NCBI RefSeq assembly: GCF_001424025.1
Contig: NZ_LMPZ01000002.1
Location: forward strand, 62,001-126,000
Direction: 5' to 3'
From: Brevundimonas sp. Leaf363
GTDB lineage: Bacteria > Pseudomonadota > Alphaproteobacteria > Caulobacterales > Caulobacteraceae
DNA: 64,000 bases
The position numbers were made by a program, and so were the translations under genes. Shown in pieces: positions 1 through 64,000 of this stretch (the first letter of the stretch is position 1; every line of letters starts with the position of its first letter). The notes below the pieces were generated by a model. The model worked only from the letters and a program-made list of their open reading frames with translations, did no database searches and was not told the DNA's origin.

Positions 1-43
1 CTCCGGCCGTCACGATCGCCGCGGCCACCCCGGCGATGGCGGC

Positions 44-2365
44 CTAGCCCAGCGCCAGCTCCGGGGCCCCGACCTGCACCGGCGGCTCCGCCGGTACGTG
101 CAGGATGAAGGCCGCGCCTTTCCCCGGTTCGCTCTGCACCTCGGCCCAGCCGCCGTGGAGTTCGACCAGGGCCTTGACCAGGGCCAGGCCGACGCCGGGG
201 CCGCCGCGCTCGCGTTTGACGAAGCGGTCGAAGACATGGGCCTGCAGGTGGTACGGGATGCCCCGGCCGGTGTCCTCGATGCGGATGCGGACCTCGCCGC
301 CGGCGCCCGCCTCGGCGGACAGGGTGACGGCGCCGTCGTCGGAGACCGCGCGGGCGGCGTTGTCCAGCAGGTGGTCGATGGCCTGGACCAGGCGGCGCTC
401 GTCCGCCCGGATGGTCGGCAGGCCTGTGGGGCAGCTGACGGTCAGGACCGCGCCCCGGCCGACGATGCGCGGGCGCACCCGCTCGGCGGCCTCGTCCAGG
501 ATGTCGCGGATCCGCACGTCGCCCAGCGTCAGCTCCATCTCGCCGGCATCGATCTGGGCCATGTCCAGCACGTCGTCGATCGAGGCGGCCAGCTGGCTGG
601 CGGCGACGCGGATGGCTCCCGCGTGCTGGCGGCTGCGCTCGGGCAGGTCGCCCAGGGTCTCCAGCAGCTCGGAATAGCCGACGATCGTCGTCAGGGGCGT
701 GCGCAGTTCATAGCTGACGGAACCGACGAACTCCCTCTTCAGCGCCTGGCTCTCATCCAGCGCCGCGGCCTTGGCGGCCAACGCCTGCTCCAGCTCGCGC
801 CGGGCGGTGACATCGGAGAAGGCGACCAGGGTGGCGCCGTCGGGCAGGGGGCGCGTCTGCCACGCGGCCACGCGGCCGTCGGCGGTGCGCCCTTCGCCCG
901 AGATCGGCACGCGGCTTTCAGGATCGGGATCGGCGACGCGCGCCTTCAGGCTGAGCCACAAGGCCGGGTCGGGCAGGACCGCCTTGCACAGTTCGGCGAT
1001 GCGGTCGAAGTCGCCCGCCGCCGTCAGCCGCTCGCCGGACAAAGCCCAGAAGCTCTCGAACGCCTCGTTGTGCAGGCGCAGGCGGCCGTCCGACCCGAAC
1101 ACGGCGACCGCGTCGTTCAGCTTGTCCAGCGTCGCGCGCTGGACCTGGATCTGGGCGTTGAAGCGGCTGCGCAGGCGCAGTTCGTCGGTGATGTCCGAGA
1201 ACAGCAGCAGCACGCCGCCCAGCGGGTGCGGCTGGCGCACCACGCGCAGCGTGCGGCCGTCGGGCAGGGACCAGCTGTCGTCCGGTGCGGCCTCCGACGC
1301 CCCGTAGAAGTCCAGCTCGCGGGCGCGCCAGCCGGAATAGTCGACCACCTCGGGCAGCTGGCGGGTCTGGCGCAGGCGGTCCAGCAGTTCGGCGTGGGTG
1401 GGCCGGTCGTCCAGCCAGGCGGGCTCCAGATCGAACAGGGTCTGGAAGGCGCGGTTGTGGAAGGCGAGCCGCTTGGACGGGCCGAAGATGACCACGGCGT
1501 CGGCCAGATGGTTCAGGGTTTCGTCGTGGGCCTCGACGTGGCGACGCAGGGTGTCGCGCGTCTCCTCGGCCTCGGTCATGTCGATGGCGAAGGCCAGGAC
1601 CGCGCCGGCCGCGCCCGGCGCCGGCTCGGCGATGACCAGCCAGGCCTTGCGGCGTCCGCCGCCGGAGACCCAGCGGAAGCCCTCCTGCCGGCCGTTCAGC
1701 CGCCGCGCCTCGGCGATCAGGGCGTCGGCCCCGCGATCGAAGCTGAGGGCGGCCTTGCGCGCCTCTTCCAGGGTCTCGACCCGCATCTCGGTCAGCCAGG
1801 CGCGGTTGGCCCAGACCAGCCGCCCGGCCGCGTCCACGACCCAGGCCGGGGAGGGGGAGACGTCGGCCAAGAGGCCCAGCCCGCTTTCGGACGCGCCCTC
1901 GACGGCGCCGGGCGCCGGATCGGCCGGGGCCAGTCGCAGCCAGGCCTCGCCCGCGCTGGCCCGCCCCTCGACGCGCCAGAGCCGCTCGGCGTGGGCTAGG
2001 GTCAGGTCCATGGGTTCGCCCCGCTCGACCAGGGCGGCCAGGCGCCCCGGCGCGGCCTCGCGCACGGCGTCCAGGATGGGGGCGGAATCGGCGGTCTCGG
2101 CGTTGGCGAAGGCCCGCGCCACGGCGGGATCGCCCAGCGCCGGACCGGCTGTGGCGTCCGGCCCGACCGGGATGCGCATGTCGTCGAAGGCGGCCAGCGC
2201 CGCGCGGTGCTCCGCCAGCGCCTGGGCCAGCGCCTCGCGGGCGGCGTCGCTGCGGTCGCGCTCGGCGTTCAGCGAGGCGCGCAACCTCACGCCCCACAGG
2301 CTCAGCGCCAGCGCCAGCCCGGTGGCCCCGGCGGTCGCGACATAGGCGAGGTCGGCCCCTGCCAT
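44..2365 (-). CDS. divL: DivL-type atypical (tyrosine) histidine kinase
   Basis: 773-residue membrane-anchored PAS sensor kinase. One N-terminal hydrophobic segment (about 7-27) precedes three PAS-like regions (about 165-265, 280-395, 410-520), a dimerisation/H-box (about 540-605) and a HATPase domain (about 650-760, with DNAARA and DTGRGIP motifs). The H-box reads GSVSYELRTPL, so Tyr552 (codon at 710-712) replaces the conserved His. This is the hallmark of Caulobacter DivL (about 769 aa, Tyr550), which acts with DivK, PleC and CckA to set CtrA activity and cell polarity. The function is inferred from that family; the Tyr is seen directly. A CcrM-type GATTC site lies at 2380-2384 in the upstream gap. 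Only 43 bases remain downstream, too few to name the next gene. Confidence 0.95.
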   Translation of the reverse strand: MAGADLAYVATAGATGLALALSLWGVRLRASLNAERDRSDAAREALAQALAEHRAALAAFDDMRIPVGPDATAGPALGDPAVARAFANAETADSAPILDAVREAAPGRLAALVERGEPMDLTLAHAERLWRVEGRASAGEAWLRLAPADPAPGAVEGASESGLGLLADVSPSPAWVVDAAGRLVWANRAWLTEMRVETLEEARKAALSFDRGADALIAEARRLNGRQEGFRWVSGGGRRKAWLVIAEPAPGAAGAVLAFAIDMTEAEETRDTLRRHVEAHDETLNHLADAVVIFGPSKRLAFHNRAFQTLFDLEPAWLDDRPTHAELLDRLRQTRQLPEVVDYSGWRARELDFYGASEAAPDDSWSLPDGRTLRVVRQPHPLGGVLLLFSDITDELRLRSRFNAQIQVQRATLDKLNDAVAVFGSDGRLRLHNEAFESFWALSGERLTAAGDFDRIAELCKAVLPDPALWLSLKARVADPDPESRVPISGEGRTADGRVAAWQTRPLPDGATLVAFSDVTARRELEQALAAKAAALDESQALKREFVGSVSYELRTPLTTIVGYSELLETLGDLPERSRQHAGAIRVAASQLAASIDDVLDMAQIDAGEMELTLGDVRIRDILDEAAERVRPRIVGRGAVLTVSCPTGLPTIRADERRLVQAIDHLLDNAARAVSDDGAVTLSAEAGAGGEVRIRIEDTGRGIPYHLQAHVFDRFVKRERGGPGVGLALVKALVELHGGWAEVQSEPGKGAAFILHVPAEPPVQVGAPELALG

Positions 2366-2472
2366 CTTCTTCCCGGTCTGATTCGGCGTTCACCATACCC
2401 CAGCCGCGCGAAAAGCCACGCGCGACCATCCGCCGATTTGATCCCGTTTCGGGTCGTATCCATACAGGGGCC

Positions 2473-2874
2473 ATGACCGACCCGATCGCCCCTTCGCTCG
2501 ACGACTTCGCAAGGTTGGCCCGCGAGGCCTTCGACGCCCTGCCGCCCGAGTTCCGATCAGCAGCCGGGGAGGTCGTCCTTCGCATCGACGACTTCGCCGA
2601 TGACGAGACGCTGGACGGATTGGGGATCGAGGATCCGTTCGAGCTGTCGGGCCTCTATCACGGCGTCGACATCGGCCGGCGCGACAGCCTGGGACCGGCG
2701 GCCGAGCCTTCGCGCATCTTCCTCTATCGCCGCCCGATCCTGGACGAATGGTGCGAGCGCGGGAATGTCGGCCTGGCCGAGCTGATCGCCCACGTCCTGA
2801 TCCACGAGATCGGCCACCACTTCGGCCTGGACGACGACCAGATCCACGCCATCGAGGACGCGGCGGAGGGTTGA
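2473..2874 (+). CDS. Metallopeptidase family protein (zincin, DUF1025 type)
   Basis: 133-residue cytoplasmic protein of the small bacterial metallopeptidase family. The zinc-binding signature HEIGHHFGL lies near the C-terminus (about residues 113-121) and is followed by an acidic DDDQ stretch, typical of this single-domain group. No signal peptide or membrane segment. It is transcribed divergently from divL across a 107-bp gap. Substrate and physiological role are unknown for the family; the zinc motif supports hydrolase chemistry but not a specific reaction. The ATG follows a purine-rich stretch (CAGGGGCC) and gives the usual family length. Confidence 0.85.
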   Translation: MTDPIAPSLDDFARLAREAFDALPPEFRSAAGEVVLRIDDFADDETLDGLGIEDPFELSGLYHGVDIGRRDSLGPAAEPSRIFLYRRPILDEWCERGNVGLAELIAHVLIHEIGHHFGLDDDQIHAIEDAAEG

Positions 2875-2982
2875 ACCGTGGTGCGGATGGAGGGGTGAAG
2901 AGGGCGAGTGAGCAAGAGGTGAGCCGATGCGCGCTCGCCTGATCACGCCTTGCTCACCAGCACTCTTCACTCGGGCCGAAAC

Positions 2983-3897
2983 TCAACGGCCGGCCGGCTT
3001 CGGCGGTCCGGCCGGGGCGGGGGCGTTGCGGGGTGTGCGCGCGGGCTTCAGGCGGCGCCGCGCCGCCTGGGTCACATCGGACAGGATGCGCGGGGTCAGG
3101 GCCCAGGGCTCGTAGAGATAGCGGCGGGCCAGACGCTTCGGATCGCACAGCAGGCGATAAAGCCACTCCAGCCCCGCCTGGCCCATCCAGCGCGGCGCCG
3201 ACTTCTGGACACCGGCTTCATAGTCGAAGGCGGCTCCGACGGAGAAGATGACGCAATCGGGCAGGGCGTCGAGGTTGGACATGATCCACGCCTCCTGGCG
3301 CGGCATTCCCATGCCGACGAACAGGACGTCGGGCTGGAAGGCCTCGATCTGGGCGACCACCGAGGCGTTCTCGGCCGAACCGGGCGCGGCGTCGAAGTAG
3401 CCGTGGCGGGCCAGGATGCGCGCGCCGGGATAGCGGGCGGCGACGTTGGCGACGGCGGCTTCGGCCACGCCGGGCGCCCCGCCCAGGTAAAGCACCTTCC
3501 AGCCCGACCGATTGGCCACGCTCCAGAAATGCTCGCGCCAGTCCAGGTAGGTGCAGCGATGCAGCGGCCGGCTGTGCAGGCCGATCAGGCGCGCGAACCA
3601 GATCAGCGGCGTCGAATCGACCTCGATCATGTCCGCCTGGTCGTAGAAGCGGCGCATGCCGTCGTTCTCGCGGACCAGCTTCATGCTGTTCAGATTGTGG
3701 TTGGCGACCAGCGCCTTCCTGCCCTCTGCGACCCAGGCCTGGACGTGGTGCATGACCTCTTCGGGTCTGATCAGGTCGACGGCCTCGCCCAGCAGACGCA
3801 CGCGTTCCAGCGCCCGGCGCCGCAGCCGGTGTGGCTTGCGCGGCCTCGCCCGGCGGTCGTCCTGGACGGCTTGGAAGTCGGAGACGTGGGCGTTCAT
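2983..3897 (-). CDS. WecG/TagA/CpsF family glycosyltransferase (HfsJ-like candidate)
   Basis: 304-residue GT26-type transferase that moves a sugar from a nucleotide donor onto a lipid-linked acceptor at the inner membrane. Family landmarks are VANHNLNSMKL (about 64-74), an acidic EVDSTPLIW block, LYLGGAPGVAEAA, and LFVGMGMPRQEAW followed by SVGAAFDYEAG. The C-terminus carries the positively charged GLEWLYRLLCDPKRL region typical of the family. The last ~35 residues are Arg/Pro/Ala rich. In Caulobacter a protein of this family (HfsJ) is needed for holdfast polysaccharide and is the target of the inhibitor HfiA. That this is the HfsJ orthologue is only a possibility, because no other holdfast genes are in view. 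Confidence 0.85.
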   Translation of the reverse strand: MNAHVSDFQAVQDDRRARPRKPHRLRRRALERVRLLGEAVDLIRPEEVMHHVQAWVAEGRKALVANHNLNSMKLVRENDGMRRFYDQADMIEVDSTPLIWFARLIGLHSRPLHRCTYLDWREHFWSVANRSGWKVLYLGGAPGVAEAAVANVAARYPGARILARHGYFDAAPGSAENASVVAQIEAFQPDVLFVGMGMPRQEAWIMSNLDALPDCVIFSVGAAFDYEAGVQKSAPRWMGQAGLEWLYRLLCDPKRLARRYLYEPWALTPRILSDVTQAARRRLKPARTPRNAPAPAGPPKPAGR

Positions 3898-4048
3898 CCC
3901 ACAGCTCTAGGCCGGCGGCCGGAAACGCCCGGTAAGAGAAGAGGCTTAATGCGCGTTCACAACATGAAATCCGCCGTTGACCGCACCGGATCACTGCCTT
4001 AAGGGTCCGCGCCTTCCGGAACGGCACGCCTCGGCGGCGCGGTTCTGG

Positions 4049-4135
<87 letters not shown>

Positions 4136-4141
4136 TATTTT

Positions 4142-4182
4142 GAAACGGCGTCGTCCTGACGGGCGGCGCCGTTTCTGTTTTT
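4142..4182 (+). terminator. Intrinsic terminator after tRNA-Leu
   Basis: A 9-bp inverted repeat, GAAACGGCG (4142-4150) with CGCCGTTTC (4167-4175), is followed by TGTTTTT. It starts seven bases after the tRNA CCA, so it most likely ends the tRNA transcript. Confidence 0.8.
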
Positions 4183-4268
4183 GGCGCAGATTTCTCGGCC
4201 CTATCGCGTCTCGCGCGGCGAGACGCTACTTGAGGGCGGACGCGCGCGACTTTTGAGGCCCTGCTTTC

Positions 4269-4883
4269 ATGACCATCCACCTGCACGAAGGCGATCTGCC
4301 CGCCGGGCTTGACCTGGGACCGTCGGTGGCGGTGGATTCCGAGACGATGGGCCTGCGTTATCGGCGCGATCCGCTGTGCGTGGTCCAGCTGTCGTCCGGC
4401 GACGGCGACGCCCACGTGGTGCGGCTGAAGCGCCCCGACTACGACTGCCCGAACCTGAAAAAGCTGATGGGCGACCCGAACGTGCTGAAGATCTTCCACT
4501 TCGGCCGCTTCGACATCGCCATGTTCCAGCTGCATCTCGGGATCGAGACGCGGCCGGTCTATTGCACCAAGATCGCCTCCAAGCTGGCGCGCACCTACAC
4601 CGACCGCCACGGCCTGAAGGATGTGGCGCGCGAACTGGCGGGCGTGGACATGTCCAAGGCGCAGCAGTCCTCGGACTGGGGCAATGAGCGCCTCAGCCAG
4701 GCCCAGCTGGAATACGCCGCCTCCGACGTCCTGCACCTGCACGTCATCAAGGCGAAGCTGGACGAGATGCTGGTCCGCGAGGGCCGGATGAAGCTGGCCA
4801 AGGCGTGCTTCGACTTCCTGCCGACCCGGTCCAGGCTGGACCTGGAAGGTTGGGATGAAATCGACATCTTCGCCCACGCCTGA
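4269..4883 (+). CDS. Ribonuclease D-type 3'-5' exonuclease (single domain)
   Basis: 204-residue DEDDy exonuclease. The catalytic acids are visible as VAVDSETMGL (D/E of ExoI, about 21-30), FHFGRFDIAMF (ExoII Asp, about 77-87) and YAASDVLHL (ExoIII Tyr and Asp, about 155-163). It ends soon after the exonuclease fold and has no HRDC domain, unlike the ~375-residue RNase D of Escherichia coli. Such short forms are common in alphaproteobacteria and are thought to trim tRNA or other structured RNA 3' ends. It lies directly upstream of lptC, five bases apart, so it is probably cotranscribed with the LPS transport genes. Confidence 0.9.
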   Translation: MTIHLHEGDLPAGLDLGPSVAVDSETMGLRYRRDPLCVVQLSSGDGDAHVVRLKRPDYDCPNLKKLMGDPNVLKIFHFGRFDIAMFQLHLGIETRPVYCTKIASKLARTYTDRHGLKDVARELAGVDMSKAQQSSDWGNERLSQAQLEYAASDVLHLHVIKAKLDEMLVREGRMKLAKACFDFLPTRSRLDLEGWDEIDIFAHA

Positions 4884-4888
4884 TCCGC

Positions 4889-5572
4889 ATGACCGACCTC
4901 GATCCGCAGGCATCCGCACCGGCCGAAACCCTGGAGGCCAGGAAGGCGAGGGATGAGGCGCGGCTGGCCGAGGCGGGCGCGGCGTGGCGCAAACGGTCCC
5001 AGCGGGTGCGGCTGTATCGCCGGCTTCTGCCCATCATCATCCTGGTGCTGGCGGGCGGGGCGCTGACGTGGACCATCTTCCGCTCGGTCATGTCTGGCGT
5101 CGAGCGCCGGGCCAGCGAGACGCAGGAAATCCGCCTCGATAACCCCATGTTCCATGGCCAGGACGCGCAAGGGCGCGCCTTCATGATCGGGGCGCAGGGC
5201 GCGGTGCGCGACCCTCAAACCGGTCGTTTCCGTCTGAACGGGCCGGTGCTTCGGCTGAACCTGGGCGGGCGCAAGGTGACGCAGATGACCGCCGACGCGG
5301 GCATCTACAACGAGGCGGCGCGCACCGTGACGATCGGTCCGAACGTAAAGATCACCGACGGCGGTTCGGGTTTCACCCTGACGACGCCCGAGGCGGTGGT
5401 CGATACGGCGACTGGCGTGGTGACGGGGTCGAAGGGGGTCCAGGGCGCCGGCCCCCTTGGAACCATCAACGCTTCGTCCTATGCGATCTATGACCAAGGC
5501 CAGCGGGTCGTTTTCAACGGCCAGGGCGACAACAAGGTGCGCGGGGTCATCAACCCCGCCTCGGACAGGTGA
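4889..5572 (+). CDS. lptC: LPS export periplasmic protein LptC
   Basis: 227-residue bitopic inner-membrane protein. A basic cytoplasmic N-terminus (about 1-45) and one membrane helix (about 46-65, LLPIIILVLAGGALTWTIF) precede a periplasmic beta-jellyroll domain. LptC passes lipopolysaccharide from the LptB2FG ATPase to LptA. The domain is weakly conserved, as usual. Assignment rests on topology, the NPMFHGQDAQGR region and the order lptC-lptA-lptB. The TGA stop overlaps possible lptA start codons, which suggests translational coupling. The cytoplasmic tail is longer than in E. coli. Confidence 0.9.
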   Translation: MTDLDPQASAPAETLEARKARDEARLAEAGAAWRKRSQRVRLYRRLLPIIILVLAGGALTWTIFRSVMSGVERRASETQEIRLDNPMFHGQDAQGRAFMIGAQGAVRDPQTGRFRLNGPVLRLNLGGRKVTQMTADAGIYNEAARTVTIGPNVKITDGGSGFTLTTPEAVVDTATGVVTGSKGVQGAGPLGTINASSYAIYDQGQRVVFNGQGDNKVRGVINPASDR

Positions 5573-5577
5573 TCGAC

Positions 5578-6066
5578 ATGAACCGCAAGGTGCGCACGTT
5601 CCTGCCGCTGCTGGCCATCGCCGGCGTGCTGGCCGCCGCCCCTGCGGGCGCGCAATCGAACGCCGGGGACCAGCCGGTGATGTACGGCGCCAACTCGGGC
5701 GAATACACCTCGAACGGCTTCGCCCTGCGCGGCGCCGCCGAGGTGCTGCAGGGGACCAACCGCCTGCGCGCCGACAGCATCAACGGCTTCACCGCGGGCG
5801 GCGATCTGCAACGGGTCGAGGCTTCGGGCAGCGTCTATTTCGTCACCGCCAACGAGACGATCCGCGGCGACCGCGCCGTCTACACGCTGGGCAACGGCGA
5901 GGTGGTGGTGACCGGCGACGTCATCCTGACCCAGGGCAAGAACGTCCTGACCGGCGGCCGCCTGGTCTACAACGTGCGCACGGAACAGGCCCGGATGGAG
6001 GGCGCGCCGCGCGGCGGCTCCGGCACGCGCATCCAGGGCGTCTTCTATCCTCAGAACGGAGGCTGA
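5578..6066 (+). CDS. lptA: LPS transport periplasmic protein LptA
   Basis: 162-residue secreted OstA-fold protein that bridges LptC to the outer-membrane LptD. A signal peptide (MNRKVRTFLPLLAIAGVLA...AGAQ, about 1-23) precedes a beta-jellyroll with repeated G-D/N strand signatures such as RADSINGFTAGGDLQRVEASG. A GTG three codons upstream (5569), overlapping the lptC stop, is in frame and could be the start instead; the ATG gives a cleaner signal peptide. Length is close to E. coli LptA (185 aa). Confidence 0.9.
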   Translation: MNRKVRTFLPLLAIAGVLAAAPAGAQSNAGDQPVMYGANSGEYTSNGFALRGAAEVLQGTNRLRADSINGFTAGGDLQRVEASGSVYFVTANETIRGDRAVYTLGNGEVVVTGDVILTQGKNVLTGGRLVYNVRTEQARMEGAPRGGSGTRIQGVFYPQNGG

Positions 6067-6087
6067 GCCTCACGGCTCGCCCTGACC

Positions 6088-6879
6088 GTGGCCCGCAAGG
6101 AACTCTCCGCCCTCAACATCAACGAGGCGCCCGCACCGGCGCCGGCGCCCTCCGTGGCCGACAAGGGTCTGCGCGTGCGCAACGTCGCCCGCAGCTTCGG
6201 CGCCCGTCAGGTCGTGCGCGACGTCTCGCTTACGGTCCAGCGGGGCGAGGTCGCGGGCCTTCTGGGCCCCAACGGCGCGGGCAAGACCACCTGCTTCTAC
6301 ATGATCACCGGCCTGATCCCGGCCGACAGCGGCTCCATCTGGCTGGATGGCGAGGACATCACCCTGCAGCCGATGTACCAGCGCGCTCGCATGGGCCTGG
6401 GCTATCTGGCGCAGGAGGCCTCCATTTTCCGGGGCATGACGGTCGAGCAGAATATCGCCGCCGTCGTCGAGCTTCACGAACCGTCGCGCGCCAGACAGGC
6501 CGAGGAGGTCACCCGCCTGCTGGAAGAGCTGCGGATCGATCACCTGCGTCACGCGCCCGCCTCCGGCCTGTCGGGCGGCGAACGGCGGAGGGTCGAGATC
6601 GCCCGCTCGCTGGCCGGCAAGCCCAGCTTCATGCTGCTGGACGAGCCCTTCGCAGGCATCGACCCCCTGGCCATCGCCGATATCCGCCAGGTCATCCGCT
6701 ATCTGGCGGACGAGGGGATCGGCGTCCTGATCACAGACCACAATGTGCGCGAGACGCTGGACATCATCGACCGCGCGTCCATCATCTCGGGCGGCGCCGT
6801 CCTGTTCGAAGGCACGGCCGACGAGGTGATCCACGACCCGGAGGTCCGCCGGGTCTATCTGGGCGAGATGTACGCATGA
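6088..6879 (+). CDS. lptB: LPS export ABC transporter ATP-binding protein LptB
   Basis: 263-residue cytoplasmic ATPase that powers LPS extraction with LptF and LptG, which are not in this window. Walker A is GPNGAGKTT, the signature LSGGERRR, Walker B FMLLDEPFAGID, and the switch His is in ITDHN. A ~25-residue N-terminal extension rich in Ala and Pro precedes the ABC fold. It starts with GTG 21 bases after lptA. The stop overlaps the ATG of the next small gene (ATGA). Confidence 0.96.
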   Translation: MARKELSALNINEAPAPAPAPSVADKGLRVRNVARSFGARQVVRDVSLTVQRGEVAGLLGPNGAGKTTCFYMITGLIPADSGSIWLDGEDITLQPMYQRARMGLGYLAQEASIFRGMTVEQNIAAVVELHEPSRARQAEEVTRLLEELRIDHLRHAPASGLSGGERRRVEIARSLAGKPSFMLLDEPFAGIDPLAIADIRQVIRYLADEGIGVLITDHNVRETLDIIDRASIISGGAVLFEGTADEVIHDPEVRRVYLGEMYA

Positions 6880-7187
6880 CCCCGAAGAAGAGCGAGACGC
6901 TGGAGATCCGGCTGTCGCACGCGGCCAAGACCGCCTTCATGGAGCGCTGCCGCGCGGCGGGTGTGACGGCGTCCGAGGCGTTGCGGGCCCATATCGAAGG
7001 GCAGCCCCGCAAGACGCGCCGCGCGCCGGCGATCATCGCCGCCCTGATCGGCCTGGCGATCGGGGCCGTAGCGGCGCCGTCGCTGGCGGCCGCGGCGGGC
7101 AAGGTCTCGTCCGACCGGGCGGCGTTTGCGAAGCTGGACGCGAACAGGGATGGCGTGGTGAGCTTCGAGGAATTCCGCGCCCGCTAA
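6876..7187 (+). CDS. Small membrane protein with RHH-like N-terminus and C-terminal EF-hand
   Basis: 103-residue protein not assignable to a named family. Three parts are visible. Residues 7-42 resemble a ribbon-helix-helix/CopG-like segment (SETLEIRLSHAAKTAFMERC then ASEALRAHI). Residues 50-74 are one hydrophobic helix. Residues 88-99 form a textbook 12-residue EF-hand loop (DANRDGVVSFEE: Asp at 1, Asn at 3, Asp at 5, Gly at 6, Glu at 12). It overlaps lptB by four bases, so it is translated from the lpt mRNA. The hydrophobic part could instead be a stalk that leaves the EF-hand in the periplasm. No function is claimed; a calcium-sensing accessory of the LPS pathway is only a guess. Confidence 0.8.
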   Translation: MTPKKSETLEIRLSHAAKTAFMERCRAAGVTASEALRAHIEGQPRKTRRAPAIIAALIGLAIGAVAAPSLAAAAGKVSSDRAAFAKLDANRDGVVSFEEFRAR

Positions 7188-7192
7188 GCCCT

Positions 7193-7386
7193 TCCCTCTC
7201 CCAGAGGGAGAGGGCTTGAGCGCCTGAGAGCCGTCAGGCGATCAGTCTTTGCGCGACCCGAAGGGCGGCGCGAAGCGTCAAAGGTGAGGGGACCGCCCCA
7301 TCCTGTTTGCCGCCACCCCTCACCCGTTCGGCTTGGCGCATCGCTTCGCTCTGCGAGCCTCAAGCCCTCTCCCTCTGGGAGAGGGA
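7193..7386. repeat. Intergenic inverted-repeat element, family A copy 1
   Basis: 194-bp element filling the gap between the EF-hand gene and lepB. Its ends are perfect 28-bp inverted repeats (7193-7220 and 7359-7386), and each arm is itself a hairpin (CCCTCTCC/GGGAGAGGG). The interior carries GGTGAGGGGACCGCCC and CACCCCTCACCC. A second copy of the same family, in the same orientation, is at 29067-29236. It sits between two convergent 3' ends, where it could act as a bidirectional terminator or mRNA stabiliser. Confidence 0.85.
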
Positions 7387-7390
7387 AAAC

Positions 7391-8140
7391 CTATTGGATC
7401 CGCTTGAAAAACCGGTCGCCCCTCAGATTCAGCCAGGTCCACGGCTTGAACAGCCCCGCGCCGGGCTTCCAGGACGCCAGCACCCATTCCGCCTTGCCGA
7501 CCAGATTGCTGGCCGGCAGCAACCCCACCCCCACGTCCGCCGGAAAACGCCCGTCCAGCGAGTTGTCGCGATTGTCGCCCATCACCAGGTACTGCCCCGC
7601 AGGCACCTCATAGACGCCGGTGTCGTCCGCAAGGGTCTGGCCGCCGTCGTAGGTGACATAGCTGCGCCCTGACGGCTGGGTCTCGCGCACCCGCCGCACC
7701 ACGCGCTCTGGCCGGTCCAGATCGACGGTCAGATCCAGCGCCTCCTGCGCCCACGGCTGTCCGTTCACGACGACCTGGCCGCCGATCATCTGGACCCGGT
7801 CGCCCGGCAGGCCGATGACGCGCTTGATCCACGCCTGTTTCGGGTCGCGCGGCAGGCGGAACACGACCACGTCGCCGCGCTTCGGATCACGCCCGAAGAC
7901 GCGCCCCGACACCCATGGGCTGAACGACACGGACGCCAGGCTCCAGCCGTAGGTCGGCTTGGACACCACGATGTAGTCGCCGGTCCTCAGCCCCGGCTCC
8001 ATCGAGGACGAGGGGATGGTGAAGGGCTGCAGGAAGACGGCGTGCAGCGTCAGCGCCGCCGCCAGGCCGATGATGAGGGTGCGGACCGTGTCCAGGATTT
8101 CGGCCCAGGGATCGGCGGCGGTTTCGGGTGTCTCGGTCAT
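7391..8140 (-). CDS. lepB: Signal peptidase I
   Basis: 249-residue membrane serine protease (S26) that cleaves Sec and Tat signal peptides on the periplasmic side. One N-terminal helix (about 20-38) precedes the catalytic Ser46 in PSSSMEPG, the general base Lys106 in AWIKRVIGLPGD, and the box MGDNRDNSLDGR. Proteobacterial lepB is usually next to acpS or rnc-era. Here it lies alone, opposite to and between the lpt genes and rpoN, so it may be a second copy or a relocated gene. Its 3' end abuts a repeat element. Confidence 0.93.
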   Translation of the reverse strand: MTETPETAADPWAEILDTVRTLIIGLAAALTLHAVFLQPFTIPSSSMEPGLRTGDYIVVSKPTYGWSLASVSFSPWVSGRVFGRDPKRGDVVVFRLPRDPKQAWIKRVIGLPGDRVQMIGGQVVVNGQPWAQEALDLTVDLDRPERVVRRVRETQPSGRSYVTYDGGQTLADDTGVYEVPAGQYLVMGDNRDNSLDGRFPADVGVGLLPASNLVGKAEWVLASWKPGAGLFKPWTWLNLRGDRFFKRIQ

Positions 8141-8184
8141 GGCGGCAGCAAAGCCCGCTCTGCCTCAATCTCCAAGCGACCCCG

Positions 8185-8216
8185 TGTCCGGACAGGCGGC
8201 GATCGTGTCCGGACAC
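8185..8216. promoter_or_regulatory. Tandem palindromes between lepB and rpoN
   Basis: Two copies of the perfect 10-bp palindrome TGTCCGGACA lie at 8185-8194 and 8206-8215. Their start-to-start spacing is 21 bp, two helical turns. The second extends to the 12-bp palindrome GTGTCCGGACAC. This is the layout of a cooperative operator for a dimeric regulator in the divergent lepB/rpoN gap. No regulator is identified. A related gapped palindrome (GTCCGG-TG-CCGGAC) lies at 17496-17509 upstream of ihfB. Confidence 0.55.
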
Positions 8217-8331
8217 CGCATCGCATGCGGCAGCGGGGGCGTGTTCGCCTCGCGTTAACCTCCCCCCGACATTCTGCTCCAGCAAGTATCGGGCCACGTC
8301 GGCCCATCTGCGGAAAGTCTGGGGAAACGCG

Positions 8332-9831
8332 GTGCTCGGTCAGAGGCTGGAGGTCAGGCAGGGTCAGGGGCTGGTCGTCACGCCCCAGCTGCAGCAGGCC
8401 ATCAAGCTGCTGCAACTGTCGAACCAGGAGCTGGACGCCTTCGTCGAGCAGGAGCTGGAGCGCAACCCGCTGCTGCAGCGCGACGAGCCCGAGGGCGAGA
8501 CGGGCGACGCCCCGGCCGCCACGGAGGCGGCGGATCGCGCCGAAATGAGCTTTGACGACGGCCGCGCCCAAGATGGCGGCGACGCCGTGGACGCCCGATC
8601 CGACGACGTGCACGGCGAGGCCTCGCCCGGAGAGCGCGCCTCGGATCGCGCAGCCGAGGACAGCCAGCCGGGCCTGTCGGACTGGTCGCGCGTCGGCGCC
8701 GGCGGCTCGGCGCCCGAAGGCGACTACGAACGCCCCGACGAACATGAGGCGACCCTGTGGGAGCATCTGCAGGCCCAGGCCTCGCAGGCGGCCTTCAGCG
8801 CCCCGGACCAGGCCATCGCCCTGACCCTGATCGATGCGGTGGACGAGGGCGGGTATCTGCGGATCGAACTGGCTGAGGTGGCGGACCGCCTGGGCTGCGC
8901 GCTGGAGCGGGTCGAGGCGGTGCTGGCCGTCTGCCACGGGTTCGAGCCGACCGGCGTCATGGCCCGCACGGTGCCCGAATGCCTGAAGCTGCAGCTGATC
9001 GAGCGCAACCGCTTCGACCCGGCCATGGCGGCCCTGCTGGACAATCTGGAGCTTCTGGCGCGCCGCGACCTGATCGGGCTGAAGAAGGTCTGCGGCGTCG
9101 ACGGCGAAGACCTGACCGACATGATCGCCGAGCTGAGAGGCCTGACGCCGCGCCCCGGCGCCGGGTTCGGCGGCGAGCCGGCCCAGACGGTCATCCCCGA
9201 CGTCCATGTGCGGCCCGATCCCGCCGGCGGCTGGCGGGTCGAGCTGAACGCCGATACCCTGCCACGCCTGCTGATCGACAAGCGCTATCACGGCGTGGTC
9301 CAGGCCGGCGCGCGGACCGAGACTGAAAAGACCTTCGTCGCCGACTGCGCCGCCCAGGCCAGCTGGCTGGTCAAGTCGCTGGATCAGCGGGCCAAGACCA
9401 TCCTCAAGGTCGGCAGCGAGATCGTGCGCCAGCAGGACGCCTTTCTGGCCTTCGGCGTCGAGTTCCTGCGGCCGCTGAACCTCAAGACGGTCGCCGACGC
9501 CATCGGCATGCACGAGAGCACCGTCAGCCGGGTGACCTCGAACAAATACGTCTCGACCCCGCGCGGCGTGTTCGAACTGAAATTCTTCTTCACCGCCGCC
9601 ATTCAGTCCGTCGACGGCGCCTCCACCCATTCGGCCGAGGCGGTGCGCCACCGGATCAAATCGATGATCGATGCGGAGGGGTCGGACGGCGACGTCCTTT
9701 CCGACGACCGCATCGTGGAAATTCTGAAGGAGGCGGGCATCGACATCGCCCGCCGGACCGTAGCCAAGTATCGGGAAGCCCTGCGTATTCCGTCGTCTGT
9801 CGCGCGCAAGCGGATGCTCAAGACGGCCTGA
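8332..9831 (+). CDS. rpoN: RNA polymerase sigma-54 factor
   Basis: 499-residue alternative sigma factor for enhancer-dependent (-24/-12) promoters. The N-terminal activator region (LGQRLEVRQGQGLVVTPQLQ, then QAIKLLQLSNQEL) is intact. An acidic linker (about 60-130) follows, then the core-binding region, and the C-terminal RpoN box reads ARRTVAKYREAL. The GTG at 8332 starts exactly at region I and has GGGGA about eight bases upstream. The longer in-frame reading from 8128 would add residues unlike the family. In Caulobacter sigma-54 drives flagellar and stalk genes. hpf and ptsN follow, the classical rpoN neighbourhood. Confidence 0.96.
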   Translation: MLGQRLEVRQGQGLVVTPQLQQAIKLLQLSNQELDAFVEQELERNPLLQRDEPEGETGDAPAATEAADRAEMSFDDGRAQDGGDAVDARSDDVHGEASPGERASDRAAEDSQPGLSDWSRVGAGGSAPEGDYERPDEHEATLWEHLQAQASQAAFSAPDQAIALTLIDAVDEGGYLRIELAEVADRLGCALERVEAVLAVCHGFEPTGVMARTVPECLKLQLIERNRFDPAMAALLDNLELLARRDLIGLKKVCGVDGEDLTDMIAELRGLTPRPGAGFGGEPAQTVIPDVHVRPDPAGGWRVELNADTLPRLLIDKRYHGVVQAGARTETEKTFVADCAAQASWLVKSLDQRAKTILKVGSEIVRQQDAFLAFGVEFLRPLNLKTVADAIGMHESTVSRVTSNKYVSTPRGVFELKFFFTAAIQSVDGASTHSAEAVRHRIKSMIDAEGSDGDVLSDDRIVEILKEAGIDIARRTVAKYREALRIPSSVARKRMLKTA

Positions 9832-9926
9832 GCGGACTTCAGCGCGCGACATCTGGCCGCTCCGGAATTCCCACGAATGCGTGAGCGGCCGTTGACACCA
9901 AAGACGTCCGGTCGCGTTCTATCCGC

Positions 9927-10586
9927 ATGCAAGTCCAAGTCAGCGGCAAGCACGTGGATGTCGGCGAAGCGTTAGGCTCGCGCATCTCCCAGGAACTCGA
10001 AGACGGCATCGGCAAATACTTTGAGCGAGGAGCTCAGGACGCCGAAGTGATCGTCGCCAAGGAGGGCCATAGCTTCAAGGTGGACTGTTGGGTCCGGCTT
10101 GCTTCGGGTCAGGTCGTGGTGACGACCGGCATGGGCGGCGACGCCCATTCGGCCTTCACCGAAAGCCTGTCGAAGCTTGAAACCCGCGTCCGTCGCTACA
10201 AGCGGCGCCTGAAGGACCACCATATCGGTCCCAAGGGCCTGTCGCCCGAGAAGACCGAGAACGCGGCCCGCGAGGTCGCGCACTCCATCGTCCTGCGCAA
10301 TCCCGACACGGTCGAGGACGACGCCTTCGGCGACACCGATCGCGCGGACGAACCGCCGCCCGTCGGCATGGTCATCGCCGAGACGCAGTCGGAGATCCGC
10401 ACCATCACGGTCGGACGCGCGGTCATGGAGCTCGATATGACGGGCTATCCGCTCGTCATGTTCCGAAACGCGGCGCACGGCGGCCTGTCGGTCGTCTATC
10501 GCCGTCCCGACGGCAACGTCGGCTGGATCGATCCTGAACGTCAGGGCGTGCGCCTGAACGGTAACGGTTCAACAAACGGTCACTAG
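9927..10586 (+). CDS. hpf: Ribosome hibernation promoting factor, long form
   Basis: 219-residue long HPF. The N-terminal ribosome-binding domain (about 1-100, QVSGKHVDVGEALGSRISQE) and a charged linker precede the C-terminal dimerisation domain (about 160-210, MTGYPLVMFRNAAHGGLSVV then YRRPDGNVGWIDP). Long HPF joins two 70S ribosomes into an inactive 100S dimer in starvation. It lies 95 bases after rpoN and before ptsN, a conserved order. Confidence 0.94.
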   Translation: MQVQVSGKHVDVGEALGSRISQELEDGIGKYFERGAQDAEVIVAKEGHSFKVDCWVRLASGQVVVTTGMGGDAHSAFTESLSKLETRVRRYKRRLKDHHIGPKGLSPEKTENAAREVAHSIVLRNPDTVEDDAFGDTDRADEPPPVGMVIAETQSEIRTITVGRAVMELDMTGYPLVMFRNAAHGGLSVVYRRPDGNVGWIDPERQGVRLNGNGSTNGH

Positions 10587-10664
10587 TAAGAGCTTCCCTC
10601 GCGGGGCGTGTGCGTCTACACGGCGCCCGCCTCGCGGGTTGTTCGCGTTCGAGTCGGGGATTTC

Positions 10665-11135
10665 ATGGAAATCGGAGATCTTCTGGCGTCGGACGGCGGC
10701 ATCGTGCTGCGCGGCGGGGCGTCGTCCAAGCGGCAGGCGTTGCACGCGGTGGCCGAGGTTGCGGCTTCGGCCCTGGGCGTCGACGGCCAGCGCGTGTTCG
10801 ACGCGCTGATGGAGCGCGAGGCTCTGGGCGCCACGGGCCTGGGCTCCGGCGTCGCGGTCCCGCATGCGCGCCTGAGGGGGCTGACCCACGTCTCCGGCGT
10901 TTTCGTGCGACTGGACACGCCGGTCGCCTACGGTGCCGTTGACGATCGCCCGGTCGACCTGTTGTTCGCTCTGTTCGCTCCGCCGGCCGACGGCGCGGGC
11001 CACCTGCGCGCCCTGGCGGCTGTCTCGCGCGCCATGCGCTCTCCCGAGCTTCGCGAACGCCTGCGTCAAGCCAAGTCGGAGGACGCGGTGCGGGCCATGT
11101 TCGTCCCCCAGGAAATCACCACCACGGCGGCGTGA
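10665..11135 (+). CDS. ptsN: PTS IIA-like nitrogen regulatory protein PtsN
   Basis: 156-residue EIIA-Ntr, the terminal phosphoacceptor of the nitrogen phosphotransferase chain (EI-Ntr, NPr, EIIA-Ntr), which regulates potassium, carbon and nitrogen functions rather than sugar import. The phospho-accepting His lies in GVAVPHARLRG (about residue 66). The ATG at 10665 is preceded by GTCGGGGA and starts the canonical MEIGDLL region. An in-frame ATG-like extension from 10608 lacks family similarity. It is the third gene of the rpoN-hpf-ptsN set. Confidence 0.94.
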   Translation: MEIGDLLASDGGIVLRGGASSKRQALHAVAEVAASALGVDGQRVFDALMEREALGATGLGSGVAVPHARLRGLTHVSGVFVRLDTPVAYGAVDDRPVDLLFALFAPPADGAGHLRALAAVSRAMRSPELRERLRQAKSEDAVRAMFVPQEITTTAA

Positions 11136-11272
11136 AGCTTCGGTCGCTAGATCGTCGCTCCTTGGACCGCGCAGCGGACCGCCGATACATCCCGCGCTAA
11201 GCGTGATCTCCTGGCTTTAGGTCTCCTCGCTACGCTCGCCCCGCAATGACGGACAGGGTTGCCCTTAAGCCG

Positions 11273-11533
11273 TCAGTGGACAGAGACCGGCGCCAGTTCG
11301 TGCGCCACGGCGGCGGCGAAGGCGGACTCGCGGTCCACCATCACGGCCAGGCGCTCGCCATCGGCGCTGTGGACCGCGTACAGGGTCGCTTCCGGGTCGA
11401 TCTCCAGTCCCTTCACGGCGGTGACAGGCGTGTCGGACAGGACATCGGCCGCGCGGATCTGGCGAACATACACCAGGTCTGGGGCGCCCAGGCCGGCGAA
11501 GTCTTCTTTGGTCATCATCATCACGGGCGTCAT
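11273..11533 (-). CDS. DUF1150 family protein
   Basis: 86-residue small protein matching the DUF1150 family of alphaproteobacteria (KEDFAGLGAPDLVYVRQI near the N-terminus, LYAVHSADGERLAVMVDR in the middle). These genes regularly sit directly downstream of an Hsp20 gene, as here (61 bases away, same strand), which suggests a stress-linked or chaperone-linked role not yet defined. The N-terminus has several Met codons (MTPVMMM), so the true start may be a few codons inside. Confidence 0.85.
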   Translation of the reverse strand: MTPVMMMTKEDFAGLGAPDLVYVRQIRAADVLSDTPVTAVKGLEIDPEATLYAVHSADGERLAVMVDRESAFAAAVAHELAPVSVH

Positions 11534-11594
11534 AGGACCGCCTCCTCAAGCTTGCTAACGCCCGACAACGCCGGGCGGTTCGACCGCCGCGTCT

Positions 11595-12014
11595 TCAGCC
11601 GGCGGTTATAGGGATGCGCCGCACGGTGCGTTCGGGCTCCGGCCGGCTCATGTCGACGTGCAGCAGGCCGTGCTCCAGCCTGGCCGTCTCGACCTCCAGC
11701 CCATCCGCCAGCACGAAGCTGCGGACGAAGCCCCGCGCCGCGATGCCGCGATGCAAAAAGGCCTGTTCGGTCTTGGCCAGACCCTCTCGCTTGCCGATCA
11801 GGGTCAGCTGGCGCCCCTCGACGGAGACGCTCAGCTCGTCCGGCGCAAAGCCGGCGACCGCCAGGGTGATGCGCACCCCGCCGTCCTCGCGCTGTTCGAC
11901 ATTGTAGGGCGGATAGCTCTCGGCCGCCGCCTTGGCCGCCCGGTCGATCAGGGCCCGGGTGTGGTCGAAGCCCAGAAGAAAGGGGCTGTCGAACAGGATG
12001 GTGCGCGTCGTCAT
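11595..12014 (-). CDS. Small heat-shock protein, Hsp20/IbpA type
   Basis: 139-residue ATP-independent holdase. The alpha-crystallin domain spans about 30-130, with strands such as YPPYNVEQREDGGVRITLAV and a GL-H motif in LEHGLLHVDM. The C-terminal anchoring motif is present as RRIPI. The ATG at 12014 is preceded by GAGGA. The longer reading frame upstream runs through the tRNA-Ala gene and is not credible. A heat-shock-like promoter is visible upstream, and a DUF1150 gene follows. Confidence 0.93.
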   Translation of the reverse strand: MTTRTILFDSPFLLGFDHTRALIDRAAKAAAESYPPYNVEQREDGGVRITLAVAGFAPDELSVSVEGRQLTLIGKREGLAKTEQAFLHRGIAARGFVRSFVLADGLEVETARLEHGLLHVDMSRPEPERTVRRIPITAG

Positions 12015-12093
12015 CGTGATCCTCGAGCCCTTGAAAGCAGCCCCCGGCCGTCGATCGCCCCCCGAAATCGGCAGGGCGCTGGCCGTGATTGTC

Positions 12094-12121
12094 AGATGGG
12101 GACGGGACAGCGTCGCCGCAA
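12094..12121 (-). promoter_or_regulatory. Sigma-32-like promoter of the hsp20 gene
   Basis: On the minus strand, TTGCGG (12121-12116) and CCCCATCT (12101-12094) are separated by 14 bases. CCCCATnT is the heat-shock sigma factor -10 element. This predicts a leader of about 70 nt before the ATG at 12014. Small heat-shock leaders in alphaproteobacteria often carry ROSE-type RNA thermometers, and the leader is GC-rich with its Shine-Dalgarno in GGCTCGAGGATC, but I could not confirm the ROSE fold. Confidence 0.5.
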
Positions 12122-12187
12122 CGCAGAGGGCCTGCAGGGCCGGAAACGAAGAAGGGGCCGGACATGCGTCCGACCCCTTCAGGAAAC

Positions 12188-12263
12188 TGGTGGAGCTAAG
12201 CGGAGTCGAACCGCTGACCTCTTGAATGCCATTCAAGCGCTCTACCAACTGAGCTATAGCCCC
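12188..12263 (-). tRNA. tRNA-Ala (anticodon GGC)
   Basis: 76-nt tRNA. The acceptor GGGGCTA pairs with TAGCTCC (one G-U type pair allowed), followed by ACCA with CCA encoded. The D-arm has GCTCAGTTGGTAGAGC and the T-arm GGTTCGACTCC. The anticodon stem CTTGA/TCAAG encloses loop ATGGCAT, giving anticodon GGC. It lies upstream of hsp20 on the same strand, without obvious linkage. Confidence 0.96.
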
Positions 12264-12356
12264 AAGCCTTTCGGCCGGTTCGCCGCCGAAACCCCTGCGG
12301 GCCCCCTGCGGCGAGGCGGCGGAACCTATGTCAGGCCCCCTCCGCGATCAACCCGT

Positions 12357-12382
12357 CGGGACGCGATTTTTTTCGCGTCCCG
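12357..12382. repeat. Perfect 10-bp hairpin downstream of the zinc-ribbon gene
   Basis: CGGGACGCGA (12357-12366) and TCGCGTCCCG (12373-12382) are perfect inverted repeats around a run of T in the loop. It lies 17 bases beyond the stop of the leftward zinc-ribbon gene. The T-run is inside the loop rather than after the stem, so it is not a standard intrinsic terminator on either strand. A role in 3'-end formation is possible. Confidence 0.5.
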
Positions 12383-12398
12383 AAACAGGCTGTTTTGG

Positions 12399-12878
12399 TC
12401 AGTCCTCGTCCTTGCCCGGACGCGAGATTTCGCCGTCCAGATTGTCTTCGTCCTCGTCCTCGATGAACGGGACATCGTCATCGTCGTCGTCGGCCAGGAC
12501 GTCGTCGTCGTCGCCGTCGGTCGTGCCCATGCCGGCTTCTTCCGAAGCGTCGGCCGGGGTGCTTTCGTCGTCGTCGTCCGGCGTTAGGATGGGCTCATGG
12601 CCTTCCTCGTCGATTTCCGGGGCGGTGACGGCTTCGTCCTCGTCCTCTTCATCGGCGTCCGCCTTCTTGTCGGCGACCTGATCCTCGGCCTCGTCATCGG
12701 CGGCGTAGCCGGGGGCGAGACGACCGCGGACGCGGCGGTTCTTCAGGGCTTCCTCGGGGTCGAACTCCGTGGCGCACTTGGGGCAGTGGGCGGGGCGACG
12801 GTTGAGGTCGTAGAATTTGGCCTGGCAGTTCGGGCAGATCTGCTTGGCGCCAAGTTCAGGATTGGCCACGGGGCGCAT
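12399..12878 (-). CDS. TIGR02300-type zinc-ribbon protein with acidic tail
   Basis: 159-residue protein. The N-terminal zinc ribbon has two CxxC knuckles (CPNC and CPKC, about residues 16-36), then a basic patch ([13 protein letters not shown]) and a tail of about 100 residues dominated by Asp and Glu. This matches a conserved alphaproteobacterial family of unknown function (TIGR02300). The ATG at 12878 starts at [19 protein letters not shown] as in the family. The tail has several DDDDD runs and is probably disordered; it could mimic nucleic acid or bind basic proteins, which is speculation. Confidence 0.85.
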
Positions 12879-12993
12879 ACCTTTGGCGGGAGGGGGGGAT
12901 TTAGGGCGGCTCACTTGCCACCCGATGGGGCCGCTGTCAAAACGCAAATCCTCGCGCCACCCGCGCGCCAGCACAGACGTGGAGCCTCAGCGG

Positions 12994-14313
12994 GTGACGA
13001 CGCCTTCACAACTGACCGCGCGGCCTGCCCGCTCCCTGGCCGGCGTCGTGCGCGCGCCGGGCGACAAGTCGATGTCCCACCGTGCCCTGATCTTCGGGGC
13101 GATGGCGTCCGGCGTCACCGAAATCGAGGGCCTGCTGGAAGGCGACGACATCCTGGCCACCGGCCGCGCCGCCGCGGCCTTCGGCGCCCGTGTCGAACGG
13201 CTGGGCGACGGTCATTGGCGGGTCGAAGGCCAGGGCGGTCTGAAGTCGCCCGCCGAGGTCATCGACTGCGGCAACGCCGGCACGGGCGTGCGTCTGCTGA
13301 TGGGCGCGGCCGCCGGCTATCCGATCCAGGCCCGGTTCGACGGCGACGCGTCGCTGCGCAAGCGGCCGATGAAGCGGGTCACCGGCCCGCTGGCGTCCAT
13401 GGGCGCCCGCTTCGACTGGCTGGCTGACGAGGACCGGCTTCCCGTGCGCGTGCACGGCGGCGCGCTGGGCGCCATCGACTATGTGCAGAGCGTCGCCTCG
13501 GCCCAGGTGAAGTCGGCCATCCTGCTGGCGGGCCTGAATGCGTCGGGCGTCACCACGGTGCTGGAGCCGGAAAAGAGCCGCGACCATACCGAGCGTATGC
13601 TGCGCGCCTTTGGGGCCGAGGTCGGCGTCGAAGAGATCGGCGAGGGCTGGAAGGTGTCACTGGCCGGTGGTCAGCCGCTGAAGGGGACGTTCGTGGCCGT
13701 GCCGGGCGATCCGTCGTCGGCGGCCTTCCCTCTGGCGGCGGGTCTGGTGGTTCCAGGCTCGGAAGTGACGGTGGAGGGCGTCATGCTCAATCTCCAGCGC
13801 ACCGGCCTCTTCCAGACCTGGATCGACATGGGCGCCGACCTGACCATCTCGAACCGCCGCCAGGCCGGCGGCGAGGACGTCGGCGACATCACCGCCCGCT
13901 ATTCCCAGTTGAAGGGCATCGTCGTCCCAGAGGCGCGCGCCGCCTCGATGATCGACGAATATCCTATCCTGTCGGCTACAGCGGCTTTTGCTGACGGCCG
14001 GACGATCATGCGCGGCATCGGCGAGATGCGCGTCAAGGAAAGCGACCGCATCGCCCTGATGGTGGCGGGCCTGCAGGCCTGCGGCGTCCAGGTCGAGGAG
14101 GAGCCGGAGGGCTTCACGGTCACCGGCGGCCCCGTTCGCGGCGGGGCGAACGTCACCACCCACAGCGACCACCGTATCGCCATGAGCCACCTGATCCTGG
14201 GCCTCGCCGCCGCCGAACCCGTCACCGTCGATGAACCCGGCATGATCGCCACCAGCTTCCCGGGGTTCGTGGAAATGATGAACAGGCTGGGCGCCGCCAT
14301 CGGCGAGGCTTGA
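12994..14313 (+). CDS. aroA: 3-phosphoshikimate 1-carboxyvinyltransferase (EPSP synthase)
   Basis: 439-residue shikimate-pathway enzyme that joins shikimate-3-phosphate and phosphoenolpyruvate. Visible signatures are [13 protein letters not shown] (about 22-34), [14 protein letters not shown], and RVKESDRI near the C-terminus. The GTG start at 12994 gives the usual length; the open frame upstream overlaps the divergent zinc-ribbon gene. The pattern (NAGTG rather than NAGTA) resembles class II bacterial enzymes, which tend to be less glyphosate-sensitive; this is inferred from motif only. cmk and rpsA follow, after an inserted toxin-antitoxin pair. Confidence 0.96.
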
Positions 14314-14338
14314 CTATTTGTCGCCTATAGACGACAAT
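14310..14338 (+). promoter_or_regulatory. Candidate autoregulated promoter of the toxin-antitoxin pair
   Basis: TTGACT (14310-14315) overlaps the aroA stop codon and is 17 bases from GACAAT (14333-14338), a plausible sigma-70 promoter. A 20-bp palindrome with one mismatched pair, TTGTCGCCTATAGACGACAA (14318-14337), covers the spacer and -10 and also the TTG start of the toxin. This is where an antitoxin operator would be expected. If transcription starts near 14345 the toxin would need an internal start or a readthrough mRNA, so the promoter and the TTG start are partly in conflict. Confidence 0.5.
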
Positions 14339-14659
14339 CTGATCCTCGAGCTGAGATACACCGACGCCTTCCTGCGTTGGCGTCGAAGCTTGAGGGACAG
14401 GCAGGCGATCGCTCGGATCACCACCCGGCTCGATCGCCTTGAGAACGGTCTGTGGGGCGACGCCAAATCGGTCGGAGGCGGCGTCACTGAACTACGGCTA
14501 CACTTCGGGCCGGGCTACCGTCTCTACGCGACCCAACGCGGGAATAGGATCGTGATCCTGCTCTGCGGAGGGGACAAATCAAGCCAGAGCCGGGACATCG
14601 CCGATGCCCAGCGCATGGCAGGAGAGTTGGACGATGGCGATCAAAACCTACGCCTATGA
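14318..14659 (+). CDS. RelE/HigB-superfamily toxin
   Basis: 113-residue member of the short phage-derived Gp49-like/HigB group of type II toxins, probable ribosome-dependent mRNA interferases. Core features are ILELRYTDAFLRWRRSLRDR, the LENGLWGD turn, GVTELRLHFGPGYRLYAT and IVILLCGGDKSSQSRDI with conserved basic residues. The start is uncertain: TTG at 14318 is the only usual start codon near the N-terminus, with GGCGAGG about ten bases upstream inside aroA. The toxin precedes its antitoxin, the order typical of higBA. It overlaps the antitoxin gene by 26 bases. Confidence 0.85.
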   Translation: MSPIDDNLILELRYTDAFLRWRRSLRDRQAIARITTRLDRLENGLWGDAKSVGGGVTELRLHFGPGYRLYATQRGNRIVILLCGGDKSSQSRDIADAQRMAGELDDGDQNLRL

Positions 14660-14942
14660 TGCGGCCGATTTCCTCGACAGCCCCGAGGCGGTCGAAGACT
14701 ATCTGATCGCATCATTCGAGGACGCGGCTGAATATGGCGATCCCCGGATCATCACCAAGGCGTTGGGCAATGTCGCGCGGGCCAAGGGCATGACGCAGAT
14801 GGCTCAGGACGCCGAACTGTCGCGCACGGCGTTGTATCGGGCGCTCAGCGAAGAGGGGCGGCCCGAGCTGTCGACCATCTTCAAGGTGATGCAGGCTCTG
14901 GGCCTGCGCCTCGCCCCCGTTCGCGTGGAAACCGCCGCCTGA
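14634..14942 (+). CDS. HTH antitoxin (HigA-like, addiction-module antidote family)
   Basis: 102-residue protein. The N-terminal segment (TYAYDAADFLDSPEAVEDYL) is the expected toxin-wrapping region and the C-terminal half is an XRE-type helix-turn-helix (NVARAKGMTQMAQDAELSRT, then LYRALSEEGRPELSTIFKVM). This matches the putative addiction-module antidote family. The ATG at 14634 has GGAGAG upstream. Its TGA stop shares the A of the cmk start codon (TGATG), so the essential kinase downstream appears translationally coupled to the antitoxin. Confidence 0.88.
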   Translation: MAIKTYAYDAADFLDSPEAVEDYLIASFEDAAEYGDPRIITKALGNVARAKGMTQMAQDAELSRTALYRALSEEGRPELSTIFKVMQALGLRLAPVRVETAA

Positions 14943-15577
14943 TGCCTATCGTGATCGCTGTCGACGGCCCGGCCGCATCGGGCAAGGGCACCATCGCCGC
15001 GCGGCTGGCGCGGACCTATGGGCTGCCGCACCTGGATACGGGCCTGCTGTACCGCGCTGTCGGGGTGAAGATGCTGGGCGAGGGTCACTCGCTGGACGAC
15101 GCCGACGCCGCAGAGGGCGCAGCCTGGTCGCTGGTTCCGGCCGGCCTGGCCGAGGATGAGCGCCTCACCACCGGCGAGGCGGGCGAGGCGGCCAGCCGCG
15201 TGGCCGGCTATCCGGGCGTGCGCGCCGCCCTGCTGGAGCTGCAGCAGGCCTTCGCGCAGCAGGACGGCGGCGCCGTGCTGGACGGGCGTGACATCGGCAC
15301 CGTCATCGCGCCGGACGCTCAAGCCAAGTTGTTCATCACCGCGACCGCCGAGGTGCGGGCCGCGCGCCGCTGGAAGCAGCTGACGGCGCGCGGCTTCGAC
15401 ATCGCCTACGAGGCCATGCTGGCCGACATCGTGGCGCGCGACGAACGGGACGCCGGTCGCGGCGCGGCGCCGATGGTCCAGGCCGACGACGCCGTCTTGC
15501 TGGATACGACCGATCTGGATATAGAGACCGCCTTCGATGCGGCCCGCCGTATCGTCGAGGCCGCGCGCGCCCGCTAA
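14942..15577 (+). CDS. cmk: Cytidylate kinase
   Basis: 211-residue kinase that phosphorylates CMP and dCMP with ATP. The P-loop is VDGPAASGKGTIA (about 6-18), the NMP-binding region has HLDTGLLYRAV, and LDGRDIGTVIAPDA is the conserved (d)CMP site. In alphaproteobacteria cmk normally follows aroA directly and precedes rpsA. Here it is separated from aroA by the toxin-antitoxin pair and overlaps the antitoxin stop by one base. Confidence 0.96.
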   Translation: MPIVIAVDGPAASGKGTIAARLARTYGLPHLDTGLLYRAVGVKMLGEGHSLDDADAAEGAAWSLVPAGLAEDERLTTGEAGEAASRVAGYPGVRAALLELQQAFAQQDGGAVLDGRDIGTVIAPDAQAKLFITATAEVRAARRWKQLTARGFDIAYEAMLADIVARDERDAGRGAAPMVQADDAVLLDTTDLDIETAFDAARRIVEAARAR

Positions 15578-15722
15578 AGGCAAATCCAACGCGCCGCTTC
15601 GATCCTTCCGCGGGCGCCCTGGTCTATCGACCTCGCATCACACGACCCGCCTATCCGATCTCACCCACCCGCGCGGGGCCGTCCGGCTTCGCGCCCCAAC
15701 CGTTTAGAAATTCCAGAGCTTC

Positions 15723-17429
15723 ATGACCGACACCCAAGCTTTCAATCCCTCGCGTGACGACTTCGCCTCGCTGCTCGAAGAACAACTTCAGGGCCGCGAC
15801 TTCGGCGAAGGCCAAGTCGTCCACGGCCGCGTCGTCGGCGTCGAGAAGGACATCATCATCGTCGACGTCGGTCTGAAGACCGAAGGCCGCATCGCCGCCC
15901 GCGAGTTCGGCATCGGCGAAGGCGCCGTGATCCCCAAGGTCGGCGACAACGTCGAAGTCTATCTGGAGCGCGTCGAGAACGCCCTGGGTGAAGCGGTCAT
16001 CAGCCGCGACAAGGCCCGCCGCGAAGAAGCCTGGACCCGCCTGGAAGGCGTGTTCGAAAAGGGCGAGCCGGTCAACGGCGCCATCGTCGGCCGCGTCAAG
16101 GGCGGCTTCACCGTCGATCTGGGCGGCGCCTCGGCCTTCCTGCCGGGCTCGCAGGTCGACATTCGTCCGGTTCGCGACGTCGGCCCGCTGATGGGCAAGG
16201 AACAGCCCTTCGCCATCCTGAAAATGGACCGTCCGCGCGGCAACATCGTCGTCTCGCGCCGCGCCATCCTGGAAGAAGCCCGCGCTGAGCAACGCACCGA
16301 ACTGGTCGGCCAGCTGCAAGAGGGTGAAGTCCGCGACGGCGTCGTCAAGAACATCACCGACTACGGCGCGTTCGTGGACCTGGGCGGCATCGACGGCCTG
16401 CTGCACGTCACCGACATGTCGTGGAAGCGCGTCTCGCACCCGTCGCAGGTGCTGGCGGTCGGCGACACCGTCAAGGTCCAGATCGTCAAGATCAACCCGG
16501 ACACCCAGCGCATCTCGCTGGGCATGAAGCAGCTGCAGTCGGATCCCTGGGACGGCGTGGAAGCCAAATACCCGGTCGGCGCCAAGTACACGGGCCGCAT
16601 CACCAACATCACCGACTACGGCGCGTTTGTTGAGCTGGAAGCCGGCGTCGAAGGCCTGGTGCACGTCTCGGAAATGTCGTGGACCAAGAAGAACGTCCAC
16701 CCCGGCAAGATCGTCTCCACCTCGCAGGAAGTGGACGTCATCGTGCTGGACGTCGACGCCTCCAAGCGCCGCATCTCGCTGGGTCTGAAGCAGGCCCAGG
16801 ACAACCCGTGGGACGCCTTCGTGGCCGCCAACCCGATCGGCTCGACCGTCGAGGGCGAGGTCAAGAACGCCACCGAATTCGGCCTGTTCATCGGCCTGGA
16901 CAACGACATCGACGGCATGGTGCACCTGTCCGACCTTGACTGGTCGGTGTCGGGTGAAGAAGCCATCCAGCGCTACCGCAAGGGCGAAACCGTCCGCGCC
17001 AAGGTGCTGGACGTCGACGTCGAGAAGGAACGCGTCTCGCTGGGCATCAAGCAGCTGGGCGGCGATCCGGTCGGCGAGGGCGATACCTACAAGCGTGGCC
17101 AGCAGGTCACGGTCACTGTCACGGCGATCGAAACCGGCGGCATCGAGGTCAAGTTCGGCGAAGACGACGCGCCGGTCTCCAGCTTCATCCGCAAGTCGGA
17201 CCTGAGCCGCGACCGCAACGAGCAGCGCACCGAGCGCTTCTCGGTCGGCGACCGCGTCGACGCCATGATCACCGGCGTGGACAAGGCCTCGCGCCGCGTC
17301 TCCGTCTCGATCAAGGCGCTGGAAATGAAGGACGAGCAGGAAGCCATCGAGCAGTTCGGGTCGTCCGACTCGGGCGCTTCGCTGGGCGACATCCTGGGCG
17401 CCGCGCTGAAGAACGCCGCCAAGGACTGA
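15723..17429 (+). CDS. rpsA: 30S ribosomal protein S1
   Basis: 568-residue ribosomal protein with six S1 OB-fold repeats, beginning near 30, 115, 200, 285, 370 and 460. Repeats 3 and 4 share the NITDYGAFV motif. S1 unwinds and holds mRNA on the small subunit. Length matches other alphaproteobacteria. The 145-bp leader between cmk and rpsA has no ORF and may hold the autoregulatory site known for S1 in other bacteria, but no specific fold was recognised. A strong terminator follows. Confidence 0.97.
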   Translation: MTDTQAFNPSRDDFASLLEEQLQGRDFGEGQVVHGRVVGVEKDIIIVDVGLKTEGRIAAREFGIGEGAVIPKVGDNVEVYLERVENALGEAVISRDKARREEAWTRLEGVFEKGEPVNGAIVGRVKGGFTVDLGGASAFLPGSQVDIRPVRDVGPLMGKEQPFAILKMDRPRGNIVVSRRAILEEARAEQRTELVGQLQEGEVRDGVVKNITDYGAFVDLGGIDGLLHVTDMSWKRVSHPSQVLAVGDTVKVQIVKINPDTQRISLGMKQLQSDPWDGVEAKYPVGAKYTGRITNITDYGAFVELEAGVEGLVHVSEMSWTKKNVHPGKIVSTSQEVDVIVLDVDASKRRISLGLKQAQDNPWDAFVAANPIGSTVEGEVKNATEFGLFIGLDNDIDGMVHLSDLDWSVSGEEAIQRYRKGETVRAKVLDVDVEKERVSLGIKQLGGDPVGEGDTYKRGQQVTVTVTAIETGGIEVKFGEDDAPVSSFIRKSDLSRDRNEQRTERFSVGDRVDAMITGVDKASRRVSVSIKALEMKDEQEAIEQFGSSDSGASLGDILGAALKNAAKD

Positions 17430-17450
17430 TCCCGTCCCATGACGACAGAG

Positions 17451-17481
17451 GGGCGGCCGGAGCGATCCGGCCGCCCTTTTT
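17451..17481 (+). terminator. Intrinsic terminator after rpsA
   Basis: A 10-bp GC-only stem, GGGCGGCCGG (17451-17460) and CCGGCCGCCC (17467-17476), with a 6-base loop is followed by TTTTT. It ends the aroA-cmk-rpsA transcript before ihfB. Confidence 0.92.
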
Positions 17482-17495
17482 CGTGGGCGTAAAGT

Positions 17496-17523
17496 GTCCG
17501 GTGCCGGACGTTATCAACGATAA
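17496..17523. promoter_or_regulatory. Palindromes upstream of ihfB
   Basis: GTCCGG-TG-CCGGAC (17496-17509) is a perfect gapped palindrome, followed by TTATC-AAC-GATAA (17511-17523), a second inverted repeat. Both lie just before ihfB. The first shares its half-site with the tandem palindromes upstream of rpoN. The binding protein is unknown. Confidence 0.4.
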
Positions 17524-17619
17524 GATTGGCCGTTAGCCACGCAAACCCCTTTTTCGCGCCGAAAGCGAAGGCTACGGTAAGGGTCACGGCCACTGAGGTC
17601 GGACAGGCGGGGGCCTGAA

Positions 17620-17910
17620 ATGATCAAGTCTGAACTGATCGAACGCCTTGCGGCGGAAAACACCCACATGACGCACGCCGAGGTCGAGCGCGTGGTCAAC
17701 GTCGTGCTCGGACAGATGACCGAGGCCCTGTCAGAGGGCGGGCGTGTCGAGCTGCGTGGGTTCGGCGCCTTTTCCGTTCGCGCCCGTCCGGCGCGGTCCG
17801 GACGCAATCCGCGCACGGGCGAGGCGGTCGAGGTCCCGGCCAAGGCGGTGCCGTTCTTCAAGAGCGGCAAGGAGCTGCGCGAGCGCCTGAACGCATCGGG
17901 CGACGCCTGA
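17620..17910 (+). CDS. ihfB: Integration host factor subunit beta
   Basis: 96-residue DNA-bending protein of the HU/IHF family. The DNA-binding beta-arm has the signature [20 protein letters not shown], and the N-terminus [20 protein letters not shown] is IHF-beta-like. With IhfA (elsewhere) it bends DNA sharply and assists sigma-54 promoters, relevant because rpoN is nearby. Its position after rpsA is conserved across proteobacteria. Confidence 0.95.
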
Positions 17911-18034
17911 CATTTTGAATGGGCCTGTCGCGCTCATGCGCTGCTTGAGGCCCGATTTCTGCTCCGCCTGACTTGAGGCCCGGCAAGCGTGGCCGTTAGA
18001 TAGGCGGACGTTCACGTTTGCCTGGAGCCGCCCG

Positions 18035-18457
18035 ATGAGCCTGCTGTCCGAATTCCGCGAGTTCGCGGTTAAGGGGAACGTCGTCGACCTGGCCGTCGGC
18101 GTCATCATCGGCGCGGCCTTCAACGGCATCGTCAAAAGCCTGGTCGATCAGGTGGTCATGCCGCCCATCGGCCTGATCACGGGCGGCATCGACTTCTCCA
18201 AGCTGGAATGGGTGCTGCGGCCCGAGAACCTGGCCACGCCGGAGATCGAGAAGGTCGCCATCATGTACGGCGCCTTCCTCAACACCGTGATCCAGTTCCT
18301 GATCGTCGCCTGGGTCGTCTTCCTGATGGTCAAGGGCGTCAACGCCCTGCGCCGGCAACAGGCAGCCCAGCCCGATTCCACGCCGTCGGCGCCCACGCCC
18401 ACCGAGACCCTGCTGGCCGAGATCCGCGACGAACTGAGGGCGCAGCCGAAGGCGTAG
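18035..18457 (+). CDS. mscL: Large-conductance mechanosensitive channel
   Basis: 140-residue two-helix membrane protein that opens under high membrane tension to release solutes in hypo-osmotic shock. The N-terminal amphipathic helix and first helix read EFREFAVKGNVVDLAVGVII, then GAAFNGIVKSLV. The second helix (VIQFLIVAWVVFLMVKGVN) and the charged C-terminal helix (ETLLAEIRDELR) are typical. A periplasmic loop lies between, and the length matches E. coli MscL (136 aa). Confidence 0.95.
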   Translation: MSLLSEFREFAVKGNVVDLAVGVIIGAAFNGIVKSLVDQVVMPPIGLITGGIDFSKLEWVLRPENLATPEIEKVAIMYGAFLNTVIQFLIVAWVVFLMVKGVNALRRQQAAQPDSTPSAPTPTETLLAEIRDELRAQPKA

Positions 18458-18511
18458 TCCTGGCTGCCTTCGCCGGCCCGTCCACGGCGCGGTGTACGGG
18501 CCGGCCGAACC

Positions 18512-18540
18512 TTGACTCCGCCTCGCCCCGCCGTCATAAG
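18512..18540 (+). promoter_or_regulatory. Candidate rpsD promoter
   Basis: TTGACT (18512-18517) and CATAAG (18535-18540) are separated by 17 bases, which predicts a leader of about 115 nt before the rpsD ATG at 18664. The leader contains the inverted stretch GGCATGCC and other GC-rich segments. No known S4-binding fold was recognised. Confidence 0.45.
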
Positions 18541-18663
18541 CCCCGCCTTCACGCGACCGGCATGCCGGTCCGCGCGAACCAGTACGGACGATGCGTGGAC
18601 CGCCGTTGAGATCGCATTCCCACTCACGGGGATGCCGGGCCGCATCAGCATTGAGAGTGACTT

Positions 18664-19281
18664 ATGTCCAAGCGCCATAGCGCCAAGTACAAACTCGATC
18701 GGGTCATGGGTGAGAACCTGTGGGGCCGCTCGAAATCCCCGGTCAACAAGCGTTCGTACGGCCCCGGCCAGCACGGTCAGCGCCGCAAGCAGAAGGTCTC
18801 GGACTTCGGCCTGCAGCTGAAGGCCAAGCAGAAGCTGAAGGGCTACTACGGCAACATCACCGAGAAGCAATTCTCGGCTACCTATGACGAAGCCTCGCGC
18901 CGCAAGGGCAACAGCTCCGAGAACCTGATCGGCCTGCTGGAAGCCCGTCTGGACGCCGTCGTGTACCGCGCCAAGTTCGTGCCGACCGTCTGGGCCGCCC
19001 GCCAGTTCGTCAACCACGGCCACGTCACCGTCAACGGCAAGAAGGTGAACATCGCCTCCTACCGCGTGAAGGTCGGCGACGTCGTCGAGGTCAAGGAAAA
19101 GTCCCGCGCCCTGGCCCTGGTCCTGGAAGCCCAGCAGTCTTCGGAACGCGACGTGCCGGATTACCTGGAACTGGGCGACCGCGGCTTCTCGGTCCGCTAC
19201 GCCCGCGTGCCGGAACTGGCCGACGTGCCGTTCCCGGTGAAGATGGAGCCGAACCTGGTCGTGGAATACTACTCCTCCTGA
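18664..19281 (+). CDS. rpsD: 30S ribosomal protein S4
   Basis: 205-residue primary 16S rRNA-binding protein. The N-terminal domain has [15 protein letters not shown], and the S4 RNA-binding fold (about 95-160) includes [14 protein letters not shown] and [17 protein letters not shown]. It stands alone here rather than in the alpha operon with rpsK and rpoA, as in many alphaproteobacteria. It lacks the N-terminal zinc knuckle of some homologues (Cys residues are absent there). A strong terminator follows. Confidence 0.97.
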
Positions 19282-19306
19282 TCGGCGAACGACCCCAAGA
19301 TACGAA

Positions 19307-19337
19307 AGGCCCCGGGCGCGTCCCGGGGCCTTTTTTT
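19307..19337 (+). terminator. Intrinsic terminator after rpsD
   Basis: The 10-bp stem AGGCCCCGGG / CCCGGGGCCT (19307-19316 and 19322-19331) with a 5-base loop runs into seven T residues. It lies 25 bases after the rpsD stop. Confidence 0.95.
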
Positions 19338-19413
19338 GTTTGATGCCCCGCCCATTCCCGCCGCACGCGAAAGCTGGCATTCTGTGTTCGGCTGGCTGGA
19401 GAGGGAGGCTGAG

Positions 19414-19806
19414 ATGAAACGCTCATTGGCGATCGCCGCTCTCGGCCTGTCACTGACCGCCTGCCAGACCCTGTCGATGGGCGGCAAGGACGACGACGCG
19501 GTCGCCGCCGCCATGCCCGGCCAGGTCGAGCCCCTGCACGCCGCCGCCTTCACCAACGACCTGGCCGTCTTCTGGGTCAGTTCGAACGGCTGCACCACCA
19601 AGGACGACCTGCGCCCAATCGTCCAGATGCGCGGCGGTTCGGCCGTCATCACCCTGCGCCGCATCGAGGAAGACCCCTGCGACCAGCCGGTCACCGAGGG
19701 CGTCGAGCTGCAGTGGTCGTTCGAGGAACTGGGCCTGCCGCAGGGCGCCCCCGTCTCGGTCAACAATCCCTACCAGCTGCCGGCCAGCCTGCTGCCGACG
19801 TCCTGA
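19414..19806 (+). CDS. Small lipoprotein, paralogue A
   Basis: 130-residue predicted lipoprotein. The signal peptide ends in a lipobox (LSLTAC, Cys about residue 17). The mature part has the pattern FWVSSNGCTTKDDL, then RRIEEDPC, then EGVELQWSFEELGLPQG. The gene at 21217-21618 carries the same pattern (VDSNGCTQASDF, RDKPDLC, DGVELRWTYDQLGL), so the two are paralogues with two conserved Cys that could form a disulphide. No known family recognised. The ATG at 19414 has GGGAGG upstream; the longer frame would remove the signal peptide from the N-terminus. Confidence 0.8.
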   Translation: MKRSLAIAALGLSLTACQTLSMGGKDDDAVAAAMPGQVEPLHAAAFTNDLAVFWVSSNGCTTKDDLRPIVQMRGGSAVITLRRIEEDPCDQPVTEGVELQWSFEELGLPQGAPVSVNNPYQLPASLLPTS

Positions 19807-19824
19807 CGATCCTCGGCCTCTGAT

Positions 19825-20934
19825 CTAGCCGTGGGCCAGCTTGTACCCCGGCCACACCGGCTCGGCCGCCCGCGCATACTGCTTCGGCATCGCCTCCGGC
19901 GCGCCCAGCGCCACGGCCGCATGGTGACCCCAGTTGGGGTCGTCCAGCACCGCGCGGGCCAGGGCGATCAGGTCCGCCTGGCCGGAGGCCACGATGGCCT
20001 CGGCCTGGTCCGGTCCGGCGATCATGCCCACGGCCATGACGACGGCGTCCGGCACGCCCGCCTTGACCTGCTCCGCGAAGGGCACCTGATAGTTCGGTTC
20101 GCCGCCCGGAATCCGCGCCTTGGCGACATTGCCGCCGCTGGTCAGGTGCAGATAGTCGTAGCCCAGGTCGTGCAGGGCGCGGCCGAAGGTCACCGCCTCT
20201 TCCGGCGTGACGCCGCCTTCGGTCCAGTCCGACCCGTTAAACCGCACGCCCAGCGCCTTGTCCCGCGGCCACGCGTCCCGCACCGCCGCCGCGACCCGCA
20301 GCGGAAAGCGCATCCGGTTCTCCAGCGAGCCGCCGTTCTCGTCCGTCCGGTGGTTCGACAGCGGCGACAGGAACTGGGTCAGCAGATAGCCGTGCGCCGC
20401 GTGCAGCTCGACGAGGTCAAAGCCCGCCCGGTCCGCACGCCGGGTCGCGTCGACGAAGGCGTCGACCACCCGGTCCATGCCCGCGGCGTCCAGCGCGGTG
20501 GGCGTGTGCCAGTCGTCCTTGAACGGCTCGGCCGAGGCGGAGAATGTTTCCCACGCGCCTTCTTCGGGCCGGCACGCCCGCCCGCCGTCGATCCACGGCG
20601 CCGTGGTCGAGGCCTTGCGCCCGGCATGGGCCAGCTGGATGCCGATCGGCGTGTCGGAATAGGTCCGCAGCTCGGCGATCAGTCGCGCGAAGGCCGCCTC
20701 CTGTTCGTCATTGTATAGTCCGGTGTCGTCCGGCGTGATCCGCCCCTCCGCCTCGACCCCCGTGGCCTCCAGGATCACCAGGGCCGCGCCCGACAGCGCC
20801 AGGCGTCCCACGTGCTGCCAGTGCCAGGGCTGGGGCACGCCATCGACGGCCGAATACTGGCACATCGGCGCCACCACGATGCGGTTCTTCAGGGTAAGCG
20901 GCCCGATGGCGCGGGGCGAGAACAGTTGGCTCAT
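19825..20934 (-). CDS. NADH:flavin oxidoreductase (Old Yellow Enzyme, YqjM-like)
   Basis: 369-residue FMN-dependent ene-reductase with a TIM-barrel fold. Visible motifs are SPRAIGPLTLKNRIVVAPMC (N-terminal flavin site with the redox-sensing Cys of the YqjM class), QLAHAGRKAS, the active-site HAAHGYLLTQFLSPLSNHRTD, and the FMN-phosphate site AVGMIAGPDQAEAI. Enzymes of this class reduce activated double bonds with NAD(P)H; the native substrate is unknown. It is a single gene, transcribed toward the small lipoprotein A gene. Confidence 0.93.
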   Translation of the reverse strand: MSQLFSPRAIGPLTLKNRIVVAPMCQYSAVDGVPQPWHWQHVGRLALSGAALVILEATGVEAEGRITPDDTGLYNDEQEAAFARLIAELRTYSDTPIGIQLAHAGRKASTTAPWIDGGRACRPEEGAWETFSASAEPFKDDWHTPTALDAAGMDRVVDAFVDATRRADRAGFDLVELHAAHGYLLTQFLSPLSNHRTDENGGSLENRMRFPLRVAAAVRDAWPRDKALGVRFNGSDWTEGGVTPEEAVTFGRALHDLGYDYLHLTSGGNVAKARIPGGEPNYQVPFAEQVKAGVPDAVVMAVGMIAGPDQAEAIVASGQADLIALARAVLDDPNWGHHAAVALGAPEAMPKQYARAAEPVWPGYKLAHG

Positions 20935-21088
20935 CGGCGGGGTCCGTCAGGCAGGAACAGGGGCAACCGCAGCTATGCCGGTTGCGGTCCCGTTCAAGGG
21001 CCCAGCGTCCTTTCCCTTTCCGATTATTCACGTGACCCCGGTGGGCCAGCGTCGCCATATGCAGCCTGCATTAAAGGGGATCCCATCC

Positions 21089-21220
21089 ATGCGCCGTCTG
21101 ATCATCATCGCCAGCCTTCTGGCCGTTTCCGCCCCGCTGCTGAGCGGCTGCATCATCATCGCCAGCGACAAGCCGTCGACCCGCGTGGTGACCTCGGCCC
21201 CGGCGGAACCGTCGCAATGA
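21089..21220 (+). CDS. Very small lipoprotein
   Basis: 43-residue predicted lipoprotein. A signal peptide MRRLIIIASLLAVSAPLLSG ends at a lipobox Cys (about residue 21), leaving a mature peptide of about 23 residues. AAAGGGGA lies upstream of the ATG. Its TGA overlaps the ATG of the next lipoprotein gene (ATGA), so both are translated together. The N-termini of the two are alike (MRRLII/MIRRLIA), which suggests a partial duplication. Function unknown. Confidence 0.65.
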   Translation: MRRLIIIASLLAVSAPLLSGCIIIASDKPSTRVVTSAPAEPSQ

Positions 21221-21618
21221 TCCGCCGTCTGATCGCCGCCGTCGCCCTGATGGCGGCCGGCGCGGCCCTGTCCGGCTGCGTCATCTACAGCGGCTCCGAG
21301 GGCGAGAACGTCGAGGTGCGCGTGGGCGACCACGCCGCGGCCCACACCGTGACCGACGCCCCGACCGAGGTGCTGCGCACCGCGCGCTTCGACGGCCAGG
21401 CCCTGGTCGTGCGGGTCGACAGCAACGGCTGCACCCAGGCCTCCGACTTTTCCGTCAGCGTCACGGACGGCGCACCGGCCGCCATCAGCCTGGTTCGCGA
21501 CAAGCCCGACCTGTGCAAGGCCCTGGTCCCGGATGGCGTCGAACTGCGCTGGACCTACGACCAGCTGGGTCTGGACGCCGGCACGGCGGCCCGCATCGAG
21601 AACGCGCTGAAGCTCTAG
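21217..21618 (+). CDS. Small lipoprotein, paralogue B
   Basis: 133-residue predicted lipoprotein with lipobox ALSGC (Cys about residue 21). The mature domain has VDSNGCTQASDF, RDKPDLC and DGVELRWTYDQLGL, the same arrangement as the protein at 19414-19806. The shared two-Cys domain is not one I recognise. The two copies are separated by an OYE gene on the other strand, as if a tandem duplication had been interrupted. Expressed with the 43-residue lipoprotein just upstream. Confidence 0.8.
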   Translation: MIRRLIAAVALMAAGAALSGCVIYSGSEGENVEVRVGDHAAAHTVTDAPTEVLRTARFDGQALVVRVDSNGCTQASDFSVSVTDGAPAAISLVRDKPDLCKALVPDGVELRWTYDQLGLDAGTAARIENALKL

Positions 21619-21667
21619 TCGCCGTCTCCCGCTCCGCCGTTCAAGACGGCGGAGCGGGATCGATCGG

Positions 21668-22021
21668 TCAGGCCGTGGCCTCGAACAGCGTTTCGAACCC
21701 GCCCCAGATCATGCGCTTGCCGTCGAACGGCATGTCCAGGGTCTCCATGCGGGGATCCTGCATCATCTTCTCGTAGCCGCTGTCGGCCGTGGCCTTGTCC
21801 GGCCAGATCAGCCACGAAAAGACGACCACCTCTCCCTCTTCCAGCTTCACCGCCTGGGGAAAGCCGGTCACTTCGCCGACCGGGACGTTGTCGCCCCACG
21901 TCTCGACCTGGGCGATGCAGCCGAACTCCCTGAACAGGGGCCAGCCGGCCTTGGCGGTGGCGAGGTAGGCGTCCTTGTTCTCGGCCTTCACCGGGATCAC
22001 GAAACCGCTGACGTAGCTCAT
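21668..22021 (-). CDS. DUF1428 family protein
   Basis: 117-residue protein of the dimeric alpha/beta-barrel-like DUF1428 family (MSYVSGFVIPVKAENKDAYL at the N-terminus, FSWLIWPDKATAD in the middle, MPFDGKRMIWGGFETL at the end). Family members are small cytoplasmic proteins of unknown activity. It is the last gene of a leftward cluster with two VOC proteins and an SRPBCC protein. Confidence 0.9.
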   Translation of the reverse strand: MSYVSGFVIPVKAENKDAYLATAKAGWPLFREFGCIAQVETWGDNVPVGEVTGFPQAVKLEEGEVVVFSWLIWPDKATADSGYEKMMQDPRMETLDMPFDGKRMIWGGFETLFEATA

Positions 22022-22054
22022 GGGATGCTCCTTGGGTCGAGGGGGCGGTCTGGT

Positions 22055-22543
22055 TCAGCCCGCCGCGTCGGCGGCGGCTTCCAGGGCGGCGATGTCGATC
22101 TTCTTCATGGTCATCATGGCCTCGAAGGCGGCCTTCGCGCGGGCGGGGCTCTCGGCGTAGAAGGCCATCAGGCGCCGGGGCGTGATCTGCCAGCTGACGC
22201 CCCAGCGATCCTTGCACCAGCCGCACTGGCTCTCGGCGCCGCCGTGGCCGGTGATGGCGTCCCACAGGCGGTCCGTCTCGGCCTGATCGTCCGTGTAGAT
22301 CTGGAAGGACACCGCCTCGGTCTGTGGAAACTGCGGCCCGCCGCTCAGGCCCATGAAGGACCGGCCCGCCAGGGTGAACTCCACCACCAGCTCTTCGCCG
22401 GCCCTGGTCGAGGGATTGTCCGACGGGCTGTCGGACGCCGTGTCCAGGCGGCTGTCGGGCAGGCCCAGCGAGACATAGAACTCGGCCGCCGCTCGCGCCT
22501 GGCCTTTGTCGTACCAGATGCAGGGGGTGATCTTGTCACGCAT
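22055..22543 (-). CDS. VOC family protein (PhnB-like)
   Basis: 162-residue protein with two tandem beta-alpha-beta-beta-beta modules of the PhnB/3-demethylubiquinone-methyltransferase-like VOC group (ITPCIWYDKGQARAAAEFYV near the start; WDAITGHGGAESQCGWCKDR and WGVSWQITP in the middle). The name refers to fold; these proteins are not methyltransferases. The C-terminal AFEAMMTMKKIDIAALEAA tail is typical. The start at 22543 is two bases from the upstream SRPBCC stop. Confidence 0.9.
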   Translation of the reverse strand: MRDKITPCIWYDKGQARAAAEFYVSLGLPDSRLDTASDSPSDNPSTRAGEELVVEFTLAGRSFMGLSGGPQFPQTEAVSFQIYTDDQAETDRLWDAITGHGGAESQCGWCKDRWGVSWQITPRRLMAFYAESPARAKAAFEAMMTMKKIDIAALEAAADAAG

Positions 22544-22545
22544 GG

Positions 22546-23007
22546 TCACGCCTCCGCTTCGGCCAGCGCGGCCAGTTGATCGGCGACGGCGCCCCAGCCT
22601 TGCTCGAAGCCCATGGCCTTGTGCTTGTCGGCCGCTTCGGCGTTCCAGTGACGGGCGCGCGTGACGTAGCGGGTGCCGCCGTTCTCGGGCTCGAAGGTGT
22701 CCATGCGGACGAAGGACAGGTCGCCCGCCTGCGGAACCCAGCCTTCGGTCATCGCGCCGGTGGCGACCAGTTTGCGCGCCGGCACGATCTCCAGCACCAC
22801 GCCCTTGTAGGGATGCTGCTCGCCCTCGGGCGACTGCAGGGTGAAGTTGAAGCGCCCGCCGGAGAACAGATCCATCTCGGCCACCGGCGTGGTCCACGGC
22901 TTGGGACAGAACCATTCCGTGGGGCGCTGGGTGAACACCTTCCAGACCGTCTCGGGGCTGGCCTTGATGAAGCGGCTGACGCTCAGTTCGTGGGGGATGT
23001 CGGACAT
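22546..23007 (-). CDS. SRPBCC (AHSA1-type) domain protein
   Basis: 153-residue helix-grip protein of the activator-of-Hsp90-homologue-1-like group (SVSRFIKASPETVWKVFTQR, FSGGRFNFTLQSPEG, and the C-terminal FEQGWGAVADQLAALAEA). Bacterial members bind small hydrophobic ligands and are often paired with VOC proteins and HxlR or ArsR regulators, as here. Substrate unknown. It lies nine bases downstream of the VOC gene at 23017-23457. Confidence 0.92.
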   Translation of the reverse strand: MSDIPHELSVSRFIKASPETVWKVFTQRPTEWFCPKPWTTPVAEMDLFSGGRFNFTLQSPEGEQHPYKGVVLEIVPARKLVATGAMTEGWVPQAGDLSFVRMDTFEPENGGTRYVTRARHWNAEAADKHKAMGFEQGWGAVADQLAALAEAEA

Positions 23008-23016
23008 CGCGTTTCC

Positions 23017-23457
23017 TCAGTGGGCCGGGGTGTCGGACGCCATGTCCGGCGGACCGCCCGCGGCGGCGGCCGGGTCCATCCAGACGTATTCCCAGTGGTG
23101 GCCGTCCAGGTCGTCATAGCCCTGGCCGTACATAAAGCCGTGATCCTGGGGCGCGGGCTCGGCCTTGCCGCCGGCGGCGACGGCCTTGGCGATGATGTCG
23201 TCCACCGCCTGGCGGCTGTCGCGGGTCAGGCACAACGAGACCTGGGACGTCGCGTGGGCGTCGGGGATCGGCTTGTCGGTGAAGCTCTTCCACTTCGGGT
23301 GAGTCAGCAGCATCACATAGATGGTGTCGGAGATGACCATGCAGGCGGCCGTGTCGTCGCTGAACATCGGGTTCTTGGTCGCGCCGGTCGCCTCGTAGAA
23401 GGCGATGGATCGAGGCAGGTCGGCGACCGGCAGGTTGACGAAGATCATCTGGGTCAT
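23017..23457 (-). CDS. VOC family (glyoxalase-like) protein
   Basis: 146-residue single VOC-fold protein (MTQMIFVNLPVADLPRSIAF, CMVISDTIYVMLLTHPKW, C-terminal YDDLDGHHWEYVWMDP). The C-terminal His and Glu in GHHWEYVW are candidate metal ligands. It is the first gene of the leftward four-gene cluster and faces the HxlR regulator. The ATG at 23457 has GAGAGGAAA upstream, a good ribosome binding site; the frame runs on upstream without one. Confidence 0.9.
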   Translation of the reverse strand: MTQMIFVNLPVADLPRSIAFYEATGATKNPMFSDDTAACMVISDTIYVMLLTHPKWKSFTDKPIPDAHATSQVSLCLTRDSRQAVDDIIAKAVAAGGKAEPAPQDHGFMYGQGYDDLDGHHWEYVWMDPAAAAGGPPDMASDTPAH

Positions 23458-23478
23458 CGGCGTTTCCTCTCGTTGACG

Positions 23479-23507
23479 TTGCCAACGGTGGATCACGTGA
23501 TTATATG
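23479..23507 (+). promoter_or_regulatory. Promoter and operator of the HxlR regulator
   Basis: TTGCCA (23479-23484) and TATATG (23502-23507) are 17 bases apart, ending nine bases before the ATG at 23516, so the mRNA is probably leaderless. A perfect 10-bp palindrome ATCACGTGAT (23492-23501) fills the spacer, ideal for autorepression. On the minus strand the same site contains TATAAT (23505-23500), a good -10 for the divergent VOC cluster. Confidence 0.55.
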
Positions 23508-23515
23508 AGTCAACC

Positions 23516-24232
23516 ATGAAGTTAGAAAAAGTAACCGATCAGTCCGTTACGCCGACCACAGCCATGGGCGGGCGCTGGTATCATGACGCCTGCGGGGCCG
23601 CGCATGCGCTCGAGATCGTCGGCGAACGCTGGGCCTTGCTGGTCATGCGCGAGCTGTTTTGGGGTCCCAAGCGCTTCGGCGACCTGAAGGCGTCCCTGCA
23701 GGGCATCAGCGCCAACGTCCTGACGCAGCGCCTGGAAAGTCTGGAGGCGGCCGGCGTGGTTCAGCGCCGCCGCCTGCCGCCCCCTGCCTCGGTCCAGGTC
23801 TATGCGCTGACGCCCTGGGGGCAGGAGAGCGAGCCCATCTTCCAGGTGCTGGGCCGCTGGGCCGCCCGGTCGCCGGACCATGACCCCACCTTGCCGCTCA
23901 GCGTCTCGTCGCTGATGCTGTCGTTCCGCACCATGTTCGACGCCCGAAAGGCGGCCGGCCGAACGGCGGACGTCGGATTCCGCCTGGGCGCCGAGACCTT
24001 CCGCGTGAGGGTGGGCGGCGGCGCCCTCGAGGTCGCGCGCGGCGACATCGACGGCGCGGAGGCGACGATCATCGCCCCCGAAGCTCCCGCCATCGCCGCC
24101 GTCGCCTATGGAGGCCAGCCGCTCGCCGCCCTGCAGGCGGCCGGGGCTGTGACGGTCGAGGGCGACGCCGCCGTCGCCGGGCGCTTCCTCGGCTGGTTCA
24201 CCCTGCCGGACAAGGCGGAGAAGCCCGCCTAG
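23516..24232 (+). CDS. HxlR-type transcriptional regulator with SCP2-like domain
   Basis: 238-residue regulator. The winged-helix domain (about 22-115) has the family motif CGAAHALEIVGERWALLVMR then KASLQGISANVLTQRL, with Cys26 at the HxlR redox-type position. The C-terminal half (about 140-235) resembles a sterol-carrier SCP2-like fold (FRVRVGGGALEVARGDIDGA) and could sense a lipophilic ligand. It is divergent from the VOC/SRPBCC/VOC/DUF1428 cluster across 58 bases and likely controls it. Confidence 0.9.
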   Translation: MKLEKVTDQSVTPTTAMGGRWYHDACGAAHALEIVGERWALLVMRELFWGPKRFGDLKASLQGISANVLTQRLESLEAAGVVQRRRLPPPASVQVYALTPWGQESEPIFQVLGRWAARSPDHDPTLPLSVSSLMLSFRTMFDARKAAGRTADVGFRLGAETFRVRVGGGALEVARGDIDGAEATIIAPEAPAIAAVAYGGQPLAALQAAGAVTVEGDAAVAGRFLGWFTLPDKAEKPA

Positions 24233-24335
24233 TCCATCCCGATCAACGGATGCGACCGTCTCGACACTCGCCGCCGTCTGCCCCATGCTTCGCTGAAGGG
24301 CCTCCCGTGGGGGGGCGGTAGACGCCGGAGGACGC

Positions 24336-24653
24336 ATGAGCGACGCAGCGCCGGAGCGCTACCGCTCCTTCTCGGAATTCTACCCCTTCTACATCCACCA
24401 GCACTCCGACCGGACGTGCCGGCGCATCCACGTGGTCGGCTCCGCCCTGGTGCTGGCGGCTCTGGCGGCGGCCGTGGTCACGCTGAATCCGTGGTGGCTG
24501 CTCGCCATGCCGCTGGTCGGCTACGGCTTCGCCTGGGTCGGGCATTTCTTCTTCGAGAAGAACCGCCCCGCGACCTTCCAGTACCCGTTGTGGAGCCTGA
24601 TGGGCGACTGGCGGATGTTCTTCGAGACCGTCAGCGGCCAGCGCAAGTTCTAA
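24336..24653 (+). CDS. Mpo1/DUF962-like small membrane protein
   Basis: 105-residue protein related to the yeast Mpo1 (YGL010w) family. It has the conserved N-terminal YPFYIHQHSDRTCRRIHVVG, two hydrophobic segments (about 33-68) and a GYGFAWVGHFFFEKNRPATF motif. Yeast Mpo1 is an Fe(II) dioxygenase for 2-hydroxy fatty acid alpha-oxidation, using conserved His residues; His in IHQH, RIHVVG and GHFFFEKN fit. The bacterial role is inferred only. Confidence 0.85.
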   Translation: MSDAAPERYRSFSEFYPFYIHQHSDRTCRRIHVVGSALVLAALAAAVVTLNPWWLLAMPLVGYGFAWVGHFFFEKNRPATFQYPLWSLMGDWRMFFETVSGQRKF

Positions 24654-24754
24654 GCGGTACACCCTCCGCGTCGCGCCGTCTTTTCCCTCCGCCGAACGCT
24701 GCTATGCTGAAGCTTCAGCGCCGGGGAAATGGCGCGCGTTCGGGGGGACGTTTT

Positions 24755-25945
24755 ATGGTCGGTCGCGGCGATCAGTTCACGGAAACCACCAGCCAGTCGT
24801 GGTTCAGCCGCATAGGCGGGGCCTTCGCCGGCGTCGTGTTCGGTCTGGTGATGATCCTGGTCTGCGTCGTCGCCCTGGCATGGAATGAGAACCGCGCCAT
24901 CCGCACCCAGCATGCGCTGAAGGAAGGCGCGGGCCAGGTGGTGGCCGTTCCGACCGTCCCCCTGGATCCCGCCCGCGAAGCCGCCCTGGTCCACGTCTCC
25001 GGCCCCGTCACCGTCGGAGGCCGGATCACCGACGACCTGTTCGGCGTCACCGCCCCGGCCGTGCGCCTGATGCGCCGGGTCGAGATGTACCAGTGGAAGG
25101 AAGACTCCAAGTCCGAGACCCGCACCAAGCTGGGCGGCGGCGAGGAGACGGTCACCACCTACATCTACACCCGCGAATGGTCGGGCCAGGCGAACAAGTC
25201 CTCGGAGTTCAAGGAGCCGGTCGGTCACGAAAACCCGCCCTTCGACATCGAGAGCCAGACCTGGAACGCGCCGGACGCGCACTTGGGCGCCTTCGCACTG
25301 AACGACGACATCCTGAATCAACTGGACGACACGGCGCCGCTGCGGCTCGGCGACCAGGAAGAGGCCATCCGCGCCGCCATAGGCGACGGCCGCCCTGCGA
25401 CCGTCTCGGCGACCCTGATTTACCTGGGCGCCGCGCCTGCGACCCCCGCCATCGGCGATGTGCGCGTCAGCTACGCCGTGGTCGATCCGGGCGAGATCAG
25501 CGTTGTGGGCCGCCAGTCGGGCGACGACCTGATCCCCTACCGCACCCGCAACGGCGAGACGGTGCTGCTGGTCTCGGAAGGCTCGGTCCCGGCCGACGAG
25601 ATGTTCGCCGGCGCGCAGGACGGCAACCGCATCCTGACCTGGATCATCCGCGGCGCGGGCGTCGCCTTCCTGTGCGTCGGCTTCGGCCTGATCCTGGCGC
25701 CGTTGGGCGCGCTGGCCGACGTCCTTCCGTTCCTGGGCGCGGTCGTGCGGATGGGAACGGGGCTGGTCGGGACCTTCCTGGGCCTGACGCTGGGGCTGGT
25801 AATGATCGCCCTGGCCTGGCTGGCGGTGCGGCCGTTGATGTCGCTGGCCATCGTCGCCGGCGGCGGGATCGTGGCCGTCTTCCTGACCGGCTGGATGCGC
25901 AAGCGCGCGAGGAAGGCGGCGCCGGCTGCCGCGACGACGGCCTGA
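24755..25945 (+). CDS. TMEM43-family membrane protein
   Basis: 396-residue protein of the TMEM43/LUMA family (DUF1625), better known in animals. An N-terminal helix (about 22-46) is followed by a large soluble domain (about 50-290) with the family YQWKEDSKSETR and TYIYTREWSGQ motifs, and three hydrophobic segments near the C-terminus (about 292-380). A basic tail ends the protein. The ATG at 24755 follows GGGGGGA. The bacterial role is unknown. The animal protein is an inner-nuclear-membrane/ER scaffold. A weak terminator (26011-26027) follows. Confidence 0.88.
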   Translation: MVGRGDQFTETTSQSWFSRIGGAFAGVVFGLVMILVCVVALAWNENRAIRTQHALKEGAGQVVAVPTVPLDPAREAALVHVSGPVTVGGRITDDLFGVTAPAVRLMRRVEMYQWKEDSKSETRTKLGGGEETVTTYIYTREWSGQANKSSEFKEPVGHENPPFDIESQTWNAPDAHLGAFALNDDILNQLDDTAPLRLGDQEEAIRAAIGDGRPATVSATLIYLGAAPATPAIGDVRVSYAVVDPGEISVVGRQSGDDLIPYRTRNGETVLLVSEGSVPADEMFAGAQDGNRILTWIIRGAGVAFLCVGFGLILAPLGALADVLPFLGAVVRMGTGLVGTFLGLTLGLVMIALAWLAVRPLMSLAIVAGGGIVAVFLTGWMRKRARKAAPAAATTA

Positions 25946-26010
25946 TCCGATCCACGCCTGATCCCTGGATCACGTCCGAGGAAGACGGTTGGTGTGTTGT
26001 GTAGAGCTGG

Positions 26011-26027
26011 AGGCCCGAAGGCCTTTT
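26011..26027 (+). terminator. Weak intrinsic terminator after the TMEM43-like gene
   Basis: AGGCC (26011-26015), CGAA loop, GGCCT (26020-26024) and TTTT. Short stem, between two convergent genes. Confidence 0.45.
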
Positions 26028-26745
26028 AGCGAACGTCCGTGCGGCTCGCCGCAGACGCCGTTTCCCACTGCGGGGGGCAGCCGTTGAAGCGGCCGGCGTC
26101 GACGATGGTCAGGCGGCGCAGGTTCATGGCGCGCACCGGCCGCATCGAGGCCGAACCGTTGCCGGTGTAGAGATCAACCTTGGCGCCCTTGATCGCGCCG
26201 CCGGTGTCGGACGCGTACCAGTAGCCGTCATGGATCGAGCCGTCGGCCATCCGCATGCCGACCGTTTCGCGGATGAAGACGCGGGTCCGGCGCGGGATGA
26301 CGCGCGGGTCGGTGGCGATGGTGCGCATGGCGACCGGACGACAGCCGAGCGAATCGTTGCCCGTCGCTCCACCCCCGCCTGCGTGATACATGGTCCAGTT
26401 GACGCCCTGCCAGTCGGGATCGCGTGCCATCATCTCGGCTTGCGCATCGGTCAGCGAGGTCTCGTCGGTCTGGGAACTTTCCGCCGCCTGTCCGGTTGTT
26501 TGAGCACCAGCGTCCGCCGCAACGGCGGCCTCATAGCTGATGGGTCCCTCAAGGCCCGGGAACGCCATGGACAAAAGCATGGCGAGCGCAGCAGCGGCGT
26601 TCAGCATCAAATCGACTTGCGTGGCGCTGGCCCCGACGTCGTCCAGCCCTCGCCGTGTCGTTTCCTCCTGTGACGGAAAAGTGGCGAATGTGACGGGTGC
26701 GACACCCTGCCTCGCCTCATTCGGGAACCTTTGCGCCGCCGCCAA
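26026..26745 (-). CDS. 3D-domain protein (MltA C-terminal/RlpA-like barrel)
   Basis: 239-residue protein. One hydrophobic segment (about 47-65) and a low-complexity Ala/Thr/Gln stretch precede a C-terminal 3D domain (about 150-225) with its Asp motifs ATDPRVIPRRTRVFI, YWYASDTGGAIKGAKVDLYTG and TIVDAG. The three Asp of this double-psi barrel are the catalytic centre in lytic transglycosylase MltA; short proteins with only the 3D domain probably act on peptidoglycan. The N-terminal ~45 residues are uncertain, and an internal start is possible. Confidence 0.85.
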   Translation of the reverse strand: MAAAQRFPNEARQGVAPVTFATFPSQEETTRRGLDDVGASATQVDLMLNAAAALAMLLSMAFPGLEGPISYEAAVAADAGAQTTGQAAESSQTDETSLTDAQAEMMARDPDWQGVNWTMYHAGGGGATGNDSLGCRPVAMRTIATDPRVIPRRTRVFIRETVGMRMADGSIHDGYWYASDTGGAIKGAKVDLYTGNGSASMRPVRAMNLRRLTIVDAGRFNGCPPQWETASAASRTDVR

Positions 26746-26802
26746 AGCCTGTCACAGCCATGCGCAGTCACCCGTCAGGCCTTCTTTCAAGCGCGGTTCG
26801 TA

Positions 26803-27831
26803 ATGACTCTTCCTCGTTTCGCCGCCGTCGCGGCCATCCTCGGCCTCAGCATCCTGGCGACGCCGCGACCGGTCGACGCCTGGGGCAATACCGGCCACCG
26901 GATCATCGGCGTGGCGGGGATTCGCGGCCTGCCGGACAGTCTGCCGGCCTTCGTGCGCTCGGCCGCCGCGGCCGCCGACGTGGGCGAGTTCTCGCGTGAG
27001 CCCGACCGCTGGAAGGGCGCCGGCCAGCCGCATGACCGCGAGCGCGACACCGCCCACTTCGTCGATCTGGACGACGACGGCCATGTGCTGACCGCCGCAG
27101 GCCCGACCCTGGCCCAGCTGCCGCGACTGAAGTCGGAATATGACGCCATGCTGACCCGCGCGGGTCTCGACGTCGACGACGCCGGCTACCTGCCTTACGC
27201 CATCATGGACGCCCAGCTGCAGCTGAAGCAGGACTTCGCCTATTGGCGCGTGCTGGTCGCGGCCGAGGCGCGCGAGATGAATATGGAGCGCCGCGCCTGG
27301 TACCGCGCCGACCGCGAGCGGCGCGAGGCGCTGCTGCTGCGCGACATCGGCATGCTCAGCCACTACGTCGGCGACGGCTCACAGCCGCATCACGTCAGCG
27401 TCCACTACAACGGCTGGGGCGACTATCCGAACCCGGAACGCTTCACCAGCAGCCGCCAGACGCACGGCCAGTTCGAGGGCGCCGCCACGGCCCGCGCCAC
27501 CCGCCTGGACGCGATCGAGGCCGCCATGCCGGCGGCGAACTCGACTGCCGACTTGGCGCCGCGCGTCGCCGCCTATCTGAACGCCAGCCTGACCCAGGTG
27601 GTCCCCTTCTATCGCCTGGAAAAGGCGGGCGCGTTCCGCGGCGACGGCACGACCGAGGGCGCCGCCTTCATCAACGGCCGTCTGGCCGTGGCGGCGGCGG
27701 AGCTGCGCGACCTGATCGTCCTGGCCTGGCAGGCCGCGGGCCAGGGATCCATCGGCTGGCCGGCGGTCAAGGTCGCCGAGGTCGAGGCCGGCGCGGCCGA
27801 TCCGTGGCTGTCCCTGATCGGCGAGGACTGA
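26803..27831 (+). CDS. S1/P1 nuclease family protein
   Basis: 342-residue secreted zinc nuclease. The signal peptide ends near PVDAWGNTGH, which places the mature N-terminal Trp (zinc ligand in this family) directly after cleavage. Other ligands are visible in RERDTAHFVDLD, MLSHYVGDGSQPHHVSVHYN and NGWGDYPNP. These enzymes cleave single-stranded DNA and RNA and remove 3'-phosphates, probably scavenging phosphate or nucleosides. An inverted-repeat element follows. Confidence 0.93.
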   Translation: MTLPRFAAVAAILGLSILATPRPVDAWGNTGHRIIGVAGIRGLPDSLPAFVRSAAAAADVGEFSREPDRWKGAGQPHDRERDTAHFVDLDDDGHVLTAAGPTLAQLPRLKSEYDAMLTRAGLDVDDAGYLPYAIMDAQLQLKQDFAYWRVLVAAEAREMNMERRAWYRADRERREALLLRDIGMLSHYVGDGSQPHHVSVHYNGWGDYPNPERFTSSRQTHGQFEGAATARATRLDAIEAAMPAANSTADLAPRVAAYLNASLTQVVPFYRLEKAGAFRGDGTTEGAAFINGRLAVAAAELRDLIVLAWQAAGQGSIGWPAVKVAEVEAGAADPWLSLIGED

Positions 27832-27842
27832 CTCTCACCCCA

Positions 27843-27946
27843 CTCATCCCGGCGGAAGCCGGGATCCAGTGAGAACGACACGCGCTCCCTCGTCCAGAAG
27901 CCTGCCTGACGCCAAAGGACTGGATCCCGGCTTCCGCCGGGATGAG
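27843..27946. repeat. Inverted-repeat element, family F
   Basis: 104-bp element with perfect 28-bp inverted ends (27843-27870 and 27919-27946). Each arm again contains a small hairpin (CCCGGCGGAAGCCGGG). It fills the gap between the S1/P1 nuclease and trmJ. Its arm ends in GGATCCAGT. Confidence 0.85.
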
Positions 27947-27966
27947 CGGACGTTTATGCGGAAGCC

Positions 27967-28737
27967 ATGCTTCCCCCCGTCGTCATCCTCGACAAGCCGC
28001 AGCTGGCGGACAACATCGGCGCCGTGGCGCGCGTCATGGCCAACTTTGGCCTGGACCAGTTGCGGCTGGTGAACCCGCGCGACGGCTGGCCCCAGGATCG
28101 CGCCTGGGCCACTGCGTCGGGCGCCGACTGGGTTCTGGACGCCGTCACCGTCTATCCGACCGTGGCCGAGGCCATCGCCGATCTGAACACGGTCTTTTCG
28201 ACCACCGCCCGCCCGCGCGAGACGCGGATGCCGGTGCGCACCCCGCGCGAGGCGGCCCGCATCCTCTATGACGACCGCGCCTCGGGCTTGGGCGTCGGCC
28301 TGCTGTTCGGGGGCGAGCGGGCCGGGCTGGAGACCACCGACATCGCCCTGACCCACGGCATCGTCACCATCCCCATCGACCCCCGCCACCACTCGCTGAA
28401 CCTGGCCCAGGCCGTGGCCATCAACGCCTACGAATGGCGCACGCTCATTCTGGACGCCCCGCCGCCGAAGTTCCGCGAGCAGGACCCGCCCGCCGCCAAC
28501 GAACTGCTGGTCGGCATGTACGAGCATCTGGAGACAGAGCTCGACAACGGCGGCTTCTTCCACCCGCCCGAGAAGCGCCCGTCGATGAGCCAGAACCTGC
28601 GCGTCATGCTGGGCCGCGCCGCCTTCTCCGAGCAGGAGGTCGCCAGCTTCCGAGGCGTCATCCACGCCCTGGCCAAGGGCCGCGGCCGGGTGCTGGAGAA
28701 GCTGGCGGCGAAGAAGCGAGCTGAGACCGGCGAGTGA
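27967..28737 (+). CDS. tRNA/rRNA 2'-O-methyltransferase, TrmJ family
   Basis: 256-residue SPOUT methyltransferase. The knotted C-terminal fold has [11 protein letters not shown] (motif 2) and [20 protein letters not shown] (motif 3). The N-terminus has [20 protein letters not shown] (motif 1). TrmJ methylates the 2'-OH of residue 32 in several tRNAs using SAM. The C-terminal ~75 residues form the helical extension expected for TrmJ. The ynfA gene overlaps its stop by four bases. Confidence 0.9.
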
Positions 28738-29057
28738 AAGCACTGCTCGTCTACCCGCTGGCGGCCCTTGCGGAAATCGGCGGCTGTTTTGCCTTCTGGG
28801 CCTGGCTGAAGCTGGATCGCTCGCCGCTGTGGATCGCGCCGGGCGTGGTCAGCCTGATCGCCTTTGCATGGCTGCTGACCCTGATCCCGTCCGAGGCGGC
28901 GGGGCGGGCCTTCGCCGCCTATGGCGGAGTGTATATCGTGGCGTCGCTAGCCTGGATGGGGCTGGTCGAGAAGACGGCGCCCGACCGCTGGGACCTCATC
29001 GGCGGCGTGATCTGTCTGGCCGGCGCGGCGATCATCCTGTTCGGGCCTCGAGGGTAG
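28734..29057 (+). CDS. ynfA: YnfA/UPF0060 small membrane protein
   Basis: 107-residue four-helix membrane protein of the UPF0060 family, related in fold to small multidrug transporters. Signatures are [35 protein letters not shown] and the conserved [20 protein letters not shown] at the end. It starts with GTG that overlaps the trmJ TGA. Efflux activity has been proposed for the family; substrate unknown. Confidence 0.94.
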
Positions 29058-29066
29058 GCCACCTTT

Positions 29067-29236
29067 TCCCTCTCCCAGAGGGAGAGGGCTTGAGCGCCTG
29101 AGAGCGCAGCGATCAGTCTTGCGCAAAAGGGTGAGGGGACCGCCCTATCCTGTGAGCCGCCCACCCCTCACCCTTTCGGCTTATCCAATCGCCTTCGGCT
29201 CCTGGAGCCTCAAGCCCTCTCCCTTTGGGAGAGGGA
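29067..29236. repeat. Intergenic inverted-repeat element, family A copy 2
   Basis: 170-bp element related to 7193-7386 and in the same orientation. The left 28-base arm (29067-29094) is identical to that copy, and the right arm (29209-29236) differs at one base. The interior is shorter but shares GATCAGTCTT and GGTGAGGGGACCGCCC. It lies between the convergent ynfA and the proline-rich TonB-like gene. Confidence 0.85.
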
Positions 29237-29247
29237 GCAACGGGCGC

Positions 29248-30060
29248 TTACACCCCCAGCAAATCCGACCACCGCCACGCCGCCCGTCCCAGCGCCAGTT
29301 TCGGCCCGCCGTCGCTCAGCGACACCACGGCCAGCCCGCGCATCGACTGCCTGCGACACGCCTCCGGGGCGAAGGCCACTTCCAGCGCGATGGCCTGACG
29401 CACGCCCGCCAGCCCCTTTCCGGCCTGGGCGCCGCTCTGCAGCCAGTCGCCGTTCCAGACCAGCATGGCGCGGCCGGACGCGTTCAGCGTGCGCTCGGCT
29501 TCGGCGACGGCGGTGCGGACGGTGGGGGTGGCGCGCAGGCGGTCCTGGACGCGGCGGACCATGTCGCAGGCGCCGACGCCCGAGCCGTTGCCCCCGCCCG
29601 CCCCCGTGCCCGACCCGCCGCCACCCCCGCCGTCTCCGGCCGTCAGCGCCCCGGCCAGCTGATCGGCGCCCAGCAGAGGCAGGGCGGAGGCCAGGGCGGC
29701 GACCGGCGCGGCGGCGACCGTCTCGACCTGGGGCGGGGGCGCGACGGCCAGGCGCGGACGAGCCGGCGCCGGCGTGGCCGGCTCAAGCGTTGGGGCGGCC
29801 GGTTCCGAGGCGGCATCGGCTGCCGGGGCGCCGCCCGGCTCGGGCGTGGCAACGGGCGGCGGGGGCGGCTCGACCGGTGGGGGCGTGAACAGCTCGACCA
29901 TCACCGGCTCGGCCGCAGGCAGGGATGGCGGCAGGGCGTGGCCGATGCCCAGCATTGCGAACAGGCCGAGGTGAAGACCCGCCACCACCACGGCCGCCAC
30001 GCCCCATTTACGCGCCCGCGCGGCGGGCGTCCTTTGTGTCTCGCGACGGATATCGCTCAT
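29248..30060 (-). CDS. Proline-rich TonB-like inner-membrane protein without TonB C-domain
   Basis: 270-residue protein. A basic N-terminus and one membrane helix (about 20-42) precede a Pro/Ala-rich periplasmic linker (about 45-110: PPPVEPPPPPVATPEPGGAP), a Gly-rich hinge (GGGGGGSGTGAGGGNGSG, about 140-157) and a C-terminal domain starting with CDMVRRVQDRLRAT. This is TonB-like in architecture, but the C-terminal part does not show the TonB YP signature. The ATG at 30060 (MSDIRRET) is preferred to one eight codons upstream. Function unknown; a periplasm-spanning energy or scaffold role is only suggested. Confidence 0.7.
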   Translation of the reverse strand: MSDIRRETQRTPAARARKWGVAAVVVAGLHLGLFAMLGIGHALPPSLPAAEPVMVELFTPPPVEPPPPPVATPEPGGAPAADAASEPAAPTLEPATPAPARPRLAVAPPPQVETVAAAPVAALASALPLLGADQLAGALTAGDGGGGGGSGTGAGGGNGSGVGACDMVRRVQDRLRATPTVRTAVAEAERTLNASGRAMLVWNGDWLQSGAQAGKGLAGVRQAIALEVAFAPEACRRQSMRGLAVVSLSDGGPKLALGRAAWRWSDLLGV

Positions 30061-30353
30061 GCCGACGTGAAAAAACATTCGCACGCGTCAGGAACGTGGC
30101 GCGGCCCGTGCTGCGCGAAAAGTCACCCATCGACCGACGATAGGCAAACGCTGCCGCTGACGCACGAAGTGCTCAATCGGCGCAACGTCTCGACTCAGGC
30201 GGCGGTTCCGCAGCCGCGCAATTTTCTGTCGCACAATATGGTCAAGCTGAACGATTCTCGCCCAAAGCGCGCCATTACTCCGCCGTCTCAGACGCAGTTT
30301 GTTCAGCTGCGCTTTTCCCGGGGCTGCGCGCCCGGCCAGATTGGAGACCTCCC

Positions 30354-30926
30354 TTGAACAGATCGACCCTGAAGACCGCGCTGGTAGGCGGCGCGCTGAT
30401 CGCCATGGGCTTCGCCGCCAGCGGCTGCGCCAGCCATCGTTTCGTGCGGGACCAGGTTGAGGTGGTGGACACGCGCGTCACCGGCGTCGAGGGCCATCTG
30501 GCCACCGTCGAGGGCACTGCGGGCCAGGCCCTGCAACGCGCCACCGCGGCCCAGAAGCTGGCCGAGGGCAAGTTCCTCTATGAGGTCGTGCTGTCGGACG
30601 ACTCGGTCAAGTTCCCGGTCGATGCCTCGCAACTGTCGCCCGAGGCCGAGCAGCGCCTGACCGAGTTCGCCCAGCGCCTCGCGAGCGAGAACCGCAACGT
30701 CTACCTGGAAATCCAGGGCTTCACCGACGCGTCCGGGCCGGAATCCTACAATGACCAGCTCGGCGAACAGCGCGCCGAGGCCGTGCGCCGTTTCCTGAAC
30801 CGCTCGGGCGTCGCCCTGAACCGGATGGCGACCATCTCCTACGGCGAGGAAGCCCCCGTGGCCTCGAACGACAACCCCGCCGGCCGCGCCCAGAACCGCC
30901 GCGTGGCGATCGTGGTCCTGGCGTAA
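30354..30926 (+). CDS. OmpA-family outer-membrane lipoprotein (Pal-like)
   Basis: 190-residue lipoprotein. Signal peptide with lipobox AASGC (Cys about 25), a short coiled segment (about 30-75) and a C-terminal OmpA domain (about 80-190). The peptidoglycan-binding signature EIQGFTDASGPESYNDQLGE then QRAEAVRRFLN has the conserved Asp (diaminopimelate contact) and Arg. It starts with TTG, supported by GGAGA six bases upstream; no ATG or GTG gives a signal peptide. It probably tethers the outer membrane to the wall. A 13-bp hairpin follows. Confidence 0.9.
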   Translation: MNRSTLKTALVGGALIAMGFAASGCASHRFVRDQVEVVDTRVTGVEGHLATVEGTAGQALQRATAAQKLAEGKFLYEVVLSDDSVKFPVDASQLSPEAEQRLTEFAQRLASENRNVYLEIQGFTDASGPESYNDQLGEQRAEAVRRFLNRSGVALNRMATISYGEEAPVASNDNPAGRAQNRRVAIVVLA

Positions 30927-30936
30927 GCAGATCCGC

Positions 30937-30966
30937 ACCCTCTCCCGCTGTCGAGCGGGAGAGGGT
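30937..30966. repeat. 13-bp perfect hairpin between convergent genes
   Basis: ACCCTCTCCCGCT (30937-30949) and AGCGGGAGAGGGT (30954-30966) with a 4-base loop. It lies 11 bases after the OmpA-type gene and 11 before the end of the convergent gloA. There is no T-run, so it may act as a 3'-end stabiliser or as a weak bidirectional terminator. It resembles the single arms of the longer repeat elements. Confidence 0.7.
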
Positions 30967-30976
30967 GCGCGTCGCG

Positions 30977-31417
30977 TTACCAGACGCCCGTGTTCGGCAT
31001 CGACGCCCACGGCTCGGCGGGCGCTAGCGGCTCGCCCTCCTGCAGCAGTTCGATGGAGATGCCGTCCGGCGAGCGGACGAAGGCCATCCAGCCGTCGCGC
31101 GGCGGCCGGTTTATGACGACGCCTCCGTCGGCCAATCGCTGGCAGGCGGCGTAGATGTCATCGACCTTATAGGCCAGGTGGCCGAAGTTGCGGCCGCCCG
31201 TGTAGACCTCCGGGTCCCAGTTCCAGGTCAGCTCCACCTCCGGCGACCGCTCGGCCGCCGAGCGCGCCGCATCCGCCGGCGCCGCCAGGAAGACCAGGGT
31301 GAACCGGCCCTTTTCATTGTCCTGCCGCCGCACCTCCTGAAGCCCCAGCAGGTCGCACCAGAACCGCAGCGACGCGTCCAGATCGGTCACGCGGACCATG
31401 GTGTGCAGATAGCGCAT
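30977..31417 (-). CDS. gloA: Lactoylglutathione lyase (glyoxalase I)
   Basis: 146-residue metalloenzyme that converts the methylglyoxal-glutathione adduct into S-lactoylglutathione. Metal ligands match E. coli GloA: His5 in RYLHTMVRV, Glu in PEVELTWNW, His in GHLAYKV and Glu in ISIELLQEG. The start at 31417 has GAGCCC upstream. It is divergent from the formaldehyde-detoxification genes across a repeat element, grouping glutathione-dependent aldehyde removal. Confidence 0.95.
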
Positions 31418-31430
31418 TGAGGGCTCCTGA

Positions 31431-31585
31431 TCCTTCTCCCCTTGCGGGAGAAGGTGGCCGCGTAGCGGACGGATGAGGGGTTTCGCGAGCTTTGCCAAAT
31501 GAGGGTTGAAACCGGCCGGCGCCAGTGCGACCCCTCATCCGACTTCGCTTCGCTCAGCCACCTTCTCCCGCAAGAGGGAGAAGGA
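31431..31585. repeat. Inverted-repeat element, family B
   Basis: 155-bp element in the divergent gap between gloA and frmA. The ends (TCCTTCTCCC...GGGAGAAGGTGGC and its complement) match over about 28 bases with a one-base length difference. Each arm is a hairpin. The interior carries CCCCTCATCCGACTTCGCTT, a motif echoed in elements C and E. It sits inside a promoter region, so it may affect transcription of both genes. Confidence 0.85.
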
Positions 31586-31604
31586 CTAAGGAAAGACACG
31601 ACCG

Positions 31605-32711
<1,107 letters not shown>

Positions 32712-32723
32712 GGAAGCGAGAGC

Positions 32724-33110
32724 ATGTTCACCCACGTCGTCCTGGGCGCCAACGACATCGAGGCGTCGCGCAAATTCTATGACGCCGCCCTCGGCGCCCT
32801 GGGCATCGAGCCCGGAACGCCCGACCCAAAGGGGCGCATCTGGTGGCGCACGCCGCGTGGCAACTTCGCCATTACCACCCCGCTGGACGGCGAGGCCGCC
32901 TGCCACGCCAACGGCGGCACGATCGGCTTCTCGGCCCGCGAGCCCCAGATGGTCCAGGCCTTCCACGACGCCGGGGTCGCCGCCGGCGGCCGCTCCATCG
33001 AGGACCCGCCCGGCGAGCGCGCCGGCCCCTTCGGCGCGATGATCCTCGCCTATCTGCGGGACCCGGACGGCAACAAGATCTGCGCCCTGCACCGACCGAA
33101 GACCGCATGA
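32724..33110 (+). CDS. VOC family protein in the formaldehyde operon
   Basis: 128-residue VOC-fold protein (MFTHVVLGANDIEASRKFYD, then WWRTPRGNFAIT, and YLRDPDGNKICALHRP at the end). It lies between frmA and fghA, 12 bases after the first and overlapping the second by four bases, so it is part of the detoxification operon. Similar small VOC genes occur at this spot in related bacteria. It could assist glutathione-adduct formation, but no activity is established here. Confidence 0.9.
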   Translation: MFTHVVLGANDIEASRKFYDAALGALGIEPGTPDPKGRIWWRTPRGNFAITTPLDGEAACHANGGTIGFSAREPQMVQAFHDAGVAAGGRSIEDPPGERAGPFGAMILAYLRDPDGNKICALHRPKTA

Positions 33111-33952
33111 CCCTGCAAACCACCAAGACCCACATCGTCCACGGCGGCGTGCTGAAATACCTGCGCCACGACAGCGCCGCGACCGGCACGCCCATGACCC
33201 TGTCGGTCTTCACGCCGCCGGGAGAGGGGCCGTTTCCGGTCCTCATCTGGCTCAGCGGCCTGACCTGCACAGAGGACAACTTCACCACCAAGGCCGGGGC
33301 CTATGAGGCGGCGGCGAAGCACGGCGTCATCATCGTCGCGCCCGACACCTCGCCGCGCGGAGACGGCGTGGCCGACGATCCGGCCTATGACCTGGGGCAG
33401 GGGGCTGGCTTCTATGTCGATGCGACGCAGGCGCCGTGGGCGCCGCACTTCCGCATGGAGACCTATGTCACGGACGAGCTGATCGCCCTGATCGATGCAG
33501 AGTTTCCGACGACTGGCGTGCGCGGCGTCAGCGGCCACTCCATGGGCGGCCACGGGGCGCTGACCCTGGCCCAGCGCCATCCCGACCTCTTCCAGTCGGT
33601 TTCCGCCTTCGCGCCGATATCCTCGCCGACCCGCTGTGCCTGGGGCGAAAAGGCCTTCACCGCCTACCTGGGCGCCGACCGCGCCGCCTGGGCCGAACAC
33701 GACGCGGCCCTGCTGATTGAGGGGGGCGCGGCGCGAGGGGTCTACGACGACATCCTGGTCGATCAGGGCGACGCCGACAGCTTCCTGACGGACCAGCTGA
33801 AGCCCGAACTGCTGACCGGGGCCGCCGCCGCCGTGGGCCAGACCCTGACTCTGCGAATGCAGCCCGGCTACGACCACTCCTACTTCTTCATGGCCAGCTT
33901 CATCGCCGATCATGTGGCCTTCCACGCGGAAAGGCTTAAGGGACCGGCATGA
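33107..33952 (+). CDS. fghA: S-formylglutathione hydrolase
   Basis: 281-residue alpha/beta hydrolase that splits S-formylglutathione into formate and glutathione. The nucleophile Ser lies in SGHSMGGHGAL, the oxyanion region LSGLTCTEDNFTTKAG is typical, and the catalytic His is in PGYDHSYFFMASF. Its ATG overlaps the VOC stop, and its stop overlaps the next small gene. Together with frmA it completes formaldehyde oxidation. Confidence 0.96.
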   Translation: MTLQTTKTHIVHGGVLKYLRHDSAATGTPMTLSVFTPPGEGPFPVLIWLSGLTCTEDNFTTKAGAYEAAAKHGVIIVAPDTSPRGDGVADDPAYDLGQGAGFYVDATQAPWAPHFRMETYVTDELIALIDAEFPTTGVRGVSGHSMGGHGALTLAQRHPDLFQSVSAFAPISSPTRCAWGEKAFTAYLGADRAAWAEHDAALLIEGGAARGVYDDILVDQGDADSFLTDQLKPELLTGAAAAVGQTLTLRMQPGYDHSYFFMASFIADHVAFHAERLKGPA

Positions 33953-34188
33953 GCCAGTCAGACGCCACGCCGGACTACACCGAGATGTTCGCCGCCCTGT
34001 GCCGCGAGCTGGGCTACTGCCTGCACGAAAAGGGCGAGAAGCGCGTTCTCGCCGCCCTGCCGAACGGGCTGGACGCGGCAGTGCGGGCGGTGTTCGAGGC
34101 CGAGGGCGTCGACTTCCCCTCCACCACCGGCGACCACCGCCGCGCCGTGCGGGACTGCTTGAAGGCGAACCTGCCGGCTGAGGGTTGA
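33949..34188 (+). CDS. Hypothetical 79-residue protein
   Basis: Small acidic-to-neutral cytoplasmic protein (MSQSDATPDYTEMFAALCRE, then LGYCLHEKGEKRVLAALPNG), no motif recognised. Its ATG overlaps the fghA stop (ATGA), which supports translation from the same mRNA. Two Cys (about 18 and 24) near the N-terminus and one near the C-terminus could be reactive toward aldehydes or metals, but this is a guess. Confidence 0.65.
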   Translation: MSQSDATPDYTEMFAALCRELGYCLHEKGEKRVLAALPNGLDAAVRAVFEAEGVDFPSTTGDHRRAVRDCLKANLPAEG

Positions 34189-34206
34189 ACCGACCTTTTC
34201 TTTCGT

Positions 34207-34336
34207 CATCCCCCGACTTGATCGGGGGACCAGGCGGCGCCGAAGGCGATCTTTGCAACGGTCGTGGCTGAACAGCTTCGCGCTCTCGCGCGCCGCCTGG
34301 TCCCCCGGTCTCCGCTTCGCTCCGCCGGAGGATGAC
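34207..34336. repeat. Inverted-repeat element, family E
   Basis: About 130 bp after the formaldehyde operon. A perfect 17-bp inverted repeat is GGGGGACCAGGCGGCGC at 34224-34240 and its complement at 34290-34306. Outer arms add CATCCCCCGACTTGATCGGG and CCGGAGGATGAC. The interior includes GCTTCGCGCTCTCGCGC. The remainder of this gap up to 34481 has no gene that I can support. Confidence 0.75.
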
Positions 34337-34481
34337 GAAAGTGGTGGGGCAGCCAAAGGCAGTCCACACAACGATCACAGCGAAGACCATAAAGGCCACG
34401 ACGGGCGCGGCGTTCGTTGTGGCCGTCGTGCCTCGTCGTGTGCGTTGTGACACCTTGAGCGCTACCGCGCTCCCTCAAGCC

Positions 34482-34709
34482 TCAGAACGGAAACGCTTCG
34501 CCGCCGCTGGAGCACAGGCGCCGTTCCATCCGCTTGTTCGCATGGACCCGCACCAGCCGCCTCGCGCGCAACTGTTCGTGCAGGCTGTCGGCAAGACACA
34601 GGATCTGTTCGTCGCTCAGACGATCGGTCACGTCCGACAGCTGCTGGCGGATGGCTTCCAGCTGCAGGGCGTTGACGCACAGCGGCGCCAGTGAATGAAC
34701 GTCTCCCAT
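34482..34709 (-). CDS. Hypothetical 75-residue protein
   Basis: Small protein ([40 protein letters not shown]) predicted to be mostly helical, with a basic C-terminal stretch ([18 protein letters not shown]). The start at 34709 has a strong AGGAGG seven bases upstream, the best Shine-Dalgarno in this area, which favours a real gene. A possible general-stress (EcfG-type) promoter lies upstream. No family recognised. Confidence 0.65.
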
Positions 34710-34748
34710 CACGGCTCCTCCTGAAGCGCGTTCAACGTGTGGAGATAG

Positions 34749-34774
34749 AACCGACGGCCGCAACCTTAAGTTCC
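34749..34774 (-). promoter_or_regulatory. Possible EcfG-type general stress promoter
   Basis: On the minus strand, GGAAC (34774-34770) is followed after 17 bases by GGTT (34752-34749). The alphaproteobacterial general-stress sigma consensus is GGAAC-N16-17-CGTT, so one base differs. It would start RNA about 30 bases before the 75-residue gene. Confidence 0.35.
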
Positions 34775-34888
34775 CGGGCATCGTGCCTAACCATCCATGA
34801 ACGGAACAAAGGTTCCTGCGGGGGCTTGGGATCGGCGAACGGGCGCCTAGATCAGGCCCCCCGAACGGATCGACCAAGGAGCCTGCCG

Positions 34889-35503
34889 ATGGCCTTCACC
34901 CTGCCGCCTCTTCCTTACGCCTATGACGCGCTGGAGCCCGCCATCGATCAGGAGACGATGACTTTCCACCACGACAAGCATCACCAGGCCTACGTCGACA
35001 ATCTGAGCAAGGCCGTCGACGCCGATCCGGCCCTGCAGGGCAAGTCGCTCGAAGAGCTGTTCGCCAACATCGGCGCGGCGCCCAAGGCGGTTCGCAACAA
35101 CGGCGGCGGACACTGGAACCACAGCCTGTTCTGGGAGCTGCTGGCCCCCGTCGGTAAAACCGGCGAACCCTCGGCCGAACTGGCCGCCGCCATCGACCGC
35201 GACCTGGGCGGGCTGGACAAGTTCAAGGAAGATTTCAACGCCGCCGGCGCCGGCCAGTTCGGCTCGGGCTGGGCCTGGCTGATCGTCCAGGACGGCAAGC
35301 TGAAGGTCACCTCGACCCCCAACCAGGACAACCCCCTGATGGACGTGGCTGAGCAGAAGGGCGCCGTCGTCCTGGCCGCTGACGTGTGGGAACACGCCTA
35401 TTATCTGAAGTACCAGAACCGCCGCCCGGAATACCTCAAGGCCTTCTGGACCGTGGTGAACTGGAACAAGGCGAACGAACTCTACGCCGCCGCGACCGCG
35501 TAA
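34889..35503 (+). CDS. sodB: Superoxide dismutase [Fe/Mn]
   Basis: 204-residue iron/manganese superoxide dismutase. The metal ligands and second sphere are visible in [32 protein letters not shown], and [19 protein letters not shown]. The FWELL and GGGHWNHS pattern with Gln in the middle region (AGQFGSGW) fits Fe-type enzymes. The ATG has AAGGAG upstream. A GGAAC-AAAG-GTTCC inverted repeat (34803-34816) lies upstream. Confidence 0.95.
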
Positions 35504-35609
35504 ACGGGCGAGAAGCGAACAGAGTTGAGTCGTTTTTCCTCTGTTCGCTTCACCCCTCCCGTTCTGACATGTGCACGATGTGCACTCGAAAAAACCCCGG
35601 AGCCCGCTC

Positions 35610-36524
35610 GTGACCCTGGTCCCCTTCCGCCTTGCCACCGCGCTTCTGGTCACCGGCTTCGTCGTGGCCGCCTGCGACGCGCCGACCGCGCCGGCTGATG
35701 CGCCCCAAGCCGCCGCGCCCGCCAGCCCTGACGTCAGCCCGTTCCGCATCGGCGCGCTGCAGGCCTGGTCGCTGAAGGACGGCGACATCGTCATGCCCGT
35801 CGCCGCAGCCGAGTTCCCGTGGACGGACGGCCCGGCGGTTCAGGCGGCCCTGACCGCCGGCGGCCAGCCGACCGACCAGATCCGCCTGTCGATCCAGCCG
35901 CTGCTGATCAAGGACGGCGAGCATCTGGTGCTGATCGACACCGGCGCGGGCGGGGCGATGGGGACCGAGGGCAAGCTGGTCGCGTCGTTGCGCACCGCCG
36001 GCTTCCAGCCGACCCAGGTCACCGACGTCCTGATCTCCCACGCGCATGGCGACCACGTCGGCGGTCTGGTCGATGCGGACGGCCGATTGGCCTTCCCCAA
36101 CGCTGTCGTCCGGATGAGCACGCCGGAATGGGCCTTCGCCCAGCAAACCGCGGAGGCGGAGGGCGCCGGCCCCCTGCTGGCCGCCATCACGCCCAAGGTC
36201 CAGGCCTTCGCGCCGGGCGCCCAGGTCACCCCCTCGATCAAGGCCGTGCCCCTGCCGGGCCACACGCCGGGCCACTCGGGCTACCAGATCGCCTCGGGCG
36301 ACGGCCGCCTGCTCTACATCGGCGACGCCCTGCACAGCTCGGTCATCTCGGTCGCCCGCCCCGACCTGGTGAACGGCTGGGACAGCGACAGCCCCGCCGC
36401 CGTCGGCACGCGCCGCCAGCTGCTGGCGAACACCCAGTGGGTCTACGCCGGCCACTTCCCCTTCCCCGGCCGCGGCCGCTTCCAGCCGTTGGGCGAAGGC
36501 TACGTCTGGGCGGCGGAGCGCTAG
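35610..36524 (+). CDS. MBL-fold metallo-hydrolase lipoprotein
   Basis: 304-residue metallo-beta-lactamase fold protein, probably exported. GTG at 35610 begins a signal peptide with lipobox VVAAC; a longer start at 35571 would add 13 residues. Motifs are LISHAHGDHVGG (the HxHxDH site), PLPGHTPGHSGY, and a later His in VYAGHFPFPGRG. Such enzymes hydrolyse lactones, phosphodiesters or beta-lactams; the substrate is not predictable here. The sequence just upstream has a tandem ATGTGCAC-G-ATGTGCAC repeat (35568-35584). Confidence 0.88.
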   Translation: MTLVPFRLATALLVTGFVVAACDAPTAPADAPQAAAPASPDVSPFRIGALQAWSLKDGDIVMPVAAAEFPWTDGPAVQAALTAGGQPTDQIRLSIQPLLIKDGEHLVLIDTGAGGAMGTEGKLVASLRTAGFQPTQVTDVLISHAHGDHVGGLVDADGRLAFPNAVVRMSTPEWAFAQQTAEAEGAGPLLAAITPKVQAFAPGAQVTPSIKAVPLPGHTPGHSGYQIASGDGRLLYIGDALHSSVISVARPDLVNGWDSDSPAAVGTRRQLLANTQWVYAGHFPFPGRGRFQPLGEGYVWAAER

Positions 36525-36674
36525 GATCCTCCACCGCTCTTGGGCGGGGGAGGGGGATCACGAAGTGGTGGAGGGGGCGAGGGCATACGCGCCATCTGCT
36601 GCTGACGCTCGACCCAGCTTTCGCCCCCTCCACCGCAAGCGGCCCCCCTCCCCCGTGAAGAACGGGGGAGGATC
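36525..36674. repeat. Inverted-repeat element, family D
   Basis: 150-bp imperfect inverted repeat from GATCCTCC (36525) to GGAGGATC (36674). The inner arms GGTGGAGGGGGCGA and TCGCCCCCTCCACC match perfectly. It fills the gap after the MBL-fold gene. The remaining 80 bases to the GH39 gene contain no ORF. Confidence 0.75.
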
Positions 36675-36757
36675 TTTGTCGCAGGCCGCCATCTTGCCGC
36701 TCGCCGCCACTCCCGCTACGCCTTCTCCCCAATAGTCAGACAAAACGGGGACGGACG

Positions 36758-38323
36758 ATGGGTTGGATGCGGAGCCTTCTGGCGGGGGCTGTGGCGGCGA
36801 TCGCCTTGGCGGCCGAACCCGCACTGGCTCAACCCGCCCCGCGCGTGGTCACCGCCGACCTGGGCGCCCCGACCACCCCGCGCGACCGGATGGCCGACTT
36901 CTCGATCGGTTCGGACTATCCCGGCACCCTGATCCGCGACGACAGCCTCGGCCAGCTGCAGACCGCCCAGAACGAGCTGGGTTTCCGTTACATTCGCTTC
37001 CACGGCATCTTCCACGACGACTTGGGGACCTACCGCGAGGTCGACGGCAAGCCCGTCTATGACTGGACGCGGATCGACTACCTCTACGACCGCCTCTTGG
37101 GCATGGGGCTGAAGCCGTTCGTGGAGCTGGGCTTCACGCCTGACGCCATGAAGACGTCCGAGCAGACCATCTTCTATTGGAAGGGCAACACCTCCCACCC
37201 GGTCCCGGCCAAGTGGGACGGCCTGGTCGACGCCTTCGTGCGCCATCTGATCGACCGTTACGGGATCGAGGAGGTTCGGACCTGGTATTTCGAGGCCTGG
37301 AACGAGCCCAATCTGGACGGCTTCTGGGAGCGGGCGGACCAGGCGGCCTATTTCGACCTCTATGGCCGCTCGGCGCGGGTGATCAAGGCGATCGACCCGG
37401 CGCTGCGCGTCGGCGGCCCGGCCACGGCGGGCGCCGCCTGGACGCCCGAGTTCATCGCCTATGCCGACGCCAACAACCTGCCGATCGACTTCATCGCCAC
37501 CCACACCTACGGCGTCGAGGGCGGCTTCCTGGATGAGTACGGCGAGGGCGACAACCGCGTCCTGCAGACCGACAAGGCCATCGTCGCCGACGTGCGCCGC
37601 GTGCGGGCCGAGATCGAGGCCTCCAGCCGCCCCGGCCTGCCGCTGTTCTTCACCGAGTGGAGCGTCAGCTACAATCCGCGCGACCCGGTGCACGACGACT
37701 ACATGAGCGCCGCCTACATCATCGAGAAGCTTCACCAGGTCGAAGGCGTGGTGCAGGGGATGAGCTACTGGACCTACTCGGACCTGTTCGAGGAGCCCGG
37801 CCCCCAGACCCGCGCGTTCGATGGCGGCTTCGGCCTGATGACACCGGACGGGATCCGCAAACCCAGCTGGTTCGCCTACAAATACCTGAACGCCCTGGGC
37901 GACGCCGAACTGCCCAGCGGCGACGGCCAGTCCATCGTGGCGCGCGACGGCGATACGCTGCAGGTCCTGGCCTGGAGCTTCAGCGGCCCGCCCGAACAGG
38001 ACGTCAGCAACCGTCCCTTCTTCCGCCGCGTCCGCCCCGCCGCCGAGGCCGCCCCGGTCCAGATCGCCTTCGCCGGCCTGACGCCGGGCGCGCATCAGGT
38101 GATGGTCCGCCGCGTCGGCTTCCGCAACAACGACGCCTACACCGCCTATCTGGAGATGGGCCGCCCGGAGAAGCTGACCGCCGAGCAAATCGCCGCCCTC
38201 AACGCCTTGTCTGACGATGAGGCCGTGATGCACGCGGTCACGATCGGCGCCGACGGCAAGGGCGTGCTGATTCTGCCGATGCTGGAAGGCGACGTGGTGC
38301 TGGCCGAGGTGGCGACCCGCTAG
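36758..38323 (+). CDS. Glycoside hydrolase family 39 (beta-xylosidase-like)
   Basis: 521-residue secreted glycosidase. The signal peptide (MGWMRSLLAG...ALAQ, about 1-25) precedes a (beta/alpha)8 barrel. The acid/base Glu183 is in EAWNEPNLDGFW and the nucleophile Glu300 in FFTEWSVSYNPRD, both typical of retaining GH39 enzymes. GH39 includes xylosidases and iduronidases; the substrate is inferred to be a xylose-like unit. A C-terminal beta domain follows (about 390-521). Its stop overlaps the convergent GNAT-like gene. Confidence 0.93.
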   Translation: MGWMRSLLAGAVAAIALAAEPALAQPAPRVVTADLGAPTTPRDRMADFSIGSDYPGTLIRDDSLGQLQTAQNELGFRYIRFHGIFHDDLGTYREVDGKPVYDWTRIDYLYDRLLGMGLKPFVELGFTPDAMKTSEQTIFYWKGNTSHPVPAKWDGLVDAFVRHLIDRYGIEEVRTWYFEAWNEPNLDGFWERADQAAYFDLYGRSARVIKAIDPALRVGGPATAGAAWTPEFIAYADANNLPIDFIATHTYGVEGGFLDEYGEGDNRVLQTDKAIVADVRRVRAEIEASSRPGLPLFFTEWSVSYNPRDPVHDDYMSAAYIIEKLHQVEGVVQGMSYWTYSDLFEEPGPQTRAFDGGFGLMTPDGIRKPSWFAYKYLNALGDAELPSGDGQSIVARDGDTLQVLAWSFSGPPEQDVSNRPFFRRVRPAAEAAPVQIAFAGLTPGAHQVMVRRVGFRNNDAYTAYLEMGRPEKLTAEQIAALNALSDDEAVMHAVTIGADGKGVLILPMLEGDVVLAEVATR

Positions 38324-39528
38324 GCCTTGGCCACCCGGCCTTCGTTCTTGCCCTCGGTCTGCGGGGCCGGGACGCGCTGGCCGGCGGTGCGGCCCGCCGT
38401 CCGCAGCGGCGCGGGCCGTGTGCAGAAGCTGTAGTCGCCGTCGAAGGGGGTCGGCGCCCATTGGTCGCCGCCCGGACCGTCCGGGTCGAACCAGGCGTGG
38501 CAGTGGCCCCAGCCGCCCTCGCGCCGCGCCGTCCGCACCAGGGGCCCTAGGGCCTCCAGCAGTTCCGGGTTGACCACCTGCAGCCGCACCTTGGCGACGG
38601 CCAGCGCCTGGGCGTTGTCCAGCAGGGTCCGCGCGAGGGCGAAGACGGCGTCGCGCTCGCCCTCCAACGCGATCAGGTCGATGATCTCCAAGAACGGCGG
38701 CTCGATCGCATTGCCCTTGCCGATCTGGGCATAGGCGTAGCCGATGATCCGTCCGTCGCGTCGATAGGCAAGCAGCAGGGGCGCCAGCGTCTGGTCGGGG
38801 TCCGACACGCGCCAGCGCATCGCCTCGGGGCTGCGGTCCGCCACCATCCGCCCTTCGGCCTTCAGCGTGTCCCAGAACCGGCCGTAGTCCGAACCGTCGG
38901 ACAGGTCCGTCACCACCTCGATCCAGTCGGGCAGCTTCAGGCCATCGACGTCACCCAGACGCGGGCTCATCAGCCGTTCGCCCAGCGGCCGGGCCAGCCC
39001 CGGCGCCCGCTTGACCAGGCCCCGCAGCACCCGTCCGGTCAGGCAGGCCAGGGGATCGATCACCCACGACAGCTTCAGGGCGTGGGTGTCGGGAAATGGC
39101 TTCAGATCGAAGCGAGGATACAGCCGCGCCGAGGCCGGATTGGCGTTGAAGGTGAAGACGCTGAATACGCCGTCCTGCCGACACACCGACCGGATCAGAC
39201 CCCGGCTGCATCCGGCCAGTTCCGGGGGCACGACGATGGAGAAACCCTGCGCCCCGAAGTATTCGCGCCCGTCTTGCCAGAAGCGCTGGATCATGTTGCC
39301 GACGAAGGCGCGGGCGACGCCGTCCCGATCCTGAACGACGTAGCCGACCGGGGCGTCCAGCGCCTGGCGGGCCGGGTTGTCCTCCAGCCAGCGCCAGCCC
39401 GCGCTCGACCGCTCCGGCCACCACACCGCGCGGTGCAGGGCGTTGACGTCGGCGTAGTCGCCCTGATGGACAGGACGGACGCTCACCGTGGATCGATCCG
39501 GGACGGACGAGGGGTCATGAACGCGCAT
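38320..39528 (-). CDS. GNAT-fold acetyltransferase-like protein
   Basis: 402-residue protein probably made of two GNAT domains (about 15-170 and 190-355). The N-terminal half has VSVRPVHQGDYADVNALHRA and PELAGCSRGLIRSVC, which resembles an acyl-CoA pyrophosphate loop, and the second half has GRIIGYAYAQIGKGNAIEP. Related proteins occur with capsule and cell-envelope polysaccharide genes, where they acetylate sugars. Last ~40 residues look disordered. It is convergent with the GH39 gene by four overlapping bases. Confidence 0.7.
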   Translation of the reverse strand: MRVHDPSSVPDRSTVSVRPVHQGDYADVNALHRAVWWPERSSAGWRWLEDNPARQALDAPVGYVVQDRDGVARAFVGNMIQRFWQDGREYFGAQGFSIVVPPELAGCSRGLIRSVCRQDGVFSVFTFNANPASARLYPRFDLKPFPDTHALKLSWVIDPLACLTGRVLRGLVKRAPGLARPLGERLMSPRLGDVDGLKLPDWIEVVTDLSDGSDYGRFWDTLKAEGRMVADRSPEAMRWRVSDPDQTLAPLLLAYRRDGRIIGYAYAQIGKGNAIEPPFLEIIDLIALEGERDAVFALARTLLDNAQALAVAKVRLQVVNPELLEALGPLVRTARREGGWGHCHAWFDPDGPGGDQWAPTPFDGDYSFCTRPAPLRTAGRTAGQRVPAPQTEGKNEGRVAKA

Positions 39529-39578
39529 GAGCAGACATTACGCCACTCAGGTTAACAACCTGAGATTGCAACCTCGGG

Positions 39579-41618
39579 TCACCTCGACAATGTCAGTCCT
39601 ACCATGACGGTTCGCGGCGGGCCGAGGCTCTCGACCCCCGTGCCGGTCTCGGCGACCTGCACGTTTGCATCGAGCAGGTTCTCCGCCGCCAGCCAGAGGC
39701 CGAGGCCCTCGCGCACGGCCCAGTCGGCGCGGGCGTCCACGGCGACGGCGGCCTCCAGCACCCGGCTGTTCAGATCGTCCTCGAAGCGGTCGCTCTCATA
39801 GCGGGCGGCGACGCCGAGGGTCAGGCGCTCGGTGGCGCGCCAGTCGGCGCCGGCGGTGGCGCTCCAGCGCGGGGCCTGGGCGGGACGCAGACCCGTCAGC
39901 TGCGGCGCGGCCGATCCGCCGTCGATGTCCGCGTCGGTCCAGCTGGCGGCGGCGCGCAGGGTCAGTCGGTCGCCGGCTTCGACGGCGCCGTCGACCTCCA
40001 CGCCCACCGCCTTGATGGTCCCCGCATTCTGACGCTGGCGCAGGACGCCGCCGGCCGGAACAAAGCCCGCGCGCGGGAAGGTCGCCGGGCCCTCGCCGAT
40101 GGTGACGTTCACGATGGCGTCGTCGATGGCGTTCCAGAACACGGTCGCGCCCCAGCGGACCGCCCCGCGATCAAAGGCCAGTCCCGCCTCGACGCCCTTC
40201 AGTCGCTCGGGCTCCAGCGCCGCATTGGCCTCGGTCAGATCGTTGCCGACGCGGAAGGGCCGGTGCAGCTCGTTCAGGGTCGCCGGGCGAAAGCCGGAAT
40301 AGGCCGCGGCACGCACCGCGTAGCCGTCGCCGATAGCTCGCCGCGCCGCCAGCCGCGCGCTGAAAACCTCGCCAGACCGGTCCGGGTCGGTCTCGTCCAG
40401 CGTCGCCGCGCCCGTGGCCAGATCGGTCTCGTAACGGAAGCCGCTGGTGTTTTTCCAACGGTCATAGCGTGCGCCCCCGGCGACCAGCCACGGCCCGGCG
40501 CTCCACGAGCCGTCGACGTAGCCGCCCGCGACGCTGGTCTCGCCGCCCGCCTGCCGGCCGCGCGTGAAGGCGCCGGCCATGTAGCGGAAGCGCTCGTTGG
40601 TCTCGCCCTCGTTGAAGCGGGCGTCGGCGCCGAGTTCCCATTCCAGCCGTCCGCCCATGACGTCGGCGGTGCGGCGGCGCAGGGCGGCGTTCAGGCCCCA
40701 GCCGGTCGCCGGCGTCTTGAACTGGTCGTTGGCGGGCGTGGTGGTGGCGCGGTCGGCGGCGACGGCGGCCGAACTGTTGGCCAGATCGCTCTCGATCCGC
40801 CAGGCCTGCAGGCGCCAGCCGTATCCGCCGTCGGTCGGCGCCCGGGCCGCTGTGGCGCTCAGGCTGTGGCCGCTCGCATTGGCGCGGGCGCCCGCGAAGC
40901 CCGACCCACGGTCCTCCTCCCACGCCGCTGCGCGCAGCGACAGGTTGGCGTCGCCCAGTGGCGTGTTTAGGGGCGCATCGGCGCGCAGGGCCGCGCTGCG
41001 GGCGTCCAGGTCCAGCGGCGTATCGGCCGCGCCCGCCGCCGCGCCGCGCACGGGGACGTAACCGCCCGAGGTCTCATAAAGGCCCGACGCCGTCAGGGCG
41101 AAGGCGCCGATCCGCGCCGTGCCCGACCCTGCGACGCGCGCCCCGCCGCGCTCAGCCGCCGAGGCGTTCAGCATGGCACCGCCGTCGCGTTCACGCAGAG
41201 TGATGGTCCCGGTCAGGGCGCCGGCCCCGTACGGTCCCGACCCGGCCCCGCGCACCACATCCAACCCGTCCAGGCTCTCCGGCGAGGCCTGGGACCAGAT
41301 CACCCAGCCGCCGAAGGGATCGTTGATCGGAACCCCGTCCAGCAGGACCAGGGTCCGCCCCGCCCCGGACGGCGCGATGGCCCTGAGGCTGATCCCCTGC
41401 GTCGTCGGATTGGCCGCCAGGCTGGTGGTCCGGCGAAACAGGCTGACGGCTGGGATCTCCTGCAGCGCCTCGTCCAGCCGCTGCGACCGGTCCAGATCCT
41501 CGCGGCCCAGGCGGATGACGGAGAAGGCGGCCTGCGCCTCGGCGGGCGGCAGGCGCGCGGCGCTCACCACCACGTCGGACAACTGGGCGGGCGGGGGCGG
41601 CTGGGCATCCTGGAACAT
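39579..41618 (-). CDS. TonB-dependent outer-membrane receptor
   Basis: 679-residue TonB-dependent receptor. The TonB-box-like SDVVVSAARL lies at residues 13-22, the plug follows (TLVLLDGVPINDPFGGWV, VRGAGSGPYGAGALTG), and then a 22-strand barrel. The family would be BtuB-like by its plug. The ligand is unknown. The first 12 residues (MFQDAQPPPPAQ) are not a signal peptide, although FQDAQPPP looks like the mature start of such proteins. No in-frame upstream start gives one, because the gene upstream ends 31 bases away. N-terminal truncation, or an unusual start, should be considered. Confidence 0.88.
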   Translation of the reverse strand: MFQDAQPPPPAQLSDVVVSAARLPPAEAQAAFSVIRLGREDLDRSQRLDEALQEIPAVSLFRRTTSLAANPTTQGISLRAIAPSGAGRTLVLLDGVPINDPFGGWVIWSQASPESLDGLDVVRGAGSGPYGAGALTGTITLRERDGGAMLNASAAERGGARVAGSGTARIGAFALTASGLYETSGGYVPVRGAAAGAADTPLDLDARSAALRADAPLNTPLGDANLSLRAAAWEEDRGSGFAGARANASGHSLSATAARAPTDGGYGWRLQAWRIESDLANSSAAVAADRATTTPANDQFKTPATGWGLNAALRRRTADVMGGRLEWELGADARFNEGETNERFRYMAGAFTRGRQAGGETSVAGGYVDGSWSAGPWLVAGGARYDRWKNTSGFRYETDLATGAATLDETDPDRSGEVFSARLAARRAIGDGYAVRAAAYSGFRPATLNELHRPFRVGNDLTEANAALEPERLKGVEAGLAFDRGAVRWGATVFWNAIDDAIVNVTIGEGPATFPRAGFVPAGGVLRQRQNAGTIKAVGVEVDGAVEAGDRLTLRAAASWTDADIDGGSAAPQLTGLRPAQAPRWSATAGADWRATERLTLGVAARYESDRFEDDLNSRVLEAAVAVDARADWAVREGLGLWLAAENLLDANVQVAETGTGVESLGPPRTVMVGLTLSR

Positions 41619-41649
41619 CAGCTTCCTAACGGACCGATACGGCCGAGGT

Positions 41650-43053
41650 TCAGCGCCGCGACAGGCTGTCCAGCAGATCGGCGGCGAAGACGGACAGGGT
41701 GTCGTCACGCGCGCCCATGACGACAATCCGGTCGCCCGGCTGGGCCAGCTCCAGCAGTCGATCGCCACAGGCGGCCCGATCGCTCAGCGCTTCGGCATTG
41801 CGCCCCGCCGCCCGGACGCCGGCCGCGATGTCCTGCGACCCCACGCTGCGGTCGGTCGTGCCGCCGAAATAGACCGGCTCCGGCATCAGCAGAACGTCGT
41901 CCTCGCGCATCAATCCCGCGAAGCCGTCGATGAACTCGTGCTTCATGAGCTTCAGCGGCCCGAACCCGTGCGGCTGGAATAGGATCAGCAGCCGCCCCGG
42001 ATAGGCGTGCAGGGTCTTCAGCGTGGCGGCGATCTTGTCCGGGTTGTGCCCGAAGTCGTCGATGACCGTGACGCCCGCGGCCTCGCCCACCGTCTCCAGT
42101 CGCCGCCGGATGCCGGCGAAGCTCTCCAGCGCCTCGGCCGCCGCATCCGCCGGCACGCCCAGGGCGCCGACGGCGCCGATGGCCGCCAGGGCGTTGGCGA
42201 CATTGTGCGCGCCGGGCGTCTTCAGGGTCACCGCGCGGCGCAGGCCGTCGCGCGTGACCAGTTCGAACCGCACGCCGCCGGGCAGGGGCTCGATGGCGTG
42301 GGCCGAAAGGTCCGCCGCCTCCTCGCCCAGCGCGAACGTCACCGCCTTGCCCGCCGGCAGGGTCTGCGCCAGCGCCGCCGTCTCGACGTTGTCCAGGTTC
42401 AGCACCGCCGTTTCGGCCCGCCCGGTGAAGCCGCCGAACAGGTCGCGCAGCTCCTCCATCGACTTGTGATCCAGCGAGATGTTGGAGACCACGGCCACCG
42501 TCGGATCATAGCGGGCGATGGAGCCGTCGCTTTCGTCCACCTCGGCCACGAACAGGTCTGCGCCGCCGACCAGCGCGCTGGCGAACGGCTGGTCCGGGCC
42601 GGCGAAGTTCTTCATCACCGCGCCGTTCATGACCGTCGGCCGTCGTCCGGCCCTGTGCAGGATCCAGGCGATCATGCCGGTGATGGTCGATTTGCCCGAG
42701 GTGCCCGCGACGCCCACCGACACCTCGGCGCCGTTGAACAGCTCGCTCAGAAGTTGGGGCCGCGTCTTGATCGTCGCGCCCGCGCGCCGCGCGGCGCCGA
42801 TGTCGGGCACCGTGTCCTCAACCGCGCCGGTGGCGACCACGATCTGCGCAGCCCGCGTCACGCCCGACCCGTCCTGCGGATGGAGCGTCACGCCTTGGCC
42901 GCGCAGCCAGTCGAACTTCTCCGGCGTCCGCCCCTGGTCCAGCGCCCGGTCCGACCCCTCGATCCGCCCGCCGCGCGCCTGCACGATCATGGCCAGCGGC
43001 AACATGCCGGACCCGCCGATGCCGCAGAAGAAGTAGGATGCGTCGGTGCTCAT
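41650..43053 (-). CDS. Mur ligase family protein (MurC/Mpl type)
   Basis: 467-residue ATP-dependent ligase. The N-terminal domain begins [15 protein letters not shown], the ATP loop is [13 protein letters not shown], and NISLDHKS and [13 protein letters not shown] are central-domain motifs. The C-terminal domain has [24 protein letters not shown]. It is probably a MurC-like or Mpl recycling ligase that joins UDP-MurNAc to L-Ala or to a tripeptide. The essential murC is normally in the division cluster, so this second type, divergent from an LD-carboxypeptidase, fits peptidoglycan recycling better. Confidence 0.85.
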
Positions 43054-43122
43054 CCCGCCTTAGAACAAGGCTTCGCGTCGATCCGCCAGTGCTGACGGCA
43101 ATTTTCCGACGCGAAGGGGATC

Positions 43123-43959
43123 ATGATCGCCAACCACTTCAAGATCGGCGTCGTCGCCGCCAGCTCCCGCTTCGACCCCGAGCGCGGGGCGGCGATCGAG
43201 GCGTGGTTCGCGCAAAACGTCCCGGACGGCGAGATACAGATCGTCTTCCACCCCTCGGTCTATTCCAAGCACGGCCATTTCGCCGGCGACGACGCCAGCC
43301 GCGCCAACGCCCTGGTCGAGTTCGCCAACGATCCGCGGCTGGACGCCGTCTGGTTCGCGCGCGGCGGCTACGGCTCCAACCGCATCGCCGAGGCGGTGCT
43401 GCCGCGCCTGACCGCCGTGGCGCGCAAGAAGCGCTATCTCGGCTATTCCGACGTCGGCAGCCTGCTGGCGTTGTTCTACAAGGCCGGGTTCCCGCACGTG
43501 GCGCACGGGCCGATGGCGTCGGACGCGCTGCGATCGGACGCGACCGCGTGGCGGGCGCTGAACTGGCTGAGGGACGGCGATGCGACTTCGCTGGAGCCGA
43601 GCCTGGCCGAGGACGCGCGCCCGGCCGTCGCCTTCAACCTGTCGATCATTGACCAGGTCGTCGGCACCCCGCTGGAGCCCGACCTGACCGGCCACGTCCT
43701 GATGCTGGAGGAGGTGTCGGAGCCGCTGTACCGGATCGACCGGATGATGTTCCACCTGACCAGCCAGGCCTCGATGAAGCGGTTGGCCGGCATCCGTCTG
43801 GGCAGCGTCACCGCCGTGGTCGAGAACGACCCTGACTTCGGCCTGACCCCCGAGGAGATCATCCGTTACTGGTGCCAGCGCAGCGGCATCCCCTACCTCG
43901 GCCGCGCCCGGATCGGCCATGACGCCGACAATCACGTCGTGCCGTTCGGACCCCGCTAG
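43123..43959 (+). CDS. LD-carboxypeptidase (S66 family)
   Basis: 278-residue cytoplasmic peptidase that trims the terminal D-Ala from muropeptide tetrapeptides (LdcA type). The catalytic Ser is in GYSDVGSLLA, preceded by the WFARGGYGSNRIAE loop; the Glu is in LMLEEVSEPLYR and the His in RIGHDADNHVV. These match the Ser-Glu-His triad of S66. Divergent from a Mur ligase across 69 bases; together they suggest muropeptide recycling. GAAGGGGA lies upstream of the ATG. Confidence 0.92.
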   Translation: MIANHFKIGVVAASSRFDPERGAAIEAWFAQNVPDGEIQIVFHPSVYSKHGHFAGDDASRANALVEFANDPRLDAVWFARGGYGSNRIAEAVLPRLTAVARKKRYLGYSDVGSLLALFYKAGFPHVAHGPMASDALRSDATAWRALNWLRDGDATSLEPSLAEDARPAVAFNLSIIDQVVGTPLEPDLTGHVLMLEEVSEPLYRIDRMMFHLTSQASMKRLAGIRLGSVTAVVENDPDFGLTPEEIIRYWCQRSGIPYLGRARIGHDADNHVVPFGPR

Positions 43960-44016
43960 GCCCCTGCTTCGTCAGCCTTGGATCAAGTCCGGGGATGACG
44001 ACGTCAGGTGCGCGCC

Positions 44017-44961
44017 TCAGTTCACCGAGACGCTGCGCCAATAGTCCAGGCGGCGCAGGAAGGCGGCCGGGTCCTTGGGCGTGACCAGCTTGGATGGGTC
44101 GTGGAAAACGCGGTCGTGCAGGCGGGTCAGGGTGAAGCGCAGGGCGGCGGCTTCGCCCAGGCGCGGCAGGGCTTCGCGCTCAAGCGGCGACAGCGGGCGG
44201 ACAGCCTCATAGCCGCGCTGGAAGGCGGCGAGGGCCGTCTCATCCGGCCGGCCTTCGCCGTCGAAGCCCCAGGCCGACAGGGCGATGGCCAGGTCGTAGG
44301 CATAGGCGCCGTTGCAGGCGAAATAGAAATCGATCACCCCTGACACGGCGCCCTGGTCGAACAGGATGTTATCGGGAAAATAGTCGGCGTGGATGGGACC
44401 AGAGGGAAGGTCGTCCTTGAACGGATCACCCAGCCGCTTCAGCCCTGCCTCGACCTGATCCAGCAGCACGCGATCGACGCCCGACGCGCCCGCCGCGCAG
44501 CGGTCGGCCAGCCGCCGCCACATCGCTGGCCCCACGGGGTTCTCGCGCGTGCGTCCAAAGCCCTGACCGGCCTGATGCAGCCGCGCCAGCACAGCGCCTG
44601 CCGCCGTCTGGTCGGCCGGCGACGGCGCGCGCAGCCACGCCCCCTCGCGCCACTCGATGACCGAGGCCGAGCGCCCGTTCAGCGTTCCGATCCAGCCGCC
44701 CTCGCGATCCGGGATCGGCTGTGGGGCCGGAAAACCCTTCAGCGCCAGCCAGTCGGTGAGGCCCAGGCAGAAGGGCAGGGACGCCGCGTCCGTCCGCCCC
44801 TCGAACAGGGTCAGGACGAAACGGCCACGGTCGGTCTCCATACGGTAGTTGGTGTTCTCCACCCCCTCGGCGATGGGCGACAGCGCCATCAGGTCGCCGA
44901 CGTCATAGCCCTCCAGAAAGGCCTCGGCCTGGGCGTTTGATACGGGAGTGAAGACAGCCAC
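44017..44961 (-). CDS. thrB: Homoserine kinase (ThrB, APH-fold)
   Basis: 314-residue kinase of the choline-kinase-like (APH) fold that phosphorylates homoserine, the first dedicated step to threonine. Motifs are ENTNYRMETDRGRFVLTLFE, the Brenner loop IHADYFPDNILFD and the metal-binding GVIDFYFACNGAYAYDL. This fold is the alphaproteobacterial form, unrelated to the GHMP-type ThrB of E. coli. It begins 13 bases after the thrA stop, so it is read from the same attenuated transcript. Threonine synthase is not in this window. Confidence 0.95.
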   Translation of the reverse strand: MAVFTPVSNAQAEAFLEGYDVGDLMALSPIAEGVENTNYRMETDRGRFVLTLFEGRTDAASLPFCLGLTDWLALKGFPAPQPIPDREGGWIGTLNGRSASVIEWREGAWLRAPSPADQTAAGAVLARLHQAGQGFGRTRENPVGPAMWRRLADRCAAGASGVDRVLLDQVEAGLKRLGDPFKDDLPSGPIHADYFPDNILFDQGAVSGVIDFYFACNGAYAYDLAIALSAWGFDGEGRPDETALAAFQRGYEAVRPLSPLEREALPRLGEAAALRFTLTRLHDRVFHDPSKLVTPKDPAAFLRRLDYWRSVSVN

Positions 44962-44974
44962 GGCGGGGGTCCGA

Positions 44975-46732
44975 TCAGGTCAGGCCGGCTTCGGCGCGCC
45001 GTGCACGGACGATCTCGCCGAGATCGGCCATCAGGCTCTCCGTCGTCGCCCAGCGACCGGCGCCGCGCCCCTTGCAGCGCCAGACCCGGCCGTCGGCCCC
45101 GTAGACCTTCAGCGCATTGCCCTCGCCCCGCAGCTCCAGGAACAGGGCGTCGTCCTGGTCCGTCAGCGAGACGGAGGCGTCCAGCTCGCCGTTCTCGAGG
45201 CGGCGGCAGGCGCCGATCTGGCGGACGGCCGGACTGGCGTCGGTCGTTTCCGACAGGTGGTCGCGTGACACGGCGGCAAGCTCCGGCGAGCGGCCGAAAG
45301 CTTCGTAGGACAGCAGGCGCACCTTGGCGGCCGCGTCCAGGCCTTCCAGATCGGCCGAAGGATCCTCCTCGGCGAAGCCGGCGGCGCGGGCGTCGGCCAG
45401 GGCCTCGGGGAAGGCGGCGCCTTCGCCCAGACGTTCCAGCATGAAGTTCACCGTGCCGTTCAGCACCGCCTCGAAGGCCACGACCTGACCGGCCTGACGC
45501 GCCGCGCGCATCGTCTCGATCATCGGCGCGCCGCCGCCGACGGAAGCCGACCAGTAAAGGCGCCGGCCATGGGCGTCCGCGAGGGCCTCGAGGCCCGACG
45601 GATCGCGGCTGACGGCCTGCTTGTTGGCGCTGGCCACGTCGCAGCCGGCTTCCAGGGCGGCGCGGATCAGGGCGTGCCCGGCCTCGCCCTCGCTCATGGC
45701 TTCCAGCACGATGTCGGGCTTGCGGGCCAGCAGGGCCTCGCGATCGTCCGTAAACAGATCGGCGGGGCAATCGATGTCGCGCGGCTTGGAAGGATCGCGC
45801 ACCAGCACGCCTACCACCTGATAGCGCGGATCGACCAGCAGGCGCGTCAGCACCCCGCCGCCGACCACGCCGCACCCTGCCACCGCCACCTTCAGCGGTT
45901 GAAGACGCGGCGCCGGGCCGGGAGGCGCCGAACGACGGCCGATGACGGTCGAATCGACCCGGTCCAGCGCCGCGACCTCGATCTCCACCCCTCGCTGTTC
46001 GCCCAGATCGATGGCGTCACGCTGCACCAGCGAGCCGCCGAGGCGGCGCGCCACGTCCCAGGACGCACGGCGATAGCGCAGGGCCGGGGCCGTCTGGTCG
46101 TTGGGATCGTGGTCGTAGAGCCCGTCGACGTCCTTCACCAGCCGCACCGACGACAGGCCCAGCTCGGCCGCCAGGAACACGGCCGTCAGGTCCGAGCCGC
46201 CGCGACCCAGCAGGGCGACCTTGCCGTCCGGGCGGATGGCGCCGAAGCCGGGCACGATCACCGCCTGATGCCGGTCCAGCGCCTGCTTCAGGTGATCGGG
46301 CCGAAGGCCGCAGGGGCGGGCGTGCTCGGCCGGACCCTCGGCGACGATGCCGAGTTCGCGCACCGACAGGGCGCAGGCGTCCAGCCCGACGCGGTCGCAG
46401 GCGATGGCCACCAGGGCCGCGGCCTGCTCTTCCCCCAGCGCCACATAGCCGGGCAGCAGGTCGTTGGAATGGGCGAGGCCCAGTCCGCGCGCGTCGGCCA
46501 GCATCCGGTCGGTGTCGCCCGAAAAGGCAGACACCACCGCCACGACCTTCTTGCCCTGCCGCACCTGGGCGTAGACGGCCGAGGCGACCAGGGCGCTCTC
46601 GGCGTGGCCGCGCAGGATGGAGCTGCCGAACTTCATCACCACCGTCTCCTGCCCGGCGAAGGCGAAGGCGGTGGGGCTGAGCGGCTTTTCACTGGATCGT
46701 TTGTCGGCTTCGACGACGGCGAGGGCGGGCAT
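44975..46732 (-). CDS. thrA: Bifunctional aspartate kinase-homoserine dehydrogenase without ACT domains
   Basis: 585-residue fusion. Aspartate kinase occupies about 30-268 (VMKFGSSIL, LLGRGGSDLTA, VKDVDGLYDHDP). After a short linker (about 269-279) comes homoserine dehydrogenase (about 280-585), with the NAD motif KVAVAGCGVVGGGV and VNANKQAV-like VASANKQAVSRD, ending with no tail beyond the catalytic domain. E. coli ThrA is about 820 residues because two ACT domains lie between these parts. That sensor is missing here. The gene is preceded by a Thr leader and attenuator, so feedback is probably transcriptional. Confidence 0.94.
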   Translation of the reverse strand: MPALAVVEADKRSSEKPLSPTAFAFAGQETVVMKFGSSILRGHAESALVASAVYAQVRQGKKVVAVVSAFSGDTDRMLADARGLGLAHSNDLLPGYVALGEEQAAALVAIACDRVGLDACALSVRELGIVAEGPAEHARPCGLRPDHLKQALDRHQAVIVPGFGAIRPDGKVALLGRGGSDLTAVFLAAELGLSSVRLVKDVDGLYDHDPNDQTAPALRYRRASWDVARRLGGSLVQRDAIDLGEQRGVEIEVAALDRVDSTVIGRRSAPPGPAPRLQPLKVAVAGCGVVGGGVLTRLLVDPRYQVVGVLVRDPSKPRDIDCPADLFTDDREALLARKPDIVLEAMSEGEAGHALIRAALEAGCDVASANKQAVSRDPSGLEALADAHGRRLYWSASVGGGAPMIETMRAARQAGQVVAFEAVLNGTVNFMLERLGEGAAFPEALADARAAGFAEEDPSADLEGLDAAAKVRLLSYEAFGRSPELAAVSRDHLSETTDASPAVRQIGACRRLENGELDASVSLTDQDDALFLELRGEGNALKVYGADGRVWRCKGRGAGRWATTESLMADLGEIVRARRAEAGLT

Positions 46733-46769
46733 GGTGTGAGCTTTCGGGCGGTGGGGATGGGGTGAAATG

Positions 46770-46800
46770 AAAAACCCCGCTCGGCGGACCGGGCGGGGTT
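46770..46800 (-). terminator. thr attenuator terminator
   Basis: On the minus strand AACCCCGC pairs with GCGGGGTT (8 bp; inner CGG/CCG can extend it) around a GC-rich loop, followed by TTTTT, an intrinsic terminator. It starts about 30 nt after the leader-peptide stop and ends 37 nt before the thrA ATG, exactly where an attenuator belongs. Part of its 5' arm (CCCGCCCG, 46797-46790) is complementary to the leader mRNA at 46847-46840. Confidence 0.9.
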
Positions 46801-46829
46801 CGGGTTTGTGCGGCGTCTTCAGGTGCGCG

Positions 46830-46892
46830 CTAAACTCGTCCCGCCCGTCTGGGCATGGTGGTGATGGTGGTTCCGGTTCCGGTGGTAATCAT
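46830..46892 (-). CDS. thrL: thr operon leader peptide
   Basis: 20-codon open frame, MITTGTGTTITTMPRRAGRV then TAG. Seven of codons 3-12 are ACC (Thr) and two are Ile, like the E. coli thr leader (Thr and Ile codons). The antiterminator segment CGGGCGGG (46847-46840) covers codons 16-18 and is perfectly complementary to the 5' arm of the downstream terminator. If ribosomes stall on Thr codons the segment is free and can pair, blocking the terminator. If they reach the stop codon they cover it and termination occurs. The Shine-Dalgarno is weak (GGGGCG). Confidence 0.85.
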   Translation of the reverse strand: MITTGTGTTITTMPRRAGRV

Positions 46893-47146
46893 GCCGAAAC
46901 GCCCCGCGCCGATGAGCGAGAGGGACGAAAGGCCGGCGATGATCGAGCGCTGCTGCACAGGCTGGGATCCGGTTGCGATGGCCTAAGGGTGGGCCGGGTG
47001 ACGGCGATACGTCAACCCTGTCAGCATGAATTTTTCGTTGAGGGCGTCTGATGGATGACCTTGACCCCGTCGCCGCGCCATTACCGCCACGGTCGGCACG
47101 ATTTTTCCCCCTTGACGATCGCGGCTGGTTTCCTCAGTTTAAAGAC

Positions 47147-47260
47147 ACTCATCAAGACCGGCTGAGGGATTAGGCCCTTTGACGCCGGGGCAACCATCGG
47201 GTTCCGCCCGAAACGGTGCCAACTCCTGCGGGGGTCCTTCGGGGTCCGCGAGAGATGAGT
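47147..47260 (+). ncRNA. SAM-I (S-box) riboswitch upstream of metX
   Basis: S-adenosylmethionine riboswitch core. Closing helix P1 is ACTCATC (47147-47153) with GATGAGT (47254-47260). Inside are CTGAGGGATTAGGCCC with GACGCCGGGGCAACC (the P2/K-turn region and J2/3) and the classic 3' core GGTGCCAACTCCTGC (47215-47229). The order is that of SAM-I rather than SAM-II, the class usual for alphaproteobacterial met genes. It lies about 65-80 bases before the metX start. No T-rich terminator is seen, so control is probably on translation (GGCGCC-type pairing near the start) or Rho. TTGACG at 47112-47117 may be the -35 element. Confidence 0.85.
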
Positions 47261-47338
47261 GGAGCGCCGGTTCACGGCGGCGCCCCACGATCTGTCACCG
47301 CATCGAGCTCTTGGCGAGCCGGAATGATGCGGACGACG

Positions 47339-48388
47339 ATGACCCTGGCTGAAGCAACCTACGACGAAACGACCTGTAGCTCCGGCGCCCTGCTGCGTGT
47401 GCCGGAAGCCCCGGCAGCGCGTCCGCGCGGCGCCCAGGACATCTTCGCCGACATCCCCGAGGACTTCCGCCTGGCCTCGGGCGAGCGTTTGGGACAGACC
47501 CGGGTGCTGGGGCGGCTGCACGGCCGGGCCGGCGCGCCGCTGGTCGTCGTGGCCGGGGGCATTTCGGCCAGCCGGTTCGTGCACCGCACCGAGACGAACG
47601 GTCTGGGCTGGTGGTCGGACGCCGTGTCGTCGCGCGGCCCCATCGATCTGTCGCGCCTGCAGGTGCTGGCCTTCGACTTCGCGCCGGAGACGGCCGAGGG
47701 CGCCGGCCCCGTCACCATCACCACCCACGATCAGGCCCGCTTGCTGGCCCTGCTGCTGGACAAGCTGGGCGTGGAGCGGGTCGGCGCCTTCATCGGTTGC
47801 TCCTATGGCGGCATGGTCGCCCTGGCCTTCGGCGAGCTGTTCCCCCGCTGGGCCGAGCAACTGGTCGTCGTCTCGGCCGCCCATCGCGCCCATCCGCAGG
47901 CCACTGCCTGGCGCGGTATTCAGCGCCGCATCCTGCAACTGGCCGCCGAGGCCGGTCGTCCCGAGGACGGCGTCGCCTTGGCCCGCGAGCTGGCCATGAC
48001 CACCTATCGCACCTCGGAAGAGCTGGGCGACCGTTTCGAGACCACGGCCCCGGCCAGCGTCGGCGGCGCCTATCCGGTATGCGACTATCTGCAGGCGCGC
48101 GGCAATGCGTATCGCACCCACACCACGCCCGCCCGCTGGCTCAGCCTGTCGGACTCCATCGACCGCCACAGCATCACGCCGGAAGCGATCCGCACGCCCG
48201 TGACGCTGGTGGGCTTCACCTCCGACCGGCTGGTGCCGATCGACGACATGCGCGAACTGGCCGCGCGCCTGCCGGTCCTGTGGCGCTTCGTCGAGGCGCC
48301 CTCCCTGTATGGCCACGATGCTTTCCTGAAGGAGGACGCCCTGGTGGGCGACATCCTCCGCGCTGCTCTCAAGGAGACGGGCCGATGA
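47339..48388 (+). CDS. metX: Homoserine O-acyltransferase, MetX type
   Basis: 349-residue alpha/beta-hydrolase-fold enzyme that acylates homoserine at the entry to methionine synthesis. The nucleophile is in FIGCSYGGMVALAFGELFP and the Asp and His are in FTSDRLVPID and YGHDAFL. It is shorter than most MetX (about 370-380 aa). Whether the donor is acetyl-CoA or succinyl-CoA cannot be read from sequence alone. ATG at 47339 is used; ATG at 47324 (354 aa) is equally possible. The stop overlaps metB. Confidence 0.9.
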   Translation: MTLAEATYDETTCSSGALLRVPEAPAARPRGAQDIFADIPEDFRLASGERLGQTRVLGRLHGRAGAPLVVVAGGISASRFVHRTETNGLGWWSDAVSSRGPIDLSRLQVLAFDFAPETAEGAGPVTITTHDQARLLALLLDKLGVERVGAFIGCSYGGMVALAFGELFPRWAEQLVVVSAAHRAHPQATAWRGIQRRILQLAAEAGRPEDGVALARELAMTTYRTSEELGDRFETTAPASVGGAYPVCDYLQARGNAYRTHTTPARWLSLSDSIDRHSITPEAIRTPVTLVGFTSDRLVPIDDMRELAARLPVLWRFVEAPSLYGHDAFLKEDALVGDILRAALKETGR

Positions 48389-49566
48389 CCCGCCACAAGA
48401 CCCCGTCCAATCCCTCGACCATCGCCGCGCGCACCGGCGTGGATAGCGACACGGCCCACGGCGCGGTGATGCCGCCGCTGTATCTGTCGTCCAACTATTC
48501 CTTCGCCGGTTTCGACCAGAAGCGTCAGTACGACTACAGCCGCTCGGGCAATCCGACCCGCGACGTGCTGGCCGAAACCCTGGCCGAGCTGGAAGGCGGC
48601 GCCGGCGCCGTCATCACGGCCACGGGCATGGCGGCGGTCGATCTGCCGCTCAGCCTGCTGAACCCCGGCGACCTGCTGATCGCGCCGCACGACTGTTACG
48701 GCGGCACCTGCCGCCTGCTGACCGCCCGCGCCAAGAAGGGCCACTTCGACCTGAAGTTCGTCGATCAGGGCGACGCCGCCGCCCTGGCCGAGGCCTTGGC
48801 CGCCGGTCCGAAGCTGGTGCTGATCGAGACCCCGTCCAATCCGCTGCTGCGTGTCGTGGACGTGGCCGCCATCGCAACGGCCGCCCACGCGGCGGGCGCC
48901 AAGGTGGTGGTGGACAACACCTTCCTGTCCCCGGCGCTGCAACAGCCGATCAAGCTGGGCGCCGACTTCGTGGTCCACTCGACGACGAAATACATCAACG
49001 GCCACTCCGACGTGGTCGGCGGCGCCGTGGTCTCGGCCGACGCCGAAGACCACACGACCCTGGCCTGGTGGGCGAACTGCCTGGGCGTCACCGGCTCGCC
49101 GTTCGACGCCTATATGACGCTGCGCGGCGTGCGCACCCTGTTCGCCCGCATCGAGCGCCAGCAGGCCACCGCCGGCCGCATCGCCGAACTGCTGGACGCC
49201 CATCCGGCGGTGAAGGTGGTCCACTATCCGGGCCTGAAGTCTCACCCCAACCACGACCTGGCCGCGCGCCAGCAGTCGGGCCCCGGCGCCATGCTGTCGT
49301 TCGAGCTGGAGGGTGGGGTCGACGAGGTGCGGCGTCTGGTGGAGGCTTTGGACGTCTTCACCCTGGCGGAATCGCTGGGCGGCGTCGAAAGCCTGATCGC
49401 CCACCCGGCGACGATGACCCACGCCGCCATGACCCCGGACCAGCGCGACCTGGCCGGCATCACCGACGGCCTGATCCGCCTGTCAGTCGGGCTGGAGCAT
49501 GAGGACGACCTGATCGCTGATCTGGCGCCGGCGCTGGACGCCCTGCGCGTGCGGGCGGCGGCGTAG
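48385..49566 (+). CDS. metB: Cystathionine gamma-synthase-type PLP enzyme
   Basis: 393-residue member of the Cys/Met metabolism PLP family. The PLP lysine is in HSTTKYINGHSDVVGGAV, with YDYSRSGNPTRD, ATGMAAVD and VDNTFLSPALQQP. Next to MetX this is either a cystathionine gamma-synthase (acyl-homoserine plus cysteine) or an O-acylhomoserine sulphhydrylase. YSRSGNPTR and HPNHDLAARQ favour the former. It is translated with metX (ATGA overlap) under the same SAM riboswitch. Confidence 0.9.
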   Translation: MTRHKTPSNPSTIAARTGVDSDTAHGAVMPPLYLSSNYSFAGFDQKRQYDYSRSGNPTRDVLAETLAELEGGAGAVITATGMAAVDLPLSLLNPGDLLIAPHDCYGGTCRLLTARAKKGHFDLKFVDQGDAAALAEALAAGPKLVLIETPSNPLLRVVDVAAIATAAHAAGAKVVVDNTFLSPALQQPIKLGADFVVHSTTKYINGHSDVVGGAVVSADAEDHTTLAWWANCLGVTGSPFDAYMTLRGVRTLFARIERQQATAGRIAELLDAHPAVKVVHYPGLKSHPNHDLAARQQSGPGAMLSFELEGGVDEVRRLVEALDVFTLAESLGGVESLIAHPATMTHAAMTPDQRDLAGITDGLIRLSVGLEHEDDLIADLAPALDALRVRAAA

Positions 49567-49660
49567 GGCTCTCGATCATGGTGAACGCCCGTTAGGCTTT
49601 CTTAACCGGCACGCGGGCAATCTGACGGGGCGGGAGTCCGCCCGCTCAGCGTCGCCTGTC

Positions 49661-50848
49661 ATGTTCGCCAAACGCCAGTCCGCCCTCGCCGCCGCCGCCG
49701 GCGCCCCGCCCAAGGGGCGCGGGCTCGACGCTGCTCCGATCCTCGAGATCCTGCGCCGCCCGCCTGTGCTGGTCGGTGTGGCGGGCCTGTTGCTGATCGG
49801 CGCGGTGGCCCTGTTCCTGACCGTGCTGGGCGACCCGCGCGCGGGCACGCCGTCCGCCCGTGTCTCTCTGCACCGCGATGCGCCCGAAGCGGCGCCGCCG
49901 CCCACGGGGTTGGAGGCCTTCTCCGCCGGCGCCATGGGCTTTTATCAGACCCTGACCGGCCAGGACGGCGCGCCCACCGATGCGGCGGGCGGCGAGGCCC
50001 TGATCACCCTGCCGGACGGCGCCACCGTCGCCGGCGGCGTGCCGACCAGTGCGCCGCGCCTGGCGGCCCAGCCCCTGCCGACCGCTCCCATCGCCGGCCT
50101 CAGCCAGCCTGGGCCGAACGGCCCTCTGCCCGTCATCGCGCCGGACGGCCGCAGTCCCGCCATCGCCTATGCACGTCCGTTCCGCCCGAACGGCAAGCCG
50201 CGCGTGTCGCTGATCGTCGGCGGCCTGGGCCTGAACGCCGTCACGACCCGCGCCGCCATCGAACGCCTGCCGGCCGACGTCACCCTCAGCTTCGTTCCCT
50301 ATGCTGAGGGCCTGCAGGGCTGGATCGACCTGGCCCGCGCGCAAGGCCATGAGGTCATGATCGAGATCCCGATGGAACCGTCGGGCTATCCCGACAACGA
50401 TCCCGGCCCCTATACCCTGCTGACTTCGTCCAGCGAGGACGATCTGCACGCCAAGCTGGCCTGGCTGCTGGGCCGCGCCACGGGCTACTTCGGGGTGACC
50501 AACTACCTGGGCGATCGGTTCGTCACCAATGACGCGGGGATGTCGACGCTGCTGTCGACCCTGCGCCAGCGCGGCCTGGCCTTCATCGACGACGGATCGA
50601 CCCGCAAGCCCGGGGCCTTCACCCGCGCCAGCGCCAACGCCGTGATCGACGAGACCCAGACCCCCGCCGCCATCGTCGCTGCCCTGAACGGGCTGGAGGC
50701 GACGGCCAAGCAGCGCGGTCAGGCCCTGGGCGCCGGCTTCAGCTATCCGGTCACCGTCGAGGCCGCTGCTCGTTGGGCCGCCGGTCTGGACGCTCGCGGC
50801 CTGCAGCTGGCCCCCGCCAGCGCCATCACCCAGCGGCCGGGCCGGTAA
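49661..50848 (+). CDS. Divergent polysaccharide deacetylase family protein (YibQ)
   Basis: 395-residue membrane-anchored protein. A basic N-terminus and one helix (about 38-57) precede a Pro/Ala-rich linker (about 60-175) and a deacetylase-like fold (about 180-390) with PRVSLIVGGLGLNAVTTRAA, EIPMEPSGYPDNDPGPYTLL and GYFGVTNYLGDRFV. In this divergent family the usual metal site is incomplete. It commonly lies between a C-terminal protease and rppH; rppH follows here after a repeat element. Exact role unknown. Confidence 0.9.
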   Translation: MFAKRQSALAAAAGAPPKGRGLDAAPILEILRRPPVLVGVAGLLLIGAVALFLTVLGDPRAGTPSARVSLHRDAPEAAPPPTGLEAFSAGAMGFYQTLTGQDGAPTDAAGGEALITLPDGATVAGGVPTSAPRLAAQPLPTAPIAGLSQPGPNGPLPVIAPDGRSPAIAYARPFRPNGKPRVSLIVGGLGLNAVTTRAAIERLPADVTLSFVPYAEGLQGWIDLARAQGHEVMIEIPMEPSGYPDNDPGPYTLLTSSSEDDLHAKLAWLLGRATGYFGVTNYLGDRFVTNDAGMSTLLSTLRQRGLAFIDDGSTRKPGAFTRASANAVIDETQTPAAIVAALNGLEATAKQRGQALGAGFSYPVTVEAAARWAAGLDARGLQLAPASAITQRPGR

Positions 50849-50859
50849 GGCGCACAGCC

Positions 50860-51000
50860 TCTCCCTCCCCGTCTCGGGGAGGGCAGCTGCCGAAGGCAGC
50901 GGGTGGGGACGGCCAGGCGAACGTGCGCCAAGTATCGCCAGGCCGCCCCCACCCCGGCTTCGCTTCGCTGCGCCATCCCTCCCCGAGCCGGGGAGGGAGA
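50860..51000. repeat. Inverted-repeat element, family C
   Basis: 141-bp element between yibQ and rppH. Terminal arms TCTCCCTCCCCG...CGGGGAGGG (50860-50883) and its complement (50977-51000) match over 24 bases with a two-base difference. The interior carries GGCTTCGCTTCGCTGCGCCA. It lies in the 5' leader region of rppH. Confidence 0.8.
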
Positions 51001-51034
51001 GACTCGGCGCCCTGATCCCGCTAAACCGCGCGCC

Positions 51035-51511
51035 GTGACCGACACCGACCTTCCCCGCCACCGCCCCAATGTGGGCGTCGTCCTGTTCCATCCGGATGGC
51101 CGCGTCTGGTACGGCCGCCGCGCCGGCAGCGCCTCGGATTATTGCTGGCAGTTCCCCCAAGGCGGCGTCGACGAGGGCGAGGATCTTGAGACCGCCGCCC
51201 GGCGCGAGCTTCAGGAGGAGACGGGCGTCACGTCCATCGAGTTGTTGGCGCGCACCGACGGCTGGATCGCCTACGACTTCCCGAAGGACTACGGCGGCTC
51301 CAAACAGGCGCGAGGGTATCTGGGCCAGAAGCAGGTCTGGTTCGCCTATCGTTTCACCGGCGAGGAGAGCGAGATCGACCTGGAGGCGCACGAAGTGGAG
51401 TTCGACGCCTGGCGCTGGGGACGTCTCGATGAAGCCTGCGATCTGATCGTGCCGTTCAAGCGCCCCGCGTACGAGCAGGTGGTGGCGGCGTTCGGCGTCT
51501 TCGCCGCCTAG
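51035..51511 (+). CDS. rppH: RNA pyrophosphohydrolase RppH
   Basis: 158-residue Nudix hydrolase that removes pyrophosphate from 5'-triphosphate mRNA and so starts mRNA decay. The Nudix box is GGVDEGEDLETAARRELQEE then TGV. The N-terminus RPNVGVVLFHPDGRVWYGRR and the middle YDFPKDYGGSKQARGYLGQK are typical of RppH. The GTG at 51035 gives the conserved start; the upstream frame runs through the repeat element. It overlaps the convergent thioesterase by four bases. Confidence 0.95.
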   Translation: MTDTDLPRHRPNVGVVLFHPDGRVWYGRRAGSASDYCWQFPQGGVDEGEDLETAARRELQEETGVTSIELLARTDGWIAYDFPKDYGGSKQARGYLGQKQVWFAYRFTGEESEIDLEAHEVEFDAWRWGRLDEACDLIVPFKRPAYEQVVAAFGVFAA

Positions 51512-51957
51512 CGCTCCATCACCAGGCAGGTCGAGGTGGCGGTGGCGTACAGCTTGCCGTCCACGCCCCGCAGGTCCGCCTCGGAAAAGGCCGCCCGCCG
51601 TCCTACCTGCACGATCCGGCCCGTCGCGATCACCGGCGTGTCGGCAGCCAGGGCGCGGTGGAAGACGGTCTTCAGCTCCAGCGTCGTGTAGGCCTGACCC
51701 TGCTTCAGCATGGCGTGGACCACGCAGCCGCAGGCGGAGTCGAGAATGGTTGCGATCCAGCCGCCGTGGACGGTGCCGAGCGGATTGTAGACCGCCTTGG
51801 TGGGCGTGCCTTCGAACACGACCCGGCCTTCCTCGACCTCGACCAGATCGAAGCCGACGGTGGCGCCGATCGGCGCGATCGGCGCCTCGCCGCGCATGGC
51901 GGCCCGCAGCTGCTCCAGGCCGCTCAGCAGGGTCAGGTCGATCAGGGCGTCGGTCAT
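51508..51957 (-). CDS. PaaI-type hotdog-fold thioesterase
   Basis: 149-residue hotdog thioesterase of the PaaI/DUF4442 group, probably acting on aryl- or acyl-CoA. The active-site region is YNPLGTVHGGWIATILDSACG, with the Asp/Ser typical of this group, and later VGRRAAFSEADLRG. The ATG at 51957 has GGAG upstream. Convergent overlap with rppH by four bases; no operon partner visible. Confidence 0.9.
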   Translation of the reverse strand: MTDALIDLTLLSGLEQLRAAMRGEAPIAPIGATVGFDLVEVEEGRVVFEGTPTKAVYNPLGTVHGGWIATILDSACGCVVHAMLKQGQAYTTLELKTVFHRALAADTPVIATGRIVQVGRRAAFSEADLRGVDGKLYATATSTCLVMER

Positions 51958-52015
51958 GTCGGGCTCCGGGGAAAGTCCGTCCACAATAAGGACGGACGCC
52001 GCCAGAGCAAGCGGG

Positions 52016-52270
52016 TCAGCCCCTGGGCGCGAACGCCAGCCTGACCAGGCCGATCACGGCCACCAGCGCCCAGGCGCCCTCCATCAGCACGGCCGACAGG
52101 TTGAACTCGAAGAACAGCGACCAGAGGATCAGGATCGAGCCGATCAGGTTCAGCAGCAGCGCCGGCGCCTTGGTGGCGTCCATCCGTCCGGTGGTGGCGC
52201 CGGCATAGGCTACGATGACCAGCAGCACGCCCACGACGCCCAGGGCGTTGACAATATCCGGCAGACTCAT
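52016..52270 (-). CDS. CBU_0592-like small membrane protein
   Basis: 84-residue protein with three hydrophobic segments (about 7-25, 36-54, 58-80) and the family pattern MSLPDIVNALGVVGVLLVIV, KAPALLLNLIGSILILWSLF, EFNLSAVLMEGAWALVAVIG. This matches a widespread small membrane family of unknown function, seen next to dehydrogenases or phosphoesterases. The start at 52270 has GAGGAGT-like AAAAGGGATC upstream (weak Shine-Dalgarno). Confidence 0.8.
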   Translation of the reverse strand: MSLPDIVNALGVVGVLLVIVAYAGATTGRMDATKAPALLLNLIGSILILWSLFFEFNLSAVLMEGAWALVAVIGLVRLAFAPRG

Positions 52271-52355
52271 GGTTCGGATCCCTTTTGAGGAGCCGGGCCG
52301 TCCCGGACTTGAACCCGTTGACGCGGGGCGAGGACGTGGCCTCGTCTTGCGGGCG

Positions 52356-53339
52356 CTATCTAGGGCGCCGGGCGGCGGGGTCAACCTGTCGAGGTGCCTG
52401 AAGCGTCACCACCACGATCTCGGGCGGCGCGCGGAAGCGAACAGGGAAGATCGACACGCCGACCCCGCCGGTCACGAACAGCTTCCGGCCGCCCTCGTCG
52501 TAAAGACCACACGACCAGCGATACGAAGCCAGGGAGGGCAGCACCAGACGGCCGAGGATCGGCAGGTTGACCTGTCCGCAATGGGTGTGCCCGGCCAGGG
52601 TCAGGGCCACACGCGGCGGCACGTCCTCGAACGGGTCGGGCCAGTGGGTCAGGAGGATCACCGGCGCATCCGCAGGCACGCTCGCCACGGCGTCGGGCAC
52701 TGATGGCGCCATCCGTTCGGAGACCATGTCCGCCACGCCGCCGATCCAGAACGGTCCTGTCGGCCGGGAGACCGGGGCGGCCCGGTTCTCCAGCACCTCC
52801 ACCCCGCCACGGCGCATGGCGGCGGCGATCTGAGTCTCGTCGAACCAGCTGTCGTGGTTGCCCAGCACGCCGTAGCGGCCCAGCGGCGCCCGCAGGCCCG
52901 AGAAGGCTTCGACCCCGGCCAGGATCTCGGCCTGTTCGGCGCGAGGACGCGCCCCGGCGGCGCGATGTCCGCCGGTGTAGTCGCCCAACAGGACGACGAC
53001 GTCGGGCTGCTCGGCGTTCATGCGGGCGACCAGCCGTTCAATCCGCGGGACATCGACATGGGGCGCCGCGACATGGGTGTCGGAGATAACGCCGATCCGC
53101 AGCGGCGGTCCCCGCCAGGCTGCGCTCTCGACCGTGACGTGGCGCACGGTCAGCGTGGCGGGCTCGACGATGAACCCCCAGACCCCGAGCGCCCAGGCCA
53201 CGGCGGTCAGTCCGGCCACCGTCCAGCCAAGAAAAATCCGGCGGACGCTCAGCATCCGCCGGACCCATAGAAACACCAGCACAGGACCGACGATGGCGAC
53301 GGCCCAGGCGAGGATCAGAACCATGTCCGATCCCGTCAT
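52356..53339 (-). CDS. Membrane-anchored metallophosphoesterase
   Basis: 327-residue protein. Two hydrophobic segments (about 6-27, 34-57) precede a calcineurin-like phosphoesterase domain with the metal motifs GVISDTHVAAPHVD, LLGDYTGGH, LGNHDSWF, LTHWPD and LAGHTHCGQV. It resembles YaeI/LpxG-like enzymes, some of which cleave UDP-2,3-diacylglucosamine in lipid A synthesis. Substrate not certain. The next gene on the left is a CBU_0592-like protein 85 bases away. Confidence 0.88.
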   Translation of the reverse strand: MTGSDMVLILAWAVAIVGPVLVFLWVRRMLSVRRIFLGWTVAGLTAVAWALGVWGFIVEPATLTVRHVTVESAAWRGPPLRIGVISDTHVAAPHVDVPRIERLVARMNAEQPDVVVLLGDYTGGHRAAGARPRAEQAEILAGVEAFSGLRAPLGRYGVLGNHDSWFDETQIAAAMRRGGVEVLENRAAPVSRPTGPFWIGGVADMVSERMAPSVPDAVASVPADAPVILLTHWPDPFEDVPPRVALTLAGHTHCGQVNLPILGRLVLPSLASYRWSCGLYDEGGRKLFVTGGVGVSIFPVRFRAPPEIVVVTLQAPRQVDPAARRPR

Positions 53340-53347
53340 CGCCGGTC

Positions 53348-53617
53348 TCAGGCCGTCGCCACTTCCGTGGCGTGTTCGGCCAGGATGGTGAGGCCGGCGG
53401 GCGTCACGTCGGCGAAGCCGCCGTGGACGTCGAAGCGGCGACGGGCCGAGCCGTCGATGACGGTGACCACGCCTTCGCGCAGGGCCGTCATGAAGGGCGC
53501 GTGGTTGGCCAGGACGCCGAAGTCGCCCTCGACGCCCGGCGCGTCGACCTGATCGACGAGGCCGGAAAAGACCTCGCGCTCAGGCGACACCAGGGAGAAT
53601 GACAGCTTGCCGGCCAT
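53348..53617 (-). CDS. atpC: ATP synthase epsilon subunit, short form
   Basis: 89-residue epsilon subunit made only of the N-terminal beta-sandwich (SLVSPEREVFSGLVDQVDAP, then GDFGVLANHAPFMTALREGV). The usual C-terminal helical hairpin (about 45 residues, inhibitory in many bacteria) is absent. In alphaproteobacteria inhibition is often supplied by the separate zeta subunit instead. Two bases after atpD; last gene of the F1 operon. Confidence 0.95.
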   Translation of the reverse strand: MAGKLSFSLVSPEREVFSGLVDQVDAPGVEGDFGVLANHAPFMTALREGVVTVIDGSARRRFDVHGGFADVTPAGLTILAEHATEVATA

Positions 53618-53619
53618 GC

Positions 53620-56077
<2,458 letters not shown>

Positions 56078-56109
56078 CCGGGGCTACTCTCTCAGCTTTC
56101 CGGTCAGTC

Positions 56110-58264
<2,155 letters not shown>

Positions 58265-58399
58265 AGCCAAAAGGTCCGCGATAGTAGGTTCGGGTCTAGC
58301 CCGGCGGCGGTCACCGCCCCGGACAAAGGCTTGAAATGCTTTAGGAAAGCACGCCAGAGGCACATCAGGTGATGCATCTCTCGGCTAAGCCGGGCGCCT

Positions 58400-58426
58400 G
58401 ATAGCATTTGTCCCGGACCGTCGCAA
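58400..58426 (-). promoter_or_regulatory. Caulobacter-type promoter of the atp operon
   Basis: On the minus strand TTGCGAC (58426-58420) is 14 bases from GCTATC (58405-58400), which fits the Caulobacter housekeeping promoter TTGaCgS-N10-14-GCTAnAWC. It predicts a leader of about 130 nt before atpH, with a small GGCGG-TGA-CCGCC hairpin. The rest of the 321-bp gap up to terC holds no ORF that I can support. Confidence 0.55.
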
Positions 58427-58585
58427 CCGAAGCCGATGCCGCAGTTCACGCCCGCGTGATATTTGTTGCGCCCATGCGGCCGCAACCCGCTGGCGGCGTG
58501 CTCTGTACGCCGCCATGGCGACATCCTGACGCTGGGGCCAAATCGCAAGCTGCGCTAATAGGCGATCACGCTCACAGGGAATTCC

Positions 58586-59431
58586 ATGTTCGACTTCACG
58601 CCACTCTTCACCGATCCGACTGCCTGGGCCGCGCTCATCACCCTGGTGGTGATGGAAGTGGTGCTGGGGATCGACAATCTGATCTTCATCTCGATCCTGT
58701 CGAACAAGCTGCCGCCCGAGCATCGCCAGCGCACGCGTCGCATCGGCATCGGCCTGGCCCTGATCATGCGCCTGGGCCTGCTGGCCACCATCGGCTGGAT
58801 CGTCGGCCTGACGGCGCCGGTGTTCGACCTGGGCATCCAGGGCGCGGTCAACAGCCACGGCGAACCGGCGTTCGACACGGCCTTCAGCTGGCGTGACCTG
58901 ATCCTGATCGCGGGCGGCCTGTTCCTGATCTGGAAGGCGACCAAGGAAATCCACCACGCCACCGATCACACGCCGTCCCACGCCCTGATGGACAAGGACA
59001 AGAAGGACGTCGTGATCAACAACGTCGGCTCGGCCATCTTCCAGATCATCCTGCTGGACCTGGTCTTCTCGATCGACTCGATCCTGACCGCCGTCGGCAT
59101 GACCGATCACGTGGTCATCATGATGATCGCCGTCGTCATCGCGGTGCTGGTGATGCTGCTGGCCTCCGACCCGCTGGCCAACTTCATCGACAAGAACCCG
59201 ACCGTGGTCATGCTGGCCCTGGGATTCCTGCTGATGATCGGCGCGGTGCTGATCGCAGACGGCTTCGGCGTCCATGTGCCCAAGGGCTACATCTACGCCG
59301 CCATGGCCTTCTCGGCCCTGGTCGAAGGCCTGAACATGCTGTCGCGCGGCGCCTCGACCCGGAAACAGGCGGCCGAAGCGGCGCATCTGGCCGAACTGAA
59401 CAAGCGCGAGACGGCAGAGCCGGGGGTCTGA
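58586..59431 (+). CDS. TerC-family integral membrane protein
   Basis: 281-residue seven-helix protein. The family acidic motifs are [16 protein letters not shown] and [16 protein letters not shown], each with Asp in the membrane, probably a metal (Mn) site. TerC members export manganese or help tellurite resistance and metal loading of exported enzymes. A His/Lys-rich loop ([20 protein letters not shown], about 133-152) may bind metal. CAGGGA precedes the ATG. Confidence 0.92.
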
Positions 59432-59438
59432 TCCTTCG

Positions 59439-60212
59439 ATGAGTGCGTCGGCCGTTCGCTGCATCGCGGCCCTTCTGGCGACGCTGGCCCTGTCCGGGCC
59501 GGCGTTCGCCGAGGTCCCGGTCCAGGGCTACCAGATGGTCAAAACCTATCCGCACGACCCTGCGGCCTTCACCGAAGGGCTGTTCTACCGTGACGGCGAC
59601 CTGTTCGAGAGCACGGGCGGCTATCCGTCCGACATTCGCCGCGTCCGCCTGAACGACGGTCATGTGCTGTCGAAGCGCGAGATCGCCAGCATCTATTTCG
59701 GCGAAGGCATGATCGACTGGGGCGACCGGGTCATCAGCCTGACCTGGAAGAACGGGATCGGCTTCTTCTGGTCGCTGGACGGGTTCGAGCCGCAAGGCGC
59801 CTTCACCTACCCGGGCGAGGGCTGGGGCATCACCCGCGACGACCGCCGCCTGATCATGAGCGACGGCACCGATCAGCTGCGCTTCCTCGACCCCGCGACC
59901 ATGGCCGAGATCGGCCGCGTCTCCGTCACCGCCGACGGCCGGCCGGTCGATCGGATCAACGAACTGGAATGGATCGACGGCGAGGTCTGGGCCAATATCT
60001 GGCAGACCGACCGCATCGCCCGCATCGACCCTGAAACGGGGCAGGTGAAGGCCTGGATCGACCTGACCGGCCTCTATCCCCTGACACCCGAGATGGACCC
60101 GGTCGACGACGTGCTGAACGGCATCGCCTGGGACCGCCAGGCCGACCGCATCTTCGTCACCGGCAAGCGGTGGTCCAGCCTGTTCGAGATCCGCGTGACC
60201 GCTCAGCGCTAA
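59439..60212 (+). CDS. Glutaminyl-peptide cyclotransferase (beta-propeller type)
   Basis: 257-residue secreted five-bladed propeller of the plant/bacterial glutamine cyclotransferase class, which converts N-terminal Gln to pyroglutamate. A signal peptide (about 1-23, MSASAVRCIAALLATLALSG) precedes MVKTYPHDPAAFTEGLFYRD, then GDLFESTGGYPSDIRRVRLN, and INELEWIDGEVWANIWQTDR is the usual active-site loop. It lies seven bases after terC and may be cotranscribed. Confidence 0.93.
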   Translation: MSASAVRCIAALLATLALSGPAFAEVPVQGYQMVKTYPHDPAAFTEGLFYRDGDLFESTGGYPSDIRRVRLNDGHVLSKREIASIYFGEGMIDWGDRVISLTWKNGIGFFWSLDGFEPQGAFTYPGEGWGITRDDRRLIMSDGTDQLRFLDPATMAEIGRVSVTADGRPVDRINELEWIDGEVWANIWQTDRIARIDPETGQVKAWIDLTGLYPLTPEMDPVDDVLNGIAWDRQADRIFVTGKRWSSLFEIRVTAQR

Positions 60213-61006
60213 ATCTGGATGGAAATCCCGGCGCCCAGGTCCATCAGTCCGGCCATCGGCGACGCTATGTCGCCCAGCGCTTTCTGAACCTGATCCAGCG
60301 CGTCGTCGGCCGCCTTCTGGTCGGGCGACGACGTTTCGCCATCTTCGCGCTTCGCCCTGTGCGCCGCCTGGCGCAGGATGGCCTTCAGCTCGCTGACCAG
60401 CGACTTCGCATCGGCGGCGAACGTGGCGTCCGCCTGTTTGTCGGCGTTTTTGCGGGCCTGTTCCGCCCCCTGTTGCTGCTGACGTTCGATCACCTGCCGG
60501 TACGGATCGGAGCCTTTAGCGCTCTCGTCATCGGCGGCGTCCGCCTCAACGGCCGTTCTGGCTTCGGGCGAGGCTGCTGCGTTCGTAGCGGGAGCAGCGA
60601 CCTCGGGGCTCGGCTCGGCGGCGGTCGCGTCGGCGGCGGCAGGCGGGGCGGCGGGGGTCGACTGCATCCCCATGCCGGCGGCTGATCCGCCAGCGGCGGC
60701 ATAGGCCTTCACCGCCGCGCCCAGTTCGCGCGCCAGCTGGGCCGCCATCTTGGCGACCGCGTCGGGGTCGCCCGCCATGGTCATTCTCAGCGCGCGGATG
60801 CGGGCCTTCAACGCCTCGACCTTCTTGCGGGCGGCGGCCTTCTTGTCTTCGTTGACGGACGCGGATTGCGTCTTCAGCGACTGAAGTGCGCTTAGCGCGT
60901 CCTTCGCGCGGTCGTCCTGGCGCCGACGTGCAGCCTCGACCGACGTCGCCGAGGGCGACATCATCCCGATCACCGCGCCTGTCATGACGGATGAAGCCGC
61001 GGTCAT
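60209..61006 (-). CDS. Hypothetical Ala-rich coiled-coil protein
   Basis: 265-residue protein with no recognised family. After a mildly hydrophobic start (TAASSVMTGAVIGMMSP) it contains a helical coiled-coil stretch (about 30-95, KDALSALQSLKTQSASVNED then KKAAARKKVEALKARIRALR), an Ala/Pro/Thr-rich linker (about 110-190) and a second coil (about 195-240). The stop overlaps the convergent glutaminyl cyclase by four bases. The start is uncertain: GTG at 61039 would add 11 residues, ATG at 60985 would remove 7. Chaperone, adaptor or structural roles are all possible. Confidence 0.6.
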   Translation of the reverse strand: MTAASSVMTGAVIGMMSPSATSVEAARRRQDDRAKDALSALQSLKTQSASVNEDKKAAARKKVEALKARIRALRMTMAGDPDAVAKMAAQLARELGAAVKAYAAAGGSAAGMGMQSTPAAPPAAADATAAEPSPEVAAPATNAAASPEARTAVEADAADDESAKGSDPYRQVIERQQQQGAEQARKNADKQADATFAADAKSLVSELKAILRQAAHRAKREDGETSSPDQKAADDALDQVQKALGDIASPMAGLMDLGAGISIQI

Positions 61007-61080
61007 GACAAGGCGCCGATCATGCGCGGCACCATCCACTGCTTTGCTTGATGACCCGTGAATAGGGCGCCCGCCTGTAA

Positions 61081-62211
<1,131 letters not shown>

Positions 62212-62347
62212 GGGCCAACAGGCTGACGGCTCGGACGCCGGGTCCCCCGCAGCTTCATGGTCGGATTTCCGCCGATGTGTCGCCCGGACAACGCTTTTCA
62301 ATGCTAGGCGTTAACGACGGGAACGGTGAAGCTGGAGCCAGAGCCTG

Positions 62348-63280
62348 ATGCGTCGCTTTCTAGTCTGGTCGGCCCTCGCGGCCCTGGTGGGGTTGATCCT
62401 CGCCGGGGGTGGTTACTGGGCCTACTGGAACTTCTACGCCCGGTTCCAGCCGGTGACGATCACCCGCAACCAGGCCGAAATCCAGCGCTTGCTGGACGAG
62501 GCTTCGTGGGTGTCGGACGGCGGAGGAGGGCAGCCGCTCTATGTCGTCGGCTATCGCGACAGCGCCTCGACCATGCGCTACGACCGCGAGGAGACGCCCA
62601 AGCTGCGAGCTGGGGGCGTCGAGACGCGCGTCATCCTGTTCGCCCGTGACGACCGCGAAGGCCAAGCCCAGTCCACCCCCGCCGAGCGCGCCACGATCGC
62701 CGAGCTGTGGCTGACGCGGGACTGGACGCTCTACCAACGCTGGACCGCCACCCCGGCCCGCAACTGGACGGCCGCGGGGATTCCGCAGGCCGACGGCAAC
62801 CTGGCCCGCCGCGCCGTGGTCGACGCCAGCCGGCAGTTCAACAACCGCCTGAACGAACTGCTCAGTGGAGCGGGCATCCAGCCGCGCTATCCGATCATCC
62901 TGTGGCGCGATCGCGAAGGCTTCCTGAAGGCTTGCGCCTGTTCGGACAGCCGGTCGTGGACCTTCATCCGCGACGACCTCGGCGCGCCGGACCGGATCGA
63001 CCCCGTGACGGCGCAGGACGCGCCCGTGCCCCCCGCGGTCACGCCCGGCGACGGCAGCCCCGAGACGTTGCCCTATCCTAACCTGCCTCCGATCCCCGGC
63101 CAGACGCCGCCGATGCAGCCGGGCCAGACGCAGCCCGTTCCGGCGCTGCCCGGCCAGGTCCAGCCCGGTTCGCCGGCCCAGCCCGGTCAAGCCACGCCGC
63201 GGCCGTCTCGACCGACCCAGCCGTCGGCGCCCCCGTCCGCTCCGGCCCCGCAGAAGTCGGACGACACGACCTTCTTCTAG
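62348..63280 (+). CDS. Hypothetical secreted/membrane-anchored protein with Pro-rich tail
   Basis: 310-residue protein, not recognised. One N-terminal helix (about 5-27, LVWSALAALVGLILAGGGYWA) is a signal anchor, a conserved-looking domain follows (about 35-215: RNQAEIQRLLDEASWVSDGG, LWLTRDWTLYQRWTATP, FLKACACSDSRSWTFIRDD) and the last ~90 residues are Pro/Gln/Gly repeats (PGQTPPMQPGQTQPVPA). A double Cys (CACSD) could bind metal or form a disulphide. Cell-wall-facing position is inferred. It lies 136 bases after obgE. Confidence 0.65.
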   Translation: MRRFLVWSALAALVGLILAGGGYWAYWNFYARFQPVTITRNQAEIQRLLDEASWVSDGGGGQPLYVVGYRDSASTMRYDREETPKLRAGGVETRVILFARDDREGQAQSTPAERATIAELWLTRDWTLYQRWTATPARNWTAAGIPQADGNLARRAVVDASRQFNNRLNELLSGAGIQPRYPIILWRDREGFLKACACSDSRSWTFIRDDLGAPDRIDPVTAQDAPVPPAVTPGDGSPETLPYPNLPPIPGQTPPMQPGQTQPVPALPGQVQPGSPAQPGQATPRPSRPTQPSAPPSAPAPQKSDDTTFF

Positions 63281-63291
63281 GTCGGGATCCT

Positions 63292-64000
63292 TCAGGCGGG
63301 CAGGGCGCGGCGGCAGGCGTCGACCAGCCGGTCGACGTCCGCCGTGTCCTGATAGAGGCCGAAGCCGAAGCGGATGACGTCGTCCCGCACATCGGTCACG
63401 ATCTCGGCCGCCAGCAGGGCCGCACGCCAGCGCTGGGCGTCCGGGTGTCGCAGGGCGAGGAAGCGCGCGCGCGGCGCGTCGCCTTCGACAGAATTGAGCA
63501 CCTCTGCGCCGGCTAGTTCGCCTGCTTCAGGCAAGGCCGACTGGAGCCGCGCCGCCAGGCCGCGCGCATGGTCGGCGACGGCGGCCGTGTTCAACCCGGC
63601 CTCGTCCAGCATCCGTCGCACCGCGTTCAGACGGTAGAGGGCGGTGAAATCCATCGTGGCGCCCCAGAACCGGCCGCCGTCGGTGCGATAGCCGACACCG
63701 CCCGGCGGACCAGCCAGGTCGCCGAACTCGGCGAACCAGCCTGTCACGACCGGTCGCTCGCAGAACCCCGGCGGCGCGTGAAGGAAACACGCGCCTTCGC
63801 CCGCCATGGCGTATTTGTATCCGCCGGAAACGTAGAAGACGCGGTCCGCCACGGCCCTCAGATCGGTCGGGGTCGCCATGAAGCCGTGGTAGCCGTCGAC
63901 CAGGACCCACGGCCCCTCGGGCCGCGCCAGCGCCGCGAGATCCTCGATCCGGTCGAACAGGCCGCCTGTGCGGAAGAAGACCTGACTGACAACGATCCAG
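63292..64000 (-). CDS. Class V aminotransferase-fold PLP protein (5' end cut by window)
   Basis: C-terminal ~235 codons of a PLP-dependent enzyme of the class V (cysteine desulphurase/kynureninase-like) superfamily. The frame runs to the window edge (63999) reading WIVVSQVFFRTGGLFDRIED then VLVDGYHGFMATPTDL, with the Asp-x-x-His pyridine contact in DGYH and the Schiff-base Lys in SGGYKYAMAGEG. The short frame starting at 63879 is not a real start. A convergent gap of 11 bases separates it from the Pro-rich protein. Substrate unknown. Confidence 0.88.
   Translation of the reverse strand, partial: WIVVSQVFFRTGGLFDRIEDLAALARPEGPWVLVDGYHGFMATPTDLRAVADRVFYVSGGYKYAMAGEGACFLHAPPGFCERPVVTGWFAEFGDLAGPPGGVGYRTDGGRFWGATMDFTALYRLNAVRRMLDEAGLNTAAVADHARGLAARLQSALPEAGELAGAEVLNSVEGDAPRARFLALRHPDAQRWRAALLAAEIVTDVRDDVIRFGFGLYQDTADVDRLVDACRRALPA

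Follow-up and report, generated by a model that had tools for sequence, protein, structure and literature searches.

The stretch from 46958 to 46770 on the minus strand of the window (the whole 64,000-nucleotide stretch of Brevundimonas sp. Leaf363 DNA analysed here) is proposed, with a probability of about 0.9, to be a ribosome-mediated transcription attenuator that would let the polymerase reach thrA-thrB only when charged tRNA-Thr is scarce. This interpretation, put forward earlier by a sequence-only reading of the same DNA, is supported by a threonine-rich leader, complementary segments and a terminator in 32/32 distinct leaders, and by these sequence tests the element would be a genus-wide threonine attenuator.

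Layout and conservation of the thrA leader

The features of the locus are collected in Table 1. The sequence-only reading had described a 20-codon ORF with a run of Thr codons, an exact complementarity between CGGGCGGG and CCCGCCCG and an intrinsic terminator 37 nt before thrA, and all three were found in place. The ORF (translation MITTGTGTTITTMPRRAGRV, then the stop) carries Thr at codons 3, 4, 6, 8, 9, 11 and 12, and seven Thr within 10 codons are unique to this one among the 746 short ORFs (8-70 codons) of the window. The terminator stem is formed by 46800-46793 with 46780-46773 and is followed by a T run to 46770, leaving 37 nt before the thrA start. A protector hairpin predicted after the Thr codons had been overlooked by that reading; with it, all four classical attenuator segments are present. 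A GCGCGC motif stands at 46830-46825, at or directly after the leader stop, and is the same in many Brevundimonas leaders; it is perhaps an inner stem of the antiterminator.

Table 1. Coordinates of the leader element, its neighbouring features and an asd leader from another genome (window positions unless a genome and contig are given)
Feature	Position	Strand	Details
Promoter-like stretch	46986..47015	-	TTGAC 47015-47011 and CACCCT 46991-46986
Leader ORF	46830..46958	-	42 codons + TAG, GTG start, VQQRSIIAGLSSLSLIGAGRFGMITTGTGTTITTMPRRAGRV
ORF of the sequence-only reading	46830..46892	-	20 codons, from an internal ATG of the leader frame
Regulatory codons	46857..46886	-	7 Thr (ACC) + 1 Ile (ATC) within 10 codons
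Segment 1	46851..46854	-	GCCC; partner GGGC 46846-46843, predicted protector hairpin
Segment 2	46840..46847	-	CGGGCGGG, within leader ORF
Leader stop	46830..46832	-	TAG
Segment 3	46790..46797	-	CCCGCCCG; pairs segment 2, part of terminator 5' arm
Intrinsic terminator, segments 3:4	46770..46800	-	AACCCCGC ... GCGGGGTT
thrA	44975..46732	-	aspartokinase-homoserine dehydrogenase (AK-HSD) fusion, 585 aa; Pfam AA_kinase, NAD_binding_3, Homoserine_dh
thrB	44017..44961	-	APH-type homoserine kinase; TIGR00938 thrB_alt 324.4 bits, cut-off 255.9
SAM riboswitch of divergent metX-metZ operon	47146..47261	+	RF00162, 83.5 bits, gathering score 44.4
Thr/Lys-rich leader before asd paralog (L125)	G428:C9:933024-933157	-	

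The 32 leaders compared are stretches upstream of fusion genes from which exact duplicates over the aligned part were removed; L036, whose contig begins 43 bases before the gene, was left out. The 20-codon ORF probably represents the downstream (3') half of a longer leader of 42 codons beginning at the conserved GTG 46958, since this GTG is in frame and at a fixed distance after the conserved TTGAC. An ATG or GTG was found 57-67 nt after the start of TTGAC in 31/32 leaders (52-67 nt searched), the exception being L043 with an aligned TTG, and the ATG/GTG codons counted in that interval share the frame of the leader in 33/33 cases. Leader ORF lengths range from 114 to 171 nt in eleven values, each a multiple of 3 (for L043, a downstream in-frame GTG was used as start for length and for Shine-Dalgarno-like pairing). 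The Shine-Dalgarno-like duplex of the window is -5.5 kcal/mol at the internal ATG versus -3.3 kcal/mol at GTG 46958, and the means over the leaders are -3.6 kcal/mol for upstream starts (n=32) versus -1.1 kcal/mol for internal ATGs (n=31). Either start would place the ribosome on the Thr run.

The TTGAC lies 165-232 nt before the leader stop in 32/32 distinct leaders and is followed by a CACCCT-like stretch in most leaders inspected, and a putative transcription start is placed at about 46980-46970. The earlier worry over a weak Shine-Dalgarno sequence and an undefined promoter is largely answered by the conserved TTGAC and start, except that a promoter scan gave no sigma-70 consensus promoter. 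As for the encoded peptide, 423 of 1828 changed codons in 177 leader pairs were synonymous (23%) compared with 29% expected from random single changes, that is, no synonymous bias in the leader frame. The frame is kept while the peptide itself shows no trace of selection, which would be the usual pattern for a leader.

All 32 leaders share a Thr-rich frame with the end motif MPxRAGRV, MPxRAGTG or similar, followed by the terminator, and the distance from the last Thr codon to the stop is exactly 9 codons in 29 of them and 7-8 codons in the other three. Attenuation by a signal other than mainly threonine, sensed through Ile, Gly or Met codons or through nascent-peptide arrest by a metabolite, is improbable: the last 25 codons do contain Ile (0-3) as well as Gly (3-7), and threonine is the precursor of isoleucine, but Thr accounts for 5-9 of these codons in 32/32 leaders at a near-constant distance to the stop, and the peptide itself shows no sign of selection.

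A covariance model built from the Brevundimonas leaders (R1) was run on 131 Brevundimonas genomes. Of these, 90 carry AK-HSD fusions, 91 genes or pieces in total, and the element was placed 37-267 nt upstream of 88 of them. Two of the misses, G102 and G240, are contig ends, and the G102 element was found at the start of another contig; G236 holds the one fusion in the genus truly without the element. Among the 41 Brevundimonas genomes lacking a fusion, no match of at least 40 bits was obtained (0/41) and six gave matches of 26.8-29.5 bits. Strong matches are confined to fusion-bearing genomes and, in all but two cases, lie directly before the fusion gene. In the opposite direction, metX adjoins 37 of the 40 leader-bearing loci with enough flank (some of them copies from one genome), the exceptions being L042-L044. 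Seven weak matches (L085-L091, 30.5-42.1 bits) were considered as second copies of the element and rejected; they resemble gene ends with terminators, and none of the seven has a 5-Thr ORF.

A lack of conservation in relatives had been named as grounds for discarding the attenuator; leader and complementarity are conserved in all 32 distinct leaders. The suggested search for thrL-like ORFs before thrA of relatives succeeded across the Brevundimonas fusions but not before five fusions of other genera (L045-L049). An ORF test for 5 Thr in 10 codons was negative at all five, although it also overlooked two true Brevundimonas leaders, L010 and L011; the covariance model, which gives those two 128 bits, matched none of the five at E up to 0.1. 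The same distribution bears on a very improbable explanation in which the leader frame is the gene of a working small protein and the terminator belongs to that gene, the thrA promoter lies downstream and the Thr run is an accident of composition. Such an arrangement would find room in the 37 nt between T run and thrA, and the transcription start is itself inferred; on the other hand, frame, Thr run and spacing are kept with no synonymous bias, and strong matches are limited to genomes with the fusion, nearly always directly before it.

Predicted folds and the proposed switch

A ribosome covers 12 nt from the start of its A-site codon. With this footprint assumed, a ribosome stalled at the final Thr codon would occlude segment 1, its edge lying just short of segment 2, and the RNA from there to segment 3 is predicted to fold into 2:3 in 32/32 leaders, while a ribosome at the stop codon leaves the 3:4 terminator as the predicted fold, again in 32/32. 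When segments 1 and 2 are both free, they are predicted to form a hairpin with a stem of 3 bp or more in 32/32 leaders (mean -7.4 kcal/mol), although this protector is displaced by a few bases in some of them. Under the assumed footprint, the geometry of the leader fits a switch governed by the position of the ribosome. Once segment 4 is present with the ribosome stalled, the minimum-energy fold holds at least 6 pairs of 2:3 in 28/32 leaders and not in the remaining four.

For the 2:3 antiterminator helix, pairing holds in 98.0% of 256 cells versus 34-64% for slid versions, and the RNAalifold consensus fold includes 2:3 unprompted. No covariation was found in the alignment of the 32 leaders, where no pair changed on both sides and the 2:3 pairs are near-invariant. 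As judged from this alignment, the structure is carried by conservation and not by compensation; segments 2 and 3 have two partners each and hardly any variation. The folding energy of the whole leader is ordinary (z -1.03, 36/200 shuffles as good), and that of its 3' part lies below most shuffles (z -2.36, 5/200). A simple terminator scan, weak alone, gave 1 site versus a mean of 0.5 in shuffles; the terminator hairpin and T run are aligned in all 32 leaders.

In the proposed mechanism, transcription would begin at about 46980-46970 and the ribosome at GTG 46958. When threonine is plentiful, the ribosome would reach the TAG and cover segment 2, so that the 3:4 terminator forms. When threonine is scarce, it would stall on the ACC run and cover segment 1, so that segment 2 stays exposed and pairs with segment 3 ahead of the synthesis of segment 4, pre-empting the terminator. 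In RNA that is not translated, 1:2 and 3:4 would both form, with termination as the outcome. The terminated leader, of about 200 nt from the inferred start, might also act in trans as a small RNA in the manner of rnTrpL of Sinorhizobium. Such an additional role is unlikely: the trp leader offers an alphaproteobacterial precedent in the text available from that report (PMC10117765), and the expected length would suit it, against which stands the lack of any sign of selection on the peptide.

One enzyme apparently under two RNA switches

A Pfam search of thrA at E up to 1e-3 found no ACT domain, and the top NCBIfam alignments do not extend into the regulatory regions of either enzyme (AK 3-231 of 407, HSD 3-323 of 430). 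Given this result, the proposed switch may be the main feedback control of thrA by threonine. The near relatives of thrA are 16 loci of 72-82% identity, 15 from Brevundimonas and one from 'alpha proteobacterium L41A'. No SAM riboswitch was detected in the thrA leader; the only RF00162 match above cut-off in the window is the one upstream of metX, on the other strand. As listed, the metX ORF starts at GTG 47216 and overlaps this riboswitch, and its true start is probably an ATG near 47327, since the family match begins only at residue 69.

The met operon is where the homoserine dehydrogenase of the sampled fusion-less genomes was found. Of the 35 stand-alone HSD matches counted, 14 were fetched, two from fusion genomes (G117, G189) and 12 from genomes without a fusion. 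All 14 follow metX and metZ with a SAM riboswitch before metX, and this SAM-riboswitch metX-metZ-HSD operon is present in 12/12 of the sampled genomes without a fusion. G066 and G246, with possibly longer HSDs, have the same met operon and riboswitch and no leader. A SAM riboswitch also precedes the met-operon fusions of G236 and of G009, which belongs to another genus (RF00162 loci: the window, L104-L117, L172 and L173). In G236 (L116, G236:C8:2500-10500) the fusion lies directly downstream of metZ with overlapping stop and start and has no Thr leader; it is possibly an intermediate state. As regards Thr leaders at stand-alone HSDs, the ORF scan found none before 12 of them, and the best model score there was 17.1 bits (L105); wider stretches contain a handful of 5-Thr ORFs, which lie on the complementary strand or at a distance from the gene starts. 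At thrC of the same genome as the window, no 5-Thr ORF lies upstream in gene orientation and one lies downstream.

In 11/12 stand-alone HSDs inspected (L104-L113, L115), a stub of about 100 residues precedes the HSD domain. In profile-profile comparison, the stub profile, built from 12 rows of which one (L114) is evidently misread, aligns with the N-terminal part of the kinase in the fusion (probability 95.7, E 9.5e-9). BLASTP of one met-operon HSD gave an AK remnant match at E 2e-5, and tblastn found no AK remnant in the 12 met-operon HSDs. The stub may be what is left of a kinase that eroded within an HSD fusion. A quick HSD-domain tree unites the Thr-leader fusions and G236 in one group (support 96), with the met-operon HSDs next to it (90); the fusion of G009 branches outside both (97), and the ordinary HSDs, from six other genera, are distant (100); exact positions are unsure, with a long-branch warning that includes G236, G009 and L114.

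With the HSD of all 12 sampled fusion-less genomes located in the metX-metZ operon behind a SAM riboswitch, it seems that control of a single enzyme has passed from one RNA switch to another. The simplest reading is that an ancestral fusion stood in the SAM-controlled met operon and that one line kept the kinase, moved out and gained the Thr attenuator. There is about an even chance that the rewiring ran in full as follows: an ACT-less fusion was ancestral under SAM control, in one line its kinase shrank to the stub and SAM control persisted, and the other line moved out and acquired a threonine attenuator de novo. The kinase-keeping line would have moved mostly opposite the met operon, together with thrB, and the attenuator would have taken over the feedback otherwise provided by the ACT domains that it lacks. 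A probable origin of the element is within Brevundimonas, at the time when the AK-HSD fusion left, or was copied from, the SAM-riboswitch met operon. According to the match list, nine genomes hold both the fusion and a stand-alone HSD. E. coli has ThrA and MetL, which the two genes of such genomes would resemble; if the rewiring is true, these genomes would represent a second invention of the ThrA/MetL division of labour.

As far as sequence comparison goes, few examples would show so clearly how a single enzyme can come under either of two RNA switches. Having this enzyme under a SAM riboswitch in some species of the genus and under a putative threonine attenuator in others makes the gain and exchange of RNA regulation traceable across related species, and it suggests a trade-off between allosteric ACT domains and RNA-level control.

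Relation to known threonine and alphaproteobacterial leaders

When the model was run on 385 genomes of the class, three matches were obtained beyond the window's own genome, and the best of these (L125) is a Thr/Lys-rich ORF with a terminator before an asd paralog; no leader was identified at the other two. In the 30 asd loci fetched as best matches (170 of 190 genomes gave an asd match), a Thr/Lys-rich short ORF lies upstream of 8/13 close paralogs, defined by 54% identity or more, and of 1/17 others; on the opposite strand it was found at 0/30. One asd leader scores 43.9 bits with the model and the other eight range from 33.9 down to 9.4 (leader loci L125, L140, L141, L143, L147-L151 and L156). 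Hairpins follow the leader ORFs in those inspected, some without a clear T run, and in several asd leaders GCGCGC stands directly before the stop. The asd leader is likely a second, separate attenuator. The text available from a Sinorhizobium meliloti study describes SEP5, a small ORF that contains six codons for Thr and three for Lys and lies in the 5'-UTR of a gene called 'aspartate dehydrogenase', which its authors propose as a possible leader peptide (PMC10117765). SEP5 resembles the Brevundimonas leader as an alphaproteobacterial Thr-rich sORF before an aspartate-pathway gene and differs from it in combining Thr with Lys and, in the text at hand, in having no terminator logic described (PMC10117765). 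SEP5 and the asd leaders may be equivalent.

The closest design is that of E. coli thrL (NC_000913.3; RF00506), which likewise has a Thr-rich leader ORF, a GC segment at the ORF end and a terminator before an AK-HSD fusion gene. The sequence-only reading had left open whether the Brevundimonas element evolved independently or was transferred; a separate origin is favoured by the non-enteric coding part and the lack of a Thr_leader match, though the leader alone may have been transferred. That an enteric thrL attenuator was transferred to Brevundimonas and then diverged is improbable. The layout is the same, and the model built from Brevundimonas alone aligns to thrL, finding it in a 401-base E. 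coli piece with 36.1 bits (E 7.5e-8 in 36 kb). However, the same model ranks one alphaproteobacterial asd leader higher, so that shared Thr codons and a terminator can suffice for a match; judged by these scores, the thrL match shows shared design and not descent. The fusion is also not enteric-like, its HSD domain having no tblastn match in E. coli thrA at 1e-5 and its ThrA equivalog score being 133.7 versus a cut-off of 726, and the five fusions of other genera have no such leader. The earlier description of a non-enteric thrA fusion beside an APH-type thrB is borne out by this absent tblastn match and by the above-cut-off TIGR00938 score.

Rfam RF00506 Thr_leader was rejected as the family of the window element, with no match in 46600-47300 at E up to 10; a Trp_leader match there, of 15.1 bits versus a cut-off of 41, was taken as chance. 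Across the class, Thr_leader gave no match above cut-off in 289 genomes and no match in the window's own genome. Below cut-off, at E up to 1e-3, it matched 48/289 genomes and also the control Caulobacter vibrioides; 8 of 10 such loci fetched lack a short ORF with 5 Thr in 10 codons, and L133 and L136 have some. According to the accessible text of a 2013 survey, which included four Caulobacterales genomes and relied on the Rfam models of its day, amino-acid attenuators may originate in gammaproteobacteria and have undergone very few transfers (PMC3766115). Since the Brevundimonas element lies outside the Rfam Thr model, such surveys would likely miss it.

In comparison with E. coli thrL, the Brevundimonas leader frame is about twice as long and starts with GTG, and its locus differs in a fusion without ACT domains found, an APH-type thrB and a position opposite a SAM-riboswitch met operon. 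Ribosome-mediated attenuation is known in Caulobacteraceae from ilvBN of Caulobacter crescentus (Tarleton 1994, as cited in the available text of PMC4117421), a system that uses Ile/Val codons before an ilv operon, unlike the Thr codons before thrA here. Alphaproteobacterial attenuation with a leader peptide is likewise represented by Sinorhizobium trpL/rnTrpL, where, in the available text, a leaderless 14-codon ORF serves a trp operon (PMC10117765). The literature searched, partly available as text and including the Vitreschak 2004 survey as known through citations, contained no recognised report of a Thr attenuator in Caulobacterales. Relative to that literature, the mechanism is a known one, and what is new is the lineage and the apparently separate origin of the element.
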